From assembly GCF_038002965.1 (NCBI RefSeq), contig NZ_JBBOOE010000001.1:3701001-3765000 (forward strand): a DNA stretch of 64,000 bases, read 5' to 3'. A model generated the notes under the pieces. It had not been told where the DNA came from, ran no database searches, and saw nothing but the letters and a program-made list of their open reading frames with translations. This document shows, piece by piece, positions 1-64,000 of this stretch (position 1 is its first letter; the number at the start of each line of letters is the position of its first letter). Origin of the DNA: Robertmurraya sp. FSL R5-0851. GTDB taxonomy: Bacteria; Bacillota; Bacilli; Bacillales; Cytobacillaceae. A program made the translations under genes and the position numbers.

Positions 1-1134
1 TGGAGGAGTGGCCCATGGTAATTCCACAAACACTCTATTAATTAAATGAAGTGAAAAGGCGCCATAGGTTACGATCGCTGCAATAGTTCCTGAAATGATA
101 AAAGGAATAATGAAAAATGGGTTTAATACAATAGGTAATCCAAAAACAATTGGTTCAATAATCGTAAATACTGCTGCAGGTGTAGCAATACCTGCCATAG
201 TCCTCGCCTGTTTTAATTTAGATCTCCACATCCAGAACAAAATTCCCCAAGCAGCAGCAGGCCAAACTGTTATACGTTCTACTACCGTTGTCCATACGTG
301 TGGTAGATTTTTAAGGTCTACCCCATTTGCAAGTGCCTCCGCATTTTCAGCTACCCATTGCAACTTTAAAGGCTCAAAGATAGGGCCAATCATGTTATCT
401 CCGTGCATTCCAACAGACCAAAGTAATAGACCAATAAATACCCTTGGAACATATACAAAAATACTATCGGTACCACTAAACACTGGTCCCAAGACTGAAT
501 TAAGAAAAGCAGTAATGTCAAAGTTAAGTATAGAACGAACGACCCATAGGAGTGTAAATATTACAAAGAAAGGTATAAGCGCAACGAATGCATTCGCAAC
601 ATTAGGTGGTACTCCATCAGGCATTTTAATTGTAATTTTCTTTTCTAAAAATTACCGGTAAATTCTAATACTGATTAAGCTGCTTATGATTGCTGCAAAC
701 AATCCCCCAGCAGCAAAATTTGTAACTTCCATCCCATTAGATAAATCGTTAATATTAATCAAGAAGAAAGCAGCTACACTTAGTAATGCAGCATTAATAG
801 AATCAATGTTAAAGTGTTTAGCATAGTTCATTCCAATCGCAACCGCAGCATATAACGAAAGGAAATTCATAGTGATATTAAAGAATACAAGTAATTTTGG
901 TGAAAAACTTGAGAGTGCTGGTATAAGAGCATTTTCACTAAAAGTACCAGGTAATCCTAGCATTGCTATTAATAAAAACAAACTTCCAATAATTACAATA
1001 GGTACAATAGCAACTAATCCATCCTTCACAGCGGCTACAGCAGGAATCCCGCCAAACTTAGCCATTGGTCCAGCTAACCGATCAACTACAAAGTTTGAAA
1101 TCTTCTCTAAAAACGATGGTTTCTGTTTTTCCAC
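1..1134 (-). pseudogene. PTS lactose/cellobiose-type EIIC permease with an in-frame stop, cut by window edge
   Basis: The gene encodes a membrane EIIC subunit of the lactose/cellobiose PTS family (CelB/LicC type), which moves beta-glucosides or chitobiose-like sugars across the membrane during phosphorylation. The first 160 codons (652-1134) give the usual N-terminus with several hydrophobic helices (for example VAIVPIVIIGSLFLLIAML). They end at a TAA at 652-654. The same frame then continues without another stop to the window edge and reads the conserved family segment ITIKMPDGVPPNVANAF, followed by GMHGDNMIGPIFEPL. The stop therefore replaces one residue in the linker just before the IKMP motif, and no base is gained or lost. 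The gene is either a true nonsense pseudogene, a suppressible stop, or a sequencing error. The rest of the gene lies outside the window. It is divergent from the oxidoreductase pair, with cre-like sites between. Confidence 0.85.
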
Positions 1135-1194
1135 GAAAGGCCCTCCCCTATTTTCAACTAATAATGCAATTGGTTATTTGTCGACAACAACCTT

Positions 1195-1208
1195 TGAAAG
1201 CGCTCTCT
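1195..1208 (-). promoter_or_regulatory. cre-like CcpA site upstream of the EIIC gene
   Basis: The sequence TGAAAGCGCTCTCT matches the CcpA cre consensus TGWAARCGYTWNCW with one mismatch and is nearly palindromic. It lies about 60 bp upstream of the EIIC start, which fits carbon catabolite control of the PTS gene. Confidence 0.6.
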
Positions 1209-1451
1209 TACTTAACTCGGATTATAGATACTATTCAGATAATTGTCCATAGATCGTTTTTGACGTTTGGTACATAACAGTGGTGTTATCCTAAAGACTA
1301 TTATTATTCCCCAAAACCATTATTCATCTCTTCTTCTAGCTAAAGATTAAGAAATCAAGCTTCAACCCCATTCTTTCTATTCATTAAAGCCTCGATAAAG
1401 ACTCGGGAAATGAAATTAGATTTCACGATTCTATAAAGAAATATGATATTT

Positions 1452-1465
1452 TGAAAGCGGTTACC
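1452..1465 (+). promoter_or_regulatory. cre-like CcpA site upstream of the oxidoreductase pair
   Basis: TGAAAGCGGTTACC resembles the cre consensus and lies about 75 bp upstream of the start at 1541. With the site at 1195 it suggests that both divergent units are under catabolite control. About 400 bp separate the two genes, and no other gene is visible there. Confidence 0.5.
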
Positions 1466-1540
1466 AAACTATTCATATAAGGTTTTCAAAAGAAAATGAG
1501 GTGCTATGATTACTTTAAGAAATGGCAAAGGAGAGTTCAT

Positions 1541-2572
1541 ATGTTAACAATTGCTTTTGTTGGATTTGGAAATGCGGTAGTTAATTATCATTTACCGTAT
1601 CTTGAAAGAAGAGAGAATATCAAGGTAAAGAGTATTTTTAGGAGAGAAGAAGATCGATTGGGGGATACAGAACGTGAAACTTGGTACCCTTCCATTCAAT
1701 TCACTACCAATTTCCAAGAGGTACTAGATGACCCAGAAATTGAATTAGTTGTTATTTGTACACATGTAGACAGTCATGCTTATTATGCTAAGCTGGCACT
1801 AGAAAATAATAAACATATTCTTGTTGAAAAACCATTTGCATCTAGTGTGGATGAAGCAAAAGAAATCTTTGATCTAGCTAAGTCAAAAGGATTAATTGCC
1901 ATGGCCAATCAAAACAGAAGATTTGATGGGGACTTTTTAACATTGAAAAAGGTAATTGAAAGTGGTGTACTAGGTCAAATCATTGAAATCCAATCTCATT
2001 ATGATTATTTTCAACCTCAACACATTCAAAAAGGATTCGGCTTAATACATGGATTAGCTGTTCACACGATTGATCAGTTATATTCATTGTTTGGAGAACC
2101 TAAAAAGATTCATTATGATGTCAGAAGTGTTTACCACCCAGGTGAATCAGATGATTATGTTGATATTGATTTCCATTATGGTCTATTAAAGACAACAGTA
2201 AAATGCAGCTTAGCTGTAAAAATTAATCATCCTAAATTTGTCGTTCATGGTGATATGGGAAGCTTTATTAAATACAGCAGCGGTCATCAAAAGAAAAATC
2301 CAAACGGACCCACTCAAGTTACGTTTGAAACTGAATCAGAAAGTAATTGGGGACAACTTTCTTATGTAGATACAAACGGAGTGGAACATAATGAGCATGT
2401 GCCCTCTGAAGTAACTGATTATGGGATTCTGTACGAAAAGCTATATAAAAGTATTAAGTTGGGGGATGAGAAACCAGTAAAAGATGAAGAGGTACTAGCA
2501 GTATTAAAAATACTAAATGACGGTGTCAATGCTGCTAAAAACGCTTCTAATAAATTGGAGTGCTCTCTATGA
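1541..2572 (+). CDS. Gfo/Idh/MocA family NAD(P)-dependent oxidoreductase
   Basis: This 343-residue protein belongs to the Gfo/Idh/MocA family, cytosolic NAD(P)-dependent dehydrogenases of sugars and inositols. The N-terminal Rossmann fold starts with MLTIAFVGFGNAVV. The family signature is visible as HILVEKPFA near residue 95-103, where the Lys and Pro bind cofactor and substrate. It is followed by NQNRRFDGDF and the C-terminal alpha/beta domain. An in-frame ATG at 1496 exists, but the start at 1541 is preferred because AAAGGAG sits just upstream and homologous proteins begin with MLTIA. The stop overlaps the start of the next oxidoreductase (ATGA), so the two are probably translated together. 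It closely resembles the gene at 11374. The substrate is unknown; the neighbouring PTS gene and RpiR regulator suggest a sugar or amino sugar. Confidence 0.88.
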   Translation: MLTIAFVGFGNAVVNYHLPYLERRENIKVKSIFRREEDRLGDTERETWYPSIQFTTNFQEVLDDPEIELVVICTHVDSHAYYAKLALENNKHILVEKPFASSVDEAKEIFDLAKSKGLIAMANQNRRFDGDFLTLKKVIESGVLGQIIEIQSHYDYFQPQHIQKGFGLIHGLAVHTIDQLYSLFGEPKKIHYDVRSVYHPGESDDYVDIDFHYGLLKTTVKCSLAVKINHPKFVVHGDMGSFIKYSSGHQKKNPNGPTQVTFETESESNWGQLSYVDTNGVEHNEHVPSEVTDYGILYEKLYKSIKLGDEKPVKDEEVLAVLKILNDGVNAAKNASNKLECSL

Positions 2573-3552
2573 AAATAGCTACGATAGGTACGGGTGTCAT
2601 TGTTGATGCTTTCCTTTCAGGATTGAATAAAATTAAAGATACAGAATGTGTGGCCATGTATTCTCGTAAGGAAGAAACAGCTAAACCACTAGCAGCAAAA
2701 TATGGGATATCCACTATTTATACTGACTTAAATGCTATGTATGCTGATCCTACTATAGAATTTGTCTATGTAGCCTCACCTAATAGTCTACATTTTGAAC
2801 ACGTTTACCGGGCACTTGAACACGGGAAACATGTGATTTGTGAAAAACCATTTACATCAACCCTTAAGGAAACTGATACATTAATTTCATTAGCAAAACA
2901 AAAGAATTTAATGTTATTTGAAGCCATTACAACTATTCATTTACCAAACTATCAATTAATAAAAGAAAATATTGAGAAACTGGGACAAATAAAACTCATT
3001 CAGTGTAACTATAGCCAATACTCAAGCAAATACAATGCTTTGTTGGCTGGTGAAACACCAAATGTATTCAGTCCAAAATTCTCAGGCGGTTCTCTCGTTG
3101 ATATTAATATCTATAACTTACATTTTGTTATGAACTTATTTGGATCACCTAAAAAAATAAGCTATTCTGCAAATAAACACACAAATGGTATAGATACGTC
3201 AGGGGTACTAGTAATGGAATATCCTGAATTTATTGCAGAGTGTGTTGGGGCGAAAGATACCCGTAGTATGAACTTTGTTCTTATCCAAGGGGAAAAAGGG
3301 TATATTCATGTAGAAAATGGTGCAAATGGTTGTAGACAGATTATTTTACACATTGGGGAATCAGAAGTGATATTAAACAGCCAAACTTCAATGAATAATT
3401 TATACTACGAAATGGTTGTTTTTAACGAGATTTTCAAAACAAAAGATTTTAATCAATGTTATAAGCTTCTTGACTACAGTCGTTCTGTCATGGAAATACT
3501 GGTTAATGCTCGCAAGGATGCTAATATCGTTTTTGACGCAGATGAAATGTAA
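2569..3552 (+). CDS. Gfo/Idh/MocA family NAD(P)-dependent oxidoreductase
   Basis: This 327-residue second oxidoreductase is only distantly similar to its upstream neighbour. The Rossmann motif is MKIATIGTGVIVDAF and the EKP motif is HVICEKPFTSTL near residue 90-100. The ATG at 2569 overlaps the preceding stop by four bases and is chosen over an in-frame upstream start at 2560. Two unlike Gfo/Idh/MocA proteins in one operon suggest sequential oxidation and reduction of one substrate, a scheme seen in some glycosidase-linked and inositol pathways; that is inference. A factor-independent terminator follows at 3562-3591. A decayed relative of this gene lies at 12421-12528, again downstream of a copy of the first oxidoreductase. 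Confidence 0.86.
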   Translation: MKIATIGTGVIVDAFLSGLNKIKDTECVAMYSRKEETAKPLAAKYGISTIYTDLNAMYADPTIEFVYVASPNSLHFEHVYRALEHGKHVICEKPFTSTLKETDTLISLAKQKNLMLFEAITTIHLPNYQLIKENIEKLGQIKLIQCNYSQYSSKYNALLAGETPNVFSPKFSGGSLVDINIYNLHFVMNLFGSPKKISYSANKHTNGIDTSGVLVMEYPEFIAECVGAKDTRSMNFVLIQGEKGYIHVENGANGCRQIILHIGESEVILNSQTSMNNLYYEMVVFNEIFKTKDFNQCYKLLDYSRSVMEILVNARKDANIVFDADEM

Positions 3553-3561
3553 TTTTGCAAG

Positions 3562-3591
3562 GGAGAGCTTTTCATAAATAGCTCTCCTTTT
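3562..3591. terminator. Bidirectional intrinsic terminator between oxidoreductase and RpiR gene
   Basis: GGAGAGCT pairs with AGCTCTCC around a short loop, followed by a T-run. It sits between two convergent genes and can serve both. Confidence 0.75.
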
Positions 3592-4381
3592 ATTCTTCCT
3601 GCTGGAAGGTAAATGAACTCATATATAAAACATCAAAAATATAAAGTGATGACATCATACTATAGATTTTTGATAGATTTAATTGTTCCTCGGAGGAATA
3701 AGTAATAATACATTCATCACATATTTTAGCAATGGTTGAATCACGGCTACCTGTAATTCCTATTACCTTCATGTTGTTGTTTCTGAGCCTTTTAGCAATA
3801 TCAATCATTGCTTTGTTTTTTCCAGTATGTGAAATAACAAAGGATACAGTAGACGAAGTATTTTTAAGATTCGTTAAGTAGTGCTGATTGGCACTATTGT
3901 ATGCAACTGCCATCACTCCTACTTCATTCCACTTGGCACATGCTTGTTGGGCCACATAATAATTCATATCTACACCATAAACATCTATACGTTCCGCAGT
4001 TTTCAACCAATCAATAATATTTATCATGCTTTTTTCATTAAACATTTTCCTAGTTTCAAGGAGCGCCTGTTCATAAATAGCGGGAACCAAATCAATTTCC
4101 TTAACGAGACTTTTATCTCCAGATTCAGTAACTTCTCTTTTACTTTCATCTATTTGATCGTATTTATACTCGAGTGCAAATTTCAGTTGAAAATCGGGGT
4201 ATCCTTTTAATCCTAGTTTTTTACATAAGCGGACTATAGTTGATGAGCTAGAATAAGTTAGTTTCGCGAGTTCATTTGCTGTGGAATGAAATACAACTGA
4301 AGGATTCTCCAAAATATAATTAACGATATACTGTTCTTGAGACGTTAAATTATACATAAACTTCATCTTTTTGATAAGCAT
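3590..4381 (-). CDS. MurR/RpiR family transcriptional regulator
   Basis: This 263-residue regulator has an N-terminal RpiR-type helix-turn-helix (residues about 1-77, with NELAKLTYSSSSTIVRLCKKLGLKGY cut into the usual recognition helix) and a C-terminal SIS sugar-isomerase domain (about 110-250, including IDVYGVDMNYYVAQQ and VISHTGKNK). SIS domains of this family bind phosphosugars and switch DNA binding. It faces the oxidoreductase operon tail to tail. With the nearby EIIC gene and the Gfo/Idh/MocA pair it probably controls an amino-sugar or sugar catabolic set. The direct target is not shown by the sequence. Confidence 0.87.
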   Translation of the reverse strand: MLIKKMKFMYNLTSQEQYIVNYILENPSVVFHSTANELAKLTYSSSSTIVRLCKKLGLKGYPDFQLKFALEYKYDQIDESKREVTESGDKSLVKEIDLVPAIYEQALLETRKMFNEKSMINIIDWLKTAERIDVYGVDMNYYVAQQACAKWNEVGVMAVAYNSANQHYLTNLKNTSSTVSFVISHTGKNKAMIDIAKRLRNNNMKVIGITGSRDSTIAKICDECIITYSSEEQLNLSKIYSMMSSLYIFDVLYMSSFTFQQEE

Positions 4382-4595
4382 CTATCAATTCCCCTTCTCA
4401 AACAACTAAACATATTTAATTATTAATTATTAACTACTATCATCGCAGATACAATAAAATAATAATTACATCCCAAAATGGATTCCCTTTTTACAAAAAA
4501 AACCCATATATCTATCTCCTTTTTTTGGTTAAAACGCTAATGGGTATGAATGGAAAAATCTATACACTGCTGATTATTACTGCTATACTTCCTGT

Positions 4596-4603
4596 AAGTA
4601 CGC
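4596..4603. promoter_or_regulatory. AAGTACGC motif upstream of hxlR
   Basis: The motif AAGTACGC lies about 55 bp upstream of hxlR. The longer form AAGTACGCAC is found in the hxlA promoter (5102-5111, reverse strand) and between azoR and the second HxlR-type gene (26595-26604). A shared operator for HxlR-type proteins is an inference from this co-occurrence. Confidence 0.35.
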
Positions 4604-4659
4604 TATTTAATATCATATAGTCATTAAATATATACTTTATAGATAAAGGAGTGGGAAAA

Positions 4660-5025
4660 TTGGGACACGTTTGTTATCGAGAGTATAACTGTGAAAAAGA
4701 ACTAACGTTAGCGGTTATTGGTGGGAAGTGGAAAATGCTCATCTTGTGGTATCTAGGGAAAGAAGGTACCAAACGCTTTAATGAATTAAAAAGCTTAATG
4801 CCCTCTATTACTCAAAGAATGTTAGTAAACCAGCTACGAGAACTTGAATCCGACTTTATTGTTCATCGCGAAGTTTACCCAGTCGTCCCTCCGAGAGTGG
4901 AGTATTCCCTAACAGAGCGTGGAAAAACATTAATGCCTATTCTAGAGGCAATGTATGAATGGGGAAAAGAGTATAAAGACTTTATAGAAACAAATATAGA
5001 CGAAGAGATACAATTGAAATCATGA
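4660..5025 (+). CDS. hxlR: HxlR, activator of the hexulose phosphate operon
   Basis: This 121-residue DUF24/HxlR-family winged-helix protein has very high similarity to the Bacillus subtilis activator of hxlAB. It shows the family core [20 protein letters not shown], then [11 protein letters not shown] and [13 protein letters not shown]. In B. subtilis HxlR activates hxlAB in response to formaldehyde; the conserved Cys near residue 10 (NCEKE) is the residue linked to formaldehyde sensing. AAAGGAG at 4645-4651 gives the TTG at 4660 a normal spacing, while the alternative GTG at 4651 touches the binding site, so TTG is taken as the start. The gene lies directly upstream of hxlAB in the same direction, with a terminator between, as in B. 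subtilis. Confidence 0.93.
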
Positions 5026-5027
5026 TC

Positions 5028-5060
5028 AGTACATGTACGCTAAAGCGTACATGTTTTTTT
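5028..5060 (+). terminator. Intrinsic terminator after hxlR
   Basis: GTACATGTACGC and GCGTACATG form a stem around a short AAA loop, followed by seven T. It separates hxlR from hxlAB. Confidence 0.8.
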
Positions 5061-5101
5061 ATGTCTGTACAGTATACTTTTTGTTACTATATGAGATTAA
5101 T

Positions 5102-5111
5102 GTGCGTACTT
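5102..5111 (-). promoter_or_regulatory. AAGTACGCAC motif in the hxlA promoter region
   Basis: On the minus strand the ten bases read AAGTACGCAC, identical to 26595-26604 in the azoR/HxlR intergenic region. It lies about 80 bp upstream of hxlA, a reasonable place for an activator site. Confidence 0.4.
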
Positions 5112-5182
5112 CTCTTATTGGATATTTTGTATTTATAATAAATTCATGCTAGAACACTACAAAAAAGGAGCTGTAAAATTTT

Positions 5183-5827
5183 ATGAAATTACAATTAGCA
5201 TTAGATTTAGTTGATATCCCGGGTGCCATTGAATTAGTGAAGGAAGTAGAGGAACATGTTGATGTAGTTGAGATTGGAACTCCAGTGGTAATCAACGAGG
5301 GTCTAAGAGCAGTAAAAGAAGTAAAGGCTGCTTTTCCTAATTTAACGGTTTTAGCCGATCTTAAAATTATGGATGCTGCTGGATATGAAGTTAGCCAAGC
5401 TTCAGCTGCTGGAGCGGACATCGTTACAATTCTAGGCGTTGCAGAGGATGAGTCAATTAAAGGAGCGGTAGAAGAAGCCAAGAAACAAGGAAAACAAATT
5501 TTAGTAGATATGATTTCTGTGAAGGATATTGCCACACGCGCAAAACAATTAGATGAATTTGGTGTTGACTATATTTGTGTCCATACCGGCTATGACCTGC
5601 AAGCTGTTGGTAAAAATTCGTTTGAAGACTTAGCAACCATAAAAAGTGTTGTTAAAAATGCGAAAACAGCAGTTGCGGGAGGAATTAAACTAGAAACTCT
5701 ACCAGAGGTAATTGAACAAAAACCTGATCTAGTTATTGTTGGTGGTGGGATTACTGGAAAAGAGGATAAAAAGGCAGTAGCAGCTAAGATGCAAGAACTA
5801 ATTCAAGAAGCAGTTGTACAAGGATAG
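5183..5827 (+). CDS. hxlA: 3-hexulose-6-phosphate synthase
   Basis: This is the first enzyme of the ribulose monophosphate pathway. It condenses formaldehyde with D-ribulose 5-phosphate to give D-arabino-3-hexulose 6-phosphate, in the cytosol, Mg-dependent. The 214-residue protein is an OMP-decarboxylase-fold (beta/alpha)8 barrel and matches HxlA along its whole length: MKLQLALDLVDIPGAIEL, VVEIGTPVVINEG, VLADLKIMDAAGYE with the catalytic Asp-Lys-Asp set, and VDYICVHTGYDLQ, ending with the phosphate-binding AGGIKLETLPE and VIVGGGITG. AAAAAAGGAG precedes the ATG. hxlB follows five bases later. The operon is a formaldehyde detoxification set in bacilli; no methanol dehydrogenase is seen in the window. 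Confidence 0.96.
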   Translation: MKLQLALDLVDIPGAIELVKEVEEHVDVVEIGTPVVINEGLRAVKEVKAAFPNLTVLADLKIMDAAGYEVSQASAAGADIVTILGVAEDESIKGAVEEAKKQGKQILVDMISVKDIATRAKQLDEFGVDYICVHTGYDLQAVGKNSFEDLATIKSVVKNAKTAVAGGIKLETLPEVIEQKPDLVIVGGGITGKEDKKAVAAKMQELIQEAVVQG

Positions 5828-5832
5828 TCCAC

Positions 5833-6390
5833 ATGAATATTACGCAATATTTAAGGGAAATAGTTCAGGAATTAAATAGTTCCGTTGAATTACTGCCTGA
5901 ACTGGAAGCTGAAAAGTTATTAGATGCCATTTTGAAATCGAAAAAAATCCTTGTAGCTGGCGCAGGAAGATCTGGCTTAATGGGAAAATCATTTGCAATG
6001 CGAATGATGCATATGGGAATTGATGCTTATGTCGTTGGAGAGACGGTAACAGCGAATTTAGAACCAGGTGATTTACTGATTATCGGTTCAGGCTCAGGAG
6101 AAACAAGTACGTTAATTGCCATTGCAGAAAAAGCGAAAAAGCTAGGTGGAGTAGTTGCGTTAATAACAACCTCCTCCGAATCTACTCTTGGAAGAATTGC
6201 AGATTTGATCGTTCCTCTTCCCGGTACACCGAAAGACAAAACAAATAGTGATTACCATTCCATCCAACCGATGGGTTCTCTATTTGAACAGACCATGCTG
6301 TTATTCTACGATTCTTTAATATTAAAGGTTATGGAAATTAACGGATTAGACTCTAATAAGATGTACGGAAAGCATGCTAATTTAGAATAA
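5833..6390 (+). CDS. hxlB: 6-phospho-3-hexuloisomerase
   Basis: This enzyme isomerises hexulose 6-phosphate to fructose 6-phosphate, which completes formaldehyde fixation with hxlA. The 185-residue protein is a single SIS domain (residues about 25-160). It carries the phosphosugar-binding VAGAGRSGLMGKSFAMRMMH and IIGSGSGETSTLIAIAEKAK, and the conserved SDYHSIQPMGSLFEQ segment near the C-terminus. Length and order match B. subtilis HxlB. It is co-transcribed with hxlA and followed by an intrinsic terminator. The product could feed the orphan phosphofructokinase at 12651. Confidence 0.95.
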   Translation: MNITQYLREIVQELNSSVELLPELEAEKLLDAILKSKKILVAGAGRSGLMGKSFAMRMMHMGIDAYVVGETVTANLEPGDLLIIGSGSGETSTLIAIAEKAKKLGGVVALITTSSESTLGRIADLIVPLPGTPKDKTNSDYHSIQPMGSLFEQTMLLFYDSLILKVMEINGLDSNKMYGKHANLE

Positions 6391-6445
6391 ACTTTGTGAT
6401 ACGTGATATTTTTGTTAATAGAAGTTTTGGGTACCCATCCAATAA

Positions 6446-6492
6446 TAAAAAAGCCTCCAACCCAGTAATAGCCATGGTTTGAGGCTTTTTAA
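6446..6492 (+). terminator. Intrinsic terminator after hxlB
   Basis: AAAAAGCCTC pairs with GAGGCTTTTT across a loop of about 25 bases. It ends the hxlAB transcript. Confidence 0.7.
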
Positions 6493-6657
6493 CTTTGTTC
6501 TACAAATAGCGTTATTAGGTATTATGCGAATTGGTGAGAGTGTTGAATGTTATTCAACTTAACCATCGCTGTTTCAGTTACTTTTATCGGATAAATGGAA
6601 TAAATATGTGACTCGAGAGTAACACTATATATAAAACTAGTGTGGGGTATTAATTAC

Positions 6658-7134
6658 ATGAAACAGATTATTCTCTGGTCACTCTTGATATTGCCTTGGG
6701 CGTCCTTGTTTTTTTTGAAAATGGATACTGTACGGAGGTACATGCCGGTCGCTCTATTTATGACTGTTATTCATACCTTGGCATATCAAGCGGCTTACCA
6801 TTACGGATGGTGGAAAGAGACAGGTTCCAGTCTGTTCGGGTGGGATAAAGTCGTCCCGGTTCCTTGGGTATATGGCGCATATTTAGTTATTGTTATCTGG
6901 GTATTCCACTTTACCTTTGGTAGATTTTGGTTGTATCTGACTGTCAATATACTGTTGGACGGGTCATTTATGTATATCGTTTATCCAGTATGGCAACGAA
7001 TCGGGCTTGTTTCAAGTGAATCGACCTTATCTACAATAGCTATTGTTGCTATGATGGTCGGTTTTTCGCTTATCATCTATCTGTATCAATTGTGGCAGGA
7101 CGAAGTGCTCATACAGCCCAAAGCGAAATCATAA
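6658..7134 (+). CDS. Small multi-pass membrane protein, CBO0543-like
   Basis: This 158-residue hydrophobic protein has about five transmembrane segments (near residues 3-22, 29-50, 68-92, 95-115 and 125-148), aromatic-rich loops (YHYGWWKETG, WDKVVPVPWVYGAY) and a short charged C-terminus. It resembles the Bacillaceae membrane proteins annotated as the CBO0543 family, for which no function is established, and is broadly like the protein at 15407. The ATG at 6658 is preferred over the upstream GTG at 6640 because GTGTGGGG provides a weak ribosome binding site before it. It appears to be a single-gene unit. Confidence 0.7.
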   Translation: MKQIILWSLLILPWASLFFLKMDTVRRYMPVALFMTVIHTLAYQAAYHYGWWKETGSSLFGWDKVVPVPWVYGAYLVIVIWVFHFTFGRFWLYLTVNILLDGSFMYIVYPVWQRIGLVSSESTLSTIAIVAMMVGFSLIIYLYQLWQDEVLIQPKAKS

Positions 7135-7249
7135 AAATGACCAATAACTGAAATAGCGTCCCCTTCAATGGTCTGGCCTTCACTTTGCTAGGCTTTTTTT
7201 GCTTAGACTTTATGATCCGGTTTACCACTACGCATTTGAGGTATCCAGC

Positions 7250-7470
7250 AAAAATAGGCGGAGTTTTTCCGCTTAGATACAGAATGAAGCTCATTTCGGG
7301 GCAAATAAGGGGAGATTTTCCGGTTATGCAAAGCAAAACCCCCTATTTACACGTTTTTTGAACCAATAGGCGGAAACTCTCCGTCTATTAGGACTATTTT
7401 TTATTTAATTTACAACTTAAGCGAAATTTTTCCGTCTATTTATCAGATAGGGTTCTTAACCTGATGTTCA
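7250..7470. repeat. Dispersed intergenic repeat, copy A
   Basis: This is one of three related intergenic blocks in the same orientation (others at 18549-18835 and 33204-33490). Shared anchors include AGGCGGAG..TTTCCGCTTA, GCAGAATG-like AGAATGAAGC, AAATAAGGGGAG, TTCCG.TTATGCAAAG, CCAATAGGCGGAA and TCCGTCTATT. The modules are short GCGGAn(4-6)TCCGC palindromes. Copy A is the most diverged and lacks the long tail shared by B and C. The rest of the 7135-7566 gap holds no gene. Confidence 0.75.
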
Positions 7471-7495
7471 GAAAACAAGAAACCAATATAATTGA

Positions 7496-7531
7496 AAGCC
7501 AAGCATACACAAATATCGCTTGGCTTTTTTG
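7496..7531. terminator. Intrinsic terminator-like hairpin after the phospholipase D gene
   Basis: AAAGCCAAGC and GCTTGGCTTTTTT form a perfect stem around about 13 bases. It lies just downstream of the minus-strand gene ending at 7567. Confidence 0.6.
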
Positions 7532-7566
7532 TTAACTATTCTATCTGAGTTGATTATAGCGTTGCC

Positions 7567-9036
7567 CTATAATAAATGCTGAAATAAACCCGTTATATAG
7601 GATAGTACTTTTATTCCGAATGACTTAACCCCACTTACTTTACCAGGCTTTAAGTCAGGGTCCTCTATATACGACTGATCCTTTGCTACCTTTAAGCTCT
7701 TTTTAAAGTATTGGTCCATTTCCTTTCCGAGATCTTTGGTAAATTCCACGCTGTCAATGACGACCATGGACTCGGTATTTACAAACGCCGACCGGGAATC
7801 CACATTAAATGCTCCAATGGCACTTAAGCGATCATCAAAGATAAATGTTTTGGCATGGATGGAGTCAGGCCCCTGATATTCCAGTACATTGACACCCTTT
7901 TTGACCATCCCGTTGATATGTTTAATATGTCCTGAATAAGCCATCACATTAGCTGTTGATGCCATTGAGTTCGTTAAAATAGTTGTCTTTTCTGGAGGTA
8001 CTTGTAACGGACCCATATAATCGCGCATAGCTTTCGTAGGAATCACATACGGGCTTTGGATGACTAAGGACTTTTTCGAATTTTTCATGAGATTCGTTAA
8101 ATCATACCAAGCCCAAGGCTCTTTATTAAATCTTTGTATTGGGTTATGAATAAAGGTGACTTTTTTAGTAGGAAGGGACATTTTTATCCAATCATAATAG
8201 GTATTGAATAACTTTTTATCCGTTTTTCTTAAATTCTCGAGCTTCTCTTTTAATTGTTGGGTAGTTTCTTCTGCTTTCTTTTCTTGGCGTGAGGAAAGCT
8301 TATCAATTGGAGTCTTTGTAATGGGATGGTCCCAGACTTCATTAAAATAGCCTTCCATTTGATACAACACACCGCCTTCCTTTGTCTTGGGATCCGTGTT
8401 AATGATCAGAACATCCCGATCATTCGTAGGGTTTTTTTCTCCTTCTTCAACAAAATAACGATTTCCGATATTTCTGCCGCCGATCAGTGCATACTTATTG
8501 TCGACAACAAATATTTTATCATGAAGTCTATTATTCCAAGTCCAAGGGAGTAAAGGATTGAAGGGTTCGTAAAATTTAACCTCGATATTTGGATGATTGA
8601 CCAAGGCATAGTGAAGATCTTTTAGACCAAATCTAAAACCATGGAAAATTCCATCCAAGAGGATTCGTACCTTTACGCCGCGATCGGCCGCATCCAGAAT
8701 CATTCCGAATATTAAATCGGTAATGTATCCTTTATGAATCGCATAATAGGCGATATCAATAGACTCCTGTGCATTTTCCATTAAGTTGACACGGGCAATC
8801 CCTGAAAACGTTTTTTCTTCCAGTAGAATCACGCGATCCTGGAATGTGTCATTTCCATAGAATCTTTCCACTTTGTGCTGTTCTTTATAGGCACTACTAA
8901 CTTGTGGATGTTTATATTTAAAAATAACAATTCCGAATATGGTAATATACAGTAGATAAAAAATGAGAATAATCATAGCCGCTCTCCTAACCTTTCTTAT
9001 TTGATTTTGCCTCCTTTCTAATACATGTAAAGCCAT
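7567..9036 (-). CDS. Phospholipase D family protein (cardiolipin synthase-like)
   Basis: This membrane-anchored protein of about 489 residues has one N-terminal transmembrane helix (AAMIILIFYLLYITIFGIVI) and two phospholipase D catalytic motifs: HDKIFVVDNKYALIGGRN near residue 182 and HAKTFIFDDRLSAIGAFN near residue 399. Both contain the HxKx4D core with the following Gly and Asn. Enzymes of this family transfer phosphatidyl groups, as in cardiolipin synthesis, or cleave phosphodiesters. Only one transmembrane helix is seen, whereas classic bacterial cardiolipin synthase has two, so the exact reaction is uncertain. The start is ambiguous: a longer frame begins with TTG at 9084, and neither start has a strong binding site. 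Confidence 0.8.
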   Translation of the reverse strand: MALHVLERRQNQIRKVRRAAMIILIFYLLYITIFGIVIFKYKHPQVSSAYKEQHKVERFYGNDTFQDRVILLEEKTFSGIARVNLMENAQESIDIAYYAIHKGYITDLIFGMILDAADRGVKVRILLDGIFHGFRFGLKDLHYALVNHPNIEVKFYEPFNPLLPWTWNNRLHDKIFVVDNKYALIGGRNIGNRYFVEEGEKNPTNDRDVLIINTDPKTKEGGVLYQMEGYFNEVWDHPITKTPIDKLSSRQEKKAEETTQQLKEKLENLRKTDKKLFNTYYDWIKMSLPTKKVTFIHNPIQRFNKEPWAWYDLTNLMKNSKKSLVIQSPYVIPTKAMRDYMGPLQVPPEKTTILTNSMASTANVMAYSGHIKHINGMVKKGVNVLEYQGPDSIHAKTFIFDDRLSAIGAFNVDSRSAFVNTESMVVIDSVEFTKDLGKEMDQYFKKSLKVAKDQSYIEDPDLKPGKVSGVKSFGIKVLSYITGLFQHLL

Positions 9037-9084
9037 ACGATTGTTACTAGTTTGTTCACCATTTTTTACAATATGAAATAACAA

Positions 9085-9398
9085 AGAAGAAAAAACAAAG
9101 TTTGGGATATGAAGCGTAGCTTTTCTAACTATTAATGGTTTTTTTTTTGGATAGATTGTTTTTTACAATTATTCTATACAACCCCTTTTTGATACACTGA
9201 CATATTTCTATTTTGTTTTTGTCACAAGGCGTTTCATTTCTGTAACTCATTTTTTTAGTTGTTATCCATTACAATAAAAGCTTGACCTATTTTCTAATCC
9301 ACAGAACATAAATAGAATAGATATAATCTGACTCTCTAAAAATTAGAAGAGATACCAAATAAGCTGACTTTAAGATGAAGAATAGGAAGGTCTAAATA
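9085..9398. other. Intergenic region, no gene seen
   Basis: This AT-rich divergent intergenic region is about 310 bp. A TTGACC near 9282 could be a -35 element for the phosphatase at 9399, but no convincing -10 at the right spacing was found. Confidence 0.4.
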
Positions 9399-10235
9399 AT
9401 GAAAAAGGCTATTTTTTTGGACATCGATGGAACTTTGGTTAACGATAAACTTATCATCCCTGAATCAGCCAAACTTGCCGTACAAAAGGCTAAAGAAAAT
9501 GGCCACCTTGTTTTTATTTGTACAGGAAGGCCAAAATCGCTAATTTCCCCTGATATACTGGAAGTTGGGTTTGATGGGATTATCGGTTCTGCTGGAGGGT
9601 ACATAGAAATGGACCAAGAGGTGTTATTACACGTAAATGTTAAAAAAGAGGATGTAAAGCATGTTGTAGACTTTTTTAACCATCATGGCATCGAGTTTAA
9701 TCTCGAATCAAACATCGGTATATTTACTGGTAAAAACGGTAACACTCGTATGCGTTCCATTTTAGAACAATTACATAAAGCTGATCCTAATTCAAAAATA
9801 GACTTAGAAAAAGGATTTGAGTCTATTTTCGATACAATTATTGAGAGTGAAGACTTACTTAGAGATGATATTAATAAGATTTCCTTTTTTGGGTCAAAAT
9901 TACCACTCGAGAGGATAAAAGAAGAATTCGAATCTAAATTCACGGTCATTCCTAGTACAGTAGCTGCTTTCGGAGAAAATTGTGGTGAAATATCCATTCT
10001 TGGTGTAAATAAGGCGACAGGTATCGAAAAGATCATTAATCACTTAAACATAAAAAAAGAGGATACCTTCGGATATGGCGATAGCTGGAATGATTTAGAA
10101 ATGATAGAATTCGTCCACTACGGAATCGCAATGGGAAATGCAAATGAAGCAGTTAAGAAAATAGCTAATGATGTGACAGATACACATGATGATGATGGTA
10201 TCTATAATAGTTTCAAAAAATATGGCTTGATCTAA
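9399..10235 (+). CDS. Cof-type HAD family phosphatase
   Basis: This 278-residue cytosolic phosphatase belongs to the Cof/IIB branch of the HAD superfamily. Motif I is FLDIDGTLV with the nucleophile Asp and acid/base Asp. Motif II is FICTGRP. The motif III Lys lies in the ISILGVNKATGI region, and motif IV is GYGDSWNDLEMI. A C2 cap lies between motifs II and III. Members dephosphorylate sugar phosphates, pyridoxal phosphate or flavin precursors; the substrate cannot be read from the sequence. AGGAAGG precedes the ATG, and an intrinsic terminator follows at 10243. Confidence 0.87.
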   Translation: MKKAIFLDIDGTLVNDKLIIPESAKLAVQKAKENGHLVFICTGRPKSLISPDILEVGFDGIIGSAGGYIEMDQEVLLHVNVKKEDVKHVVDFFNHHGIEFNLESNIGIFTGKNGNTRMRSILEQLHKADPNSKIDLEKGFESIFDTIIESEDLLRDDINKISFFGSKLPLERIKEEFESKFTVIPSTVAAFGENCGEISILGVNKATGIEKIINHLNIKKEDTFGYGDSWNDLEMIEFVHYGIAMGNANEAVKKIANDVTDTHDDDGIYNSFKKYGLI

Positions 10236-10242
10236 TTCATTT

Positions 10243-10267
10243 CAAAAAACCGCCAAGGCGGTTTTTC
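10243..10267 (+). terminator. Intrinsic terminator after the HAD phosphatase
   Basis: AAAAACCGCC and GGCGGTTTTT form a tight stem with an AA loop and T-run. Confidence 0.8.
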
Positions 10268-10289
10268 TGATTTTATTCCTCTTAATTAC

Positions 10290-11147
10290 TTAAAGTAGGT
10301 CCCATTTTTTAATTGCCTCTTCCTTTTTCTTTAAATCATTGAGGTTACTTGTGTAATCTTTCGCATAGATAATTGAAAAAAGCGTATCAAGGATATACTC
10401 AAACGATATTTGAGAAGAAAATGTTCCTACTTTGAAATTGTCATATTCGTCATGTGGGACCTCAATTGTCAAATTACATAGTTTAGACATTGTTGATTCA
10501 GAATTACTAGTTAACATGATTGAAGGAATTTTCATTGAAGCGAGATATTTGATTATTTTCATGTGTGAAACTGAATTCCCAGTATAACTAATAAAAATGG
10601 CACAATCCAATTTGTCCATGCTTAACGTATTCCATATTCCTTCTCCATATTCATCAGCGATAATTAAGTGCTTATTAATTTTAATAAATTTGTTTTGAAA
10701 GCTACGAGCACGAATCTGGGAATCTCCATTGCCAAATAGATAAATTCGTTTCGCATTCCTAATCATTTCTACTGCTTTATTTAATTCTTCCTTATCCAAT
10801 TTCCCCATCGTTTTTCTTATAGTTTCAATCGTCAAATCAGCCATTTTTTTGGCAATGTTGATAGAACTATCAGTTGGGAGAAAAGGAAAGTTAGGATCAA
10901 CATGTGTAATAGTATGCTTATTACTTTGAATTTCATGGATCAATGCTCCTTTGAAATTTCTATACCCAGAAAATCCTAATTTCTGACAAAGCCTAATGAT
11001 TGCAGAGTGGGATGTAAAGGTATTCTCTGCCAGCTCTTGGATATACATATTTGGGACATCTTCTTGGTTTATTAAAATGAAATCAGCAATTCTTATTTCA
11101 GTGTCAGTAAACCCTTGCTTGTGTTCAAGCTTATCTAATAATGTCAT
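10290..11147 (-). CDS. MurR/RpiR family transcriptional regulator
   Basis: This 285-residue protein has an N-terminal RpiR helix-turn-helix (about 1-80, with LAENTFTSHSAIIRLCQKLG) and a C-terminal SIS domain (about 125-255, with IYLFGNGDSQIRARSFQNK and IFISYTGNSVSHMK). The ATG at 11147 is preferred over one twelve bases upstream because GGAGGG lies between them. It is divergent from the oxidoreductase at 11374, in the same association of RpiR gene and Gfo/Idh/MocA gene as at 1.5-4.4 kb, so it probably regulates that gene in response to a phosphosugar. Confidence 0.87.
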   Translation of the reverse strand: MTLLDKLEHKQGFTDTEIRIADFILINQEDVPNMYIQELAENTFTSHSAIIRLCQKLGFSGYRNFKGALIHEIQSNKHTITHVDPNFPFLPTDSSINIAKKMADLTIETIRKTMGKLDKEELNKAVEMIRNAKRIYLFGNGDSQIRARSFQNKFIKINKHLIIADEYGEGIWNTLSMDKLDCAIFISYTGNSVSHMKIIKYLASMKIPSIMLTSNSESTMSKLCNLTIEVPHDEYDNFKVGTFSSQISFEYILDTLFSIIYAKDYTSNLNDLKKKEEAIKKWDLL

Positions 11148-11373
11148 ATTTCCCTCCATTGGATTGACAATAAATAATTATTTATATCGATTCATTTCAT
11201 AACTAATATACCAAATCACAATGGTGAACTCTTCTTTAAACATTATGTTCAGCCAAATTTCACCGAATATAAGTATTGTTGAAAATGAGGTCCTATTAGA
11301 TATATAAGCGTTCTCAATACTTATCATCTCAATTATAATCAAGCTAGCAAAAGAGAATTGGAGTGGTTTTTTT

Positions 11374-12384
11374 ATGTTAACGATTGCTTATATTGGAAAT
11401 GGAAAAAGTACGAACCGCTATCACCTACCTTTTTCATTAAAAAACGAAAACATTCGCGTGAAAACTATTTACTCTCGACGAGATAACAGCGTTTGGGATA
11501 AAATACCAGAAGTAAATTATGTTCATGATTTAAATAAAATCTGGCTCGACGAAGAAATTCAATTAGTCGTCATTTGTACCCCAGTAGAACATTATGAATA
11601 TGCTAAATTGGCACTTGAAAACGGTAAACATGTATTAGTCGAAAAGCCATTCACACAGACTTCTGACCAAGCAAAAGAGTTATTTGCCTATGCAAAAGAA
11701 AAGAATCTATTTATTCAATGCTATCAAAATCGCCGGTTTGATTCAGATTTCCTAACCGTACAAAAGGTAATTAATAGTGGTGTATTAGGAGATATTTTAG
11801 AAGTGGAAATGCACTATGATTATTTCAGACCTGAAGTACCAAAGTCTTTAAAGTTTTCTAGAGAAAACAGCTATCTGTATGGACATGGATGCCATACAAT
11901 CGATCAAGTACTCTCTTATTTTGGTAATCCAAATCATATTACTTATGATGTGAGACAACTTCTTGGAAAAGGACATTTTAATGACTATTTTGATTTGGAT
12001 TTCTTTTATGACTCCACAAAGGTTTCTGTTAAATCTAGTTATTTCCGTCTGAAAGAACGTCCTAGCTTTATCGTATATGGTAAAAAAGGTGTGTTTGTGA
12101 AACAAACAAAAGATAGACAAGAAGAACACTTGAAACTATTTTATATGCCAACCAATAAGGATTTCGGGATTGATTTACCAGAACACTATGGCGTTCTAAC
12201 CTATGTGGATGATGATGGAAACTACCATGAAGAAAAAGTCATTTCTGAAGTTGGTGACTACGGGCGAATTTACACTGGAGTATATGAATCGATCATTAAT
12301 GGAAAAGAGAAAATTGTTAAGGATGAGGAAACCATACGGCAAATGGAAATTTTAGAAGAAGGAATAAACCTTATCAACGAATAA
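11374..12384 (+). CDS. Gfo/Idh/MocA family oxidoreductase, paralogue of the gene at 1541
   Basis: This 336-residue protein is strongly similar to the oxidoreductase at 1541. It starts with MLTIAYIGNGKSTNRYHLPF, has the EKP motif HVLVEKPFTQT near residue 90, then CYQNRRFDSDFLTVQKVI, and the C-terminal half ends with VKDEETIRQMEILEEGI. GGAGTGG precedes the ATG. It is divergent from an RpiR gene. Downstream lies only a short remnant of a second oxidoreductase, so this looks like a decayed duplicate of the two-gene operon at 1.5-3.5 kb. Confidence 0.88.
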   Translation: MLTIAYIGNGKSTNRYHLPFSLKNENIRVKTIYSRRDNSVWDKIPEVNYVHDLNKIWLDEEIQLVVICTPVEHYEYAKLALENGKHVLVEKPFTQTSDQAKELFAYAKEKNLFIQCYQNRRFDSDFLTVQKVINSGVLGDILEVEMHYDYFRPEVPKSLKFSRENSYLYGHGCHTIDQVLSYFGNPNHITYDVRQLLGKGHFNDYFDLDFFYDSTKVSVKSSYFRLKERPSFIVYGKKGVFVKQTKDRQEEHLKLFYMPTNKDFGIDLPEHYGVLTYVDDDGNYHEEKVISEVGDYGRIYTGVYESIINGKEKIVKDEETIRQMEILEEGINLINE

Positions 12385-12420
12385 AATTATTTGTTCGCTA
12401 TTTATCATAAGAAAGAGGTC

Positions 12421-12528
12421 ATTCACTTTAAACTTGCAATACTAGGTTCTGGCCAGATAGTCGCAGATTTCACAACAATGGCGGGAGATTTACCAGATAT
12501 CTTTGGAACAGAACAAACCAGCAGTTGA
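12421..12528 (+). pseudogene. Remnant of a second Gfo/Idh/MocA oxidoreductase gene
   Basis: After the oxidoreductase at 11374, the sequence reads FKLAILGSGQIVADFTT followed by GDLPDIFGTEQTSS and a stop. The first part is the start of a Rossmann domain like the family's MKLAILGSGKIV. The second part looks like the residues that usually lie some 12-15 positions further on (the DLP... then FGTE turn), so an internal deletion is likely. No ATG is present (ATT, CAC, TTT at the start), although AAAGAGG precedes it. The remainder of the gene is gone. Confidence 0.65.
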
Positions 12529-12553
12529 TAGAGTTGCACCTGTACAATACTAA

Positions 12554-12590
12554 TAATGAAACCTCTTCAATTAAATGAAGAGGTTTCACA
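12554..12590 (+). terminator. Intrinsic terminator-like hairpin
   Basis: GAAACCTCTTCA pairs with TGAAGAGGTTTC around ATTAAA. It lies between the remnant and pfkA. The T-run is weak on both strands. Confidence 0.6.
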
Positions 12591-12650
12591 AAGACAGTAG
12601 CCAAACTTACAATCCTTCGAGTTTGAATTTCATTTTTTTATTCCTAATAA

Positions 12651-13610
12651 CTACATGGATAAACTAAGTGCTAATTGATACAATGACATATCAATTTCGT
12701 GTATTTCTGTCGAAGCTTGTTCAAAAGTGGTATAAGTGATTTTACCATTCTTTACACTAACCATACTTCCATGTTCCCCACTAATTAGGATATCCACAGC
12801 TTTTGCTCCCATTTGACTACCTATCATCCGATCATAGGCAGTAGGCGTCCCACCACGTTGTAAGAATCCTAGTACAACCACCCTAGTATCTAGTTGTATG
12901 TGGTCTTGTAACTCTTTTTTTATATCCTCAGCACTACACACACCCTCTGCAACAATGATGATACAATCCTTTTGTCCACGATCCCTTGCCGTATGAATAC
13001 GGGCAATGACATCTTTAATATCGTAAGTTGCCTCCGGAATAATGATTGATTCTGCTTCCGAACAAAGTCCAGCCCATAAGGCAATGTCCCCCGCACCACG
13101 TCCCATAACCTCCACAATTGAAGTTTTTTCGTGTGAATAAGCAGTATCACGAATTTTATCAATCGCATCAATTGCAGTACTTACTGCTGTATTAAAACCT
13201 ATTGAATAATCTGTACCAGATATATCATTATCGATGGTTCCAGGTATGCCCACAACAGGTAGTCCCTTTTCACATAATTTCAACGCACCTTGAAAAGATC
13301 CATCTCCACCTATTACAACAAGTCCATCAATATTTAAATCCTTTAAATTTTGTATTGCTTCATGCTGCGATTCATCCAATTTAAATCGCTCACTTCTTGA
13401 TGTACGTAGTATCGTTCCCCCACGCTGTATAATTCCATCAACAAACTTTTGATCCATCGGAACGATATTTCCTTCTAACAGACCCTCATAACCATTGTAA
13501 ACACCGAATACTTCTAACCCCTTATCGATCCCTCTCAAAACTACCGCTCGAATGGCAGCATTCATTCCAGGAGAATCTCCACCACTAGTTAGTACAGCAA
13601 TTCTTCTCAT
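12651..13610 (-). CDS. pfkA: 6-phosphofructokinase (ATP-dependent)
   Basis: This protein phosphorylates fructose 6-phosphate to the 1,6-bisphosphate in glycolysis. It has 319 residues, the standard length for bacterial PfkA. It shows the ATP site IAVLTSGGDSPGMNAAIR, GGDGSFQGA, the catalytic GIPGTIDNDI, the EVMGRGAGDIA segment, IIVAEGV and FLQRGGTPTAYDR. It stands alone, not next to accA or pyk as the housekeeping pfkA does in bacilli, so it may be an additional copy. In the RuMP cycle of methylotrophic bacilli, extra phosphofructokinase regenerates the formaldehyde acceptor, and hxlAB lies 6 kb away; that link is inference. Confidence 0.9.
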   Translation of the reverse strand: MRRIAVLTSGGDSPGMNAAIRAVVLRGIDKGLEVFGVYNGYEGLLEGNIVPMDQKFVDGIIQRGGTILRTSRSERFKLDESQHEAIQNLKDLNIDGLVVIGGDGSFQGALKLCEKGLPVVGIPGTIDNDISGTDYSIGFNTAVSTAIDAIDKIRDTAYSHEKTSIVEVMGRGAGDIALWAGLCSEAESIIIPEATYDIKDVIARIHTARDRGQKDCIIIVAEGVCSAEDIKKELQDHIQLDTRVVVLGFLQRGGTPTAYDRMIGSQMGAKAVDILISGEHGSMVSVKNGKITYTTFEQASTEIHEIDMSLYQLALSLSM

Positions 13611-13947
13611 AATTCCCCTTCTTTCATTATGTAATTTATAAAGCGGTTCAGTTACATGCCTACTTAGCTAATCTCTAAGTATTAAATATTAAACTACTTC
13701 TTTTTATTTCTCTACGAAGTATTTTAATATTTAATATATTTTTCTTCTTAGTTGGTGTCAACTATCTATAAATAAGAGCGTCATCCATTTTTTAGAAAAG
13801 GCTCATTCTTATTAACATATAGACAAAGTGTCCTTAGAACATTAATAGATGTTGCTGGCAATTACAATCTACGACCATTACTCTCCAGTTATAAACAACC
13901 TATGATATGTCAAGAATTAAGACATAATCATAAGGAGTTGGAGTACG
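13611..13947. other. Intergenic region with a long AT-rich inverted repeat (13681-13735)
   Basis: Arms 13681-13700 and 13716-13735 match at 19 of 20 positions around a 15-base loop. The hairpin lies about 70 bp upstream of pfkA and could be an operator, an attenuator or a MITE-like remnant. No gene is seen in this gap. Confidence 0.6.
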
Positions 13948-14256
13948 ATGATCCACAAATTGAATAAACTAGGTGCTACTGATAATAATTGGTCAAACCT
14001 TAAAATGGTTGGAATTAGCACAGAAGAGCACTATCAATGGTTATGGGAAGTTTATCTTCATTATGGAGAAGTAAAACGTATCCTAAGTTCAAAGAGAGCT
14101 GTTGGTATGTATGGAGGAAGAGAAGCCGCCTGGAATTCTATTGGATATACCCCTCCTGAAATCGAGGAATATGTTAGGAACCTAGGTAAAATGATCGGAC
14201 AACTGTATGTTTCCACAAAGGATATACAAAACCAACACATTTCAGATATATCCTAA
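13948..14256 (+). CDS. Small protein of unknown function
   Basis: This 102-residue soluble protein is preceded by a good ribosome binding site (AAGGAGTTGGAG) about eight bases before the ATG. It has no signal peptide, membrane segment or motif that I recognise. The composition is mixed, with a central WLWEVYLHYGEVKRIL segment that is probably helical and a GMYGGREAAWNSIGYTPPE turn. It is followed by an intrinsic terminator, so it appears to be a monocistronic real gene. I cannot assign a function. Confidence 0.6.
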   Translation: MIHKLNKLGATDNNWSNLKMVGISTEEHYQWLWEVYLHYGEVKRILSSKRAVGMYGGREAAWNSIGYTPPEIEEYVRNLGKMIGQLYVSTKDIQNQHISDIS

Positions 14257-14265
14257 CATGAGAAA

Positions 14266-14300
14266 ATTGGCCCCATCTAAAAAGAGTTAGGGGCCTTGTT
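14266..14300 (+). terminator. Intrinsic terminator
   Basis: GGCCCC and GGGGCC pair across a 15-base loop and are followed by a T-rich tail. It lies between convergent genes. Confidence 0.65.
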
Positions 14301-14304
14301 TTTA

Positions 14305-14841
14305 TCAAGATTTTGTAGCATCTTCAATAATCCAATCAGATGCACTTAATAAATCAGGAAAGACAGCATCAGCTAATGGGTCACTGTCTCCAAGAAAAAC
14401 ACCTTTTGTTCCTACTTTCTTTCCTGCTTGGATGTCTGTGTCCGTATCACCGACCATATAAGACTGTGCTAGGTCAATCTGATATTTTTCGGCTAAGTCA
14501 GTAATCATTTTGGAGCCAGGTTTTCTGCATTCACATCCCGCTTTTGGTTTATGAGGGCAGTAGGCCACATCTTTAATGACTGCTCCCTCCTTTTTAAGTT
14601 CACCTATCATGTGTTCATGGATCGTTTCGAGTTGATTCGCTTTCATGAACCCTAACCCGACTCCCCCTTGATTAGTCACAACAAAAATATTGTCTCCAAA
14701 CACTTTATTTAACTTCCGAATTGCCTCTGAAACACCAGGTAAGAAAAATAATTCCGTGGGCTTGTTTACAAATTTCACTCTTTCTGTTAAGACTTCGTTT
14801 ATGACGCCATCTCTATCTAAAAATACCGCTCGTTTACCCAC
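14305..14841 (-). CDS. HAD-IIIA phosphatase, GmhB-like
   Basis: This 178-residue cytosolic phosphatase of the HAD-IIIA/histidinol-phosphatase-like family resembles D-glycero-D-manno-heptose 1,7-bisphosphate 7-phosphatase. Motif I is FLDRDGVINE, motif II VVTNQGGVG, and motif IV MVGDTDTDIQAG. A zinc site is visible as CPHKPKAGCECRKPG, with Cys and His ligands, as in GmhB. Gram-positive homologues act on sugar bisphosphates or histidinol phosphate, so the exact substrate is open. It is a single gene. Confidence 0.82.
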   Translation of the reverse strand: MGKRAVFLDRDGVINEVLTERVKFVNKPTELFFLPGVSEAIRKLNKVFGDNIFVVTNQGGVGLGFMKANQLETIHEHMIGELKKEGAVIKDVAYCPHKPKAGCECRKPGSKMITDLAEKYQIDLAQSYMVGDTDTDIQAGKKVGTKGVFLGDSDPLADAVFPDLLSASDWIIEDATKS

Positions 14842-14939
14842 ATTTTTACCCCCTCCGTTTATTTATCTTAATCATGTACATATTATCGTAATACTATAAC
14901 CAACCCCTTGGTGGATTAAAAGGGAAATTGAATCAATAG

Positions 14940-14990
14940 AAAACACCCCAGTTGTTAGCTTTTAAAAGTCTAACAACCTGAGGTGTTTCT
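14940..14990. terminator. Long hairpin, possible terminator
   Basis: AACACC..GTTGTTAG pairs with CTAACAAC..GGTGTTT. It lies in the 14842-15406 gap, which otherwise holds only a doubtful 82-codon frame. Confidence 0.5.
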
Positions 14991-15406
14991 AACGTATCTT
15001 AATTTTTCTTGAATTAGGCAGTAAAATGGTTATAAAATTGAAAAGGAGCTGCCTCAGCAACCCCTTGTTTTTCTTCATTCTAGATATTGAAATATCCCTC
15101 ATATCCATCCAAAGGAAGTAATGAACTTTTATAAGAAAAATAGATTTACTAACGTCAAATTTATCCCATGCAGCTCCAACAGAGGATAATTCTTTGCTGA
15201 AATGAACAGGATAAGGGGAGAAAATACCATTTATCAAAAGAGTCTATGAACTCCACCATATTGTAAGATCAACAATAGCATAGAAAAGGAGAGAAAAGGT
15301 TGGTTCTTATCTTTTTTATTATAGTCGCAATCTCCCTTTTCATCTGCCTTGACTATCATAGGACAAAAAGAAACATCCCTTTTTATGGCATGCCTCTGCT
15401 GGTTCA

Positions 15407-15883
15407 TTACCTTGATTTAACTAATGGTTTTGTTAGTAAATGAAAATACCAAGGAAACAAGAATTTAAAAATGATAAAATACACCGGTATTCCATACCAT
15501 GTGTTCCAACCGTTATTTTTCATGTATCCAACCTGAACTAAGCCTAACTCTAAGACAAAGCATAGCAATGTAAAAGATAATACAAAAAACCATTTCTTTT
15601 GAGGCTTATAAAAATTAACATAGATGGTCGCTATACTCGCAGGGACAATGCCAATTAATAACGCATCACTTAGCTCAATGGATATTTTTTTAGCTAGATC
15701 AAATAGGTTAAATGTGGACATTGATATCGTATCAAAAGTCCATGTCAAACCGGCTGAAAAAACAAATGTAATCAATATGCCTACCCATGTTAAATTTTTT
15801 TTAGGCATGGTTAATACAAATACTATTGATATAAACACTAAGATCCAGACATACCATTCACCTTCATACTTCATAAATTCCAT
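15407..15883 (-). CDS. Multi-pass membrane protein, CBO0543-like
   Basis: This 158-residue protein has about five hydrophobic segments (near residues 10-27, 31-50, 74-92, 100-120 and 128-150). It has the Trp/Tyr-rich features of the CBO0543 family, such as KNNGWNTWYGIPVY near the C-terminus. It resembles in size and layout the protein at 6658. The function of the family is unknown. It is a single gene, and no regulatory signals are evident. Confidence 0.68.
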   Translation of the reverse strand: MEFMKYEGEWYVWILVFISIVFVLTMPKKNLTWVGILITFVFSAGLTWTFDTISMSTFNLFDLAKKISIELSDALLIGIVPASIATIYVNFYKPQKKWFFVLSFTLLCFVLELGLVQVGYMKNNGWNTWYGIPVYFIIFKFLFPWYFHLLTKPLVKSR

Positions 15884-16003
15884 TTAAATCACCTTATTAG
15901 TAGTATTCTAAAGTCTTCTTTGTTTATCTTAACTTATTTAATTGGAAAATATACCAAGCCTACTCAAAGAAAAAGCTTGTAGGTATGTAACTACCTGCAA
16001 GCT

Positions 16004-16459
16004 TTAGCTTAAAAGGTTATACAGTTCATGGTAATCCTCTTCCTCAGTGAATTCATAACCTGTTATTCCGCTTAATTCCGTAGGTCGAATGGAAGTTTTA
16101 GTGTGCACTTGTTTTTTTCGATATTGATAAGGGGTTGTGTGAAATGTGTCTTTAAACAGTTTATGAAAGGAATTTAAATTAGGAAAGCCACACTCTAACG
16201 CGATTTGGATGATGGGCCGATCGGTTTCTAACAAAAACCGCACCGCATGTTCTAAGCGAATCCCATTTATATATTTAATAAACGACTGTCCCATATGATG
16301 TTGGAAATACCTTGATAAATAGGGAGCCGTAAGTTCCTCAGTATCCGCCAACTCTTGAAGTGTAATGGGATTCATATAGTGCTGCTGTATGTAATTGGTT
16401 AATCGATTCATCCGTTCAATATCTTTTTCAGAGTTGATAATAACATTCTTCTTATCCAC
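16004..16459 (-). pseudogene. AraC-family regulator, C-terminal DNA-binding fragment (split by IS)
   Basis: This fragment carries the two helix-turn-helix motifs of an AraC/XylS regulator: ITLQELADTEELTAPYLSRY and the signature IIQIALECGFPNLNSFHKLF near residues 80-115. The frame stays open from the GTG at 16459 back to the edge of the IS element (reading NSGVNPVTHFK), so the GTG is only the first in-frame start and not a real one. The N-terminal cupin half is at 17978-18472. Together they form one AraC regulator of ordinary size, interrupted by the IS3-family element. Confidence 0.85.
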
Positions 16460-16577
16460 CTTAAAATGTGTAACCGGATTAACCCCCGAATTTTGGACAA
16501 TAACTCTCTTATTCTTTCATTTCCTCAGTTTTTTATTTTATAGATTTCTTTCATTATTCTTCAAAAAGGCCATGTTG

Positions 16578-16683
16578 CTTGACATGGAGCCTCTGCGGGC
16601 ATGATTCTCCTGCCAAGAAGCCAGCTGTTTTACAACATTGGCATCGCCGAACGAGGCTATCATGCCCGCCACTCCAAATCAAG
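16578..16683. repeat. Long imperfect hairpin in the 3' region of the IS element
   Basis: Arms CTTGACATGGAG and CTCCAAATCAAG form the outer part, and GCGGGCATGAT with ATCATGCCCGC form a perfect 11-bp inner part. Related sequence is found near 53104-53121 and 53262-53306, away from any IS3 gene, so the hairpin may be an independent repeat. Confidence 0.6.
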
Positions 16684-16708
16684 CTGATGCTTTGAATGAA
16701 TACATCCA

Positions 16709-17581
16709 TTACACCCGAACCTCCTTGATCACCAATGAATCTTGTTTTTGATAGAATTCCTTTGGTGACAAATCTAGTATACTAGAATGCATACGTCTCT
16801 CGTTGTAGAACTCCATAAAATTCATGACTTCTTGATATGCTTCTGTGTAGGTTTCAAACTGCCATCTGGATAGGCAATCGTCCTCAAAAATGCGATGGAA
16901 AGACTCAATATGAGCATTCATATTTGGTGTTCTTGGTGGAATTCTTTCGTGCTCAATTTTGGAATCTTCACAAAACTTTTCAAAAGTATGGGAAATAAAC
17001 TGCGGTCCATTGTCTGTTCGGATTACAGGTTTTTCCAATTCATCATATTGTTGGCGTTTTAATAATGCCCTTTTCAGTGTCTGTTTGACATCATCTCCAG
17101 TGCAGCTTAATCCCATATGATAGGTAATGATGCCCCTGTCATAAACATCGATGATGGACATGACAAAGAAAAAGCGATCCTCACCTTCGATAAAGCCATA
17201 TTTAATGTCAGCTTCCCATAGCTGATTAGATCTTGTAATAATGCGATTTCTTGCTAGTTTCCTAGGGTATGAGACTTTCTTTTGGCGCTGTGGGCGTAAG
17301 ATGCCCAATTCTTTACAAATCCGGTATACTTTTTTCTTGTTAATTTTAAGTTTGTATTTTCGCCTTAAGACCTTAGTGAGTTTGCGATAACCATAGTTAT
17401 AGCAATCACCGGCAATCTCTTCTAGTAGAAATTCTTTAATCTGTTCGTCTGATATCTTTTGACCGTCCTCTTGGATCGAATAACCTGGTGCTGGACGTCC
17501 CTCACTTACTTTTTTCTCCTCAACACGATAATTCTTTTGATAATAGTATGTGGATCGAGGAATACCTATGATTTTAAGCAC
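16709..17581 (-). CDS. IS3-family transposase OrfB (DDE integrase core)
   Basis: This is the catalytic part of the transposase, 290 residues from its own first start but normally made as an OrfAB fusion. It contains an HTH_21-like segment (residues about 45-100) and the DDE integrase core: WEADIKYG with the first Asp, IRTDNGPQF with the second Asp, and HIESFHRIF with the catalytic Glu about 35 residues on. After a -1 shift at the A_AAA_AAG heptamer (17653-17659), the orfB frame is open through this start, so an intact fusion protein can be made. Confidence 0.92.
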   Translation of the reverse strand: MLKIIGIPRSTYYYQKNYRVEEKKVSEGRPAPGYSIQEDGQKISDEQIKEFLLEEIAGDCYNYGYRKLTKVLRRKYKLKINKKKVYRICKELGILRPQRQKKVSYPRKLARNRIITRSNQLWEADIKYGFIEGEDRFFFVMSIIDVYDRGIITYHMGLSCTGDDVKQTLKRALLKRQQYDELEKPVIRTDNGPQFISHTFEKFCEDSKIEHERIPPRTPNMNAHIESFHRIFEDDCLSRWQFETYTEAYQEVMNFMEFYNERRMHSSILDLSPKEFYQKQDSLVIKEVRV

Positions 17582-17619
17582 CTTTGAAATCGAGTAGCCT
17601 TTTTGAATCCATTTGTTAG

Positions 17620-17931
17620 CTACTTCATGCTTTTCAGCAAGTGAGGGTTTTTCTTTTTTATAAGATCCCTCAGGATCGCTATTTCAAGGTCTTTTTCACC
17701 TAATAACATTTTAAGTTTTTCATTTTCTTTGGATAATTCTTTGGAGTCTATATCTGGCAGCACAGCCACATCTACTTCACCAAATTTACCATCTTTGTAT
17801 TCACGAACCCAGCGACTAACCATATTGGGATTCAGATCATACCGGCGAGCTACAAGGGTATTCTTCCCTGTGTCTTGGGCTTCCTTGATGACTTGTAATT
17901 TAAATTCTTTAGAATGTTTTATTCGTTTCAT
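17620..17931 (-). CDS. IS3-family transposase OrfA (HTH_Tnp_1)
   Basis: This 103-residue DNA-binding subunit begins with MKRIKHSKEFKLQVIKEA. It has a helix-turn-helix (about 10-50, VARRYDLNPNMVSRWVREY) and a C-terminal leucine-zipper-like helix (LSKENEKLKMLLGEKDLEIA) typical of OrfA. The heptamer A_AAA_AAG at 17653-17659, read as ATA AAA AAG, is the classic IS3 frameshift signal and lies near the end of orfA. GGAGGC precedes the start. Confidence 0.92.
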   Translation of the reverse strand: MKRIKHSKEFKLQVIKEAQDTGKNTLVARRYDLNPNMVSRWVREYKDGKFGEVDVAVLPDIDSKELSKENEKLKMLLGEKDLEIAILRDLIKKKNPHLLKSMK

Positions 17932-17977
17932 GATGTCAGCCTCCTTGGTACATTAAGCAGTATAATAAATATTACTC

Positions 17978-18472
17978 TTATTGTCCAAGTTCATTTTGGG
18001 GCTTATGAGTAACCAGTTGATACACCACATCTAATAGAAGAGAGTGCACCTTAATTTCATAATTTTCTTCTTTTCTTTTGACAGCTAACATTAGATGGGC
18101 AAGCAGAGGTCGAATTTTATTATAGGATTGTTGGTCCATACTCTGAAAGGACTGACAATGGAAAGATTCGTCTTCAATATTAGTGTAAAATTTTTTTATA
18201 AAGGTGATAGGTATCTGAATAAGTAACAGTTTATTCTCTTGATCTGACTCCACCCCATGAACTTCATTACTGTTAATGAGCAAAAGGTCATGTTCCTTAA
18301 GCACATACTCCTCTCTTCCCACATACACATGTATTTGTCCTTTTAAAACTAATAATAATTCAATTCTGTCATGCCAATGCATCGCTACATACTTCACACT
18401 CGTCATTAATGCGAATACAGGAACCTCTTCTTTAATTACAGCGCTTTCATATGGGTATTTCATAAAAGGCAA
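17978..18472 (-). pseudogene. AraC-family regulator, N-terminal cupin fragment (split by IS)
   Basis: This fragment has about 160 residues of the AraC-type ligand-binding cupin domain, with the metal/ligand segment VAMHWHDRIELLLVLKGQ and HDLLLINSNEVHGVES. It runs into the IS end, where the inverted repeat supplies the stop codon (reading ELGQ and TAA). The start is a TTG at 18472 after AAGGAGGCC, or an ATG three codons later. The DNA-binding half is at 16004-16459. Neither half alone should work as a regulator. Confidence 0.85.
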
Positions 18473-18548
18473 GGCCTCCTAGTTTCTTGTTACCTAGTTA
18501 AATACTAAGTTATTCGGAGAAATCCTTTAAAAATTAATTATCTAATAG

Positions 18549-18835
18549 AAAAATAAGCGGATATTTTTCGCTTAAATGCAGAATGGAGCTATTTTTAGGG
18601 TAAATAAGGGGAGGTTTTCCGCTTATGCAAAGAAAAATCTCTCATTTTTGAATTTTTCGAGCCAATAGGCGGAATCTCCCCGCCTATTTAACCCTTTTTT
18701 AATAAAAATTACTAATTAAGCGGAATTTCTCCGTCTATTTCAACTCGGGTGCTAAACCTGGTCCACCCCATAAGTGCGGACCCTCTTGATCCTAGATACG
18801 GGAATCACCTGCTATTTATCGACCAGCTTTTAAAA
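18549..18835. repeat. Dispersed intergenic repeat, copy B
   Basis: This block is closely related to copy C (33204-33490) through its full length, including a tail with AAGTGCGG.ACCCTCTTGA, CCTAGAT and TTTATCGACC, and is less similar to copy A. It contains repeated palindromes such as AATAGGCGGAATC..CCGCCTATT. It fills most of the gap between the AraC fragment and the reductase gene at 18840. Confidence 0.8.
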
Positions 18836-18839
18836 TATA

Positions 18840-19703
18840 CTAAGAGATGCTCTTAACTATTTGACCTAATCCCTCAATAATCGAAGTAGCAGGACGTCCA
18901 AGAAGTTTTTCAAAATCATTGCTCTCAATTTCTAGTGTTCCTTCGCGAATATCTTTTTGGATGTTCACTACAAAAGGGATAAGGAAATCTGGTACCCCAG
19001 CACCTTTCATGATATCCGCATAAGTAGCATCATCCACTTGTTGTACAGGTACTTCCTTACCCAGTACCGTCCCCAGAGCTGCCGCAATTTCTTCTTGTGT
19101 TAATAGCTTACCTGATAATTCGTAAACTGTGTTTTCGTGACCTTCACCAGATAGGACAATTGCTGCTGCCTCTGCATAGTCTTGTTGTAATGCCCAGCCT
19201 ACTCTTCCCTCTCCTGCTGAAGTCACCCATGGAGCGCCTGCGAGTACACCTTGTATGCTTGAGGTTTCGTTCTCTAAATACCAATTGTTACGTAAGAAAG
19301 AATATGGAATTCCTGTTTGAATAATGGCTTCTTCTGTTGCCTTATGAGTTGGTGCTAGGAAGTTTTTACTTTCCAACGCATTCGCTATGCTAGTGTATAC
19401 GATAAATTTAACACCAGCACGCTTTGCAGCAGCTACCGCATTCGAATGCTGTCTAATTCTTGTGTCATTATCTCCATCAGCAGAGATCAATAAAAGTCTG
19501 TCGATACCTGCAAAAGCAGAATCTAATGTTTCCGGATGGTCAAAATCGCCTTGACGAACTTCTACTCCACGAGATTGAAATCCTTCCGCTTTCTCCGGGT
19601 TACGAACACTAATAGCTAGTTGATTGGCCGGTACCGTTTTTAATAAGGTTTCAACCACTTTCGTTCCTAATTTACCTGTTGCACCAGTTACTAATAATTT
19701 CAT
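18840..19703 (-). CDS. NAD(P)H-binding NmrA-like oxidoreductase (QorB-like)
   Basis: This 287-residue atypical short-chain dehydrogenase has MKLLVTGATGKLGTKVVETL as its nucleotide-binding glycine motif and the layout of QorB-type NAD(P)H:quinone oxidoreductase and related NmrA proteins (YTSIANA, FLRNNWYLEN, GRVGWALQQDYAEAAA). These proteins reduce quinones or sense NAD(P)H. It is divergent from an Rrf2-family regulator at 19876, so the pair is probably a redox or electrophile response unit. AGGAGGAA precedes the start. Confidence 0.87.
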   Translation of the reverse strand: MKLLVTGATGKLGTKVVETLLKTVPANQLAISVRNPEKAEGFQSRGVEVRQGDFDHPETLDSAFAGIDRLLLISADGDNDTRIRQHSNAVAAAKRAGVKFIVYTSIANALESKNFLAPTHKATEEAIIQTGIPYSFLRNNWYLENETSSIQGVLAGAPWVTSAGEGRVGWALQQDYAEAAAIVLSGEGHENTVYELSGKLLTQEEIAAALGTVLGKEVPVQQVDDATYADIMKGAGVPDFLIPFVVNIQKDIREGTLEIESNDFEKLLGRPATSIIEGLGQIVKSIS

Positions 19704-19831
19704 TTTCCTATTCCTCCACTCTTTTATTTTCTAACCTGTATTTATATTGATTACATGTATTTATAATAGATACTTCTAACTGTTTTGTCAACAAAACCTT
19801 TTTTATTTTTTTCAAATGATAAGGTATAATA

Positions 19832-19853
19832 CGTGTATTCAAATTAAATACAT
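19832..19853. promoter_or_regulatory. Inverted repeat, possible Rrf2 operator
   Basis: GTGTATT and AATACATG form an imperfect dyad just upstream of the Rrf2 gene, next to a possible -10 TATAAT (19825-19830). A TACATGTA palindrome lies near the reductase start (about 19752). Autoregulation and control of the divergent reductase is an inference. Confidence 0.4.
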
Positions 19854-19875
19854 GATAATAAAGTAGGTGCATGAA

Positions 19876-20313
19876 ATGTCCATTAGTAGTCGTTTTACTG
19901 TTGGGGTTCATATATTAACTCTTATTGAATTAAATAAAGACGGAATTAGCTCATCAGAATTCTTAGCTGGGAGCGTCAACACAAACCCATCATTGATCAG
20001 AAAAATTATGGGGATGCTCAAAAAAGCTGCACTAATAGAAGTACAACCAGGAATTGCTGGAGCAAAACTTGCGAAGGAACCAGCTACCATTACCTTACTT
20101 GACGTTTATAAGGCAGTTGATGTGGTTAAGGAAAAAGAACTATTCAGTTTACATGATAATCCCCACCCGGATTGTCCAGTCGGCAGAAATATTCAACATT
20201 CGATTACTCCTATATTATCAGCGGCTCAATTTGCTTTAGAAAAGGTATTAGGAAATGTGACTATTGAAGAGGTTCTTAAAGATATTGTCGAAAAAGAGAA
20301 TAATAACAGTTAA
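19876..20313 (+). CDS. Rrf2 family transcriptional regulator
   Basis: This 145-residue winged-helix regulator of the Rrf2 family resembles B. subtilis YwnA. It begins MSISSRFTVGVHILTLIELN, with the recognition helix in TNPSLIRKIMGMLKKAALI and the wing in PGIAGAKLAKEPATITLLDVYKA. Only one Cys (near residue 91, HPDCPVG) is visible, so it is not an Fe-S Rrf2 of the IscR or NsrR type. The ATG at 19876 has TAGGTG at good spacing; an upstream in-frame GTG at 19867 is less likely. It is divergent from the quinone reductase-like gene, its likely target. Confidence 0.86.
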   Translation: MSISSRFTVGVHILTLIELNKDGISSSEFLAGSVNTNPSLIRKIMGMLKKAALIEVQPGIAGAKLAKEPATITLLDVYKAVDVVKEKELFSLHDNPHPDCPVGRNIQHSITPILSAAQFALEKVLGNVTIEEVLKDIVEKENNNS

Positions 20314-20368
20314 TCAGAAAAAGGGATTGCTCATGCAATCCCTTAAAACTTCACAAGAAGAAATGGAT

Positions 20369-21511
20369 TTATCCCTTTAATCCTTCATAGTGTCTAATAA
20401 TCTCTTTAGCAAGTTGGCTTGAGTCCTCAAGACCACATACTTCTTGAAGAACATACGACACTCCATGTTCGTGAATCATTGACTGAAGCTTTACTGCATC
20501 TTCATCATCTTTGTAATCAAAAAGTAAGGCTGCTGCAATAGCCTTTGCTAAATGATCGTAAGAAAGGCCCGCTTTTAGAGCTTGTAGGGCTGGACGAACG
20601 AGTCGATCCTCTGGCCCAAGCTTTCTTAACGGGGAACGACCTACTCTTGTCACACCGTCATGTAGATGAGCATTTTCAAAACGTTTAATGATTTTCTCAA
20701 TATATTTTTGGTGTTCTTCCGGATCTAAATGGTACTGTTTGATTAAATAAGCACCCGTCTCACCCAGTGTGGCCTTCACCTGATTGTAGATATCCATATC
20801 CGCTAGAGTTTGGTCAATCGTTTCTTTTTTTGCCAGATAACCGAAATAAGCAATAACGGCATGTCCTGTGTTAACCGTAAACAGCTTTCTTTCAATAAAT
20901 GGAGCTAGTTCAGGAACGATAATCATTCCTTCAATAGGAGGAATTTCTTCTTTCGTTTCTACCACCCATTCATGGTAAGGTTCAACAAGTACATCGAGAG
21001 AACCTTGATTATTTTGAATCGGTACGATACGGTCAACAGCAGAATTTAAAAATTCTACATGAGCAAGTACCTTTTCTTGCGTTTGATCATCAAGATGCTC
21101 AAAAATATAGCCTTTTAAAAGATCGGTAGCAGAAATTTGATTTTCACAGGCAATTACAAATAACTTGTCATTATTTTCTTCTATCCTAGCAGCCAATCCC
21201 TTTGCAATTAAAGGCGCTATTCTCGGGAGAATGTTAGGTCCAATAGCCGTCGTTAAAAAAGCTGCCTTCTTGATTGTTTCTATTACTTCATTTTCCTGTG
21301 TTAAATTATTCAATCCTGAAACATTCTCAATAAGAATACTCTCTTGTGCATCTGTGGCAAGCTTCACTTTATATTGTTTTTCATCATTTAATTGATTAAT
21401 GATTGGTTCGGCAATGTCTACGAAAGTAACATGGTATCCTGACTGAGAAAAAAGGGCTCCAATAAATCCTCTCCCGATGTTACCTGCTCCAAAATGTACT
21501 GCTAGTTTCAT
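20369..21511 (-). CDS. mtlD: Mannitol-1-phosphate 5-dehydrogenase
   Basis: MtlD oxidises mannitol 1-phosphate to fructose 6-phosphate with NAD+. The 380-residue protein has the long-chain dehydrogenase layout: AVHFGAGNIGRGFIGALF for NAD+ binding at the N-terminus, NSAVDRIVP, the conserved ERKLFTVNTGHAVIAYFGY with the catalytic Lys, and RVGRSPLRKLGPEDRLVRPA. It overlaps the end of mtlR by one base, in the order mtlA-mtlR-mtlD. The length and motifs are normal and the gene looks intact. Confidence 0.96.
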   Translation of the reverse strand: MKLAVHFGAGNIGRGFIGALFSQSGYHVTFVDIAEPIINQLNDEKQYKVKLATDAQESILIENVSGLNNLTQENEVIETIKKAAFLTTAIGPNILPRIAPLIAKGLAARIEENNDKLFVIACENQISATDLLKGYIFEHLDDQTQEKVLAHVEFLNSAVDRIVPIQNNQGSLDVLVEPYHEWVVETKEEIPPIEGMIIVPELAPFIERKLFTVNTGHAVIAYFGYLAKKETIDQTLADMDIYNQVKATLGETGAYLIKQYHLDPEEHQKYIEKIIKRFENAHLHDGVTRVGRSPLRKLGPEDRLVRPALQALKAGLSYDHLAKAIAAALLFDYKDDEDAVKLQSMIHEHGVSYVLQEVCGLEDSSQLAKEIIRHYEGLKG

Positions 21512-23619
21512 TACATCATCCCTCTATCATTTATTTTAAAATTCGACTGTAAATAATTCGAAAAAATAGACTCTAACCTCTTATAAATTAGCTCTTCATT
21601 TGCCGATGAAAAAATCAAAATAGCTTCATCGGTCTCAATAATATTTGTACTAATTAAGCTAATAACCTCCTGCTGTCTGTTGCTTAACTCTAATGGGGCC
21701 AGCATGAGCAATAGGTTCTTCATCATGACCATGTTTCCATCCATTCCCCTAACCAGACAAGGATTAGGCAGATGCGCAATTTGGAAAATCAGATCACGCA
21801 CATGCTCATTTCTTGCATGAAATAAGGCTAAATTGGTCTGAGGAATCCCGAGCCCCCCTCTTTTTTCCCTCTCTTTAAGCGAATAAAGAATGTCCTCAGA
21901 TTCAGTCACTAGATTCTCTTTCTCGGCAATCTGCAACATTTTATTAAGGATCAATTCCTGGCTTTCCGAATGGTTCATCCTGTAAAATCGGTAATTTTGC
22001 ATGATAGACTCTATACTCTGTTGAATACTCTTAATGTCCTCTAGCATGTCATGCAAATCGATGTTTTTCTTAACAACAGATGAAGGTACAGAATGACGTT
22101 CGATCTTTTTGTATTTTTCACCCTTTGCAATGGCTTCAATATTATTCTGTATAAAGCTTTTAATCGTATCAATGTTCTCTGTACTCAATAACGGGTTCAC
22201 TAAAATGTATTCTTTATTGATGAAAGGCAATCTTACAGTGGAAATAATCACGTCATATGCTTGTAAGTTCACATGTTCCGATATTTCTTTAATCGACTTA
22301 ATATCAATTGAATCAATTTCTGCTATTTCTTTTTTGATTCTACTAGCCAACATCTTTGAAGTCCCGATACCGGTAGGGCAAATCACCAAGGCTTTAATGG
22401 TCAAATGCTCTTCCTGCATTAATAATGCGGAACCGAAGTGTAACACCATAAAAGCAATCTCGTCCTCAGGAAAATAGTCAATGGACTTAAACTCTTCCTT
22501 CACACTATTTTTTACTGCCATAAACAAAACCGGATACTTCCGTTTGATTTCTTCTTTTAGTGGATTAAACGACTCCATTTTCTGTTCGATACGAAAGAGC
22601 GCTGGCTCCATATGGGCAAGTAACCCTTGGAATAAAGAGAAGTCATCTGTTAAATTTACCTGAAGCTGATTAGAAACGGAGCGAATCACATTTTTAATCA
22701 GTTGAGCAAGTAAAATGTTTTCGGGCTCAGCATCAGCACCTTGAAGCTTTGTACCTTTTAGAATCAATGCTAGAAAAAGAATATCTCTTTTAGTAAGGCT
22801 CACATCAAGCTTTCGTTCTAACTCACGACTAATCACTAACATCAGATCATATTCAATGGCAACCTCTTTTTCTTGTAAGATTACATCGTCTTCCAACAAA
22901 AATTGAGCATCCGTTCTCTTTAGAGTGATATAAATATGTAAAACCACTTCCAAGTATGCTCGATCTGTTACTCGGGCTTGGGTTTTATGAAAGGCAGCAT
23001 TGACTAAGGTGAGTACTTCTAATAACTCATCATGATAAAAATAATGAAGAATCTTTTCCTCGGATGGACTTCCCTTTTCCAAAATAAATAGTTTTTCTAT
23101 AAACTCATCGTGAAAATACTGTAGAAAAAAATGAACAAGTGCTCTTCGTTTGTTAGCCTCTGTACCTTGCAGTTCTACTCCTACTCCTCTTTTCCTTGTT
23201 AACTGTAATTGAAAAACCTCTAGCCATTCCGCCAGTTCGTCCAGATAAATGGCTAATGTTGCTGAACTGACACCAAGGTGAGTGGCTAACGTTTGAATTT
23301 TAAAATGTTCTTCTTCATATACAGCCAAAAGTAATCGAAGCTTTTTTTCGAGAGGAGTTTGATCAATTGGAGTACTCCCTGCTATATGCTGAATTAACCT
23401 GTATATCTGTTCATTCTTCCCCTCAATAGAAAGACCTTGATCCATGTTACGTGTTAGCCTTAGTCCAAACTTCTCCATGATCCTTTCTGTTGCCTTTAAA
23501 TCACGTTGTATCGTCCTGGTACTTACATTTAGGGAAGAGGCAATTGAGAGAACGGTATGTTTTCCAGAAGTTTTAATAATCAATTCAATGATGGCTTTTT
23601 CCCTTGAGGTTATATCCAC
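21511..23619 (-). CDS. mtlR: Mannitol operon activator MtlR (PRD-type)
   Basis: This 702-residue activator has the domain order of MtlR from Bacillus and Geobacillus: two N-terminal helix-turn-helix domains (about 1-160, TRTIQRDLKATERIM and VSSATLAIYLDELAEW), two PTS regulation domains (about 180-400, with phosphorylatable His such as MVLHFGSALL), an EIIB-like domain with Cys in VICPTGIGTSKMLASR, and an EIIA-like domain with His in LALFHARNEHVRD. Phosphorylation by the PTS tunes its activity to mannitol supply. It lies between mtlA and mtlD, with a hairpin separating it from mtlA. Confidence 0.94.
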   Translation of the reverse strand: MDITSREKAIIELIIKTSGKHTVLSIASSLNVSTRTIQRDLKATERIMEKFGLRLTRNMDQGLSIEGKNEQIYRLIQHIAGSTPIDQTPLEKKLRLLLAVYEEEHFKIQTLATHLGVSSATLAIYLDELAEWLEVFQLQLTRKRGVGVELQGTEANKRRALVHFFLQYFHDEFIEKLFILEKGSPSEEKILHYFYHDELLEVLTLVNAAFHKTQARVTDRAYLEVVLHIYITLKRTDAQFLLEDDVILQEKEVAIEYDLMLVISRELERKLDVSLTKRDILFLALILKGTKLQGADAEPENILLAQLIKNVIRSVSNQLQVNLTDDFSLFQGLLAHMEPALFRIEQKMESFNPLKEEIKRKYPVLFMAVKNSVKEEFKSIDYFPEDEIAFMVLHFGSALLMQEEHLTIKALVICPTGIGTSKMLASRIKKEIAEIDSIDIKSIKEISEHVNLQAYDVIISTVRLPFINKEYILVNPLLSTENIDTIKSFIQNNIEAIAKGEKYKKIERHSVPSSVVKKNIDLHDMLEDIKSIQQSIESIMQNYRFYRMNHSESQELILNKMLQIAEKENLVTESEDILYSLKEREKRGGLGIPQTNLALFHARNEHVRDLIFQIAHLPNPCLVRGMDGNMVMMKNLLLMLAPLELSNRQQEVISLISTNIIETDEAILIFSSANEELIYKRLESIFSNYLQSNFKINDRGMM

Positions 23620-23649
23620 GGTATCAACTCGTTCCTGAGTGAAATAACT

Positions 23650-23690
23650 AGAAAATAGAAAAGCGCAGACATACGCTTTTCTATTTTTTA
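23650..23690 (-). terminator. Hairpin between mtlA and mtlR
   Basis: AAAATAGAAAAGCG pairs perfectly with CGCTTTTCTATTTT around eight bases. On the minus strand it follows the mtlA stop and is followed by an A/T-rich run. It may be a partial terminator or a processing or stability element that lowers mtlR and mtlD output relative to mtlA. Confidence 0.7.
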
Positions 23691-23698
23691 TTTCTTAT

Positions 23699-25609
23699 TT
23701 ACTTTTTACCAATAATATCGATAATCTCTTGAGCTGTTTTTGCTTGAGCCATTTTTTCGATATTTTCCATATCGGAGCAAGTAATTGCGATACCAGAAAG
23801 GATTTCAAGATGTGTACCGTCTTTTCCAGCAATACCGAAGATTAAACGTACTTTCTGTCCATCAAAATCCACGCCATTCGGAACCTGAAGGACAGTAAAA
23901 CCTGATCTAATAACTGCCTTCTTCGCTTCTTCTGTTCCATGGGGAATCGCAACATCATTTCCCATATACGTAGAAGTCATGTTATCTCTCTCAATCATCG
24001 CTTCGATATAGCTTTCATCGACGTAACCTGCATTCTTTAATGCTTGACCGGCAAAGCGAATGGCTTCTTCCTTATTGGCAAACTCCTGATTGATAAAGAC
24101 ATTTTCAGGACGAAGCAAATCATCGTTATGTGATTTTTCTTCATTCAAATGATCCGTAGCATTCTCTTCTGCATCTTCAACGACTTCATGAAGAGTGGAA
24201 CTTGCTGGAAATTGCAACTCACTAATGAGCTTATCGTACTCAGGACTTGAAAGGAAATTATCAACAGAAATATGATAAGCGTTTGGTACTTTGTTTTTTG
24301 CTCTAGGAGTTAGCTCCTCCTGTGTAATGACAATTTGAGCGTCCGCTGGAAGATTACTAATAGCCATATTGGTAACCCCGATATCCATTCCCGCTTCTTT
24401 TACTTTTTTACGTAACAACGATGCTCCCATTGCGCTTGAACCCATTCCTGCATCACATGCAAAGATAATCTTTGTAACATTGTCAGGAAGTGCTCCTTGA
24501 TCTGTAAGTACATTTGATACAGAGCTTTTCTTCCCTTTCATTTCTTGCATTTTTTGAGCGGCTGCTTCAAGGTCATCTCCACCCTGTTTCCCCGTTTTCA
24601 AAATAAAAGAAGAAACAATAAATGAAACAGCTGCAGCCACGATTACACCAGCAAAGTTTGCCATATATGCACTTGCATGATGTGGGGTAACCGCAGTAAT
24701 CGCAAGAATACTACCTGGTGATGATGGAGCAAATAATCCACCACCTAATAGAACCAATGTAAATACTCCACTCATTCCACCTAGGATGACAGCAAAAAAT
24801 AACATAGGGCGCATTAAGATATATGGGAAATAAATCTCATGAATTCCACCGAAAAAGTGAATGATTCCTGCACCGGGTGCTGATTTCTTTGCCGTTCCTT
24901 TTCCAAAAAACATATACGCTAGTAGAACACCGATCCCAGGACCTGGGTTTGCTTCAAGAAGGAACAAAATAGATTGTCCCGTTTGTTTCACCTGTTCCAC
25001 ACCAATTGGTGATAGAACTCCGTGATTAATCGCATTATTTAAGAACAATACTTTTGCTGGTTCAATTAGAATACTAGTTAATGGAAGCAGTCCTGTTCCA
25101 ACCAACCAGTCAACTCCTGATACAAGCCATCCGGTAAACACATCGACTGCAGGTCCAACGCCTAAAAATGCTAGAATGGCAAGGATCGCTCCTAGAATAC
25201 CCGCAGAAAAATTGTTTACAAGCATTTCAAAACCAGCTTTAACTTTCCCTTCAATTAACTGGTCAAATTTCTTAATGACAAAGCCGCCTAACGGACCAAT
25301 GATCATCGCACCAAGAAACATTGGTATGTCTGCTCCTGCAATCACACCCATCGTTGCAATTGCACCAACAACTGCTCCACGTTCTTGATGAACAAGTTTT
25401 CCACCTGTATATCCAATTAAAATAGGTAGTAAATAGGTAACCATTGGGGTAACCATTTTGGCAAGGTTTTCATTTGGAAAAAAACCTGTAGGAATAAATA
25501 GAGCTGTAATAAGCCCCCAAGCAATAAATGCTGAAATATTTGGCATGACCATAGAACTTAGGAAATTACCAAATTTTTGTACAGCCACTTTTATATTTGA
25601 TTGTGTCAT
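23699..25609 (-). CDS. mtlA: PTS mannitol transporter EIICBA
   Basis: This is the mannitol-specific permease that takes up and phosphorylates mannitol. It is a 636-residue single chain with all three domains: EIIC (about 1-340, with GGIHEIYFPYIL and APGAGIIHFF), EIIB with active Cys386 in FACDAGMGSSAMG, and EIIA (about 490-636) with active His557 in DVAIPHGTEEAKK. The ATG at 25609 follows AGGAGATCGAAC and starts MTQSNIKVAVQKFGNF, the usual N-terminus; an in-frame start 33 bases upstream lacks support. The A domain is fused here, while many bacilli encode it separately as mtlF. Confidence 0.96.
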   Translation of the reverse strand: MTQSNIKVAVQKFGNFLSSMVMPNISAFIAWGLITALFIPTGFFPNENLAKMVTPMVTYLLPILIGYTGGKLVHQERGAVVGAIATMGVIAGADIPMFLGAMIIGPLGGFVIKKFDQLIEGKVKAGFEMLVNNFSAGILGAILAILAFLGVGPAVDVFTGWLVSGVDWLVGTGLLPLTSILIEPAKVLFLNNAINHGVLSPIGVEQVKQTGQSILFLLEANPGPGIGVLLAYMFFGKGTAKKSAPGAGIIHFFGGIHEIYFPYILMRPMLFFAVILGGMSGVFTLVLLGGGLFAPSSPGSILAITAVTPHHASAYMANFAGVIVAAAVSFIVSSFILKTGKQGGDDLEAAAQKMQEMKGKKSSVSNVLTDQGALPDNVTKIIFACDAGMGSSAMGASLLRKKVKEAGMDIGVTNMAISNLPADAQIVITQEELTPRAKNKVPNAYHISVDNFLSSPEYDKLISELQFPASSTLHEVVEDAEENATDHLNEEKSHNDDLLRPENVFINQEFANKEEAIRFAGQALKNAGYVDESYIEAMIERDNMTSTYMGNDVAIPHGTEEAKKAVIRSGFTVLQVPNGVDFDGQKVRLIFGIAGKDGTHLEILSGIAITCSDMENIEKMAQAKTAQEIIDIIGKK

Positions 25610-25687
25610 GTTCGATCTCCTGTCTAAAATTTGTACCTTCACATGTTATCCTACATAGTTAACACTATCAACAAAGTGAAAAACCAA

Positions 25688-25759
25688 CTTTGTCGTTCAT
25701 AAAGAGACAAAAGTATTTTTTCTCAAAAAAGAATTAATATTCTTTGTTGTCATTAAGAG
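25688..25759 (-). promoter_or_regulatory. Repeated CTTTGT..CATAAAGAG motif upstream of mtlA
   Basis: Two similar blocks, CTTTGTCGTTCATAAAGAG (25688-25706) and CTTTGTTGTCATTAAGAG (about 25742-25759), lie about 80-150 bp upstream of mtlA. The first is part of a dyad ending in GACAAAAGT. They could be MtlR binding sites. This is inference from position and repetition. Confidence 0.4.
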
Positions 25760-25815
25760 GGATTTTCTATTTGATAGATTAAGTATTTATACAAAATAAA
25801 AGTTTTTTCCGTATT

Positions 25816-25846
25816 AAAAAACCCTTGCATGATTGCAAGGGTCTAT
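25816..25846 (-). terminator. Intrinsic terminator after azoR
   Basis: CCCTTGCA and TGCAAGGG form a stem with a TGAT loop. On the minus strand it is followed by a T-run, just after the azoR stop. Confidence 0.75.
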
Positions 25847-25860
25847 GACTTCAACTCTAT

Positions 25861-26505
25861 TTATGCTTTTACCGCTAATTCAACTACACGACGTGCAGAT
25901 GCTTTTACTTCTTCTAAACCAGCAGCAATGATTTCTTGTGCTTTATCTGGCATAGCATTATGTCCTTCAATAACCACTTCATCAATGATTTGCATTCCGA
26001 ACACTCCACCGAAAACATTACGCATATAGTTCACAGCCATTTCCATCGGTGCTGCTTCAGGCGCTGAATAAACTCCTCCTCGTGCATTTAAGAAAATTGC
26101 TTTCTTTTCTGGCATTAAGCTTACTAGGTTTCCAGATGCATCATATTTAAATGCAAAACCAGCTGCGTATACATAATCAATAAATGTTTGCAATTTAGCA
26201 GGGATCGTTAAATTCCATAATGGAAATGCAAATACAACCACATCTGCGCTTGAAAGTACATCCATTGCTTTTTGTTTCGCAGCTAACAAACGTGATTCAA
26301 TGTCAGTTAGTTCTCCACCATTTTGTACCTTACCAAATGCATCAAAAAGTTCCTGTCCAAAATATGGTGTATCCTCTTCAAACACATCATATGTAGTAAC
26401 GTTTACGTCTTTCCCTTCTAATTCGGCCATAAACGTTTCATACATCTTACTAGAAATCGCCTCAGAAGCAGGGCGGTTATTTGCTTTTACTACTAAAACA
26501 TTCAT
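25861..26505 (-). CDS. azoR: FMN-dependent NADH-azoreductase
   Basis: This 214-residue flavodoxin-like enzyme reduces azo compounds and quinones with NADH, using FMN. It matches the AzoR/AcpD family: LVVKANNRPASEAISSKMY at the N-terminus, VFAFPLWNLTIPAKLQTFIDY for FMN and substrate contacts, and FLNARGGVYS. GGAGAG precedes the ATG. It is divergent from an HxlR/DUF24-type regulator gene, an arrangement like the YodB and HypR systems that control azoreductases and nitroreductases under quinone or disulfide stress in bacilli. Confidence 0.93.
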   Translation of the reverse strand: MNVLVVKANNRPASEAISSKMYETFMAELEGKDVNVTTYDVFEEDTPYFGQELFDAFGKVQNGGELTDIESRLLAAKQKAMDVLSSADVVVFAFPLWNLTIPAKLQTFIDYVYAAGFAFKYDASGNLVSLMPEKKAIFLNARGGVYSAPEAAPMEMAVNYMRNVFGGVFGMQIIDEVVIEGHNAMPDKAQEIIAAGLEEVKASARRVVELAVKA

Positions 26506-26592
26506 TGATATTCTCTCCTCTATTTCCTTCTTTGTTAGGCTAGCTACACTAACTACCTAACTATAATTATTATAATCAGAGTCAAATGATTG

Positions 26593-26637
26593 TTAAGTAC
26601 GCACTTAAAAGTGGTATAGTATCAAAATGTATACTAT
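26593..26637. promoter_or_regulatory. Palindromes between azoR and the HxlR-type gene
   Basis: TTAAGTACGCACTTAA (26593-26608) is a near-perfect 16-bp palindrome, followed by the dyad TAGTATcaaaatgtATACTA (about 26616-26637). AAGTACGCAC also occurs in the hxlA promoter region. These are likely sites for the divergent DUF24 regulator. Confidence 0.5.
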
Positions 26638-26695
26638 TGCTTTAGCGCTCACCTTCACATAGCCAGTTAATTTTTACCTAAAGGAGGAATTGAGA

Positions 26696-27036
26696 TTGGA
26701 AATAAAGCCTGAGTTATGTCGTGTCGACGATGCTTTAGGAATTTTAACGGGGAAATGGAAACCCATTATCTTATTACATCTTCTAACAAAAGGAACTCAA
26801 CGATTTAGTGAGTTAAAGAGAAATATGCCTGGAATCACCCAGAAGATGCTAACAAATCAGTTACGTGATTTAGAAGAGGAAGACATCGTACAACGTGTCG
26901 TTTATCCACAAGTCCCCCAAAGGTGGAGTACTCGATGACGGACTACGGGAAAAGCTTAGAGCCCATATTGAGAGCTATGCATGATTGGGGCGTGAAACAC
27001 AGTGTGCATAAGAAACAAAAAATGGTTAGTGAATAA
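26696..27036 (+). pseudogene. HxlR/DUF24-family regulator with a one-base deletion
   Basis: The frame reads MEIKPELCRVDDALGILTGK and the typical DUF24 winged helix with a conserved Cys near residue 8 (ELCRVDD), the redox-sensing residue in YodB-type proteins. At 26920-26925 the run GTCCCCCAAAGG puts the frame off: it ends at 26938 after VPQRWSTR. With one more C the frame continues [18 protein letters not shown] and on to a TAA at 27034-27036, giving a full-length protein. The lesion is in a run of five C, so a sequencing error or slippage is possible. The TTG at 26696 has AAGGAGG at correct spacing. Confidence 0.85.
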
Positions 27037-27041
27037 ATATA

Positions 27042-27080
27042 ACGAGCTGCCACTATAGGTAGCTCTGCTTTTTCTAATCA
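27042..27080 (+). terminator. Intrinsic terminator
   Basis: GAGCTGCC and GGTAGCTC pair around ACTATA and are followed by a T-rich tract. It serves the HxlR-type gene and perhaps the convergent AraC gene. Confidence 0.65.
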
Positions 27081-27788
27081 CTAAGCATGTGATTGTCTAT
27101 CTCGATAATGCCCTGGTGTCATTCCCACATGTCTTTTAAATAACTCCGAGAAGTGGCGATAATTATAATAACCTACTTTTTCACTAACTTCGTTTACCTT
27201 CGCTCCGTTCATTAGCAATTTCTTTGCATGTTCAATTCTCAATTTTGTGACATACTTTATGTATGACTCGCCCATTTGTTCCTTAAATAACACACTAAAA
27301 TAGGTGCTACTCATATTTGAATGATCAGAAACTTCTTGGAGACTAAGCTCTTTATCGTAATTGGATTGAATAAAACGAAGTGCACTCTCAATAGCGATAT
27401 GTTTAGGCTCGACCTGATTATTCTTCACGCATTGAAAAATTTGTTCCATTTGCTGTTGAAACCAATAACATAAATCGATCGTGGAGTGTAGGTTGGCAAC
27501 TTCCATATGCGGCAAATATCCTTTATTCCAAAGACTTTCTTTAGCCACTTCCATACTTAGGTAAATAAGTCTAAGCATTTTTCCTTTTACTACTTCAGGA
27601 TCTAATTTCTGTTCTATCATCGAACAATTAAATTCCTCTATTTTTTGAAAAAAAGTCTCACGTTCAAGCATGCGGAGACTACGTAGAAGTGATTGTTTTC
27701 TTTGTGTAAGTTCCTTTTCCGTTAATACCTTACACTCAAGTTCGAAAGCGGATGCCTTAACCATTACATTTTTCAACTCCTTATCCAT
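27081..27788 (-). CDS. AraC-type regulator, YesN-like without receiver domain
   Basis: The protein has 235 residues. The C-terminal 100 residues form an AraC-type DNA-binding domain: LSLQEVSDHSNMSSTYFSVL and VNEVSEKVGYYNYRHFSELF, then GMTPGHYRD. The N-terminal region starts at what would be the last helix of a response-regulator receiver in YesN proteins (MDKELKNVMVKASAFE) and continues with the usual helical linker. Upstream, the frame meets a stop within three codons and no phosphorylatable Asp domain is seen. It is probably a truncated response regulator, though it could work as a short AraC protein. No partner kinase is present nearby. Confidence 0.75.
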   Translation of the reverse strand: MDKELKNVMVKASAFELECKVLTEKELTQRKQSLLRSLRMLERETFFQKIEEFNCSMIEQKLDPEVVKGKMLRLIYLSMEVAKESLWNKGYLPHMEVANLHSTIDLCYWFQQQMEQIFQCVKNNQVEPKHIAIESALRFIQSNYDKELSLQEVSDHSNMSSTYFSVLFKEQMGESYIKYVTKLRIEHAKKLLMNGAKVNEVSEKVGYYNYRHFSELFKRHVGMTPGHYRDRQSHA

Positions 27789-27987
27789 AGAATTTTACAG
27801 AGATTGAATAGAAACGGGTTAAATCGATTTCTGGAATAGTCAAAATCATTTTGGAGGATAACTACTAGATGTTTATTAAAGAAGAACAGTAGGAGATAGA
27901 TTTCATTTTTCTATACTTTTATTTTACTAAGTTTTTCAAGATTCTGAAAACGCTATCTTTTTGGTTGATGTCTGCTTTTTTTAGGAC

Positions 27988-28033
27988 GAAACCAAAAAAG
28001 AGACCACAACCGTCTAATCGACAGGCTGTGATC
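27988..28033 (-). terminator. Intrinsic terminator after the large GH3 gene
   Basis: CACAGCCTGT and ACGGTTGTG form a stem with a seven-base loop, followed on the minus strand by a run of T. It lies just after the stop at 28046. Confidence 0.7.
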
Positions 28034-28045
28034 CCTTCTTGTGAT

Positions 28046-31000
28046 TTATTTCTTATTGGGTTTACCACCTTCAAAAGATAAACGATCGATTCGAAGATCT
28101 GGTGAATGGAACACGACATATACTGTGTTTGGCCCCTTCGGCAATTTTCCTTCTAGATCAACAGTCACATCTGTGTAGCCCAACTCATTTACAGGAACCC
28201 CTGCATTCTCGATGGTGTATGAGTTCTTTCCTGTTTTCGGTACTTCAAATTCTGCAAAAGGTTCGCTAGTAACAGATCCCGAGTGCAAAGTGATTTTTCC
28301 TCCTGTCACATCGGAAGCAACACTAGCGGTTACTTGTTTTGAACCTGTTAATACTACTTTTGGTAGAGCTACCCATGAACCATTTTGTTTCGATCGAACG
28401 GCATGATATTCTCCAACAACCTTTTCTGCCTTTAAACTTTCAGCTGTTCTTGCTTTGGAGACTTCATGATAAACAACTTCATTTGATGCAAAGGAGTGGT
28501 CGAACACATTAAAAGGCTTATTGGTTGGCAAAGCCGCAAGTGACTCTCCATCAATGGCAATTGTACTTTCTGCTTTCACATCTTCAGAAGAAGATCCCAT
28601 CATCAATACATAGTTTCCTTCCTCTACAAGGAAATCCCCTGCATTTACATCCCAAACGGCTAAGTCCTTTGGATCGACCTTGAGTGTAACCTTCTTTGTC
28701 TCACCAGCTTGCAAAGATACTTTCTCAAAAGCTACGAGTTGCTTTTGAGGAGCATATTCCCCGTAAGCAGATTTATTATTTTTGGCATACAGCTGAACAA
28801 CCTCAGAAGTATTCACTTTACCTTCATTTTTCACCTGTACGGATACTTCAAAAGAAGACTGATCGCTAGCCTTTTTTGGCGCTTTAAAGCCACTATACGT
28901 AAAGTTACTATATGATAATCCGTAACCAAATGGGTATGTGACTGGAGCTTTTGTGTACATATAGGTTAATTCTTGTTCAATCGGATCGGCATTTGTCATA
29001 TCTAGTGTAAATCTTGGATCAATATCCTCCATTGTTATGCTTGTATTTCCTTCTGGAATGGAATACTTACTGATTTCTGGGAAGCTAGACATATCTGCAT
29101 ACCATGTAGAAGAAAGACGACCTGTTGGAGCATAGTCCCCGTATAGTACTTGAGCCAATGCATGTGAATCATACTGACCTCCATATGGTTGATAAACAAT
29201 GGCTGATACGTTCGGGTTATTTTGAATAGGTTCCATTCCGACTGGGAAGCTAGACTTAACAACAACAACCGTCTTTTTCCCTTCCGCAGCAAAAGCAGCC
29301 GACACTTTCTCAACCAACTCGTAATCCGCATCTCCCATATTTAAGTCAGAGCGGTCATTTCCTTCTCCCGCACTATGGCGTGGAATGGCACCTACAAACA
29401 CAACAGCATAGTCATCCGTTTTCGCACGATTGACCGCTTCGGCTCCTACCTCTTTTACCACTGTTTGTTCAAACTTCACATCATCATTTCGATTAGTTAC
29501 ATTTTCAGCGTTTCCAATGGTTGATGATGCAGTTTTTAATTTTCCATCAGAGTCTGTTGTAATCACTCTTCCATTTGAATAATACCAGTTGGTGAAATCA
29601 CCTGAGAATCCTGTTCTGTATCCACTTGCCACAAGGGATACGGTCTGATCTGCATTTTCCTCCACTCGGATGGTTGGTGGAATCGCACTTGTATTTCCTA
29701 ACATTTGGGCAAGATCCCAGTCATTATTGGTTAAGTTTAATGCCGTTGCATTTGTATTTTCAACAGATGCATTAGCAGCTGTAGGTGACGTTAACCATTT
29801 TCCGTTTAATACCGAACGTAGGCTATACCCTTTTTGGCCCCAATCATACACTTCAAATAATTGAGCAGGGTTATTCCTATCTAATGGTTCAGTTGTAGTT
29901 ACAAGCTGAGAGCCCTTTGTTACATCAGCTGCACTCTCGTCGGCTGTAACTGTCTGTCCGTTAAGCTTTGATTTTAATGACACTACTTCTACCGCTGGGT
30001 CGTATGAAACATTATTGGAACCATTCGCCTTGATAATGGCTAATAGTGGTGAGATTCCAGAGTTGTCAATGTTTGGTGTTGTTCTTGCTGAGTAGGTGGT
30101 TTTAAACCTTGAATCTGCATACACTCCTGAAACGGACGCCTTCTTGTTTTTCTCTAATGGCAATGCCCCATCATTCTTTAGAAGGACGATACTTTCCTGA
30201 GCAGCCCTTAATGCAATTTCTTGATGTTCAGGAACACTATATGTACCTAGTTCTTCCCTTACATCTTTCGCCTCTTCGGCAAACGGATAGTTCTTCGGAA
30301 TTCCGTTTTCATCAACTTCATTAAAAATACCCACACGTACCATTTGATTCACATGCGGACGAGCTGCATCGATTAAATCCTCTTTTGTCACACCGTATTT
30401 CCCTTTTTCAACTGCGTCAACTACAGCGGCCACATCGTCTAATGCATTTTGAGGATTTGGTCCAGGACGTCCGGCATTCGCATCAGCTAAAATCATTAAG
30501 ATGGTTGCAGCTGTTCGATCTGTTGCATATTGAGTGTCATAACCATTTCCTTGCGCATTTGCTCCAAAAACGTGGGCATCTCCATTAAAATCTGGAGAGC
30601 TGTAAACACCGTATTTAGAATGATTATTAGCATGAATTTGATAAGGTGAAAGGATATTCGGAATTCCATTCGTACGTCCAAATGACGTCATGACCCCTGC
30701 AACAGAACCAGAGCTTAATGCTTTCAAAGGACTTTTCGTCTGATATTCGAAAATAGATCTAGCACCAGCACTATTATTAGCCGTTTGACGGAACCACTGT
30801 GCATTATATACGGAGTAATGCTTCGTCCCAACAGCTGCACGCATCCAAAATCCATCTTCACTCTTTTCTTGATCTGTTCCACTCAGACCTGCTGCCATAT
30901 TATCGATCATCGTAGAAGCCATGTGAACATCTTCAGAAAACCCTTCATCAAAACGACCACTTAACGGATGTATACGCATATCGCTCACAACCGTAAAGGC

Positions 31001-31507
31001 AACAGTCGCAGAAGGATCTGTTCCACCGTGAATATTTGACTCCCCTTGCTTCACTTTTAAGGTACTAATTTTTTCACTTCCTACTACTTTACCAATATCC
31101 GTAAGAAGTTCTTTGTTCCAGGTTTGTCCCATTCCTACTAATGCAGGGAAATCAGTTGATACCCCCTGAACATTATCTGCAGCTGATAGAGCACCAGGAA
31201 TCACCTTGCCTTTATTGGCTCCACCCTGTAAGGTGTAATGGTTTCTTGAACCAGTTGCATAAACGGCCGGTCCTTCTAGACCAGTGTATTCAAAATAAGC
31301 ATCAACATATTCTTCTAGGTGGTCTGGAACTCCGTCAAACAGCGGCATCCCATCAAATACCCCACCCACTTGATGTTTAAATACGATTTTCTCTTCTGCT
31401 TGTTTTTCTGGAGCTTTAAACCCAACCATACTCGCGGTTAACGAAGTAATAAGCAATACGGACAGCGACTTTCTCCCAATTCTGGAAAGACGGGTTTTTT
31501 TCAACAC
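28046..31507 (-). CDS. Secreted family 3 glycoside hydrolase with large insertion and C-terminal module
   Basis: The protein has 1153 residues. A Sec signal peptide (RKSLSVLLITSLTASMVGF) leads to an N-terminal GH3 domain (about 60-420), the (alpha/beta)6 sandwich beginning near PEHQEIALRAAQESIVLLKN (about 430), and an insertion (about 520-680) with FEVYDWGQKGYSLRSVLNGKW that looks like a fascin/beta-trefoil fold. A fibronectin-III-like domain (about 880-990) and a C-terminal CBM6-like module (about 1020-1150) with YTDVTVDLEG and PNTVYVVF follow. The usual nucleophile context (SDW or TDW) is not seen; the segment KYGVYSSPDFNGD sits where it should be. Members hydrolyse beta-glucosides or beta-xylosides. 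A cre site precedes the gene. It has GAGG before the GTG start. Confidence 0.85.
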   Translation of the reverse strand: MLKKTRLSRIGRKSLSVLLITSLTASMVGFKAPEKQAEEKIVFKHQVGGVFDGMPLFDGVPDHLEEYVDAYFEYTGLEGPAVYATGSRNHYTLQGGANKGKVIPGALSAADNVQGVSTDFPALVGMGQTWNKELLTDIGKVVGSEKISTLKVKQGESNIHGGTDPSATVAFTVVSDMRIHPLSGRFDEGFSEDVHMASTMIDNMAAGLSGTDQEKSEDGFWMRAAVGTKHYSVYNAQWFRQTANNSAGARSIFEYQTKSPLKALSSGSVAGVMTSFGRTNGIPNILSPYQIHANNHSKYGVYSSPDFNGDAHVFGANAQGNGYDTQYATDRTAATILMILADANAGRPGPNPQNALDDVAAVVDAVEKGKYGVTKEDLIDAARPHVNQMVRVGIFNEVDENGIPKNYPFAEEAKDVREELGTYSVPEHQEIALRAAQESIVLLKNDGALPLEKNKKASVSGVYADSRFKTTYSARTTPNIDNSGISPLLAIIKANGSNNVSYDPAVEVVSLKSKLNGQTVTADESAADVTKGSQLVTTTEPLDRNNPAQLFEVYDWGQKGYSLRSVLNGKWLTSPTAANASVENTNATALNLTNNDWDLAQMLGNTSAIPPTIRVEENADQTVSLVASGYRTGFSGDFTNWYYSNGRVITTDSDGKLKTASSTIGNAENVTNRNDDVKFEQTVVKEVGAEAVNRAKTDDYAVVFVGAIPRHSAGEGNDRSDLNMGDADYELVEKVSAAFAAEGKKTVVVVKSSFPVGMEPIQNNPNVSAIVYQPYGGQYDSHALAQVLYGDYAPTGRLSSTWYADMSSFPEISKYSIPEGNTSITMEDIDPRFTLDMTNADPIEQELTYMYTKAPVTYPFGYGLSYSNFTYSGFKAPKKASDQSSFEVSVQVKNEGKVNTSEVVQLYAKNNKSAYGEYAPQKQLVAFEKVSLQAGETKKVTLKVDPKDLAVWDVNAGDFLVEEGNYVLMMGSSSEDVKAESTIAIDGESLAALPTNKPFNVFDHSFASNEVVYHEVSKARTAESLKAEKVVGEYHAVRSKQNGSWVALPKVVLTGSKQVTASVASDVTGGKITLHSGSVTSEPFAEFEVPKTGKNSYTIENAGVPVNELGYTDVTVDLEGKLPKGPNTVYVVFHSPDLRIDRLSFEGGKPNKK

Positions 31508-31527
31508 AGCACATCCTCTCAGATATT

Positions 31528-31541
31528 TTTAAGCGCTTTCA
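31528..31541 (-). promoter_or_regulatory. cre-like CcpA site upstream of the large GH3 gene
   Basis: On the minus strand the bases read TGAAAGCGCTTAAA, a good cre match, 20 bp upstream of the start. Repression by CcpA when preferred sugars are present is likely. Confidence 0.6.
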
Positions 31542-31769
31542 TACTTGGAGGGACCGGTCTCCTATAAAAATAGTTTAATCTCTATCTACCATTCAACGAT
31601 AGTGAGTGATTTTTACAATTGTGTACACATTTTTAAGACAGAGTAAAGTGGATTCATTTTATTTATCATCCTTGATAGGTTTTTCCTAATTTTTACTATG
31701 TTAGATGAACAGTATACTTAAAGTATGTCTTAGACCACAGTGATGTTTTTTTAGATCGAGGTGATTGGG

Positions 31770-32921
31770 TTGGTTTTAAGAATTGTATTTATCATTACAT
31801 TAGGATTTCAGACCGTTATTAATATGACGAGACCTGTCATCACGTTATATGCCTCAGAGCTTGGAGCATCTCCTCTTGAAATAGGGATCCTTACGTCAGC
31901 CTTTGCCTTGTTTCCACTCCTATTTGCGATTCAAGCTGGTAAACTAGCGGATAAACTCGGAGATCGCATTCCTGTTTTTATCGGATTATTTTCCATTATT
32001 GTGGGAATGGCTATTCCGCTTACTTTTCCAAGCATGTGGGCCTTGTTTGTGAGCCAGTTTTTTGTAGGAATCGGAAGTGTATTTATCCCTGTTTCCTTAC
32101 AGAATGTGCTTGGAAATAGTGCAACAAAGGAGAATCGGGACCACTACTTTAGTATGCTTGGCATGGCAGTAGCAACTGGTGCATTAATTGGGCCTATTAT
32201 CGGGGGATTTGTTACAGAGCATATATCTTATTCGTTTTCTTTTCTGCTTTCCATAATTATTGGGCTCGTCCCAGTGATTTTCACTTTTTTCCTGCCAGTC
32301 ATGAAAAGGCAAGGTTCTGCTAATCATTATGGAATGCTATCTTCTATCAAGCTATTACAAAATCCATTATTACAAAAAGCCTTATTTTCAAGTGCGCTAG
32401 TATTGTACTCAAGAGATATTTTTGTTGCGTATTTTCCTTTGTATGCGAAAAGCTTCCATATGTCTGACTCGACCATCGGAATCATTATAGCTGTCCAAGG
32501 ATTAGCGATGATTGTTGTACGGGTGTTTCTACCAAAATTAATTGAAGGAATGGGTAGGGACAGGGTTCTTCTTACTTCTATCATTGTTGCTGGAACCTCC
32601 TTCCTACTAATGCCTTTTTCAGAGAATGTGATTTTCATGGGTATTTTGAGCTCCCTTATGGGATTGGGGTTGGGTTGTGGTCAACCACTCTCCATGACGA
32701 CGACGTATAATGCATCCCCTAAATCAAGGACCGGAGAAGTTCTCGGGCTACGATTAACAACGAATCGCTTATCACAGCTGATTGCTCCTCTATTATTTGG
32801 AGTGATTGGTGCCTCGGCTGGTATCATGTCTGTGTTTTTGGTTAGTGGGGTTTTCTTAGTTTCGGGGACATTTTGGATACGACAGGAGAAGGTAAAGCTT
32901 TCAGAGGTAAAAGAAAATTAA
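31770..32921 (+). CDS. MFS transporter
   Basis: This major facilitator superfamily protein of 383 residues has about 12 hydrophobic segments. The signature between helices 2 and 3 is GKLADKLGDRIPVFIG, and helix 5 has the antiporter-like MAVATGALIGPIIGGF. It is a drug-proton or sugar efflux-type carrier; the substrate cannot be told. TTG at 31770 is preferred because GAGGTGA is at normal distance; an in-frame GTG at 31761 overlaps that site. It is divergent from the large GH3 gene, with no evidence of a shared operon. Confidence 0.82.
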   Translation: MVLRIVFIITLGFQTVINMTRPVITLYASELGASPLEIGILTSAFALFPLLFAIQAGKLADKLGDRIPVFIGLFSIIVGMAIPLTFPSMWALFVSQFFVGIGSVFIPVSLQNVLGNSATKENRDHYFSMLGMAVATGALIGPIIGGFVTEHISYSFSFLLSIIIGLVPVIFTFFLPVMKRQGSANHYGMLSSIKLLQNPLLQKALFSSALVLYSRDIFVAYFPLYAKSFHMSDSTIGIIIAVQGLAMIVVRVFLPKLIEGMGRDRVLLTSIIVAGTSFLLMPFSENVIFMGILSSLMGLGLGCGQPLSMTTTYNASPKSRTGEVLGLRLTTNRLSQLIAPLLFGVIGASAGIMSVFLVSGVFLVSGTFWIRQEKVKLSEVKEN

Positions 32922-33072
32922 ACAGATAAAGCAGACACTGTATTGTTAAAGAGTTCCGTTTTGAAGTGCTTTTCTTAAAATACGTACGAAATGACAGAAT
33001 GGTATCTAATATTTACGAGGCAGATCATAATTGGTGAGTTTCTTTATTATGAATACAAAAACAAAATTTATT

Positions 33073-33128
33073 TAAAACCTCACTTACCTGTGATACGGTT
33101 CACCCTAATGCATCAAAATGAGGTTTTT
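33073..33128 (+). terminator. Intrinsic terminator-like hairpin
   Basis: AAAACCTCA and TGAGGTTTT pair around a loop of about 37 bases, followed by T. It could end the MFS transcript. Confidence 0.5.
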
Positions 33129-33203
33129 CGTGGATTTTTAGATTAAACTCACACCTTTATAAAGTAAGATGTTTTGTCCTTAATCGTGTAACTAGCAAAA
33201 GTA

Positions 33204-33490
33204 AAACTAAGCGGAGAATTTCCGGTTAGTTGCAGAATGGAGCCTTGTTTTGGGGTAAATAAGGGGAGTTTTTCCGCTAAAGCAAAGCAAAATCTCCTAT
33301 TTTCGTATTTTTCGAGCCAATAGGCGGAATCTCTCCGTCTATTTAAGCCTTTTTTAAAAAGAATTTCTAATTAAGCGGAATTTCTCCGTCTATTGATCAG
33401 CTCGAATTCTTAATCTGATCCCCAACCGATAAGTGCGGGACCCTCTTGAACCTAGATGTGGAAAACAGCAACTTTTTATCGACCGCTTAT
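33204..33490. repeat. Dispersed intergenic repeat, copy C
   Basis: This block parallels copy B (18549-18835) from TAAGCGGA through AATAGGCGGAATC, AATTAAGCGGAATTTCTCCG and the tail AAGTGCGGGACCCTCTTGA to TTTATCGACC. Copies B and C keep the same order and orientation, with small indels. Confidence 0.8.
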
Positions 33491-33915
33491 CAAGATCAAT
33501 AAAATCGGTACTCAAAACGGTACTGCAAATGACATAAGTTTTGATCCTCTTTTTAATTGTACAATACTTATTGTCTGGCTTAATAATGAGTCAATTGCTA
33601 GGTCAATTGTAGAAACGCTAATAAATATAAGAAAGACGTATCCCAATTCTTGTTTATTTTAATTAGAAAGTACCCGAAAACGGAACCCTTTACTGTATTG
33701 TGCTCTGCTTATTTTCATTTACTTGAAACTCAAAAAGAAATTCCCCATATTATCTTAGTTTTCGGTAAAAATAAGACGATGACTCTGTCGATTAAAAGTG
33801 AACGTTGTCGTATGGCCATTTTCAGTAGTTTTTGCCTTGAAAAATTACTAGTAATACTAAAATAATCCTTTTTAAAATCTCTGAAAATTCACACTTTAAT
33901 TGGTAAAATCGTTTA

Positions 33916-33929
33916 CGGAAGCGTTACCA
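33916..33929 (+). promoter_or_regulatory. cre-like CcpA site upstream of the second GH3 gene
   Basis: CGGAAGCGTTACCA resembles cre with one mismatch in the first base. It sits within a larger dyad, TGGTAA..TTACCA (33901-33929), about 38 bp before the start. Confidence 0.5.
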
Positions 33930-33966
33930 AAAATGATTTAGCGCCATTTTATGGGGGGGATAAAAG

Positions 33967-36350
33967 ATGTTAAAAAAGATGAAGAAACGAAGAAGACAAT
34001 TAACTTCCATTGCACTAGCAACAGGTATTGCTTTATCCGGATTAAGTTTTCAAACAGCGTATTTGCTGCAGAGCAAGGAGCTCCGAAGACGGAACAAATA
34101 AACCAAAACGAGGTGCCACAATTAGTAGACAAAGCCTCCATTGATGCTGTTATCGCGGCTATGACCGTAGAGGAAAAAGCTAAACTTGTCGTAGGGGTGG
34201 GCATGCCTGGAATGACAATACCGAAACTTCCGGTTCAAGGTGCGGTTGGAGGAACGCCTGCGATTGAAAGATTAGGAATTCCTGCCATGTATTATGCGGA
34301 TGGACCGGCTGGATTGAGAATTAGTCCAACACGTCCTGGAGAGTCAAAAACGTATTATACCACTGCTTTTCCAATTGCTACCTCGTTAGCATCCACCTGG
34401 GATACGAATGTGGTAAATAAGGTTGGCCAAGCGCAAGGGAATGAAGTAAAGGAATATGGTGTCGATGTATTGCTAGCACCTGCTCTAAACCTTCACCGTA
34501 ACATATTAACTGGAAGAAACTTCGAATATTTTTCTGAAGATCCGTTGATTTCAGGTAAGATGACTGCTGCTTTGGTAAATGGGGTCCAATCAAATGGAGT
34601 AGGTGCTACCATCAAGCACTTTGCAGCCAATAATCAGGAAACCAATCGTTTTACCATTGATACAATCGTCTCAGAAAGAGCTTTAAGAGAGTTATATTTG
34701 AAAGGCTTTGAGATTGCTGTAAAGGAATCTCATCCGAAGGCTGTTATGAGTTCCTATAATCTGATAAATGGTACACCGGCTTCACAGAACGAAGAATTGC
34801 TGACAACTGTCTTAAGAGGAGACTGGGGCTACGATGGCTATGTGATGACTGACTGGTTTGCTGGAACTGATCCTGTTGCCCAAATGAGAGCAGGAAATGA
34901 TCAAATTATGCCTGGTTTCCCTCAAAGCTCCGAACAAATTGCTAATGCTGTAAAAGACGGAAGCTTAGACGAAAAGCTATTGGATCGAAATGTGAAGAAC
35001 ATCTTAAACTTCGTCGTCGAATCTCCTAGTTTTAAAAACTATAACCATTCTGACAATCCAGACCTGCAAGCACATGCTAAAGTGGCTCGTCAGGCGGCAG
35101 CAGATGGAATGGTTTTATTAAAGAATGATCAAAAGGCACTTCCACTTAAGAAAGAAAACAAAGTGGCGCTATTTGGTACCGCACAGATTGAAACGGTGAA
35201 AGGTGGAACGGGTAGTGGAGATGTAAACGCAGCCTATACCGTGTCTATTGTAGACGGATTAAAGCATGCAGGATATTCACTCCATGAAGACCTTGTGAAT
35301 CAATATAGCAACTACATTAGTGAGTTAAGACAAATGGAACAATACAAAATTAAGCCGAGCCCATGGGGTGAGGACTTTGGAAAAGAAATACCTGTCATTC
35401 CTGAGATGGTGTTAGATACAAACCAGATTGAAACAATCGAGGGTGAATCCGATATTGGTGTCATTGTGATTGGAAGAAATTCTGGTGAAGGTGTGGATCG
35501 TCAAAATGTAAAAGGTGATTACCTTCTAACAGATACGGAAAAAGCGATGATTCAAAACGTATCCAAAGCCTATCATGATGCTGGAAAGAAAGTGGCGGTT
35601 GTTCTGAATATCGGTGGACCTGTCGAAGTAGCAAGTTGGAGAGATCAAGTAGATTCCATCCTTCTAGCATGGCAACCAGGACAGGAAGCAGGAGATGCGG
35701 TAGCCGATGTATTATCTGGAGCAGTGAATCCTTCAGGAAAGCTAGCAACCACCTTCCCTGTGAAATATGAGGATGTTCCTTCTTCTGAAAACTTCCCTGG
35801 AACACCAGCAGAGAACCCTACTCAGGTTGTGTATGAAGAAGACATTTATGTTGGTTATCGCTATTACTCAACCTTTGATGTCAAACCTGCCTATGAATTT
35901 GGATATGGGTTGTCTTATACAAACTTTGATTACAGTAATATTCGAGTGAATCAGGGAGGTAAATTCAAAGATCAAATTACCGTATTTGCTAATATAAAGA
36001 ATACAGGGAAAGTCTCTGGTAAAGAAGCGGTTCAAGTGTATGTCTCTGCCCCGGATGGTAAGCTAGAAAAACCTGAAATTGAATTAAAGGCATTCGGAAA
36101 AACAAAAGAATTAAAGCCAAATCAAACTGAACTATTAAAGTTTAATTTGAATGCGAAGGACCTCGCTTCCTTTGATGAAGAGAAAAATCAATGGATCGTA
36201 GAAAAAGGCGTTTACACAGTGAAGGTCGGTGCTTCTTCAGAGAATATTAAAGGGACAGCAACATTCAAAGTCGATAAAGATATTATTGTAGAAGAAGTGA
36301 GTAATTCGTTAGTGCCAGAGGTTGAAATTGATAGACTAAGTAAAAAGTAA
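33967..36350 (+). CDS. Family 3 glycoside hydrolase (beta-glucosidase) with frameshift in signal peptide
   Basis: The ATG at 33967, after a G-rich binding site, starts a perfect Sec signal (MLKKMKKRRRQLTSIALATG, then IALSGLSFQTA) in one frame. The mature protein (VFAAEQGAPKTEQ) continues in the next frame. Adding one G near 34054-34056 (GCG to GCGG) joins them. The mature part has the GH3 N-terminal barrel with the catalytic nucleophile Asp in YDGYVMTDWFAG (codon at 34851-34853), KHFAANNQETNR, the C-terminal sandwich (LKNDQKALPL), and a fibronectin-III-like domain at the end. It is a classic beta-glucosidase/xylosidase layout of about 790 residues. The lesion would leave the enzyme unsecreted or untranslated; a sequencing error is possible. 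Confidence 0.88.
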
Positions 36351-36357
36351 GGGACAA

Positions 36358-36392
36358 ACGCCAATATCGAATCAGGATATTGGCGTTTTTTA
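36358..36392 (+). terminator. Intrinsic terminator after the second GH3 gene
   Basis: ACGCCAATATC and GATATTGGCGT form a strong stem followed by six T. Confidence 0.85.
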
Positions 36393-36484
36393 TTGGTCCT
36401 GACATAAGAAGAGATTCTTATATTCTTTTGGTGTTAAGGACATTTACTTTTTAAATTCCTCAAGGAGGGATTTTAACGTTTTTA

Positions 36485-37381
36485 TTATAACGAACCAAGC
36501 TTCGTTGTAGAAAGCGCTGCTGCCTCATTAGCAATTTGAGTATATCTTTCTAATTGGTCTCTTGTTTTCGGCAAGCCATGAGTATGAAATTCAACTAAGA
36601 GGGCTGCCAAGAACGCATCACCAGCTCCTGTTGTGTCCACCACCTTCACATCCATCGCAGGAACACTTACCACAATTTTTTCATGTAAAGCAACTGCTCC
36701 TTCTTTTCCTCTCGTGATAAATACAAAAGGAATATTCATGGTTGATATGCTTTCTAGTCCTTGCTCCAATGTGTCCGATCTGGTTAAGAACAATAATTCA
36801 TCCTCTGCCATCTTTACGATATCTGTCCTTTTCATGTAAGAAAGAATGGTTTTTCTGCATTGCTCTTCACTTTCCCAACGTTTCAATCGGATGTTGGTGT
36901 CAAAAGCTACTTGCATATTCATCTCCCAAGCAAAAGCAAGAGCTTGATCCGTCGTTTTTCTTGCTACCGGGTGAAAAAGAGTGCCCGAGCCAAAGTAGAA
37001 AACTTTACTTTGGATAAACGGCTGTTTATTAAGTTCTACTGCTGTGAGCCAGTCATCAGGTGTTTCATTCACATAGGAATGAAAATAACGGTCGCCTTGT
37101 TCATTTTCATGAATAAATACAGAACACATCTTTTTTGTCTTGCTAAAGGTACTATACGATATATCTACATTCTCTCTTCTTAATTCTTCTGCCACAAACT
37201 GGCTCAATTCATCCTCACCTAGTTTACACAAATAAACGGAAGGGATCTCTTGCCTCTTTACTGCAACTGCTACATTAACCGTAGCCCCACCTAAAAAGCG
37301 CTGATAATTTGTATTTGTAAGACCAGTAGCAACAAAATCTACAATTGCTTCTCCCAATGAAATAATTCCTTGTTTGTTCAA
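36485..37381 (-). CDS. PfkB family carbohydrate kinase (fructokinase-like)
   Basis: This 298-residue ribokinase-fold kinase has the substrate-binding GGATVNVAVAVKRQ near residue 31 and the ATP/anion-hole signature VDTTGAGDAFLAALLVE near residue 240, with the catalytic Asp in GAGD. The family includes fructokinases and 2-dehydro-3-deoxygluconate kinases. The nearby GH3 genes suggest a hexose such as fructose, which is inference. It is a single gene, convergent with the GH3 gene, and separated from it by terminator sequence. Confidence 0.85.
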   Translation of the reverse strand: MNKQGIISLGEAIVDFVATGLTNTNYQRFLGGATVNVAVAVKRQEIPSVYLCKLGEDELSQFVAEELRRENVDISYSTFSKTKKMCSVFIHENEQGDRYFHSYVNETPDDWLTAVELNKQPFIQSKVFYFGSGTLFHPVARKTTDQALAFAWEMNMQVAFDTNIRLKRWESEEQCRKTILSYMKRTDIVKMAEDELLFLTRSDTLEQGLESISTMNIPFVFITRGKEGAVALHEKIVVSVPAMDVKVVDTTGAGDAFLAALLVEFHTHGLPKTRDQLERYTQIANEAAALSTTKLGSL

Positions 37382-37440
37382 ATAGATGCCTCCTCTACAA
37401 GACTCTTTTAGGCATCATATCACAAACAGGATAATAGGAA

Positions 37441-37473
37441 ATAGCCTAGTTAGCATTCATTAACTAGGCTTAA
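37441..37473 (-). terminator. Intrinsic terminator after the chemoreceptor gene
   Basis: AGCCTAGTTA pairs with TTAACTAGGCT around seven bases, just downstream of the minus-strand stop at 37506. Confidence 0.6.
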
Positions 37474-37505
37474 AGTAAAAATATATCCTTTTATCTTGTA
37501 GTCGT

Positions 37506-39194
37506 TTATACCTTAAACTTCCCCACTACTTCTTCTAGATCACTAGACATTTTTGATAAGTTCTCCGCAGAAGCGGCAATTTCCTCCATTGATGCTAACT
37601 GTTGTTCAGATGCCGCGGCGACCATCTGTGAACTGTTTGAAGCCTCTTTGGAAATGTTTGAGAGTTCATCAATTATATTCGTTACTTGTTCAGCTCCAGC
37701 AGTCATTTGTTGAGAAGAAGCTGCTACTTCTTGAATTTGGTTAGCTACCTCTCTAATAGAATGTAAGATTGCATGAAAGGCAAGACTCGCCTCATTCACT
37801 ACATGGATTCCCTGATTTACCTCATTAATTCCTTTATTAGTAGATTCTACTGCAAGTGATGTATTTAATTGAATAGAAGAAATTAGAGTCTTGATCTTCG
37901 CTGCTGAATCCTTGGATTGCTCCGCTAGTTTTCTTACTTCGTCAGCCACTACCGCAAATCCCTTTCCAGATTCCCCAGCTCGTGCGGCTTCAATAGCTGC
38001 GTTAAGAGCTAAAAGATTGGTTTGATCGGCTATAGCTGTAATCACTTCCACAATCTGCCCTACCTGATTAGATAATTCCCCTAGCTCTTGAACCTTAGCA
38101 CCTGCATCCGCTACTGTGCTCTGTATGGTTTCCATTTGCTTAAGGGTTTTGGTAATAACCAAGTTTCCATTTTCCGCTTTTTCCGAAGTCCCACGAGTTG
38201 ACTCTTCCACACTTTGAGAAGAATTTGCTACTTTCTGAATACCCATTGTAATTTCGCTTAAAGCCGTTAAGCTTTCCTGTGTACTCACTACTTGTTTATC
38301 AGCCCCAGCAGCAATTTCTTGGATCGACATGGTAATTTGGTTGGTTGCCTCTGAGTTTTGCTCGGAGCTTGAGTACAGTTCTTCAGAAGATGCTGCAACT
38401 TCTGAAGTCGTCTTTTGCACATGTTTGATAATCTGTTGTATATTTCCAATCATCGTATTAAACGCATTAGAGAGTTTTCCAAACTCATCTTTACTATTAA
38501 TAAAGAGTCTAGCAGTTAAGTCCCCTTCATTGCTTGAAAGCTCGACTAATCTATTAACCACTGTGTGAAGTGGCTTTGTAATCATTCGAGAAATCATTAA
38601 TGAAATCACTATGCTTAATATAATGGATAAGAAAATAACTATTATACTGATCGTTGATCTTTGTTCAATTACTTGCATTCCATCCTGTACTTCTGTTTCC
38701 ATGATTTCCTCTTGTATCTTTTCAAAATCCTCAAGATTCCTTGAGAAAATCTCTCTAACTTCTTGATAATCACCATTATGAATTTCTAATGTTTTTTCAC
38801 GATCCGTCCCAGCCAACTCCATCATCTGACTCTCTAAATCAATCAGTTGCTGGTTATTATCATCTATTTCTTTAAATATTTTAACTGCTCGTTCATCTTT
38901 AATTAATTTTCTTACGGATGTTATATCATTATTGATTTTTTCAGCATACTCATTATACAATTTTAGCTGTGTCTCACTTTGAGGATCAATAATAATACCC
39001 TTTATAGCATCAGCAAGCATTAAATCTTCAAAGCGGATATCTTGCGCTAAATTTAATTTAACTACCTCTTTCTCAGCAAGGTTTTTATAGGAATCCCCTA
39101 TAGTTTGTAATGAATAGTAAAGCACTAAAAACCCTACGGTGGTGAATACCAACACTGAAGTAAAACCTAGTAATAATTTATTTCTGATACTCAT
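37506..39194 (-). CDS. Methyl-accepting chemotaxis protein
   Basis: This transmembrane chemoreceptor of 562 residues begins with [17 protein letters not shown] after AAAGGAGAAGAG; a longer in-frame start at 39302 lacks a binding site. The layout is: first transmembrane helix (about 9-29), an extracellular four-helix-bundle sensor (about 30-180), second transmembrane helix ([20 protein letters not shown]), HAMP (about 205-260), and the cytoplasmic signalling tip with [19 protein letters not shown]. The ligand is not evident. No other chemotaxis genes are nearby. Confidence 0.93.
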
Positions 39195-39281
39195 ACTCTT
39201 CTCCTTTATATGTTTTACTATTCTTATCGGTGAATAGTTATACATGTTTACCAATGTGTATTTGTTAATTATTTCATATAA

Positions 39282-39312
39282 AAATACCTTGCGAAATCGC
39301 AAGGTATTCTCC
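39282..39312 (-). terminator. Intrinsic terminator after the guanidine cluster
   Basis: AATACCTTGCG and CGCAAGGTATT pair perfectly around AAAT, downstream of the allophanate hydrolase stop. On the minus strand it is followed by T-rich sequence. Confidence 0.75.
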
Positions 39313-39325
39313 TACCTTTGGGACA

Positions 39326-41068
39326 TCAACGTTGATAGCGCCAGCCGCCCAATTGAGTTATATCATCCCCTTTTAGCATCTCATTTGCCTCACACACAAA
39401 CCCAGGTACTTCCGTTCCGTCTTCAAGTTGAACTTTTCCCATGCCCAGAGGAGCTGGGATGAGTAAGGTAAATTTACCAAATTCTGAAACAGGCATTTCC
39501 CAAAGTTCAAGCTCAATAGAAGCTCCGTCATGATTGGAGCGTATAAGTCCCGGCTTTGCCGGTATGGTATCCAGTTTCACTAGTTTGTAGGTTGGAGCTG
39601 TTTTTGCTTCTTTAACAAACGTAGCCTGATGTTCTACCATTTGCTTCTCAAGAGGAAAGCCTCTCATGTGCAACCCACACACCGCTACTAGCGTTGTCGT
39701 TTTTTGGGGTTCAGTTTGTTTATTATTTAGCATGAGATCGGCTAGCCCAAGGATGAAATGCTCATTTTGATTTGTTGAGAAAAATGTTATCCCAAATGGT
39801 AGGTTCTCTTCAGCATCCAGGGTTGGGATATTAATAGCACTCAGATCTAATAGATTGCAATGATTCGTGTAAAAGCCCATCGCACTGTTAGTCGCAATCG
39901 GGTTGCTTCGTACCTCATCTCTTGTCCATGTGCCCCCAGAGGTAGGCATCACCAACACTCCATCTTTAAACTGCTGGTGAGCCGTTTGCTTGAATGCTTG
40001 TAATTTATGCATTGCTTGAAAAACGGATGCCGCATCATATTCTGGCTTTGCCCCTGAACGCAAAACGGCCTCAGTTACAGGAAATGCAACACCTTTATTC
40101 TCCGAAATGAATGCACCTAAGTCGGACCATCGTTCTGCCACCCATGGACCATCGTATAAAACACTAGCTGCCTCTGATAAGTAGCCTCCATCAATGTACT
40201 CAATAGGAATATTTAGTTTTTCTAATCCTACAATAGCCGCTTTCCAAGCATTTTCATACTTTTCTGCGAACGGTCCAAAAAAGATTGGTGGCTCCTTCAT
40301 TAAATAGATTTTTTCAGGTAACACATTTGCCTGGCGGTTGATATTTTTTGACCATGGATCACACTTATCTAACCCTCTTACCACTTGGTCAACCATCTCT
40401 ACATCGGACAAGTCGTTTGCAAACACCGTAACACAATCCAAACTCGCACAAGCGGGAACTACCCCTTTCGTTGGCCATGCACCGAGACTTGGCTTAAATC
40501 CTATCAATCGATTAAGCGCAGCTGGTACACGACCGGATCCTGCTGTATCCGTGCCAAGAGCAAAAGCTACTTGACCTCTGGCAACTGAAACGGCAGAACC
40601 TGAACTAGACCCTCCACTAATTAATTCTGGATTCAGAGCGTTCTTTGTTTCGCCATATGGACTTCTAGTTCCGACAAGTCCGGTAGCGAATTGATCGAGA
40701 TTTGCTTTTCCAACCGGGATGGCCCCAGCGTCGATCAGTCGTCTTACTACTGTCGCATGTTCTACAGGAGTATAAGCAAACTCCGCACAACCCGCTGTTG
40801 TTGGTACACCCGCTAGGTCGATATTATCTTTAATCGCAAAGGGGATTCCCCAGAGAGGAGCTTTCTCTGGGGCCATTTTTTTCAAGTTATCTAAGTAAGG
40901 CTGGATCCATTCCATTGATGGTGGTGTGATCCAAATATTCATCTCTTTGTCAGCTTCACTTCGTCGGATAATCTCTTGAATCAGCTTTTCTGGTGTTAAT
41001 TCGTTAGACTTATATTTTTCTCTTAGATTATGAATGGATAGTTGCTTTGGCGTGTTCATCGTTTTCAT
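39326..41068 (-). CDS. atzF: Allophanate hydrolase
   Basis: This is the last step of the guanidine pathway: allophanate is hydrolysed to two ammonia and two CO2. The 580-residue protein has an amidase-signature domain (about 20-430) with the Ser-cisSer-Lys triad in ISGGSSSGSAVSVARGQV and Lys in PFAIKDNIDLAG. A C-terminal domain of about 140 residues (VCGLHMRGFPLEKQM) is typical of AtzF-type allophanate hydrolases. It overlaps the carboxylase by 41 bases. An intrinsic terminator closes the cluster. Length is close to that of AtzF. Confidence 0.93.
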   Translation of the reverse strand: MKTMNTPKQLSIHNLREKYKSNELTPEKLIQEIIRRSEADKEMNIWITPPSMEWIQPYLDNLKKMAPEKAPLWGIPFAIKDNIDLAGVPTTAGCAEFAYTPVEHATVVRRLIDAGAIPVGKANLDQFATGLVGTRSPYGETKNALNPELISGGSSSGSAVSVARGQVAFALGTDTAGSGRVPAALNRLIGFKPSLGAWPTKGVVPACASLDCVTVFANDLSDVEMVDQVVRGLDKCDPWSKNINRQANVLPEKIYLMKEPPIFFGPFAEKYENAWKAAIVGLEKLNIPIEYIDGGYLSEAASVLYDGPWVAERWSDLGAFISENKGVAFPVTEAVLRSGAKPEYDAASVFQAMHKLQAFKQTAHQQFKDGVLVMPTSGGTWTRDEVRSNPIATNSAMGFYTNHCNLLDLSAINIPTLDAEENLPFGITFFSTNQNEHFILGLADLMLNNKQTEPQKTTTLVAVCGLHMRGFPLEKQMVEHQATFVKEAKTAPTYKLVKLDTIPAKPGLIRSNHDGASIELELWEMPVSEFGKFTLLIPAPLGMGKVQLEDGTEVPGFVCEANEMLKGDDITQLGGWRYQR

Positions 41069-44000
41069 TGGCTATCCCCCGCTTTTCTTTTGTAATGGAG
41101 ACAAACAGTTGTCCCGCATGAACTTCATCACCTGGCGACACGTGGACCGATTGAACACGTCCATCAAACGGAGCATGTTGAGGAAATTCCATCTTCATAC
41201 TTTCCTCAATCATTAATACGTCGCCTTCCTTTACCACATCACCAGGAGAAACCAGCACTTTCCAGACGCTGCCTGGCATCGTACAACGAACCGCTTCTAC
41301 TCCTTTTGGCAATTCTTCTTCAACCGTTTCAGACACGGATTGTTCCGAAATATACTCAGCAAGACCTAGCTCTTTCCAGCTCTCACGCTCCGCCTTAAAG
41401 GCTGCTTCCTGCGTTTGGCGGAACTCTTCCGCACTCTCTTTAATCGAATCTAAAAACGCTAAGTACTCTCCAAGGTTAAAGGTTGTGTTGGTAATATCTA
41501 CTTCAAAACGACCTCTTAGGAAATCTTCTCTCATCACTGTAAGCTCTTCTGTACTGACAGGATAAAATTGAATTTGGTCAAAGAAACGTAGTAACCATGG
41601 CTTTTGCTCTGTAAAACTTTTCGTTTCCCTAACTCGATTCCAAACTTGAACCGTCCGTCCAACAAACTGGTAGCCACCAGGTCCCTCCATTCCATAGATA
41701 CACATATAGGCGCCACCAATTCCAACGGCATTTTCCGGTGTCCATGTTCGAGCGGGATTATATTTTGTTGTTACCAATCGATGTCTTGGATCGATGGGAG
41801 TTGCTACAGGTGCACCCAAGTATACATCGCCAAGACCAAGAACCAAATAGCTCGCATCAAAGACGGTTTTCTTCACATCCTCTATCTGCTCTAAACCATT
41901 CACTCTTCTGATAAATTCCAAGTTACTTGGACACCAAGGCGCATCAGGTCGGACATTTTTTTGATAACGATCGATGGCAAGCTGAGTGGCTGGATCATCC
42001 CATGAAAGAGGAAGTCGAACCACACGGGACGGTACTTCAATCTCCTCTAACGGTGGTAACTCTCGGTTAATTCCTTCCATTAATGCACAAATAGCTAAAG
42101 TTGATATTTGGCCTGCATCAAAATGGACTTGTAGAGAACGAATCCCTGGCGTTAAATCTAAAACCGGAATATCTTCACGAGCTTGAATCGCATCCATCAA
42201 TGCATGAATTTGAAAACGGAGCAAGAGATCTAACTCCATATCTCCATACTCAATGAGAATATGTTCATCTCCCGCTGCACGAATCGTCATTGGAAAATGA
42301 CTTTCATTATTTTGAACAAGTATCGGATAACTTGGTGATAACAGCTTCATTTCTCCTGGCAATGTAGGAACTGGATAATCTCCTATATTTTCTAAAAACA
42401 ATTCTTGTGACTTTCTTAGTTGCTCTGCCTCTTCTAAAGTTAAAAGCTGAAAGCGAACCTTGTCACCAGCATGAAGCTGGCCTAACTTCCAAAACTCGGC
42501 TGATGCGGTTGTCACTGGACAAACAAATCCCCCAAGACTCGGACCATCAGGGCCCAGTAAGATCGGCATATCTCCAGTTAAATCTAATGTCCCTATCGCA
42601 TACGCGTTGTCGTGAATATTAGAAGGATGTAAGCCCGCTTCTCCTCCGTCTTCTCTAGCCCAAAGTGGAGCCGGCCCAATTAAACGTACACCTGTACGAG
42701 AGCTATTAAAATGAACTTCCCAGCTTGTTTCTGTCAACTGCGTCAAATACTCTGGCAATAAAAACTCTTCTGTACAATGTGGACCGGGAATAACACCTAT
42801 TGTCCATTCTTTTGTTAATACAGGCTGTTGTGTAATGACAAGCTCTTTATCAGGAGGTGTTGCACAAGGATGAACACGCAACACATCTCCTGTACGAAGT
42901 GCGCGCCCACCGTGTCCACCAAACCCTCCAAGTGTAAAGGTTGAAGCACTCCCTAAATAGAGGGGCATATCGAACCCACCCGCCACTAGTAAATAAGTGC
43001 GCATTCCTTGTGTAGCTTCACCAAATGAAAGAATTTGCCCGCGCTTGGCAGTGACCACCTGGTAGGTCGGAACAGGAAGATCATCCAAAGTCGCTTTCAT
43101 ATCTGAGCCGGTTAAGCAAAAAACAATATCTCCACGGAAACGGTAAGAGCCCCCACGTAACGTTAGCTCTAGTCCAGCAGCATGAGAGTCATTCCCTAGC
43201 AACTGATTTCCGATTCGGAAAGAGAATGGATCCATCGGTCCACAAGGAGGGACTCCTACATCCCAGTGCCCCACCCGTCCTGGCCAATCTTGCACCGTCG
43301 TTTGGATCCCACCATCGAGTACTTCAATGGCACATTCCGCTGGCGAAAATTCCTTTAACATTTGAGTATGCACATGTCCAGAGCGGCATTCTTCTTCCTC
43401 TAATAGGGACTGTATATACTGTAAGTTGGTGGTCACACCATAGAGCCTAGTATCCTGTAGCGCTTGACTTAGCTGATTGATGGCTTCTTCACGAGTGTTT
43501 GCATGAACAATTATTTTGGCAAGCATGGGGTCATACAAAGAGGTAACGCTCAAACCATCTCTAACCCACGTTTCAATCCGAGCATCCTCTGAAAAGCGAA
43601 CTTGATCCAACTGACCACCGCTCGGACGAAAATCATTCAGACAGTCTTCTGCATAAATTCGAGCTTGAATACTATGCCCTTTCGGAGCGCCGTACAAAGT
43701 ATTTAGATCACGAAGCTCACCAGCCGCTTCACGAACCATCCACTCGACTAAATCAAGACCTAACACTTCTTCGGTCACACCGTGTTCTACCTGAAGCCTG
43801 GTATTCACTTCAAGAAAGTAAAACTTTTCCGCTTCCGGGTCATACAAATATTCGACCGTTCCTGCACTTCTGTATCCCACTTCCTCAGCCAATCGTTTTG
43901 AAGCAGCTAGCATTTCCTCACGAACTGCTGAAGATAAACATGGAGCTGGACTTTCTTCTACCACCTTTTGATTACGGCGCTGAATGGAGCAATCACGTTC

Positions 44001-44672
44001 TCCTAATGCAACCACTTCACCGTACTCATTGCCAAAGATTTGAACCTCTACGTGGCGTGCTTTTTGAATATATTTTTCTAAAAAGACTCCTCCGTTGTTA
44101 AAATTCGTTTCTGCTAGGCGACAGACTGAATCGAAGGCATCCTTTAGCGCAGACTCATCTGCACAAACACGCATTCCAATTCCTCCACCTCCTGCTGTAC
44201 TTTTAAGCATAACAGGATAACCAATTCGTTCGGCTTCCGCAACGGCGGTTTCTACTTTCGTTATTAAGGTGGTACCTGGTAAAAGAGGAACTCCTGCTTT
44301 CACCGCAATTTCACGTGCTGAATGCTTTAATCCAAACAGCTCCATTTGCTCAGGAGTAGGACCAATAAAAGTGATTCCATGTTTCTGACAAGCACGCGCG
44401 AAATCAGCATTTTCACTAAGGAACCCATAGCCTGGATGAATGGCTTCCGCTCCTGTTTCAAGTGCCGTTTTTAAAATGAGTTCGGCATTGAGATAGCTAT
44501 CTTTTGCCACACCTTCACCAATTAATACGGCTTCATCCGCTTGATCAACATGAAGGCTATCTTGGTCTGCTTTTGTATACACCGCAACCGATGAAATGTT
44601 TAGTTTTTTTAGCGTTCTTTCAATTCGAACCGCAATTGCTCCACGGTTTGCAATAAGGACTTTATTGAACAT
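41028..44672 (-). CDS. Guanidine/urea carboxylase, biotin-dependent
   Basis: The 1214-residue enzyme joins biotin carboxylase (about 1-445, with ATP-grasp GGGGIGMRVC and EVNTRLQVEHGVTEE), a carboxyltransferase made of KipA-like and KipI-like halves (about 455-1010, with GPDGPSLGGFVCP), and a C-terminal biotin carrier with biotinyl Lys1160 in EESMKMEF. The family is annotated as urea carboxylase. Where it is linked to guanidine-I riboswitches and the CgdAB proteins it has been shown to carboxylate guanidine, and the two riboswitches here favour that. It uses ATP and bicarbonate and gives carboxyguanidine. It lies 20 bases after the deiminase subunit gene. Confidence 0.92.
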   Translation of the reverse strand: MFNKVLIANRGAIAVRIERTLKKLNISSVAVYTKADQDSLHVDQADEAVLIGEGVAKDSYLNAELILKTALETGAEAIHPGYGFLSENADFARACQKHGITFIGPTPEQMELFGLKHSAREIAVKAGVPLLPGTTLITKVETAVAEAERIGYPVMLKSTAGGGGIGMRVCADESALKDAFDSVCRLAETNFNNGGVFLEKYIQKARHVEVQIFGNEYGEVVALGERDCSIQRRNQKVVEESPAPCLSSAVREEMLAASKRLAEEVGYRSAGTVEYLYDPEAEKFYFLEVNTRLQVEHGVTEEVLGLDLVEWMVREAAGELRDLNTLYGAPKGHSIQARIYAEDCLNDFRPSGGQLDQVRFSEDARIETWVRDGLSVTSLYDPMLAKIIVHANTREEAINQLSQALQDTRLYGVTTNLQYIQSLLEEEECRSGHVHTQMLKEFSPAECAIEVLDGGIQTTVQDWPGRVGHWDVGVPPCGPMDPFSFRIGNQLLGNDSHAAGLELTLRGGSYRFRGDIVFCLTGSDMKATLDDLPVPTYQVVTAKRGQILSFGEATQGMRTYLLVAGGFDMPLYLGSASTFTLGGFGGHGGRALRTGDVLRVHPCATPPDKELVITQQPVLTKEWTIGVIPGPHCTEEFLLPEYLTQLTETSWEVHFNSSRTGVRLIGPAPLWAREDGGEAGLHPSNIHDNAYAIGTLDLTGDMPILLGPDGPSLGGFVCPVTTASAEFWKLGQLHAGDKVRFQLLTLEEAEQLRKSQELFLENIGDYPVPTLPGEMKLLSPSYPILVQNNESHFPMTIRAAGDEHILIEYGDMELDLLLRFQIHALMDAIQAREDIPVLDLTPGIRSLQVHFDAGQISTLAICALMEGINRELPPLEEIEVPSRVVRLPLSWDDPATQLAIDRYQKNVRPDAPWCPSNLEFIRRVNGLEQIEDVKKTVFDASYLVLGLGDVYLGAPVATPIDPRHRLVTTKYNPARTWTPENAVGIGGAYMCIYGMEGPGGYQFVGRTVQVWNRVRETKSFTEQKPWLLRFFDQIQFYPVSTEELTVMREDFLRGRFEVDITNTTFNLGEYLAFLDSIKESAEEFRQTQEAAFKAERESWKELGLAEYISEQSVSETVEEELPKGVEAVRCTMPGSVWKVLVSPGDVVKEGDVLMIEESMKMEFPQHAPFDGRVQSVHVSPGDEVHAGQLFVSITKEKRGIANENDEHAKATIHS

Positions 44673-44692
44673 GGTTGGAGCTCCTCTCTATG

Positions 44693-45343
44693 TTATTTAT
44701 CCCAGATTAGTAGTTGAATAGGTGTTGGATTATAAGCGTTACAAGGATTATTTAATTGTGGACAGTTGCTAATAAGGACAAGCGTTCGACTGACTGCTTT
44801 CATTTCTACATAATATCCTGGAGCGGATACACCATCTTCAAAGGTTAATCCACCTTCTGGAGTCACAGGAACATTCATAAAGAAGTTCACGTTTGGTGCT
44901 AAATCTCGTTTGTTAAATTGGCTTCCATACTTTGATAGTTGAAGCATAAACGTATCTCGACAGTTATGCATCGGAAGCGTGTCATGAGCATAACGAACGG
45001 TGTTACTTTGTGCGGAACAAGCACCACCAAGCGTATCGTGGCGTCCACATGTATCGGCAACAATCTCAACTAGTTCTTTTCCTGACTCGGATACTAGAAC
45101 GGAACCCGTCGTTAAATACACATTGCCTTGGCGTTGGATTGTATTGATCGCACTATAATGGTCCATTGGATGATCCGCATCGTAAAATAGGGTGTCTGCC
45201 GCCTGGTTTCCCTCTAGATCCACTATTCTTAACACCTGTCCTGGTTCAAGAATTTTGGTCCACCCTTCTCCAGCAGGAACGATATAGTTATCAATTGCTT
45301 CATCTACCTGTCTTTCACTAACTTTATATTGTAAAGTGGCCAT
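44693..45343 (-). CDS. cgdB: Carboxyguanidine deiminase subunit (urea amidolyase-associated protein UAAP2)
   Basis: This 216-residue protein of the DUF1989 family (TIGR03424 type) contains [35 protein letters not shown] and [12 protein letters not shown], with Cys and His that could bind a metal. CgdA and CgdB together convert carboxyguanidine to allophanate. The ATG at 45343 after AAAGGAGGAACAAACTA is preferred to an upstream frame start. It overlaps the stop of the partner by one base (TAATG), so the two are translated together. Which of the two proteins is A or B follows the published naming only by analogy. Confidence 0.86.
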
Positions 45344-46071
45344 TAGTTTGTTCCTCCTTTTGTTAGTAAACAATAGTCCCATGTGTTCTCAAATGCACGA
45401 CGATTTTCCGGACGATGGTTCACACAAACATCGTTCTCTTCTACAGGAGCTGCATCAGTGATCGTGATCTCGACAGGAACAGAGGGATAATTGGAACTAG
45501 CGTCCAGCGGATTTGGCGTGTTTGATACGATCATCAGAACGTCCATCTCTGTTCTCAGTGTAATGGTGTCCCCTTTTTTGGAATGACCTGGCTTGAAATG
45601 AAGTGAACCATCTTCCTTGCAAAATACTTTCGAAAATAAATTAACAACGGGGATTAGATCTCTGTTTGTTAATCCATTTCGGAACAATTCAACCGCAAAG
45701 TTTTCTTCCCCACTTCGATACCAATCATTTCTTTGTTCTTGATAGGTGGTCTTCCCATATCGTTCGTCGATCATTAGGCGTGTGGCATAACCTGATATCG
45801 TGTCATGCCAGCCTAGAGAATCATCAATCATACTAGCTAATACTCTTCCATTGTCACTCATCAAGACATTTCCAGTCGTTAAGTGAGCGGTATGCTGAGC
45901 CTTTAATGTATCCGGCATATTGTAGCGTTCGGATGTGTCATCTGCGTTATATAAAAGGAGAGAAAGATTGGCTCCATCACCGAGAGTCGTAAAGGTTAGT
46001 TGTTTTCCACTTTTTATTTTTGTTGACCATTTTCCACCAGCAGGAATTAATTTCGTTAGTATCTTACTCAT
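45343..46071 (-). CDS. cgdA: Carboxyguanidine deiminase subunit (urea amidolyase-associated protein UAAP1)
   Basis: This 242-residue DUF1989-family protein (TIGR03425 type) pairs with the next gene. It contains [31 protein letters not shown] and [14 protein letters not shown], with the conserved motifs of the deiminase fold. AAAGGAGG precedes two adjacent ATG codons; the second gives better spacing. It follows riboswitch 1 and its own inferred TnrA-controlled promoter, so it heads the second transcript of the cluster. Confidence 0.86.
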
Positions 46072-46093
46072 CATTTAGCCTCCTTTAAAATAA

Positions 46094-46245
46094 AAACGGA
46101 TAAAAGCCTAGGAGATCATTCATCTCCCAGGCTTTTATCCTTCCGTGTATACAGCAGATGCTGTACGCTCTCTCTCGGACCTGACGTTATTAACCGGAAC
46201 CCTAGAAAGCTTTTTCGTTTCCAACAGAATGTGGAAACCTGTATG
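46094..46245 (-). ncRNA. Guanidine-I (ykkC) riboswitch with terminator, upstream of cgdA
   Basis: On the minus strand the aptamer shows the conserved blocks CTAGGGTTCCGG, TCCGAGAGAGAGC and ACACGGAAGGATAAAAGCC, which define the ykkC/guanidine-I class. The downstream hairpin GATAAAAGCCTGGGAGAT pairs with ATCTCCTAGGCTTTTATC and is followed by a T-tract, so it acts as a terminator in the unbound state. Guanidine binding should permit read-through into cgdA. Confidence 0.95.
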
Positions 46246-46256
46246 TTGTTGTACTT

Positions 46257-46309
46257 AGTATAACTATCAGAAAAGATAGATAACAATGAATGTGTCAGAC
46301 TATCTAACA
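46257..46309 (-). promoter_or_regulatory. Inferred TnrA-dependent promoter of riboswitch 1 transcript
   Basis: The 17-bp box at 46293-46309 (TGTCAGACTATCTAACA) matches the TnrA consensus TGTNANAWWWTMTNACA with one mismatch. On the minus strand, TATACT at 46257-46262 is a good -10. The box centre lies about 50 bp upstream of the inferred start, the usual distance for TnrA activation. The box overlaps the end of the permease gene. Confidence 0.6.
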
Positions 46310-47667
46310 ATGTTTTTCTTAATTGCTGTTTGTTGAAAAGACAAAGCCATTTTACGTTCCTTAGCTTTTGTCCATTCCGTCTTCAAGAAGAGATAAGTAA
46401 ATCCGACAGCAACCCAGATGACTCCCGCTGTTAACGTATGTTTATCAAGCAAGGTTAACAGCCAGCCTATAAAACTTGCCCCGACAAGTGGGAAAATTAG
46501 ATAAATACAAGTGTCTTTTAGGGAGCGTTTTTTCATTTTCACATAGTAATGTGCAATCACTGATAGATTCACAAATATAAATGCGGTTAAGGCACCGAAG
46601 CTTACAAACATGACAGCCGTATCTAGACTAATAAACACCGCAGACAATGAAATAAACGCAATCAAAATGATATTAGCAAAAGGTGTTTTGTATTTAGGAT
46701 GTATGCTTGTAAATATTTTTCCAGGAAGAATGGATTCCTTACCAAGTGCATATAAAAATCGGCTCACACTTGTTACAGAGGAAACACCCTGTGTAAAGGT
46801 TGCAATCATAAGAACCATAATAAATAGAGAACTCAATAAATTGCTACCAACTAATTGAACGAGATTATAGGCTGCATTATCAGGATTGGTAAAAGTAAAA
46901 TCCGGATAGGCAAGTTGAGTCAAATATGAAATTGCCGTGTACATCGTTACCGCTATGATCACAATAAGAAAGATTGCTTTTGGTATCGTCTTTTTTGCAT
47001 CGATCGTTTCTTCTGCCATCGTTGTCACTGCGTCAAAACCGAGGAAGCAAAAACAGATGAGTGCTGCGCCGGAAAAAACAGCACTTAAAGCAATATGTTC
47101 GCCGAAGAAAGGTGTTAAAGAGAAGAGTGAACCAGTACCTGTTCCACCTGCTAAAAGATCCTTTGCGACGAGAATACAAAAGATAACAATAAACCCGATT
47201 TGAACAAGTACCGACAACCCACTCACACGAGCAGCAGATTTTATACCAACGATATTAACGATGGCCAAGATGATATTCATGAAGATAATCCAAACAAAAA
47301 CAGGTATAGAAGGAAATTCTGTATGCATGAAGATACCAAATGTAAGAATTGCAATGATAGGAGAGAAAAGATAATCCAAAAGAAGAGCCCAACCAACAAG
47401 AAAGCCTGCCATGGGATGAACTGCCCTCTTCGTATACGTATAGGCAGAACCTGAGACCGGGTAAGCCTTAACCATTAAACTGTAGCTATAAGCTGTGAAA
47501 AAGATCGCAATAAATGCCGTTACATAGGCAGCCGCCATCATTCCACTTGATGCCTCATAAGCAACTCCGTATACGGTAAAGAAAATCATCGGTGTCATCC
47601 AAGCAAGTCCCATAAATACAACTTGATGCAACTTTAGTGATTTTACTAATCCTGTTCCTTTGTTCAT
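46300..47667 (-). CDS. APC-family permease of the guanidine cluster
   Basis: This 455-residue amino acid-polyamine-organocation transporter has about 12 transmembrane segments. It begins MNKGTGLVKSLKLHQVVFMG and contains the family segment SGSAYTYTKRAVHPMAGFLVG. Permeases of this group are found with urea carboxylase clusters downstream of guanidine-I riboswitches, so guanidine or a related cation is the likely substrate; the sequence alone does not prove it. It is the first gene after riboswitch 2, and its 3' end contains the TnrA-like box of the next promoter. Confidence 0.88.
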   Translation of the reverse strand: MNKGTGLVKSLKLHQVVFMGLAWMTPMIFFTVYGVAYEASSGMMAAAYVTAFIAIFFTAYSYSLMVKAYPVSGSAYTYTKRAVHPMAGFLVGWALLLDYLFSPIIAILTFGIFMHTEFPSIPVFVWIIFMNIILAIVNIVGIKSAARVSGLSVLVQIGFIVIFCILVAKDLLAGGTGTGSLFSLTPFFGEHIALSAVFSGAALICFCFLGFDAVTTMAEETIDAKKTIPKAIFLIVIIAVTMYTAISYLTQLAYPDFTFTNPDNAAYNLVQLVGSNLLSSLFIMVLMIATFTQGVSSVTSVSRFLYALGKESILPGKIFTSIHPKYKTPFANIILIAFISLSAVFISLDTAVMFVSFGALTAFIFVNLSVIAHYYVKMKKRSLKDTCIYLIFPLVGASFIGWLLTLLDKHTLTAGVIWVAVGFTYLFLKTEWTKAKERKMALSFQQTAIKKNIVR

Positions 47668-47702
47668 TCTCTAACACCTTCTTTTTTGGATTTCGTGTTA
47701 TA

Positions 47703-47860
47703 AAAAAACAAAAGCCCAGGAGAATTTTACAGAAAAATTCTCCCGGGCTTTTGTCCCTCCGTGTCTACAGTTATACTGTACGCTCTCTCTCGGACCAGAC
47801 ATTTTCCAACCGGAACCCTAGAGAGCCATTTTTGTCCCCACTAACGAGAACCTGTATGCT
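47703..47860 (-). ncRNA. Guanidine-I (ykkC) riboswitch with terminator, upstream of the permease
   Basis: The minus strand reads CTAGGGTTCCGGTTGG, then TGGTCCGAGAGAGAGCG and ACACGGAGGGACAAAAGCC, the conserved blocks of the guanidine-I class. AAAAGCCCGGGAGAATTTT pairs with AAAATTCTCCTGGGCTTTT and precedes seven T, a clear terminator. The aptamer is a diverged copy of the one at 46094-46245. Confidence 0.95.
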
Positions 47861-47871
47861 TTTATACTCTG

Positions 47872-47924
47872 AAGTATAGACGTGTAAAAGCAGGGGTTCA
47901 AGGAACATGTCAGATTATATGACA
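47872..47924 (-). promoter_or_regulatory. Inferred TnrA-dependent promoter of the permease transcript
   Basis: The box at 47908-47924 reads TGTCAGATTATATGACA (minus strand TGTCATATAATCTGACA) and matches TGTNANAWWWTMTNACA at every position. TATACT at about 47873-47878 (minus strand) provides a -10, and the distance from box centre to inferred start is about 50 bp. Nitrogen-limitation activation by TnrA, or repression by GlnR, is expected. Confidence 0.7.
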
Positions 47925-47928
47925 TAGA

Positions 47929-47958
47929 AAAAAGCTACCCAAAATACGGTAGCTTTCA
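47929..47958 (-). terminator. Intrinsic terminator after the DoxX-like gene
   Basis: AAAGCTACC and GGTAGCTTT form a stem around CAAAATAC, between the gene stop at 47974 and the riboswitch promoter. Confidence 0.7.
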
Positions 47959-47973
47959 AGGGATCCAATTTTA

Positions 47974-48966
47974 TCATCCAAAACGGTAGTAAACTAATAC
48001 AATCGTTGCTAGTACAAACAAGAAATTTAAAAATACAAAGATAAATTGATCCAGTTTGGTTTTATGCCATTTGATCGGTGGATTATAGAAAGATACCCCT
48101 TCAATGATAAAGATGATTAAAACAATATGAATCATAAAGTGACCGATAATTTCTGTAAAACCAAACAACATGGTTGTCATAATAAAGATAACCGTAACTA
48201 CAAGACCTAACACTCGGTTTAAAATACCTACCACAAGTAAATAACCTACGATAAATTCAATGAATGCAGCCATCACAATAAAAGTAGCTGGTGCAAAACC
48301 AAATGTTGGAACGTGATGGTTCACAATAATGTCCATCGACATACTTGGATACACCCATTTTTCAACGGCCACCCAGCATAGAGATAACCCTGTTCCTAAA
48401 TATAAAAATGGGAATCCTACATTTTCTAGTTTTGTTTTTCCTACAAGTAAAACTCCAATAATGGCGATATAAAAGCTGTAATCAAGCATGTAGAAAATAC
48501 CATGTTCGGCAGTAATATAAACAAATAATCCTAAAAGAATAGCTGAACCGACTTTTGTTGCTATATGATGTGGAATCAATAAGAATCCAACACTTACCCA
48601 AGCAATAATGGATACCATCTGACTTACTTGTAGTTCGGGTGCAAATAACGTTCCATTGATAATTTGTAAAATAAGAGCGATGGCAGTTCCATATTTTAGC
48701 AAATGTCTTGAATATTTTCTGAGACTTGATAATTTGCCATCCCAAACCTTAATTTGCTTCCATTCAGCAAACCTTGGAATAAGTAATGTGAGTACCCCTA
48801 AAACAACCGCGGCAAGTAGTGCTAAAGATATAAAAAACGGCGATAATATATTTTCAATGGTTTCTTTTTGCGGCGCTATATCTGTGAACCACTTCACATG
48901 TGCTTGTGCAAAATATGGGGTTAAAATAGCTCCAATTAATGTTGTAAAGAAAAAGATTTTCTTCAT
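47974..48966 (-). CDS. DoxX-like multi-pass membrane protein
   Basis: The 330-residue protein has an N-terminal signal-like helix (MKKIFFFTTLIGAILTPYFA) followed by HVKWFTDIAP and about nine transmembrane segments. The C-terminal half (VEKWVYPSMSMDIIVNHHVP, then a TFIVMAAFIEFIVGYLLVVG helix) resembles DoxX/DoxD-type proteins. The function is unknown. AAGGAGGACTAATA is located just before the ATG. It is divergent from the transglutaminase lipoprotein gene. Confidence 0.72.
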   Translation of the reverse strand: MKKIFFFTTLIGAILTPYFAQAHVKWFTDIAPQKETIENILSPFFISLALLAAVVLGVLTLLIPRFAEWKQIKVWDGKLSSLRKYSRHLLKYGTAIALILQIINGTLFAPELQVSQMVSIIAWVSVGFLLIPHHIATKVGSAILLGLFVYITAEHGIFYMLDYSFYIAIIGVLLVGKTKLENVGFPFLYLGTGLSLCWVAVEKWVYPSMSMDIIVNHHVPTFGFAPATFIVMAAFIEFIVGYLLVVGILNRVLGLVVTVIFIMTTMLFGFTEIIGHFMIHIVLIIFIIEGVSFYNPPIKWHKTKLDQFIFVFLNFLFVLATIVLVYYRFG

Positions 48967-49157
48967 TATTAGTCCTCCTTGCGAATAACACTATTAACAT
49001 ATTATTAATATACTTTACCGATGATGGTTTGGGTGATAGGAATATTGAACTTTTTGTGAATAAAATCACAATCCATAAATAAGAAGGAATACCCAGAAAC
49101 CTAACACACCTTGATAACGTAAATACCTTTGTAAATCGTCGTTTTAAAGGAGGATAT

Positions 49158-50852
49158 ATGAAAAAGAAAAATCCTGTTATTTTTATTATCATCTGTTTAC
49201 TAAGTATTATTCTTTTTGTTTCCGGATGCAGCAACTCAGAGGCAAGTCATTCTAAGGAAACTCAAAAAGAAGAAAACAAATACGATAAGCTCGTAAAAGA
49301 AAAGAACAAAGAACTCGATCTTCAGCCCATTGAGCTAACTTCATATAGCACGGAAGCAGGAGTCACATTAAAAAAACCCACTTATAAAGAATTCGCCGTC
49401 AATCAAAAAGTGATCGTAGAAGGAGCAATCGAGAAGTTTTCAGAGATCAAGTCTGACTATGTTTGGATCAAGGTTCGAGCTAATGAAGAGGGACCTGCTG
49501 GAATGGAGCAGGAATATTACGCACCGATTAAGGAAGGAAAGTTTAAGCAAGAGATTTCCCTTTTTAATGGAGAAGGCCAGTATGAAGTAAAAGTGCAGGT
49601 GCCTAGCTTAGATCGTGAAGACTATTATTATGAAACAGCATCTTTTACGGTTCATAACGTGAACCCTGACATTGAACGTGATGTTACGTATTCTCCTTTT
49701 GGTCAAGAAGCAGAAATACTACTGAATCTTGATCACGGATATGTGACGGAAAAAGAAATTTTTGCATTAAGTGGAGCTGCAGGAACATTATCCGATAACG
49801 ACACCATCATGATTAAACTAACCAAAGACTCGGATTCCTGGACTCATGTATTGCCGATTGTGGATGGTCAATTTTCCTTTGATGTCCCCCTTTTATATGG
49901 AAAAGGCATACATGAACTCGAAGTTCTAGTCCCTGATGAAGAGCGAGAAAAATATTATCAGCCAGCAACCAAAATACTTATTAATAATGAATCTGATCGA
50001 ACCATGCTACCGATTGATTTTTCAAGTACTTACCTAGAACGAGGTGTCACACTCCAGTATCCACAATTTGGCGGACTCGAATCAGATGGCCTTTTTACGA
50101 TTAAAGGAACAATTGACCCGAAAGCTTCATTTGGACCCGAAACCACACATATTTATGTGACAACGAAAAAAGGGGAAGACGAAGCACTAGACGTGATTCC
50201 TGTAGAAGATTTCTCATTTGATGATTCCTTCTACTTGCGATTTGGATCGGGAACATATGAAGTCATGCTTAGCGTCCCTGAAATCAAGGAAGAGAATAGT
50301 GATCGATTTCGATATTTCGGATTTGCCAAATTTGAGGTAGAGTCTACTTCTGAAGATAAGCGAGATTTACTACCATCACGTGGGGTTGAGTCCGATGCTC
50401 CAGAAATTAAAGAGTTAGCTGGGCAGTTAACAAACGGTTTAACCACTGACAGGGAAAAAGCAGAAGCCATTTACAAATATGTAGCAAGCAATATCTCCTA
50501 TGATGTTGAAAAGTACGAAACGAAGAACTATAACTGGGATGATAGTGCCTTAAAAACACTAGAGTTACGGAAGGGGATTTGTCAGGACTACGCTTACCTA
50601 ACCATTGCCTTATTAAGAGCGAGCAATGTAGAAGCACGATTAATTGAAGGAAATGCCTTTGGAGGATTTTGGCCACAAAAGCATGCTTGGGTTGAGGCAA
50701 AGGTTGATGGAAACTGGCTCACCATGGATCCGACCTGGGGCGCGGGTTATATCAAAGACAACGCATTCGTCGCACAGTACACAGCAGAGTACTTTGATCC
50801 AAATCCAACAGAATTTGAAAAATCTCATAAGCGTACTGGAGTATCTTATTAA
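49158..50852 (+). CDS. Transglutaminase-like lipoprotein
   Basis: This 564-residue surface protein has a lipoprotein signal (VIFIIICLLSIILFVSGC) with the lipidated Cys24. Three Ig-like repeats of about 110 residues follow (about 60-165, 180-280 and 295-395), each with a VTLKKP/VTLQYP-type start and an EVKV strand. A C-terminal transglutaminase-core domain has the papain-like triad Cys475 (KGICQDYAYL), His509 (QKHAWVEA) and Asp524 (LTMDPTWG). It may act as a protease or crosslinking enzyme on the outer face of the membrane. AAAGGAGGATAT precedes the ATG. The gene is monocistronic with a terminator after it. Confidence 0.86.
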   Translation: MKKKNPVIFIIICLLSIILFVSGCSNSEASHSKETQKEENKYDKLVKEKNKELDLQPIELTSYSTEAGVTLKKPTYKEFAVNQKVIVEGAIEKFSEIKSDYVWIKVRANEEGPAGMEQEYYAPIKEGKFKQEISLFNGEGQYEVKVQVPSLDREDYYYETASFTVHNVNPDIERDVTYSPFGQEAEILLNLDHGYVTEKEIFALSGAAGTLSDNDTIMIKLTKDSDSWTHVLPIVDGQFSFDVPLLYGKGIHELEVLVPDEEREKYYQPATKILINNESDRTMLPIDFSSTYLERGVTLQYPQFGGLESDGLFTIKGTIDPKASFGPETTHIYVTTKKGEDEALDVIPVEDFSFDDSFYLRFGSGTYEVMLSVPEIKEENSDRFRYFGFAKFEVESTSEDKRDLLPSRGVESDAPEIKELAGQLTNGLTTDREKAEAIYKYVASNISYDVEKYETKNYNWDDSALKTLELRKGICQDYAYLTIALLRASNVEARLIEGNAFGGFWPQKHAWVEAKVDGNWLTMDPTWGAGYIKDNAFVAQYTAEYFDPNPTEFEKSHKRTGVSY

Positions 50853-50855
50853 CAA

Positions 50856-50886
50856 ACAAGCACCAGAATTTTCTGGTGCTTGTTCG
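50856..50886. terminator. Intrinsic terminator between the convergent transglutaminase and VOC genes
   Basis: AAGCACCAGAA and TTCTGGTGCTT form a strong hairpin. It can serve both convergent genes. Confidence 0.75.
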
Positions 50887-50888
50887 TG

Positions 50889-51248
50889 TTACTTTCTCTC
50901 AATTAATCCTAGTCCAAGACCTACTGGATCCACTATGTAAGCAAGATAAAACTCTTCAAACTCCATCTTGTCCCTAACCACTAATGCGCCATTTGCAGTT
51001 GCTTTAGTAATTGCTTCCTCAATCGAGTCCACCTCTAATTGCAAGCGAATACCGTGAGGATAGTCATGCGGTCCCTTTGCAATTCCACCGTTTATTCCCG
51101 ATTGCTGATCTTTGGTGGTCGTGACTGTTTGATAATCCCAATGAGGCTCTGAAATCTCCCAACCAAAAACTGTAGAATAAAAACTAGCAGCCTTTTTGGG
51201 ATCCTGACTATTTAATTCGAATCCTACTAATTTTCCCACTAACTCCAC
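50889..51248 (-). CDS. VOC family (glyoxalase/bleomycin resistance-like) protein
   Basis: This 119-residue vicinal-oxygen-chelate domain protein begins VGKLVGFELNSQDPKKAASFY, with FGWEISEPHWDYQT and a second half RLQLEVDSIEEAITKA. It is a single VOC module that would dimerise to make the metal site. The specific reaction is unknown. It is a single gene next to the 52-bp repeat array. Confidence 0.8.
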   Translation of the reverse strand: MELVGKLVGFELNSQDPKKAASFYSTVFGWEISEPHWDYQTVTTTKDQQSGINGGIAKGPHDYPHGIRLQLEVDSIEEAITKATANGALVVRDKMEFEEFYLAYIVDPVGLGLGLIERK

Positions 51249-51307
51249 CCCTTTGTCATTTACTTACATTTTAATATAAATTCACCAATTATCATCAAGT
51301 TAATTTG

Positions 51308-51735
51308 GGCTAGCGTCCTTATGAAGGTCGTTTATCTAAATTTTTCTGAGCTAACGTCCTTCATCCACCTAATGAAGAACGTTTCCTTTCATATTACCTG
51401 GGCTAACGTCCTTCATCCCCTTTATGAAGAACGTTTCCTTCCATATTACCTGAGCTAACGTCCTTCATCCCCTTTATGAAGAACGTTTCCTTCCATATTA
51501 CCTGAGCTAACGTCCTTCATTCACTTTATGAAGTACGTTTCTTTCCATATTGCCTGAGCTAACGTCTTTCATTCACTTTATGAAGAACGTTTCTTTCCAT
51601 ATTGCCTGAGCTAACGTCTTTCATTCACTTTATGAAGAACGTTCCTTCCATATTACCTGAGCTAACGTCCTTCATCCCCTTTATGACGAGCGTTTCTTTC
51701 CATATTACCTGAGCTAACGTCCTTCATGCACCCTA
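51308..51735. repeat. Tandem array of 52-bp hairpin units
   Basis: Eight units start at 51348, 51400, 51452, 51504, 51556, 51608, 51659 and 51711, preceded by a degenerate unit from 51308. The period is 52 bp (one unit is 51). Each has ACGTCCTTCAT and ATGAAGAACGT as inverted arms. The array fills the gap between the VOC gene and the glycosyltransferase and supplies the latter's last codons (HEGR) and stop. Confidence 0.9.
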
Positions 51736-52922
51736 TAAAGATCGCCACCTCGAGATTTTAGGATCGTTGTACCAAAATTAGCAATCTCCCGTTGATAGAT
51801 TTGTTCAACCTTCCTTGCAAACGAGGCAGAAGAATAGTCACATACTGCTTTTTCTCTTGCATGATGACTTAATCGACGATACACCTCTTCCCGATTCAGC
51901 ATTGCATGGAGTTTTTCATCAAACTCATCAAAGCATGAGTATTGCCATCCATTTACCCCATCTGTAATCACATCATCTAAACAACTATCCTTCCGGCAAA
52001 GGGCAGGCACTCCATTGGCTAATGCCTCCACATACGTCAGTCCTTGTGTTTCACTATTTGATGCACTAACAAACACATCTCCGAGTTGGTAATAAGCAGA
52101 AATTTCCGTCGGACAGATCATTCCCACAAATATTACATGATTACGAATTCCCAATGTTTTTGCGTATTGCTCTAGGTTCTCCCGATTGGGTCCATCACCC
52201 ACAATCAGTAGGGTCACATTCTTTTGCTCTGTTTTTGATAGATAAAATAGTATTTCCTCAAGGTTCTTTTCCTTTGCTAATCGGCCAACCGATAAAAGAA
52301 CCTTATAATGTTTAGGGATACCCATCTCCATACGAAGAGTTTGCTTTTCATGGTCATCGATGGGTCTGGTTATTTTAGCTAAATTGATCCCTGTAGGCAC
52401 CACCTGAATGGGTCGAGTCACTCCATATTCGAGCAAAATGGAGCGAACTTTATTCGTAGGAGCTATCACACAGTGTGTGTGGTTTAAGACTTTTCTGGTA
52501 AAAAGTGCAACCATGGCTCTGCCCCACTTTTTGTTGGGAGAAAAATAATGCGTATAGTCCTCGTAAACCGTGTGATAGGTATGCACAATCGGAATCCTTA
52601 GTTTCCTAGCCATTTGTCGCGCCATTAAAAAGGTACTGAATTCACAGTGAGAGTGAATAATATCCGGCTGCCAGTCAACCAACTCATCAAGAAATTCTGC
52701 ATCCGTGCGCCAAGCAAATCTTGCGCCAGGGTACAACTTACCCGCTCCAAGTGAGCTAATATAAGTAACATGGTCCTGCGTATACGAACGTTTTGTCATA
52801 GATAGAGTTAGGATTCTCACCTCATGACCTAGTTCTCTTAGTTCTTTTTCAAAAGTCATAACAGACGTGACTACCCCATTTATGACAGGCGCGTAGCACT
52901 CTGTTGTTAGTAAAATTTTCAT
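51714..52922 (-). CDS. Glycosyltransferase family 4 protein
   Basis: This 402-residue GT-B glycosyltransferase starts MKILLTTECYAPVINGVVTS, a typical N-terminus for diacylglycerol and phosphatidylinositol-type glycosyltransferases. It contains IIHSHCEFSTFLMARQMAR, VVPTGINL, the nucleotide-sugar segment LLSVGRLAKEKNLEEIL and the EX7E motif SETQGLTYVEALANG. It probably transfers a sugar from UDP-glucose or a similar donor to a lipid; the donor and acceptor are inferred only from similarity. Its final codons lie in the tandem array. Confidence 0.88.
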   Translation of the reverse strand: MKILLTTECYAPVINGVVTSVMTFEKELRELGHEVRILTLSMTKRSYTQDHVTYISSLGAGKLYPGARFAWRTDAEFLDELVDWQPDIIHSHCEFSTFLMARQMARKLRIPIVHTYHTVYEDYTHYFSPNKKWGRAMVALFTRKVLNHTHCVIAPTNKVRSILLEYGVTRPIQVVPTGINLAKITRPIDDHEKQTLRMEMGIPKHYKVLLSVGRLAKEKNLEEILFYLSKTEQKNVTLLIVGDGPNRENLEQYAKTLGIRNHVIFVGMICPTEISAYYQLGDVFVSASNSETQGLTYVEALANGVPALCRKDSCLDDVITDGVNGWQYSCFDEFDEKLHAMLNREEVYRRLSHHAREKAVCDYSSASFARKVEQIYQREIANFGTTILKSRGGDLYRVHEGR

Positions 52923-52978
52923 ATTTAGCCACCTTTGCTCGTTTTTTCATACGGACAAACTTGAGTCTAAATAAAATA

Positions 52979-53024
52979 AAAAAACACCTTTCATACTATC
53001 CATTTAGTATAAAAGAGTGTTTTA
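52979..53024. terminator. Hairpin upstream of the glycosyltransferase
   Basis: AAACAC..CATACTA pairs with TAGTAT..GTGTTT. It may be a terminator for an unseen transcript or a leader element. Confidence 0.45.
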
Positions 53025-53103
53025 AACAAGACTTTGGAGAATTGTTAAATATACTTAAAGATTGTAGAACAAAAAATTATGTTACAAAAAAAATTCCTTT
53101 ACA

Positions 53104-53306
53104 CAGAGGCTCCAAGTCAAGTCCTTAAACGCATATTCTGTGGATACATATAAACAATGATAAAGGGTGCAACATATCAATGTTTTGTTGTTGATACTAT
53201 ATATAAGGTGCATATAGTTGAACGGTACGATTTGTCTTGAAAGGCTGAAGCTAAGGTTTCATCAGGCAAACGAGCCTATCATACCCATCTCTCCAAGTAA
53301 AGTCCT
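53104..53306. repeat. Fragments related to the hairpin in the IS element
   Basis: GAGGCTCCAAGTCAAG (about 53106-53121) and ACGAGCCTATCATACCC..TCTCCAAGTAAAG (about 53266-53303) resemble the right arm of the hairpin at 16578-16683. They lie in a gap of about 600 bp (52923-53530) with no gene. This points to a decayed mobile or repeat element. Confidence 0.5.
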
Positions 53307-53469
53307 ATGTTTGTATACGTTGTTGGATTATCCCATTTGGGGTGCAAAGCTAACCTTAACGCAGTTATTAATCCATATAACTAGCAGGACAAATTGTAGG
53401 CTATAATATTTTGCTATTTATTAAACGGAAAATGAATTTTGTCCAGCGTTTGAATACCTTCGTTACAAG

Positions 53470-53500
53470 AGTGATTCCCCATAAAATATGGGGATTACTA
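53470..53500 (-). terminator. Hairpin after the cupin gene
   Basis: ATTCCCCATA pairs with TATGGGGATT around AAA. It lies downstream of the minus-strand cupin stop at 53531, although the T-run is weak. Confidence 0.5.
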
Positions 53501-53530
53501 ATTTGTGTTAGGGTTATCAGTCAAAAATTA

Positions 53531-54094
53531 TTAATAGTGATTTTCTGAAGCCATGGCAATTGCCTTTGTCTCATGAACAGTACCATATGGATGTTGAGGT
53601 GGTGCATAAATGGAGTATAATTTTATTGGTTTATTACCTGTGTTCGTTAGATTATGCCATGTTCCTGCGGGTATCACGATTACATAGTCGTCATAGACAT
53701 TGGCTTGAAAATCGTATATTCCTTTATTTTTCCCCATTTGAACAAGTCCTTGACCATCTTCAATATGGAGCAACTGATCCAATGTTGGGTGGATTTCCAA
53801 TCCGATATCTTCTCCAACACCAATATTCATTAAAGTAACCTGCAAATGATTTCCCGTCCATAAAGCTATGCGGAAATTGTTATTCTTCTTGGCGGCCTGT
53901 TCAATATTAATTACAAATGGCTGCGGCCCGAAATCCTTTAATACATTGCCTCTATTATAAGGATTTTCATTATCGCCCAAATTATTTTTCCAGTTATAAT
54001 AATGGGGATTCCAGTCGTTACACCAATTATTGTCATACCGGTTATAATACATTGGATTTTGCCATTGATGGTAATAACCTAATTGTCGGTACAA
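53531..54094 (-). CDS. Cupin domain protein with Tyr/Asn-rich N-terminus
   Basis: The protein has about 187 residues. The first 50 are rich in Tyr, Asn and Trp (YYNRYDNNWCNDWNPHYY), a composition seen in spore-coat-type proteins. The rest is a cupin barrel with EIHPTLDQLLHIEDGQG carrying the first metal-binding His-Glu set and IPAGTWHNLTNTG the second His. It may bind a metal. The role is unknown, and coat association is inference from composition. AAAGGAGA lies directly before an ATG at 54100, so the in-frame TTG at 54094 has better spacing and is chosen. Confidence 0.75.
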   Translation of the reverse strand: MYRQLGYYHQWQNPMYYNRYDNNWCNDWNPHYYNWKNNLGDNENPYNRGNVLKDFGPQPFVINIEQAAKKNNNFRIALWTGNHLQVTLMNIGVGEDIGLEIHPTLDQLLHIEDGQGLVQMGKNKGIYDFQANVYDDYVIVIPAGTWHNLTNTGNKPIKLYSIYAPPQHPYGTVHETKAIAMASENHY

Positions 54095-54449
54095 ATTCAT
54101 TCTCCTTTCACAGACGTATTTATCCCTTTAATATATGTCACTTTTTTTAAAAACGTGAATTTACGCAGCAGGATTACTATATTGTAAATGTAACGATTTA
54201 TTTTTAATTAAATAACTTTTTTTTACTCAACTAGATTACCAAAAACCACTGTTTTTGTAATTACTCTGTCTATTTATCAGATGAATGATTGCTATTGGAT
54301 TCTATAATTACCAAAAGATATGTCCAAAAGTATTACCAAATACTTTTACCACAACTTTAGCCTACTGTTTGCTACTTTACTTTGCGGTCTGTAGCACGAA
54401 CCCTGTCATTACCCCAATAAACTGTTCCTAATTTTAAGTTTATTTATTA
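54095..54449. other. Intergenic region, no gene seen
   Basis: About 350 bp, AT-rich, between the cupin gene and the royal-jelly-type gene, both on the minus strand. No clear hairpin or operator was identified. Confidence 0.4.
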
Positions 54450-55544
54450 TCAAAAGGTCGGAGCAGGAAATTCATCAATTTTGATACGAAGTAAACTATA
54501 AGGTTTCTGTCGTAAGTCTTTTCCATAATGAAATCTAGGCTGTCGATGTAATTGGTTCACAATGACATACAAATATTGATCCGGACCAATTGAAAAAGTA
54601 TCCGGCCACAACATTCTCGGGTCATGTATGATCGTTTCCATTGTGCCATTTGGCAATATCTTGCGGATACAGTTGTGTTCATAATCTCCAGCATAAACAG
54701 TTCCCTTTGCATCAGTGATCATTCCATCAGATGCACCTTTTTCTCCCCAATACTCCACATGATAAGGTAATTCCATGTCCGGTATGCTTCTGTCTCTCAG
54801 GGCTTCTGTTGTGATCGAGAACAGATGACGACTGGTTAGTGGACAAAAAAATAATACCCTTCCATCAGGCGAAATCGCAATACCGTCAGAAGCCAGTCTA
54901 AATGGAGAAGTACTGCCATCTTTATTTCGATTCATTAATACTTTTCCTTCTACTTTCGGTATAAAATAGGGATCGGGTGAAGTTGAATTTGCCCCATTTA
55001 ACCGTCTGAAGGCGTTTCCATCTGCTAAATCTACGACGATTATAGCTCCTGGTCCTGTTGAAGAAGAATCCGTTATATAAGCATACCCTGCTTTTCCAAC
55101 ACGAAAATCAAAACGGACATCATTCAAATAAGTTGTAGGCAGGACAACATCTTCTGTAAAGGTATATACTTTTCTTATTGTATTCGTTTCTAGATCAACA
55201 GCGACTAATTTTGCCCCCCCTTTAATAGGTTCAGAAAAATTGGGTGCAGCTGTATCTAATACCCAAAGTGTTCCCCTTCCATCAGCAACTACACTTTGGA
55301 CACTGATAAAAGTCCTTGTAAAATTCTCGGGGTTAACCAAATTGGTTTGTAAATTAGGATAAGGCTGCAATTTATCCTCAACAATTTCCGCCACCGTAAA
55401 TTTAACATCGTCTCCCCATTTCGGGAAGCAAATGAAAATACGACCGGTTTCTGAAACAGTAACACCTGTAGGCATAGCCCCATAAAATGGATAAACCAGT
55501 TCAAAATTACCGAAATATTTTTCACTAGGTAACATAGGTATCAT
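54450..55544 (-). CDS. Major royal jelly/yellow-family beta-propeller protein
   Basis: This 364-residue protein resembles the MRJP/yellow family (L-dopachrome tautomerase-related), a six-bladed beta-propeller related to SMP-30. Family features include VSETGRIFICFPKWGDD, TLWVLDTAAPNF, LNDVRFDFRVGKAGYAYITD and LASDGIAISPDGR. Bacterial members occur in scattered genomes and have no clear function. AAGGAGGATATG lies before the ATG at 55544; the frame could start 33 bases upstream but without a binding site. No signal peptide is seen. It is a single gene. Confidence 0.85.
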   Translation of the reverse strand: MIPMLPSEKYFGNFELVYPFYGAMPTGVTVSETGRIFICFPKWGDDVKFTVAEIVEDKLQPYPNLQTNLVNPENFTRTFISVQSVVADGRGTLWVLDTAAPNFSEPIKGGAKLVAVDLETNTIRKVYTFTEDVVLPTTYLNDVRFDFRVGKAGYAYITDSSSTGPGAIIVVDLADGNAFRRLNGANSTSPDPYFIPKVEGKVLMNRNKDGSTSPFRLASDGIAISPDGRVLFFCPLTSRHLFSITTEALRDRSIPDMELPYHVEYWGEKGASDGMITDAKGTVYAGDYEHNCIRKILPNGTMETIIHDPRMLWPDTFSIGPDQYLYVIVNQLHRQPRFHYGKDLRQKPYSLLRIKIDEFPAPTF

Positions 55545-55674
55545 CATATCCTCCTTAAGCATCAAACGGTATATCACCTATATATGATTTATATTTTTTC
55601 TAGTGCATGTTTCTTAATAAGTTTTTTTCTATAAAACATTAACCTCTATCGATTCAACAACTAAAGTCGGTCGG

Positions 55675-55708
55675 AATAAGAAAAACCGGGCATAGCCCGG
55701 TCCTTTTC
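55675..55708. terminator. Intrinsic terminator
   Basis: ACCGGGC and GCCCGGT form a stem with an ATA loop, followed by a T-rich tail. It lies upstream of the royal-jelly-type gene and downstream of the zinc-ribbon fragment. Confidence 0.65.
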
Positions 55709-55712
55709 ATGG

Positions 55713-55904
55713 TTAGAGAATATCCGATAATTTGTACTCTATGCCATGTACCCCTTTATAATACTCAGGATACATTTCACCCCCACATTTTTCACATGCA
55801 AACATAGGAGGAGTTGTCGGATCTCCATCATCCATTAAATCGAAATCCCTTACCACGTTAATAGGAATCTCTTCTTTCTCATGACACGCCAAACAAACAT
55901 AGTT
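55713..55904 (-). pseudogene. Zinc-ribbon protein fragment overlapping the transposase end
   Basis: This frame reads NYVCLACHEKEEIP and then FACEKCGGEMYPEYYKG to a TAA, two CxxC pairs that would form a zinc ribbon. It overlaps the last codons of the IS91-type transposase in another frame. Upstream it stays open for about 35 codons through the lysine-rich part of the transposase, but no ATG, GTG or TTG lies before the first CxxC. It is either the tail of a gene cut by the element or a protein made by an unusual frameshift. Confidence 0.6.
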
Positions 55905-57183
55905 GACGCTCTGTTGCTTGGACTGGTTTAGGCTTATGTTTTTCTTCTTTTTCTTTCCCTTTTTGCGGGTTTTTGATACCGGTGAGATCGTTAATCATCC
56001 TTTCTAAATAAGCTCTTGTAGTTTTGCATAAGGCTACCTTTATTTCTAATTTACCATTTTCAAGGCAGACTTCTCCCTTGTATTCATAGTAACATTCACA
56101 CCTCTGACAAACGAGAGGGTCTTTCTTGCCACTGGCTACTATTCTTTCACGCCACGTCTGGCGACGTAAGGTTTTCTTAACTTTTACAACCCAACGTCTT
56201 GCTTTTTGTTGCCAAGTACTCAACACTTTTTTACACAAGTTTTTTGATCTTCTAGAATACATACCGTAATGCCGAATAGTTTTAAATTGCTCGTCTGGGA
56301 TATGGCGAATTAAACGTGAAATAAATTCTTCGACACTTACGGTTTCGGATTTGTCTTTTCCGTCAGTTTTATCCTTATATTTGAACGTAACGAATTGCCC
56401 ATCATATGCCTCAATCCGATTGATTCCAATCGCTGGTCGACGAATATAACGGCCAATATAACGAAGTTGTTCTTTTATTTTTCCCCTCTGTTTAGGTGCA
56501 TACACATAGAAGCCTTCGCCATTATTGGTGAACGCCTTTTGAAGTCTTGGTTGGATTCTTTTCTTTTCTCTTGGTGAAACTCCGTTTCTAATTAATTTTA
56601 ATACGACCGTTTGCCATTGTTTACGAAGCATCGTAAATGGCAAGAAATCATACTGCTTCCATTCTCCTTTTTCTGTTAATCCACCCATTGTAACTAACAT
56701 ATGTACGTGAGGATTGAAGTTGACCCTTGAACCAAAAGTGTGGAGTCCAGCAATAATCCCAGGTGTTACCTTTGCTTTCTTTTTGAAGAAGTCAGTAAGT
56801 AGTCTTGCAGAAGCATCCATTAAATCTTTTAATAGATGTCGGTGAAGGAGAAATACATCTCTTAGTCCTTCATCAATCGTAAAAATTACGTGCCGATGAT
56901 TAACCTGAAGAACATCTTCAGTAAGTAACCTACTCCATTCTTCACTTTCTCCAACAGAGCACGTGGTACAAAATCGACCTTTACATCGGTAAGGAACCTT
57001 TCGCACATCATGACAACCTTCACACACAAATAACTTAAATCCATTTTTGATATCCCCACAATCTCGAAATTTCTCAACCTCCTTAATTACGATAGGGCGG
57101 ATTTTAGCACCGTGTTTTCTTTTGAAAGCTTCCCAATGTTGGTGTTTATCAAAAAATATTCTTCTCAATATATTGGTCTCCAT
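55879..57183 (-). CDS. IS91-type transposase (HUH, rolling circle)
   Basis: This 434-residue transposase belongs to the Y2/HUH group. The N-terminal zinc-binding region has CEGCHDVRKVPYRCKGRFCTTC cut into CxxC pairs, the HUH motif is FNPHVHMLVT, and the catalytic Tyr pair is probably in LRYIGRYIRRPAIG. It ends with QLCLF, which resembles a sliding-clamp binding motif (QxxLF). The ATG at 57183 starts METNILRRIFFDKHQ. An in-frame start 42 bases upstream would run through the hairpin at 57194-57218 and is less likely. Full length suggests that it may be active. Confidence 0.88.
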   Translation of the reverse strand: METNILRRIFFDKHQHWEAFKRKHGAKIRPIVIKEVEKFRDCGDIKNGFKLFVCEGCHDVRKVPYRCKGRFCTTCSVGESEEWSRLLTEDVLQVNHRHVIFTIDEGLRDVFLLHRHLLKDLMDASARLLTDFFKKKAKVTPGIIAGLHTFGSRVNFNPHVHMLVTMGGLTEKGEWKQYDFLPFTMLRKQWQTVVLKLIRNGVSPREKKRIQPRLQKAFTNNGEGFYVYAPKQRGKIKEQLRYIGRYIRRPAIGINRIEAYDGQFVTFKYKDKTDGKDKSETVSVEEFISRLIRHIPDEQFKTIRHYGMYSRRSKNLCKKVLSTWQQKARRWVVKVKKTLRRQTWRERIVASGKKDPLVCQRCECYYEYKGEVCLENGKLEIKVALCKTTRAYLERMINDLTGIKNPQKGKEKEEKHKPKPVQATERQLCLFGVS

Positions 57184-57193
57184 AAAATGAAAA

Positions 57194-57218
57194 TACCACA
57201 GCTTAAATGACTGTGGTA
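57194..57218. repeat. Perfect hairpin at the 5' side of the IS91-type gene
   Basis: TACCACAG and CTGTGGTA pair around nine bases, ten bases upstream of the transposase start. End hairpins are typical of HUH elements, so this may be one terminus. Confidence 0.55.
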
Positions 57219-57275
57219 GACCCAAATTTTTATACTTTCTTATCTTTTAAAAAAGAGAGCCCTATTGAAGGACCC

Positions 57276-57779
57276 TCAAATTTCTTGATTATTACTTGAT
57301 ATCGCCTTTTGGACAGCACGTATTATTCCACCATATCCCGTACATCGACAAAGGTTCCCAGATAGAGCTTCCTGGATTTGCTCGTCTGATGGAGAAGGGT
57401 TTGTAGCTAACAAGGCATTTACCGCCATCACCATTCCCGGTGTGCAATAACCACATTGAAAACCACCCTCTTCTAAAAATGCACGTTGAATAGGATCCAG
57501 TTCTTCTCCTGCTAATCCTTCAATCGTCACGATAGAAGCGCCGTTTGCCTGATAAGCCATCACTAGGCATGAGTTCACTAACTGATTGTTCATTTGAACC
57601 GCACAAGCTCCGCAACGGCCAACTTCACACGAAATTTTCGTACCTGTGAAATTTAATTCCTCCCTCAAAATGGTAACAAGCCTTTTCGTGGGGGGAACCT
57701 GTAATACAACATTGCTTCCATTAATGGTTAAAGAGAGCTCCATTTGGGGAGGAGACATGATTTCTGTTTGTTCTTTCAT
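57276..57779 (-). CDS. pucE: Molybdenum hydroxylase, 2Fe-2S subunit
   Basis: This is the small iron-sulfur subunit of xanthine dehydrogenase-type enzymes, 167 residues. It has the ferredoxin-like cluster CEVGRCGACAVQM..C and the second cluster CGYCTPGMV..CRCTGY. It transfers electrons from the molybdenum centre to FAD. It overlaps pucD by four bases and ends the operon in the order pucABCDE, as in B. subtilis purine catabolism. Other xanthine-dehydrogenase relatives cannot be excluded, so the purine assignment rests on operon order. Confidence 0.9.
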   Translation of the reverse strand: MKEQTEIMSPPQMELSLTINGSNVVLQVPPTKRLVTILREELNFTGTKISCEVGRCGACAVQMNNQLVNSCLVMAYQANGASIVTIEGLAGEELDPIQRAFLEEGGFQCGYCTPGMVMAVNALLATNPSPSDEQIQEALSGNLCRCTGYGGIIRAVQKAISSNNQEI

Positions 57780-60034
57780 ATCCAGCGCTTCTCCCCTCTA
57801 GTAGACATTTGCTCTAGTAAAAACTCCCTTGATACAGGTAGTTTGTTAACCCAACACCCCGTTGCATCATGGATCGCCTTCACAATCGCTGGAGCAACGG
57901 CAATGGTACCAATCTCTCCTACTCCACGCGGACCATATAGATCTCCCTCTTGAAGCTTCTCGATCGCTTCCACATTCATGACGAATGGCACATCTTGAAT
58001 AGTCGGGATTAGATACGTATCAAAATTATCATTTACGTACGCTCCATTTTCCATCTTTGCTTCTTCCATCAAACTGTAGCCTAGCGCCATAATCCCTCCT
58101 CCTTCAATTTGTCCCTGATAACCTAGCAAGCTAACAACAGGACCAGCCGCAATTGCTTGATCTAAATCAAGCACCTTTACCTTCCCGGTTAAAAGGTCAA
58201 CCTCCACCCGTGCTAACACAGAAGAAAACGCATATAAGAAATGACTTCCATCTACAACCGCATCAGGACTTACTGGAAAATTAAAGGAAGTTTCTACATT
58301 TAAAAGTGGTTCATTGAGAGTTTTTTCAGCTAATTCAGCATACGAGACACATAGATTGCCATCATTGAGCCAAACTCCATTCGGTCCCATATTTAGTTCA
58401 GCAACTGGTATACCGGTTACACTCGATGCCCTTTCCAAAATCCCGCCTCGAAAAGTCTCCTTCATTCTTTGAATGGAATTCCACACCATACTTGTTGCAC
58501 GAGAGGCTGTGGACGATCCCGATATTGGTACGGAGTCTGTGTCTCCGACAACAATACGAATATCATCTTCCTTGCATTTAAATTCTTCGATAACTAACGT
58601 CTCAATCACAGCTAGCAAGCCTTGCCCACACTCTTCGAAGCCAAAAGCAGCTTCTATTTTTCCCTCTTTAGTAAAAGAAAGTCGTCCACCTGCAGGGTCA
58701 ATTCGACCGACACCTAATCCTCCACCATGAACGGAAATGGTCACTCCAGTTCCTATTACCTTCCACGGATCTGACAAATGACTTTCGTTTGTAGTTTTAA
58801 CCACTTTTTCCTTTATTGCCTCTAAGACATCTCTAGCCCCACTAGTTGGAGCAATTTTTTGTCCTAAAGGTCCAGGACTATCCACTTGTCTCAAGTTTTT
58901 TTCGCGAAATTCAATAGGATCCATCTGCAATTTTTCAGCTAAACGATCGATTTGTCCTTCGAGTGCGAATGTCACCTGATTCCCACCAAATCCTCTAAAT
59001 TCACCTGCCACACCGTTATTTGTGAAAACGGACAAACCTTCTATTTCTATGTTCGGAATGATGTAAGGACCAGGAGCATGCTCTACAGCAAAATCCAAAA
59101 CAGCGGGACCTAGTGTGGCATAAGCTCCTGTATCCGCTAAAATCCTTACCTTATGTGAGAGGATTTTTCCCGAATTATCCACACCGGTTTTCATCGTTAT
59201 TTTCATCGGGTGGCGCTTTAGCCCCGCGCGAACCGATTCTCTTCTCGTTTGATGAATTTTAACAGGACAGTTTGTTGCAAGTGCGAGTAGTGCTCCATAC
59301 GGCTGTATATTTAATTCATCTTTTCCTCCAAACGATCCACCCATCGGACTCGATACAATCCGAATATCAGACTCATTCATATTTAAAATTCTTGATAGCT
59401 GATAACGATCTTTGAACCCATGCTGCGTACCAACATAGACCGTTAATTTTCCGTCAGCTTCAGGGACAATCACTCCACCTTCTGTCTCCATATAAGCATG
59501 CATTTGTCTTGGAAGTTCATAGGTTTCCTCTATAATATAGGAGCATGACTGAAATCCTTCCTCCACATCTCCTTTTGAATAATAGGCACGGTGGAGTAGA
59601 TTTCCATCGGGATGAAGTTTTGGTGCATCAGGATGCAGGGCTTTTTCAGGATCAACAATGACCGGAAGCTGCTTATATTCCACCTGAATGAGTTGCAACG
59701 CTTCATCAGCTATTTCTATCGTGTCTGCAGCCACAGCTGCGATCGCATCCCCAACATACCGTACTCGATTCTCACATAGTACTGGCTGGTCAGGAAATAT
59801 GAGTCCAAACCCGTTTAACCCTGGAACGTCCTCATAGGTGACAATCCCTCTTACCCCAGGAAGCTGCTTCGCCTGGTCAACGGAAATCGATTGTATTTCT
59901 GCATGAGGCTCCATACTCCTTAAGATTTTTCCATATAGCATCCCTGGAAACGATAAGTCGGTTAAATATTTTAGTGCACCAGTTACTTTTCCAGGACCGT
60001 CAGGACGTATTTTCTTTTTCTTCGTTTCTATCAC
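57776..60034 (-). CDS. pucD: Molybdenum hydroxylase, molybdopterin subunit
   Basis: This is the large catalytic subunit that binds the molybdopterin cofactor and hydroxylates purines such as hypoxanthine and xanthine. The 752 residues include the N-terminal aldehyde oxidase/xanthine dehydrogenase a/b hammerhead (about 15-125), GGSFGGKDELNIQPYGALLA, EFRGFGGNQVTFALEGQ, and the catalytic Glu in YGPRGVGEIGTIAVAP near the C-terminus. The motifs are normal and the gene is intact. It forms an alpha-beta-gamma complex with pucC and pucE. Confidence 0.9.
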   Translation of the reverse strand: MIETKKKKIRPDGPGKVTGALKYLTDLSFPGMLYGKILRSMEPHAEIQSISVDQAKQLPGVRGIVTYEDVPGLNGFGLIFPDQPVLCENRVRYVGDAIAAVAADTIEIADEALQLIQVEYKQLPVIVDPEKALHPDAPKLHPDGNLLHRAYYSKGDVEEGFQSCSYIIEETYELPRQMHAYMETEGGVIVPEADGKLTVYVGTQHGFKDRYQLSRILNMNESDIRIVSSPMGGSFGGKDELNIQPYGALLALATNCPVKIHQTRRESVRAGLKRHPMKITMKTGVDNSGKILSHKVRILADTGAYATLGPAVLDFAVEHAPGPYIIPNIEIEGLSVFTNNGVAGEFRGFGGNQVTFALEGQIDRLAEKLQMDPIEFREKNLRQVDSPGPLGQKIAPTSGARDVLEAIKEKVVKTTNESHLSDPWKVIGTGVTISVHGGGLGVGRIDPAGGRLSFTKEGKIEAAFGFEECGQGLLAVIETLVIEEFKCKEDDIRIVVGDTDSVPISGSSTASRATSMVWNSIQRMKETFRGGILERASSVTGIPVAELNMGPNGVWLNDGNLCVSYAELAEKTLNEPLLNVETSFNFPVSPDAVVDGSHFLYAFSSVLARVEVDLLTGKVKVLDLDQAIAAGPVVSLLGYQGQIEGGGIMALGYSLMEEAKMENGAYVNDNFDTYLIPTIQDVPFVMNVEAIEKLQEGDLYGPRGVGEIGTIAVAPAIVKAIHDATGCWVNKLPVSREFLLEQMSTRGEKRWI

Positions 60035-60058
60035 TATGATCCCCCCTCCTTTATCTAG

Positions 60059-60910
60059 CTAACCCCTTGCAATCTCTGAAACTATCCAATTGGCGGCTAC
60101 TGATTTTTTATAAGTTGCAGTAGAATAAGAATCTGTAGAAGGAGTAAATTCTTCTTCTATTTTTTGGAATACCTTCTGTAATTGATCGTTCGTCAGTGTC
60201 GAACCTTCTAATAGTTGTTCAGATTGATATAATCGTTGAGGTTGAGTGGTGCTACCACTTACAGCGAGTCGAACGGCTGATATCTCCCTTTTTTCATGAA
60301 GATGGAAGGTTCCTGCCACCGTCACAACACTCGGAGTAAACGCCTCACGATGACAAAGCTTCTTATAAAAAAACCGCTTCGTTGGATCGTCTGGCACATA
60401 GGCAGAGATAATAAGCGATTGATTGTTACTTTTTATATAATCATATATCGGTTGATGTTGAACTGAGTTACCGTCATATACGGAAAGGTCGGCTTCCAAT
60501 ACAAGCAAGGCCGGAATAAGATCCCCAAACCCATTTGCGATGTTACCTCCGATCGTCGCTCTGTTTCGGACAGCGGGTGCCGCAATATTTCTGGCGGCCT
60601 CCACAAGAAGAGGATGGATGAGTTCCTTGTTTTGACGACAGAAATCCAAAGGAATGGCAGCACCTAGACGAGTATACGACTCGCCATTTACAAGTTCCTT
60701 TCCCCAGCCTATCATCTCTTTAATGCCATCTAAACTAATTAAATGAGAAGGAGCATCGAATCCTTTCGCCCAATGTGTTTGCATTAGAGTTCCACCTGCA
60801 ATAAACGAAGCATTTTCCCCTAACTTTTCCATTAGACCCCAAGCCTCCGCGAGTGAGGTAGGCATCCATACTTCCGTATCAATTAGTGAAGTCGTTCCTT
60901 GTCTAATCAT
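60059..60910 (-). CDS. pucC: Molybdenum hydroxylase, FAD subunit
   Basis: This is the FAD-binding subunit of the xanthine dehydrogenase complex, 283 residues. It has the FAD-binding_5 domain with FIAGGTLMQTHWAKG, RNRATIGGNIANGFGD and a CO dehydrogenase flavoprotein C-terminal domain (about 170-280). The start ATG at 60910 follows GGAGGTGA; an ATG six bases earlier abuts that site. It overlaps the end of pucB by four bases and passes electrons to NAD+. Confidence 0.88.
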   Translation of the reverse strand: MIRQGTTSLIDTEVWMPTSLAEAWGLMEKLGENASFIAGGTLMQTHWAKGFDAPSHLISLDGIKEMIGWGKELVNGESYTRLGAAIPLDFCRQNKELIHPLLVEAARNIAAPAVRNRATIGGNIANGFGDLIPALLVLEADLSVYDGNSVQHQPIYDYIKSNNQSLIISAYVPDDPTKRFFYKKLCHREAFTPSVVTVAGTFHLHEKREISAVRLAVSGSTTQPQRLYQSEQLLEGSTLTNDQLQKVFQKIEEEFTPSTDSYSTATYKKSVAANWIVSEIARG

Positions 60911-61524
60911 CTCCATTCACCTCCAAGTACTCTTTCATAATCTTCTTTCGTATCAATATCATAAAAGTCACGAGCTTCTGAGAACTCTACAAACATTCCT
61001 TCTAATTCCTGAAAAATCTTTCTTGCCCCTTCATCTCCCTGTAGTTTCATCAACTTAGGGATTACGCGTGGGGAAAAGATGACTGGTGGTCTAGGGGTTT
61101 CTTCGAAAGAGGCGGCAACAAAATCCCCCTGGTGAGCATGATTATAAACAGTGATTAACTGTTCTATGATTGATCTAGACAAAAAAGGCTGATCAGCTAG
61201 AAGAACCATGATTCCTTTTGGGTTCATACTCATGGCTGCATGTAAGCCACGTTGCAAGGAATGTGCCTGCCCTTTCTCTGCGTCATCACAAACCACAGGA
61301 GACCATTGACTAGAATAAGGAGAACAAAAGAGAGAGGGATCAATCCAGTCGAGGGAGTCTGCTATTTTTGAAACAACAAGGACATGTTCTAGGGAGGAAG
61401 ATAATGCCGTTCGTAGGGCAGAGCTACCGATGGTACAAGTAGAGAGTGGAAGAGAAAGCTTGTTTCCCCCCATTCTGCTACTCTTACCCGCAGCAAGATA
61501 TATGGCGATGATTCCATTTTTCAT
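60907..61524 (-). CDS. pucB: MobA-like molybdenum cofactor nucleotidyltransferase
   Basis: This 205-residue protein resembles MobA/MocA cytidylyl- or guanylyltransferases, with the nucleotide-binding YLAAGKSSRMGGNKLSLPL and VLLADQPFLSRSII. It modifies molybdopterin for the hydroxylase. In B. subtilis PucB is needed for xanthine dehydrogenase activity. The gene overlaps pucA by 41 bases and pucC by four. A nucleotide donor cannot be told from sequence. Confidence 0.86.
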   Translation of the reverse strand: MKNGIIAIYLAAGKSSRMGGNKLSLPLSTCTIGSSALRTALSSSLEHVLVVSKIADSLDWIDPSLFCSPYSSQWSPVVCDDAEKGQAHSLQRGLHAAMSMNPKGIMVLLADQPFLSRSIIEQLITVYNHAHQGDFVAASFEETPRPPVIFSPRVIPKLMKLQGDEGARKIFQELEGMFVEFSEARDFYDIDTKEDYERVLGGEWR

Positions 61525-62557
61525 GAGTAATTCCCTCTTTGCTTTTTTTCCGTTGCTGAATTAACTCAGCGACAATACTAACCGCAATTTCCTCGGGCCC
61601 CTCTGCTCCAATGGATAAACCAATTGGACTTTTCACATGGGGTGGAATGATATTTCCTTCTAACAATCTCTGTGTCCTGTTTTTAGACCCAAGTACCCCT
61701 AAATATCTGATCTCTTTTGTAAGCAAGTATTGTAAATATTCTTTGTCTCTCTGAAAATTGTGTGAAACGACGATGGCAGAATCTGTAGGGAAAAAAGTTA
61801 ATTTTTCAAAGCTCTCCATCGGAAATCCAACAATCAGTTGATCTGCCTTCGGAAACGCTTCTTTATTGCATAACGCCGGACGCCAATCTGATACAATTAC
61901 TGAAAATCCAGTTTTAGAAGCCAAATCTACTAATGGAATGACATCCTCCCCCGCTCCAAAAATCATCAGCCGTGGTTTGGGTTCAAAGGTATGGATATAT
62001 ATATTTGAAGCTAACTCGGTAGAAAAGAGTGTTCCGCTTTTTTGAGGCATCAAATGATAATTCTTTAACAGACTTTTGGCTGATAAAATATTGCTACCCT
62101 TCCAGCTCCCAAAAATCGTTCCATCATCAGTTATAAACAGGCAAGAGGATGCGGATAAATGTTCATCTAGTTGTTTGATCATCGTCACTCTATTCCCAAG
62201 TTCGAGATGATTTTTTAAAATAATCAGATGTTCTAGAAGTTGATCGTCAATTGGTTCGAGTAAGACTGTAATGATTCCATTGCAGCCTGCTCCTTGTCCC
62301 CATGAGAGATCATCTTCCGCTTGCATATGGTAAACAACGGTTTGGGGTTCACTTGTTCCAAACCATTCTTTGGCTCGATACTCGAGATCGGTTTCTAGAC
62401 AGCCGGCACTGAGGATGCCGGTCCTTAACCCATTTTGATGGAACAACATCGATGTTCCTTCTTTTCTATAGGCGGAGCCCTCCACTCGGATGATCGTTGC
62501 AAGAACCCCCTCATTAGAAGTTGAAATCTTCTGTAGAATGTCATGGATTGCTTCCAT
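61484..62557 (-). CDS. pucA: XdhC/CoxF-family molybdenum hydroxylase maturation protein
   Basis: This 357-residue XdhC-like protein inserts the sulfurated molybdenum cofactor into the hydroxylase. The XdhC_CoxI domain (about 15-80, VLATIIRVEGSAYRKEGTSML) and the Rossmann-like C-terminal domain (about 190-330, LMIFGAGEDVIPLVDLAS) are both present. AAGGAGGACGCACGG precedes the ATG. It is the first gene of the operon, with an inferred TnrA-type promoter upstream. Confidence 0.88.
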   Translation of the reverse strand: MEAIHDILQKISTSNEGVLATIIRVEGSAYRKEGTSMLFHQNGLRTGILSAGCLETDLEYRAKEWFGTSEPQTVVYHMQAEDDLSWGQGAGCNGIITVLLEPIDDQLLEHLIILKNHLELGNRVTMIKQLDEHLSASSCLFITDDGTIFGSWKGSNILSAKSLLKNYHLMPQKSGTLFSTELASNIYIHTFEPKPRLMIFGAGEDVIPLVDLASKTGFSVIVSDWRPALCNKEAFPKADQLIVGFPMESFEKLTFFPTDSAIVVSHNFQRDKEYLQYLLTKEIRYLGVLGSKNRTQRLLEGNIIPPHVKSPIGLSIGAEGPEEIAVSIVAELIQQRKKSKEGITHEKWNHRHISCCG

Positions 62558-62602
62558 CCGTGCGTCCTCCTTGAATTTTCGTATAATTCAGTGTATTTAT
62601 GA

Positions 62603-62654
62603 ATCATACCAAATTAAAAAAGGGAAATGTATAATATTGTAAGGTAACCTGACA
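62603..62654 (-). promoter_or_regulatory. Inferred TnrA-like promoter of the puc operon
   Basis: The box at 62638-62654 (minus strand TGTCAGGTTACCTTACA) matches the TnrA consensus at the outer TGT and ACA with two inner mismatches. TATGAT at 62603-62608 (minus strand) is a reasonable -10, and the centre of the box is about 50 bp from the inferred start. In B. subtilis puc genes are activated by TnrA and PucR. Confidence 0.45.
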
Positions 62655-62713
62655 TAGAAAGTTAAAATGGGGAAGCATTTGAAAACAAAGAAGATCTCTT
62701 GTTAAGAGCTGGG

Positions 62714-63050
62714 ATTCGAACTCTGGTTGCGCTTTCTGCTCTTGCTCCTGTCTGAATGAACCATTGATTCAGACTCAAGGCTTGTTTTCGGGCCCAGTGC
62801 TGTCTCAATTCACCTTTGATTCGGACTTTGGTGGCGCTTTCGGCTCTTGCTCCTGTCCGAATGAACCCTTGATTCGGACTCTACCATTGTTTTCAAGCCC
62901 AGTGCTGTCTCAATTCACCTTTGATTCGGACTTTGGTGGCGCTTTCGGCTCTTGCTCCTGTCCGAATGAACCTTTGATTCGGACTCTACCATTGTTTTCA
63001 TGCCCAGTGCTGTCTCAATCCACCCTTGATTCGGGCTCAATAATAAATTT
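62714..63050. repeat. Tandem array of about 105-bp repeats
   Basis: Units begin (ATTCGG/ATTCGA) at 62714, 62819, 62924 and 63029, with a 105-bp period. Units two and three are almost identical. Each has ATTCGGAC and GTCCGAAT as inverted arms. The period is a multiple of three, which explains an open frame across it that is not called as a gene. The array fills most of the 62655-63130 gap. Confidence 0.88.
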
Positions 63051-63136
63051 CGAGCGCAATCCTGTCACAATCCACCTCTCACCCAGACAAAACCACCGTT
63101 CCCATAACCTCTTTTGCCGAAACCATCCACACAAAA

Positions 63137-63165
63137 AGGACTCGGATTTAAAAATCCGAGTCCAC
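63137..63165 (-). terminator. Intrinsic terminator after the MFS gene
   Basis: GGACTCGGATTT and AAATCCGAGTCC form a strong hairpin downstream of the minus-strand stop at 63191. Confidence 0.75.
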
Positions 63166-63190
63166 TCCTCCAAAATAACAACGAACCAAA

Positions 63191-64000
63191 CTAATTAGCC
63201 CGCTTATTCAATTCCGTACGATAAGTTGCTTCCACGTTCTTGCTGATGGACTTTCTTAGATTAAAGTAAATGTATACAGCCATTCCTACTAGCACATAAA
63301 ACGATCCGTAAAAGTATAGTTGGCTAAAGGAAAGCCCAGATGCTAGTAGTCCAACGATATAGGAGCCAAGACCAATTCCCATATCAAACACAGATAAAAA
63401 GGTGGCGGTTGCCATGGCTCTTCGTTTCGGTGGGGCAGACTGTATGGCGATGGTTTGGAAGGTTGGGAACAAAGTACCCCAACCAAGGCCAATAAAAGCA
63501 GCTGCAAGCAAAAAGATAAAACCTGATGATGCTTGACTCAGAATGAACAAACCAATGGAGAAAAGAACAATCCCAGGAAACACAATGATATTTGCTCCAA
63601 ATTGATCAAACCATCTTCCAGTAAAGGGACGCGACACTAAGAGCACAATGGCATAAACGACGAAGAAAAAGCTTGCGACGTGTCCTAAATGGATCTCATT
63701 TGCATACACAGAGATGAATGAAATGATCGATGAATAGATAATCGCAAAGAAAGCACCCGTTATGGCAATCGGTAATGCGGTTTTCTCAAAAAGTGAACCT
63801 GTTGTAAACTTAGTTGGTTCCTTTGAAGTTTCTCTCTGCTCCTTTGTTTTTGATAAAGTGAAACCTGCAACAAGTCCACCTAATGAAGCAACAAGCGCAA
63901 TCATAAGCATCAAGGTAATGCCGCCACTTTGCATGGAAGTCAGCCCGAGATAAGGACCAATGACCATTGCTAGTGCCGAGGACAAGATAAAATATCCCAT
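63191..64000 (-). CDS. MFS transporter, 5' end outside the window
   Basis: This is the C-terminal part of a major facilitator superfamily carrier, with 269 residues and about eight transmembrane segments visible. It includes GRWFDQFGANIIVFPG, the loop motif between helices 8 and 9, and the segment GWGTLFPTFQTIAIQSAPPKRRAMATA cut by a short loop. The ATG at the window edge is internal, since normal members have about 400 residues. The substrate is unknown. A terminator follows. Confidence 0.82.
   Translation of the reverse strand: MGYFILSSALAMVIGPYLGLTSMQSGGITLMLMIALVASLGGLVAGFTLSKTKEQRETSKEPTKFTTGSLFEKTALPIAITGAFFAIIYSSIISFISVYANEIHLGHVASFFFVVYAIVLLVSRPFTGRWFDQFGANIIVFPGIVLFSIGLFILSQASSGFIFLLAAAFIGLGWGTLFPTFQTIAIQSAPPKRRAMATATFLSVFDMGIGLGSYIVGLLASGLSFSQLYFYGSFYVLVGMAVYIYFNLRKSISKNVEATYRTELNKRAN

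Follow-up and report, generated by a model that had tools for sequence, protein, structure and literature searches.

Guanidine-I riboswitches of uptake and breakdown genes are paired with TnrA/GlnR-type promoters in Robertmurraya sp. FSL R5-0851 and its family

The guanidine cluster of Robertmurraya sp. FSL R5-0851 contains two units in which a TnrA/GlnR-type box, a promoter and a guanidine-I riboswitch follow one another. We give a probability of roughly 0.7 to the reading that each transcription unit is a serial AND gate, in which activation by TnrA at low nitrogen would have to coincide with guanidine at the riboswitch. That guanidine use depends on guanidine and on nitrogen limitation together had been proposed in a preliminary description of this DNA, and it is the best reading that the sequence alone affords, since TnrA and GlnR are both encoded by the host and since, across its family, the box accompanies riboswitches of uptake and catabolic genes and not those of efflux genes. 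The same description had this control occurring twice in one cluster: both units were confirmed, and the genome adds a third one outside the window (i.e.: the whole stretch of 64,000 nucleotides that we analysed).

All elements of the cluster, i.e.: boxes, promoters, hairpins, aptamers, terminators and genes, lie on the minus strand. Only two Rfam matches reached the gathering score in the 64-kb window, and both are guanidine-I riboswitches (RF00442, gathering score 63), located as first described: aptamer 1 (47738..47832, 84.6 bits) precedes a permease and aptamer 2 (46122..46216, 88.1 bits) precedes cgdA. The former is an APC-superfamily permease (open reading frame 46300..47667, PF00324/PF13520) that presumably imports guanidine. 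Aptamer 2 is followed by open reading frames for cgdA (UAAP1, DUF1989; 45343..46074, TIGR03425), cgdB (UAAP2, DUF1989; 44693..45343, TIGR03424, with a frame listed from 45382 and a likely start at 45343), a guanidine/urea carboxylase (41028..44672, TIGR02712) and an allophanate hydrolase (39326..41068, TIGR02713). Together, these last four make up the content of a guanidine carboxylase operon, and the riboswitch and cgdAB context suggests that the TIGR02712 enzyme is specific for guanidine over urea. The allophanate hydrolase is present in all 13 of the relatives' stretches examined.

Both riboswitches have an expression platform able to exclude the aptamer, whose 3' part is taken by a terminator: terminator 1 (47708..47754) overlaps the 3' part of aptamer 1 and terminator 2 (46098..46140) that of aptamer 2, according to a terminator scan and to folding. 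The minimum-energy folds of both leaders are the terminator form (z of -6.84 and -6.57). The terminator scan also reported a terminator-like hairpin after the preceding gene, just 5' of box 1 (47930..47957); another one, with a T run, stands where the cluster ends (39283..39308) and was found by eye, being absent from the scan list. The latter separates the cluster from a chemoreceptor (MCP) gene (39194-37506) that we had considered as a further member. This gene occurs in 0 of the 13 relatives' stretches and is probably a mere neighbour.

Box 1 (TGTCATATAATCTGACA, 47908..47924, minus strand) has no mismatch to the consensus TGTNANAWWWTMTNACA, and box 2 (TGTTAGATAGTCTGACA, 46293..46309, minus strand), which lies over the permease stop codon, has one, in agreement with the preliminary description; neither has a mismatch to TGTNAN7TNACA. 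Promoters P1 (TTGAAC-17-TATACT, 47873..47901) and P2 (TTGTTA-18-TATACT, 46257..46286) follow on the same strand, and the -10 hexamer, TATACT in both as had been noted, begins at nearly equal spacing, 29 nt past box 1 and 30 nt past box 2. Assuming that transcription starts about 7 nt past the -10, i.e.: near 47866 and near 46250, the box centres would fall at approximately -50 and -51, positions that depend on this assumption and that match the 50 bp originally suggested. The activating position of TnrA is around -50. Exact copies of TGTNAN7TNACA occur at three sites in the window (46293, 47908 and 62638), but with up to one mismatch the motif is found at chance level (47 versus 39.9 expected), and the claim hence rests on position and recurrence rather than on the boxes alone. 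The region holds no excess of promoter-like sites (20 versus 22.8 expected).

Both regulators are encoded in the host genome. The best PDB match of the first (L035, 109 aa) is TnrA, with 101.6 bits versus 61.9 for GlnR, and GlnR is a separate gene (L034); a TnrA orthologue with 61-100% identity was found in all 23 family genomes queried. The full consensus fits exactly at 18 places in the host genome and, with up to one mismatch, at 81 and 67 sites on the two strands versus 37 and 33 for a reversed control. Only seven of the 18 exact boxes have a -10-like hexamer (at least 5/6) 27-32 nt downstream. At the tnrA promoter of the host, TATAAT lies 29 nt past the box.

There are four RF00442 matches in the host genome, two of them in the window. 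In the third unit (C1:938460-938568), an exact box ends 95 nt before the aptamer and TATACT lies 29 nt past the box. Its genes (L321, C1:938348-943499) encode an ABC substrate-binding protein, a permease, an ATPase, a second cgdA and cgdB and a PxpA-like protein, and no carboxylase was found among the same-strand downstream open reading frames of at least 150 aa within a 16-kb stretch. The fourth riboswitch, whose 41.9 bits fall short of the gathering score, stands before an SMR efflux pair, and a scan of 450 nt around its start revealed no box within two mismatches.

A search for the TnrA consensus upstream of guanidine-I riboswitches in related genomes had been suggested at the outset, and its outcome was favourable. 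RF00442 was found in 149 of the 193 genomes of the host's family, and our sample comprises 151 riboswitches: 150 among the matches listed plus the host's fourth match. We named the first downstream gene by tblastn against the proteins of the window and of the host genome, and the remainder by reading. Among the matches listed, the 151 riboswitches fall into SMR (88), cgdA (22), permease (19), a 106-aa membrane protein (11), ABC substrate-binding protein (7) and ureohydrolase (1), with three lacking a named gene. The best box was then sought 60-140 nt before the CTAGGGTTCCG core. Among the matches listed, a box with at most two mismatches was present at 47 of 48 uptake/catabolic riboswitches versus 0 of 87 testable SMR riboswitches, the 88th having no upstream sequence and being left out. 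This association is summarized by a Fisher test with p ~1e-35, a value overstated by the relatedness of the genomes. In shuffled upstream sequence, boxes appeared with at most two mismatches in 3.4% and with at most one in 0.36% of 1920 cases.

The association extends to each uptake/catabolic class among the matches listed: all 19 permease riboswitches have a box with at most two mismatches (10 exact), all 22 cgdA riboswitches one with at most one (11 exact), and so do six of the seven preceding substrate-binding proteins (5 exact). L110 (G189:C55), which precedes a substrate-binding protein and a second open reading frame of 185 aa, is the sole boxless riboswitch of the uptake class among the matches listed. 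In the 106-aa class, two of 11 had a one-mismatch box, but at 131 and 133 nt, and the single ureohydrolase riboswitch had none, again among the matches listed. Of the loci without a named gene, L104, at a contig end, has an exact box, and L100 and L172 have none. Boxed loci span six genera; related genomes are not independent, and L307/L262 and L308/L297 are probably the same records. Within the family, the riboswitch class is thus split by physiology, with uptake and breakdown behind nitrogen-type promoters and SMR efflux not. The split supports the view that guanidine is a nitrogen source via one gene set and a poison via another, and the pairing provides a rule predicting which guanidine use a riboswitch serves.

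Removal of near copies from the 48 boxed loci (the 47 above plus L104) left 27. In all 27 non-redundant loci the best -10 lies 28-31 nt past the box (29 nt in 15 loci, 30 in eight, 28 in three and 31 in one), and the hexamer is TATACT in 24, GATACT in two and TATAAT in one. The mean -10 match at this spacing is 4.96/6, versus 3.33 (sd 0.17) in shuffled sequence. With the -10 fixed, the mean -35 match is 3.41/6 versus 2.56 (sd 0.18) in a matched spacer shuffle, in which 0 of 2000 trials were as high. A -35 is therefore present in the family, often as just the TTG half, with TTGAAC and TTGTTA in the window; the family mean is poorer than the value for glnRA (6) and above the shuffle. When promoters were chosen by the best promoter sum, uptake/catabolic leaders had a mean -35 of 3.78 (shuffled 3.59, sd 0.18). 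The 62 non-redundant SMR leaders reached 4.10, with 3.58 (sd 0.12) in their shuffles, and the two groups do not differ significantly (p 0.12). TATAAT is the predominant -10 of the SMR promoters (39 of 62). An off-consensus -35 combined with TATACT would favour a need for an activator, as a sign that is not a strong one.

From these elements we infer the following sequence of events. At low nitrogen, TnrA would bind the 17-bp box, whose centre is near -50, and assist RNA polymerase at a promoter that has a good -10, TATACT, and a -35 off consensus. The transcribed leader would fold a hairpin and then the guanidine-I aptamer. Guanidine-I riboswitches turn genes on when guanidine binds: in its absence the terminator would take up the aptamer's 3' part, and in its presence the aptamer would hold and transcription would continue. 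P1 would serve the permease; transcripts from it would extend into cgdAB and the genes for carboxylase and allophanate hydrolase only after clearing riboswitch 2 as well. P2, located where the permease gene ends, would lead to the catabolic genes directly, via riboswitch 2 only. If this is so, half of the control should escape a riboswitch reporter that is driven by a foreign promoter or assayed in rich medium.

The same logic of low nitrogen AND guanidine would arise if GlnR were the main regulator and, at high nitrogen, occupied this box to repress a self-sufficient promoter. GlnR is encoded in the host genome, and in its glnRA promoter (the site of GlnR autoregulation) the box stands at offset 28, followed by TTGACA-17-TATAAT. 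This offset from the -10 is near-identical to that of the guanidine promoters, and box position alone hence cannot separate TnrA activation from GlnR repression. The family -35, being above its matched shuffle, also leans toward GlnR. The promoters themselves differ in sequence: the glnRA promoter of the host is of consensus TTGACA/TATAAT type, and the guanidine promoters of the family have an off-consensus -35 and TATACT.

Sites outside the family bear on this alternative in both directions. We scanned GTDB species genomes for the core with a box at 78-108 nt and obtained at least 120 stretches; since the box was a selection criterion, the counts in them are not rates. In the first 80 of these stretches there were 90 sites (cgdA 37, permease 29, substrate-binding protein 11, SMR 1, unnamed 12), 24 of which we set aside as belonging to the host's family; the other 40 gave 47 sites (cgdA 18, permease 14, substrate-binding protein 8, SMR 0, unnamed 7, five of them cut). 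Of the 12 unnamed sites in the first 80 stretches, six are cut within 300 nt and most others are non-Bacilli, and these non-Bacilli sites look like chance matches. The 20 sites from other Bacilli (at least 20 exist) all resemble those of the family, with a mean -35 of 3.45/6 and TATACT in 17. Among at least 39 Paenibacillus-type sites, a group that includes FJAT-26390, 19 carry, at the expected position, a -10 that scores a match of at least 5, and many of these are glnRA-like, with a mean -35 of 5.37 (TTGACA in 13, TTGACT/TTGACG in four); 20 of 39 among the matches listed lie outside the box/-10 geometry. The glnRA-like promoters speak for GlnR, but the off-consensus -35 of the family and of the other Bacilli (means 3.41 and 3.45/6), together with a -10 that is mostly TATACT, fits a promoter requiring help, and we consider GlnR as main regulator possible yet distinctly less probable than activation by TnrA.

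A second TnrA-like protein besides GlnR was found in 23 of 31 Paenibacillus-type genomes (46 genomes queried), e.g. G588, G590, G591 and G592, with 54-65% identity over the matched part in open frames of 77-157 aa. We had entertained a rule by which TnrA-less Paenibacillus uses GlnR, and discarded it on account of these 23 genomes and of the 20 of 39 listed sites that are off geometry. A separate observation concerns L217, from an uncultured bacterium, the only SMR-type riboswitch with a box at the expected distance among the matches listed (137 sites): its box has two mismatches and there is no good -10 at the expected place.

A class-wide search for cgdA gave matches in 14 of 398 genomes, the host included. 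In the 13 other genomes, a box at the usual distance was present in two (L307 and L308), and L309 has one with two mismatches 190 nt before the core. Eight cgdA-like genes of one genus lacked, within 1.5 kb, both the riboswitch core and a box. L310 and L311, from one genus, have exact boxes around 270 nt before the riboswitch core, versus the usual 90 or so. As judged from these sequences, the pairing of box and riboswitch holds firmly within the family and only loosely beyond it.

A further alternative is that P2 is no working promoter, box 2 either binding a regulator without output or acting on read-through from P1. The accessible part of PMC4475385 describes TnrA-bound sites without regulation, some of them inside genes, and P1 does read the gene whose end holds box 2: the box covers the last codons and the stop TAG (46302-46300) of the permease gene, in whose 3' end it had correctly been placed. 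Yet all 22 cgdA riboswitches among the matches listed have box 2, and the spacing of 28-31 nt to a TATACT-like -10 is kept in the non-redundant set, so that we regard a silent P2 as improbable. In the same 22 of 22 loci among the matches listed, the C-terminus of a permease lies directly upstream and its stop falls at box 2. Across these loci the stop takes seven offsets, from -13 to +20 relative to the box start, and the form of the box is unchanged. A coding by-product would not be expected to stay in place while the stop codon moves, and selection on the DNA site appears to explain the persistence of box 2 better than selection on the protein end. For the two boxes together, the notion that they are inert products of chance or coding, with the riboswitches as sole regulators, draws on the chance level of one-mismatch boxes in the window but can be set aside as highly improbable in view of the division by gene class over six genera among the matches listed (47/48 vs 0/87), the fixed spacing to the -10 and the retention of box 2.

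The leaders hold one more element. Hairpin 1 (47834..47851, minus strand) lies between P1 and aptamer 1, and hairpin 2 (46217..46238, minus strand) between P2 and aptamer 2, both found by folding and comparison. From the -10 to the aptamer, uptake/catabolic leaders have the common form ATAAAGG-stem-loop-stem-AAAAAGC, and the hairpin, with its conserved ATAAAGG 5' edge, is outside the Rfam match. We aligned 27 leaders hand-picked from the 48 boxed loci. In these, changes occur on both sides in six of six pairs, and 91.9% of the hairpin cells can pair, versus 42-60% when slid and 81.6% when shuffled; further pair types were not above the shuffles, 78 of 500 of which reach the observed value. A scripted stem search was unspecific, matching 35 of 88 SMR leaders, and we therefore used a covariance model, whose training set includes both window hairpins. 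At E up to 1, the model had no match in 99 SMR and 106-aa loci. It matched 31 of 58 named loci that we had not assigned to the family, drawn from the at least 120 stretches, and none of the seven non-Bacilli or uncultured loci among the 58; all 34 hairpin matches in these loci, among the matches listed, lie directly before a guanidine-I core. The hairpin of the third host unit (L321:1513-1571), also in the training set, matches the model, and permease leaders fit it most poorly. It is conceivable, if rather doubtful, that the hairpin is a third control element of nitrogen-gated leaders, perhaps read by a protein or acting via polymerase pausing; in that case three decisions stacked on one another would govern guanidine use, i.e.: nitrogen regulator, leader element and riboswitch. 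A passive stabiliser is an equally likely role.

The arrangement resembles the primary TnrA regulon of B. subtilis (nrgAB, nasA, tnrA and puc genes) in that a 17-bp TGTNAN7TNACA box stands shortly 5' of the promoter of genes for uptake and breakdown of nitrogen sources, with TnrA encoded here too, and differs from it in the riboswitch that comes after the promoter. The term guanidine is absent from PMC4475385 and PMC3412718. With known guanidine-I (ykkC) operons the cluster shares the RF00442 aptamer, the terminator platform and the carboxylase, allophanate hydrolase and cgdAB content, but here there are two riboswitches per cluster, each with a nitrogen-type promoter and a leader hairpin. TnrA is bound at B. 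subtilis ykkC as well, as the accessible part of PMC4475385 relates; this too is a gene with a guanidine-I riboswitch, but one for efflux, the box is visible by the newer consensus only, and deletion of tnrA had no effect under the conditions used. Within the literature searched, this is the nearest case. In the tandem T-box/guanidine riboswitches before ilv-leu with CodY and TnrA, as set out in the accessible part of PMC12452182, a riboswitch is likewise layered on nitrogen-linked factors, but in amino-acid biosynthesis and with two RNA switches in one leader. No description of nitrogen control of a guanidine catabolic cluster was found in the literature searched, part of which was accessible in excerpt, and an earlier mention is possible. 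We read our results as adding to the TnrA/GlnR regulon a well-conserved combination with one riboswitch class, for which we met no precedent in the literature searched. That a nitrogen source should be under nitrogen control is unsurprising in itself; less expected may be how cleanly this class divides within the family and, above all, the leader hairpin.

Finally, a membrane protein of approximately 106 aa follows the riboswitch at L057, L072, L074, L079, L101, L109, L119, L123, L135, L143 and L146, and by eye L100 is a twelfth locus of this class. The copy at L057 had no Pfam or NCBIfam match, and the protein is perhaps an unnamed guanidine transporter.
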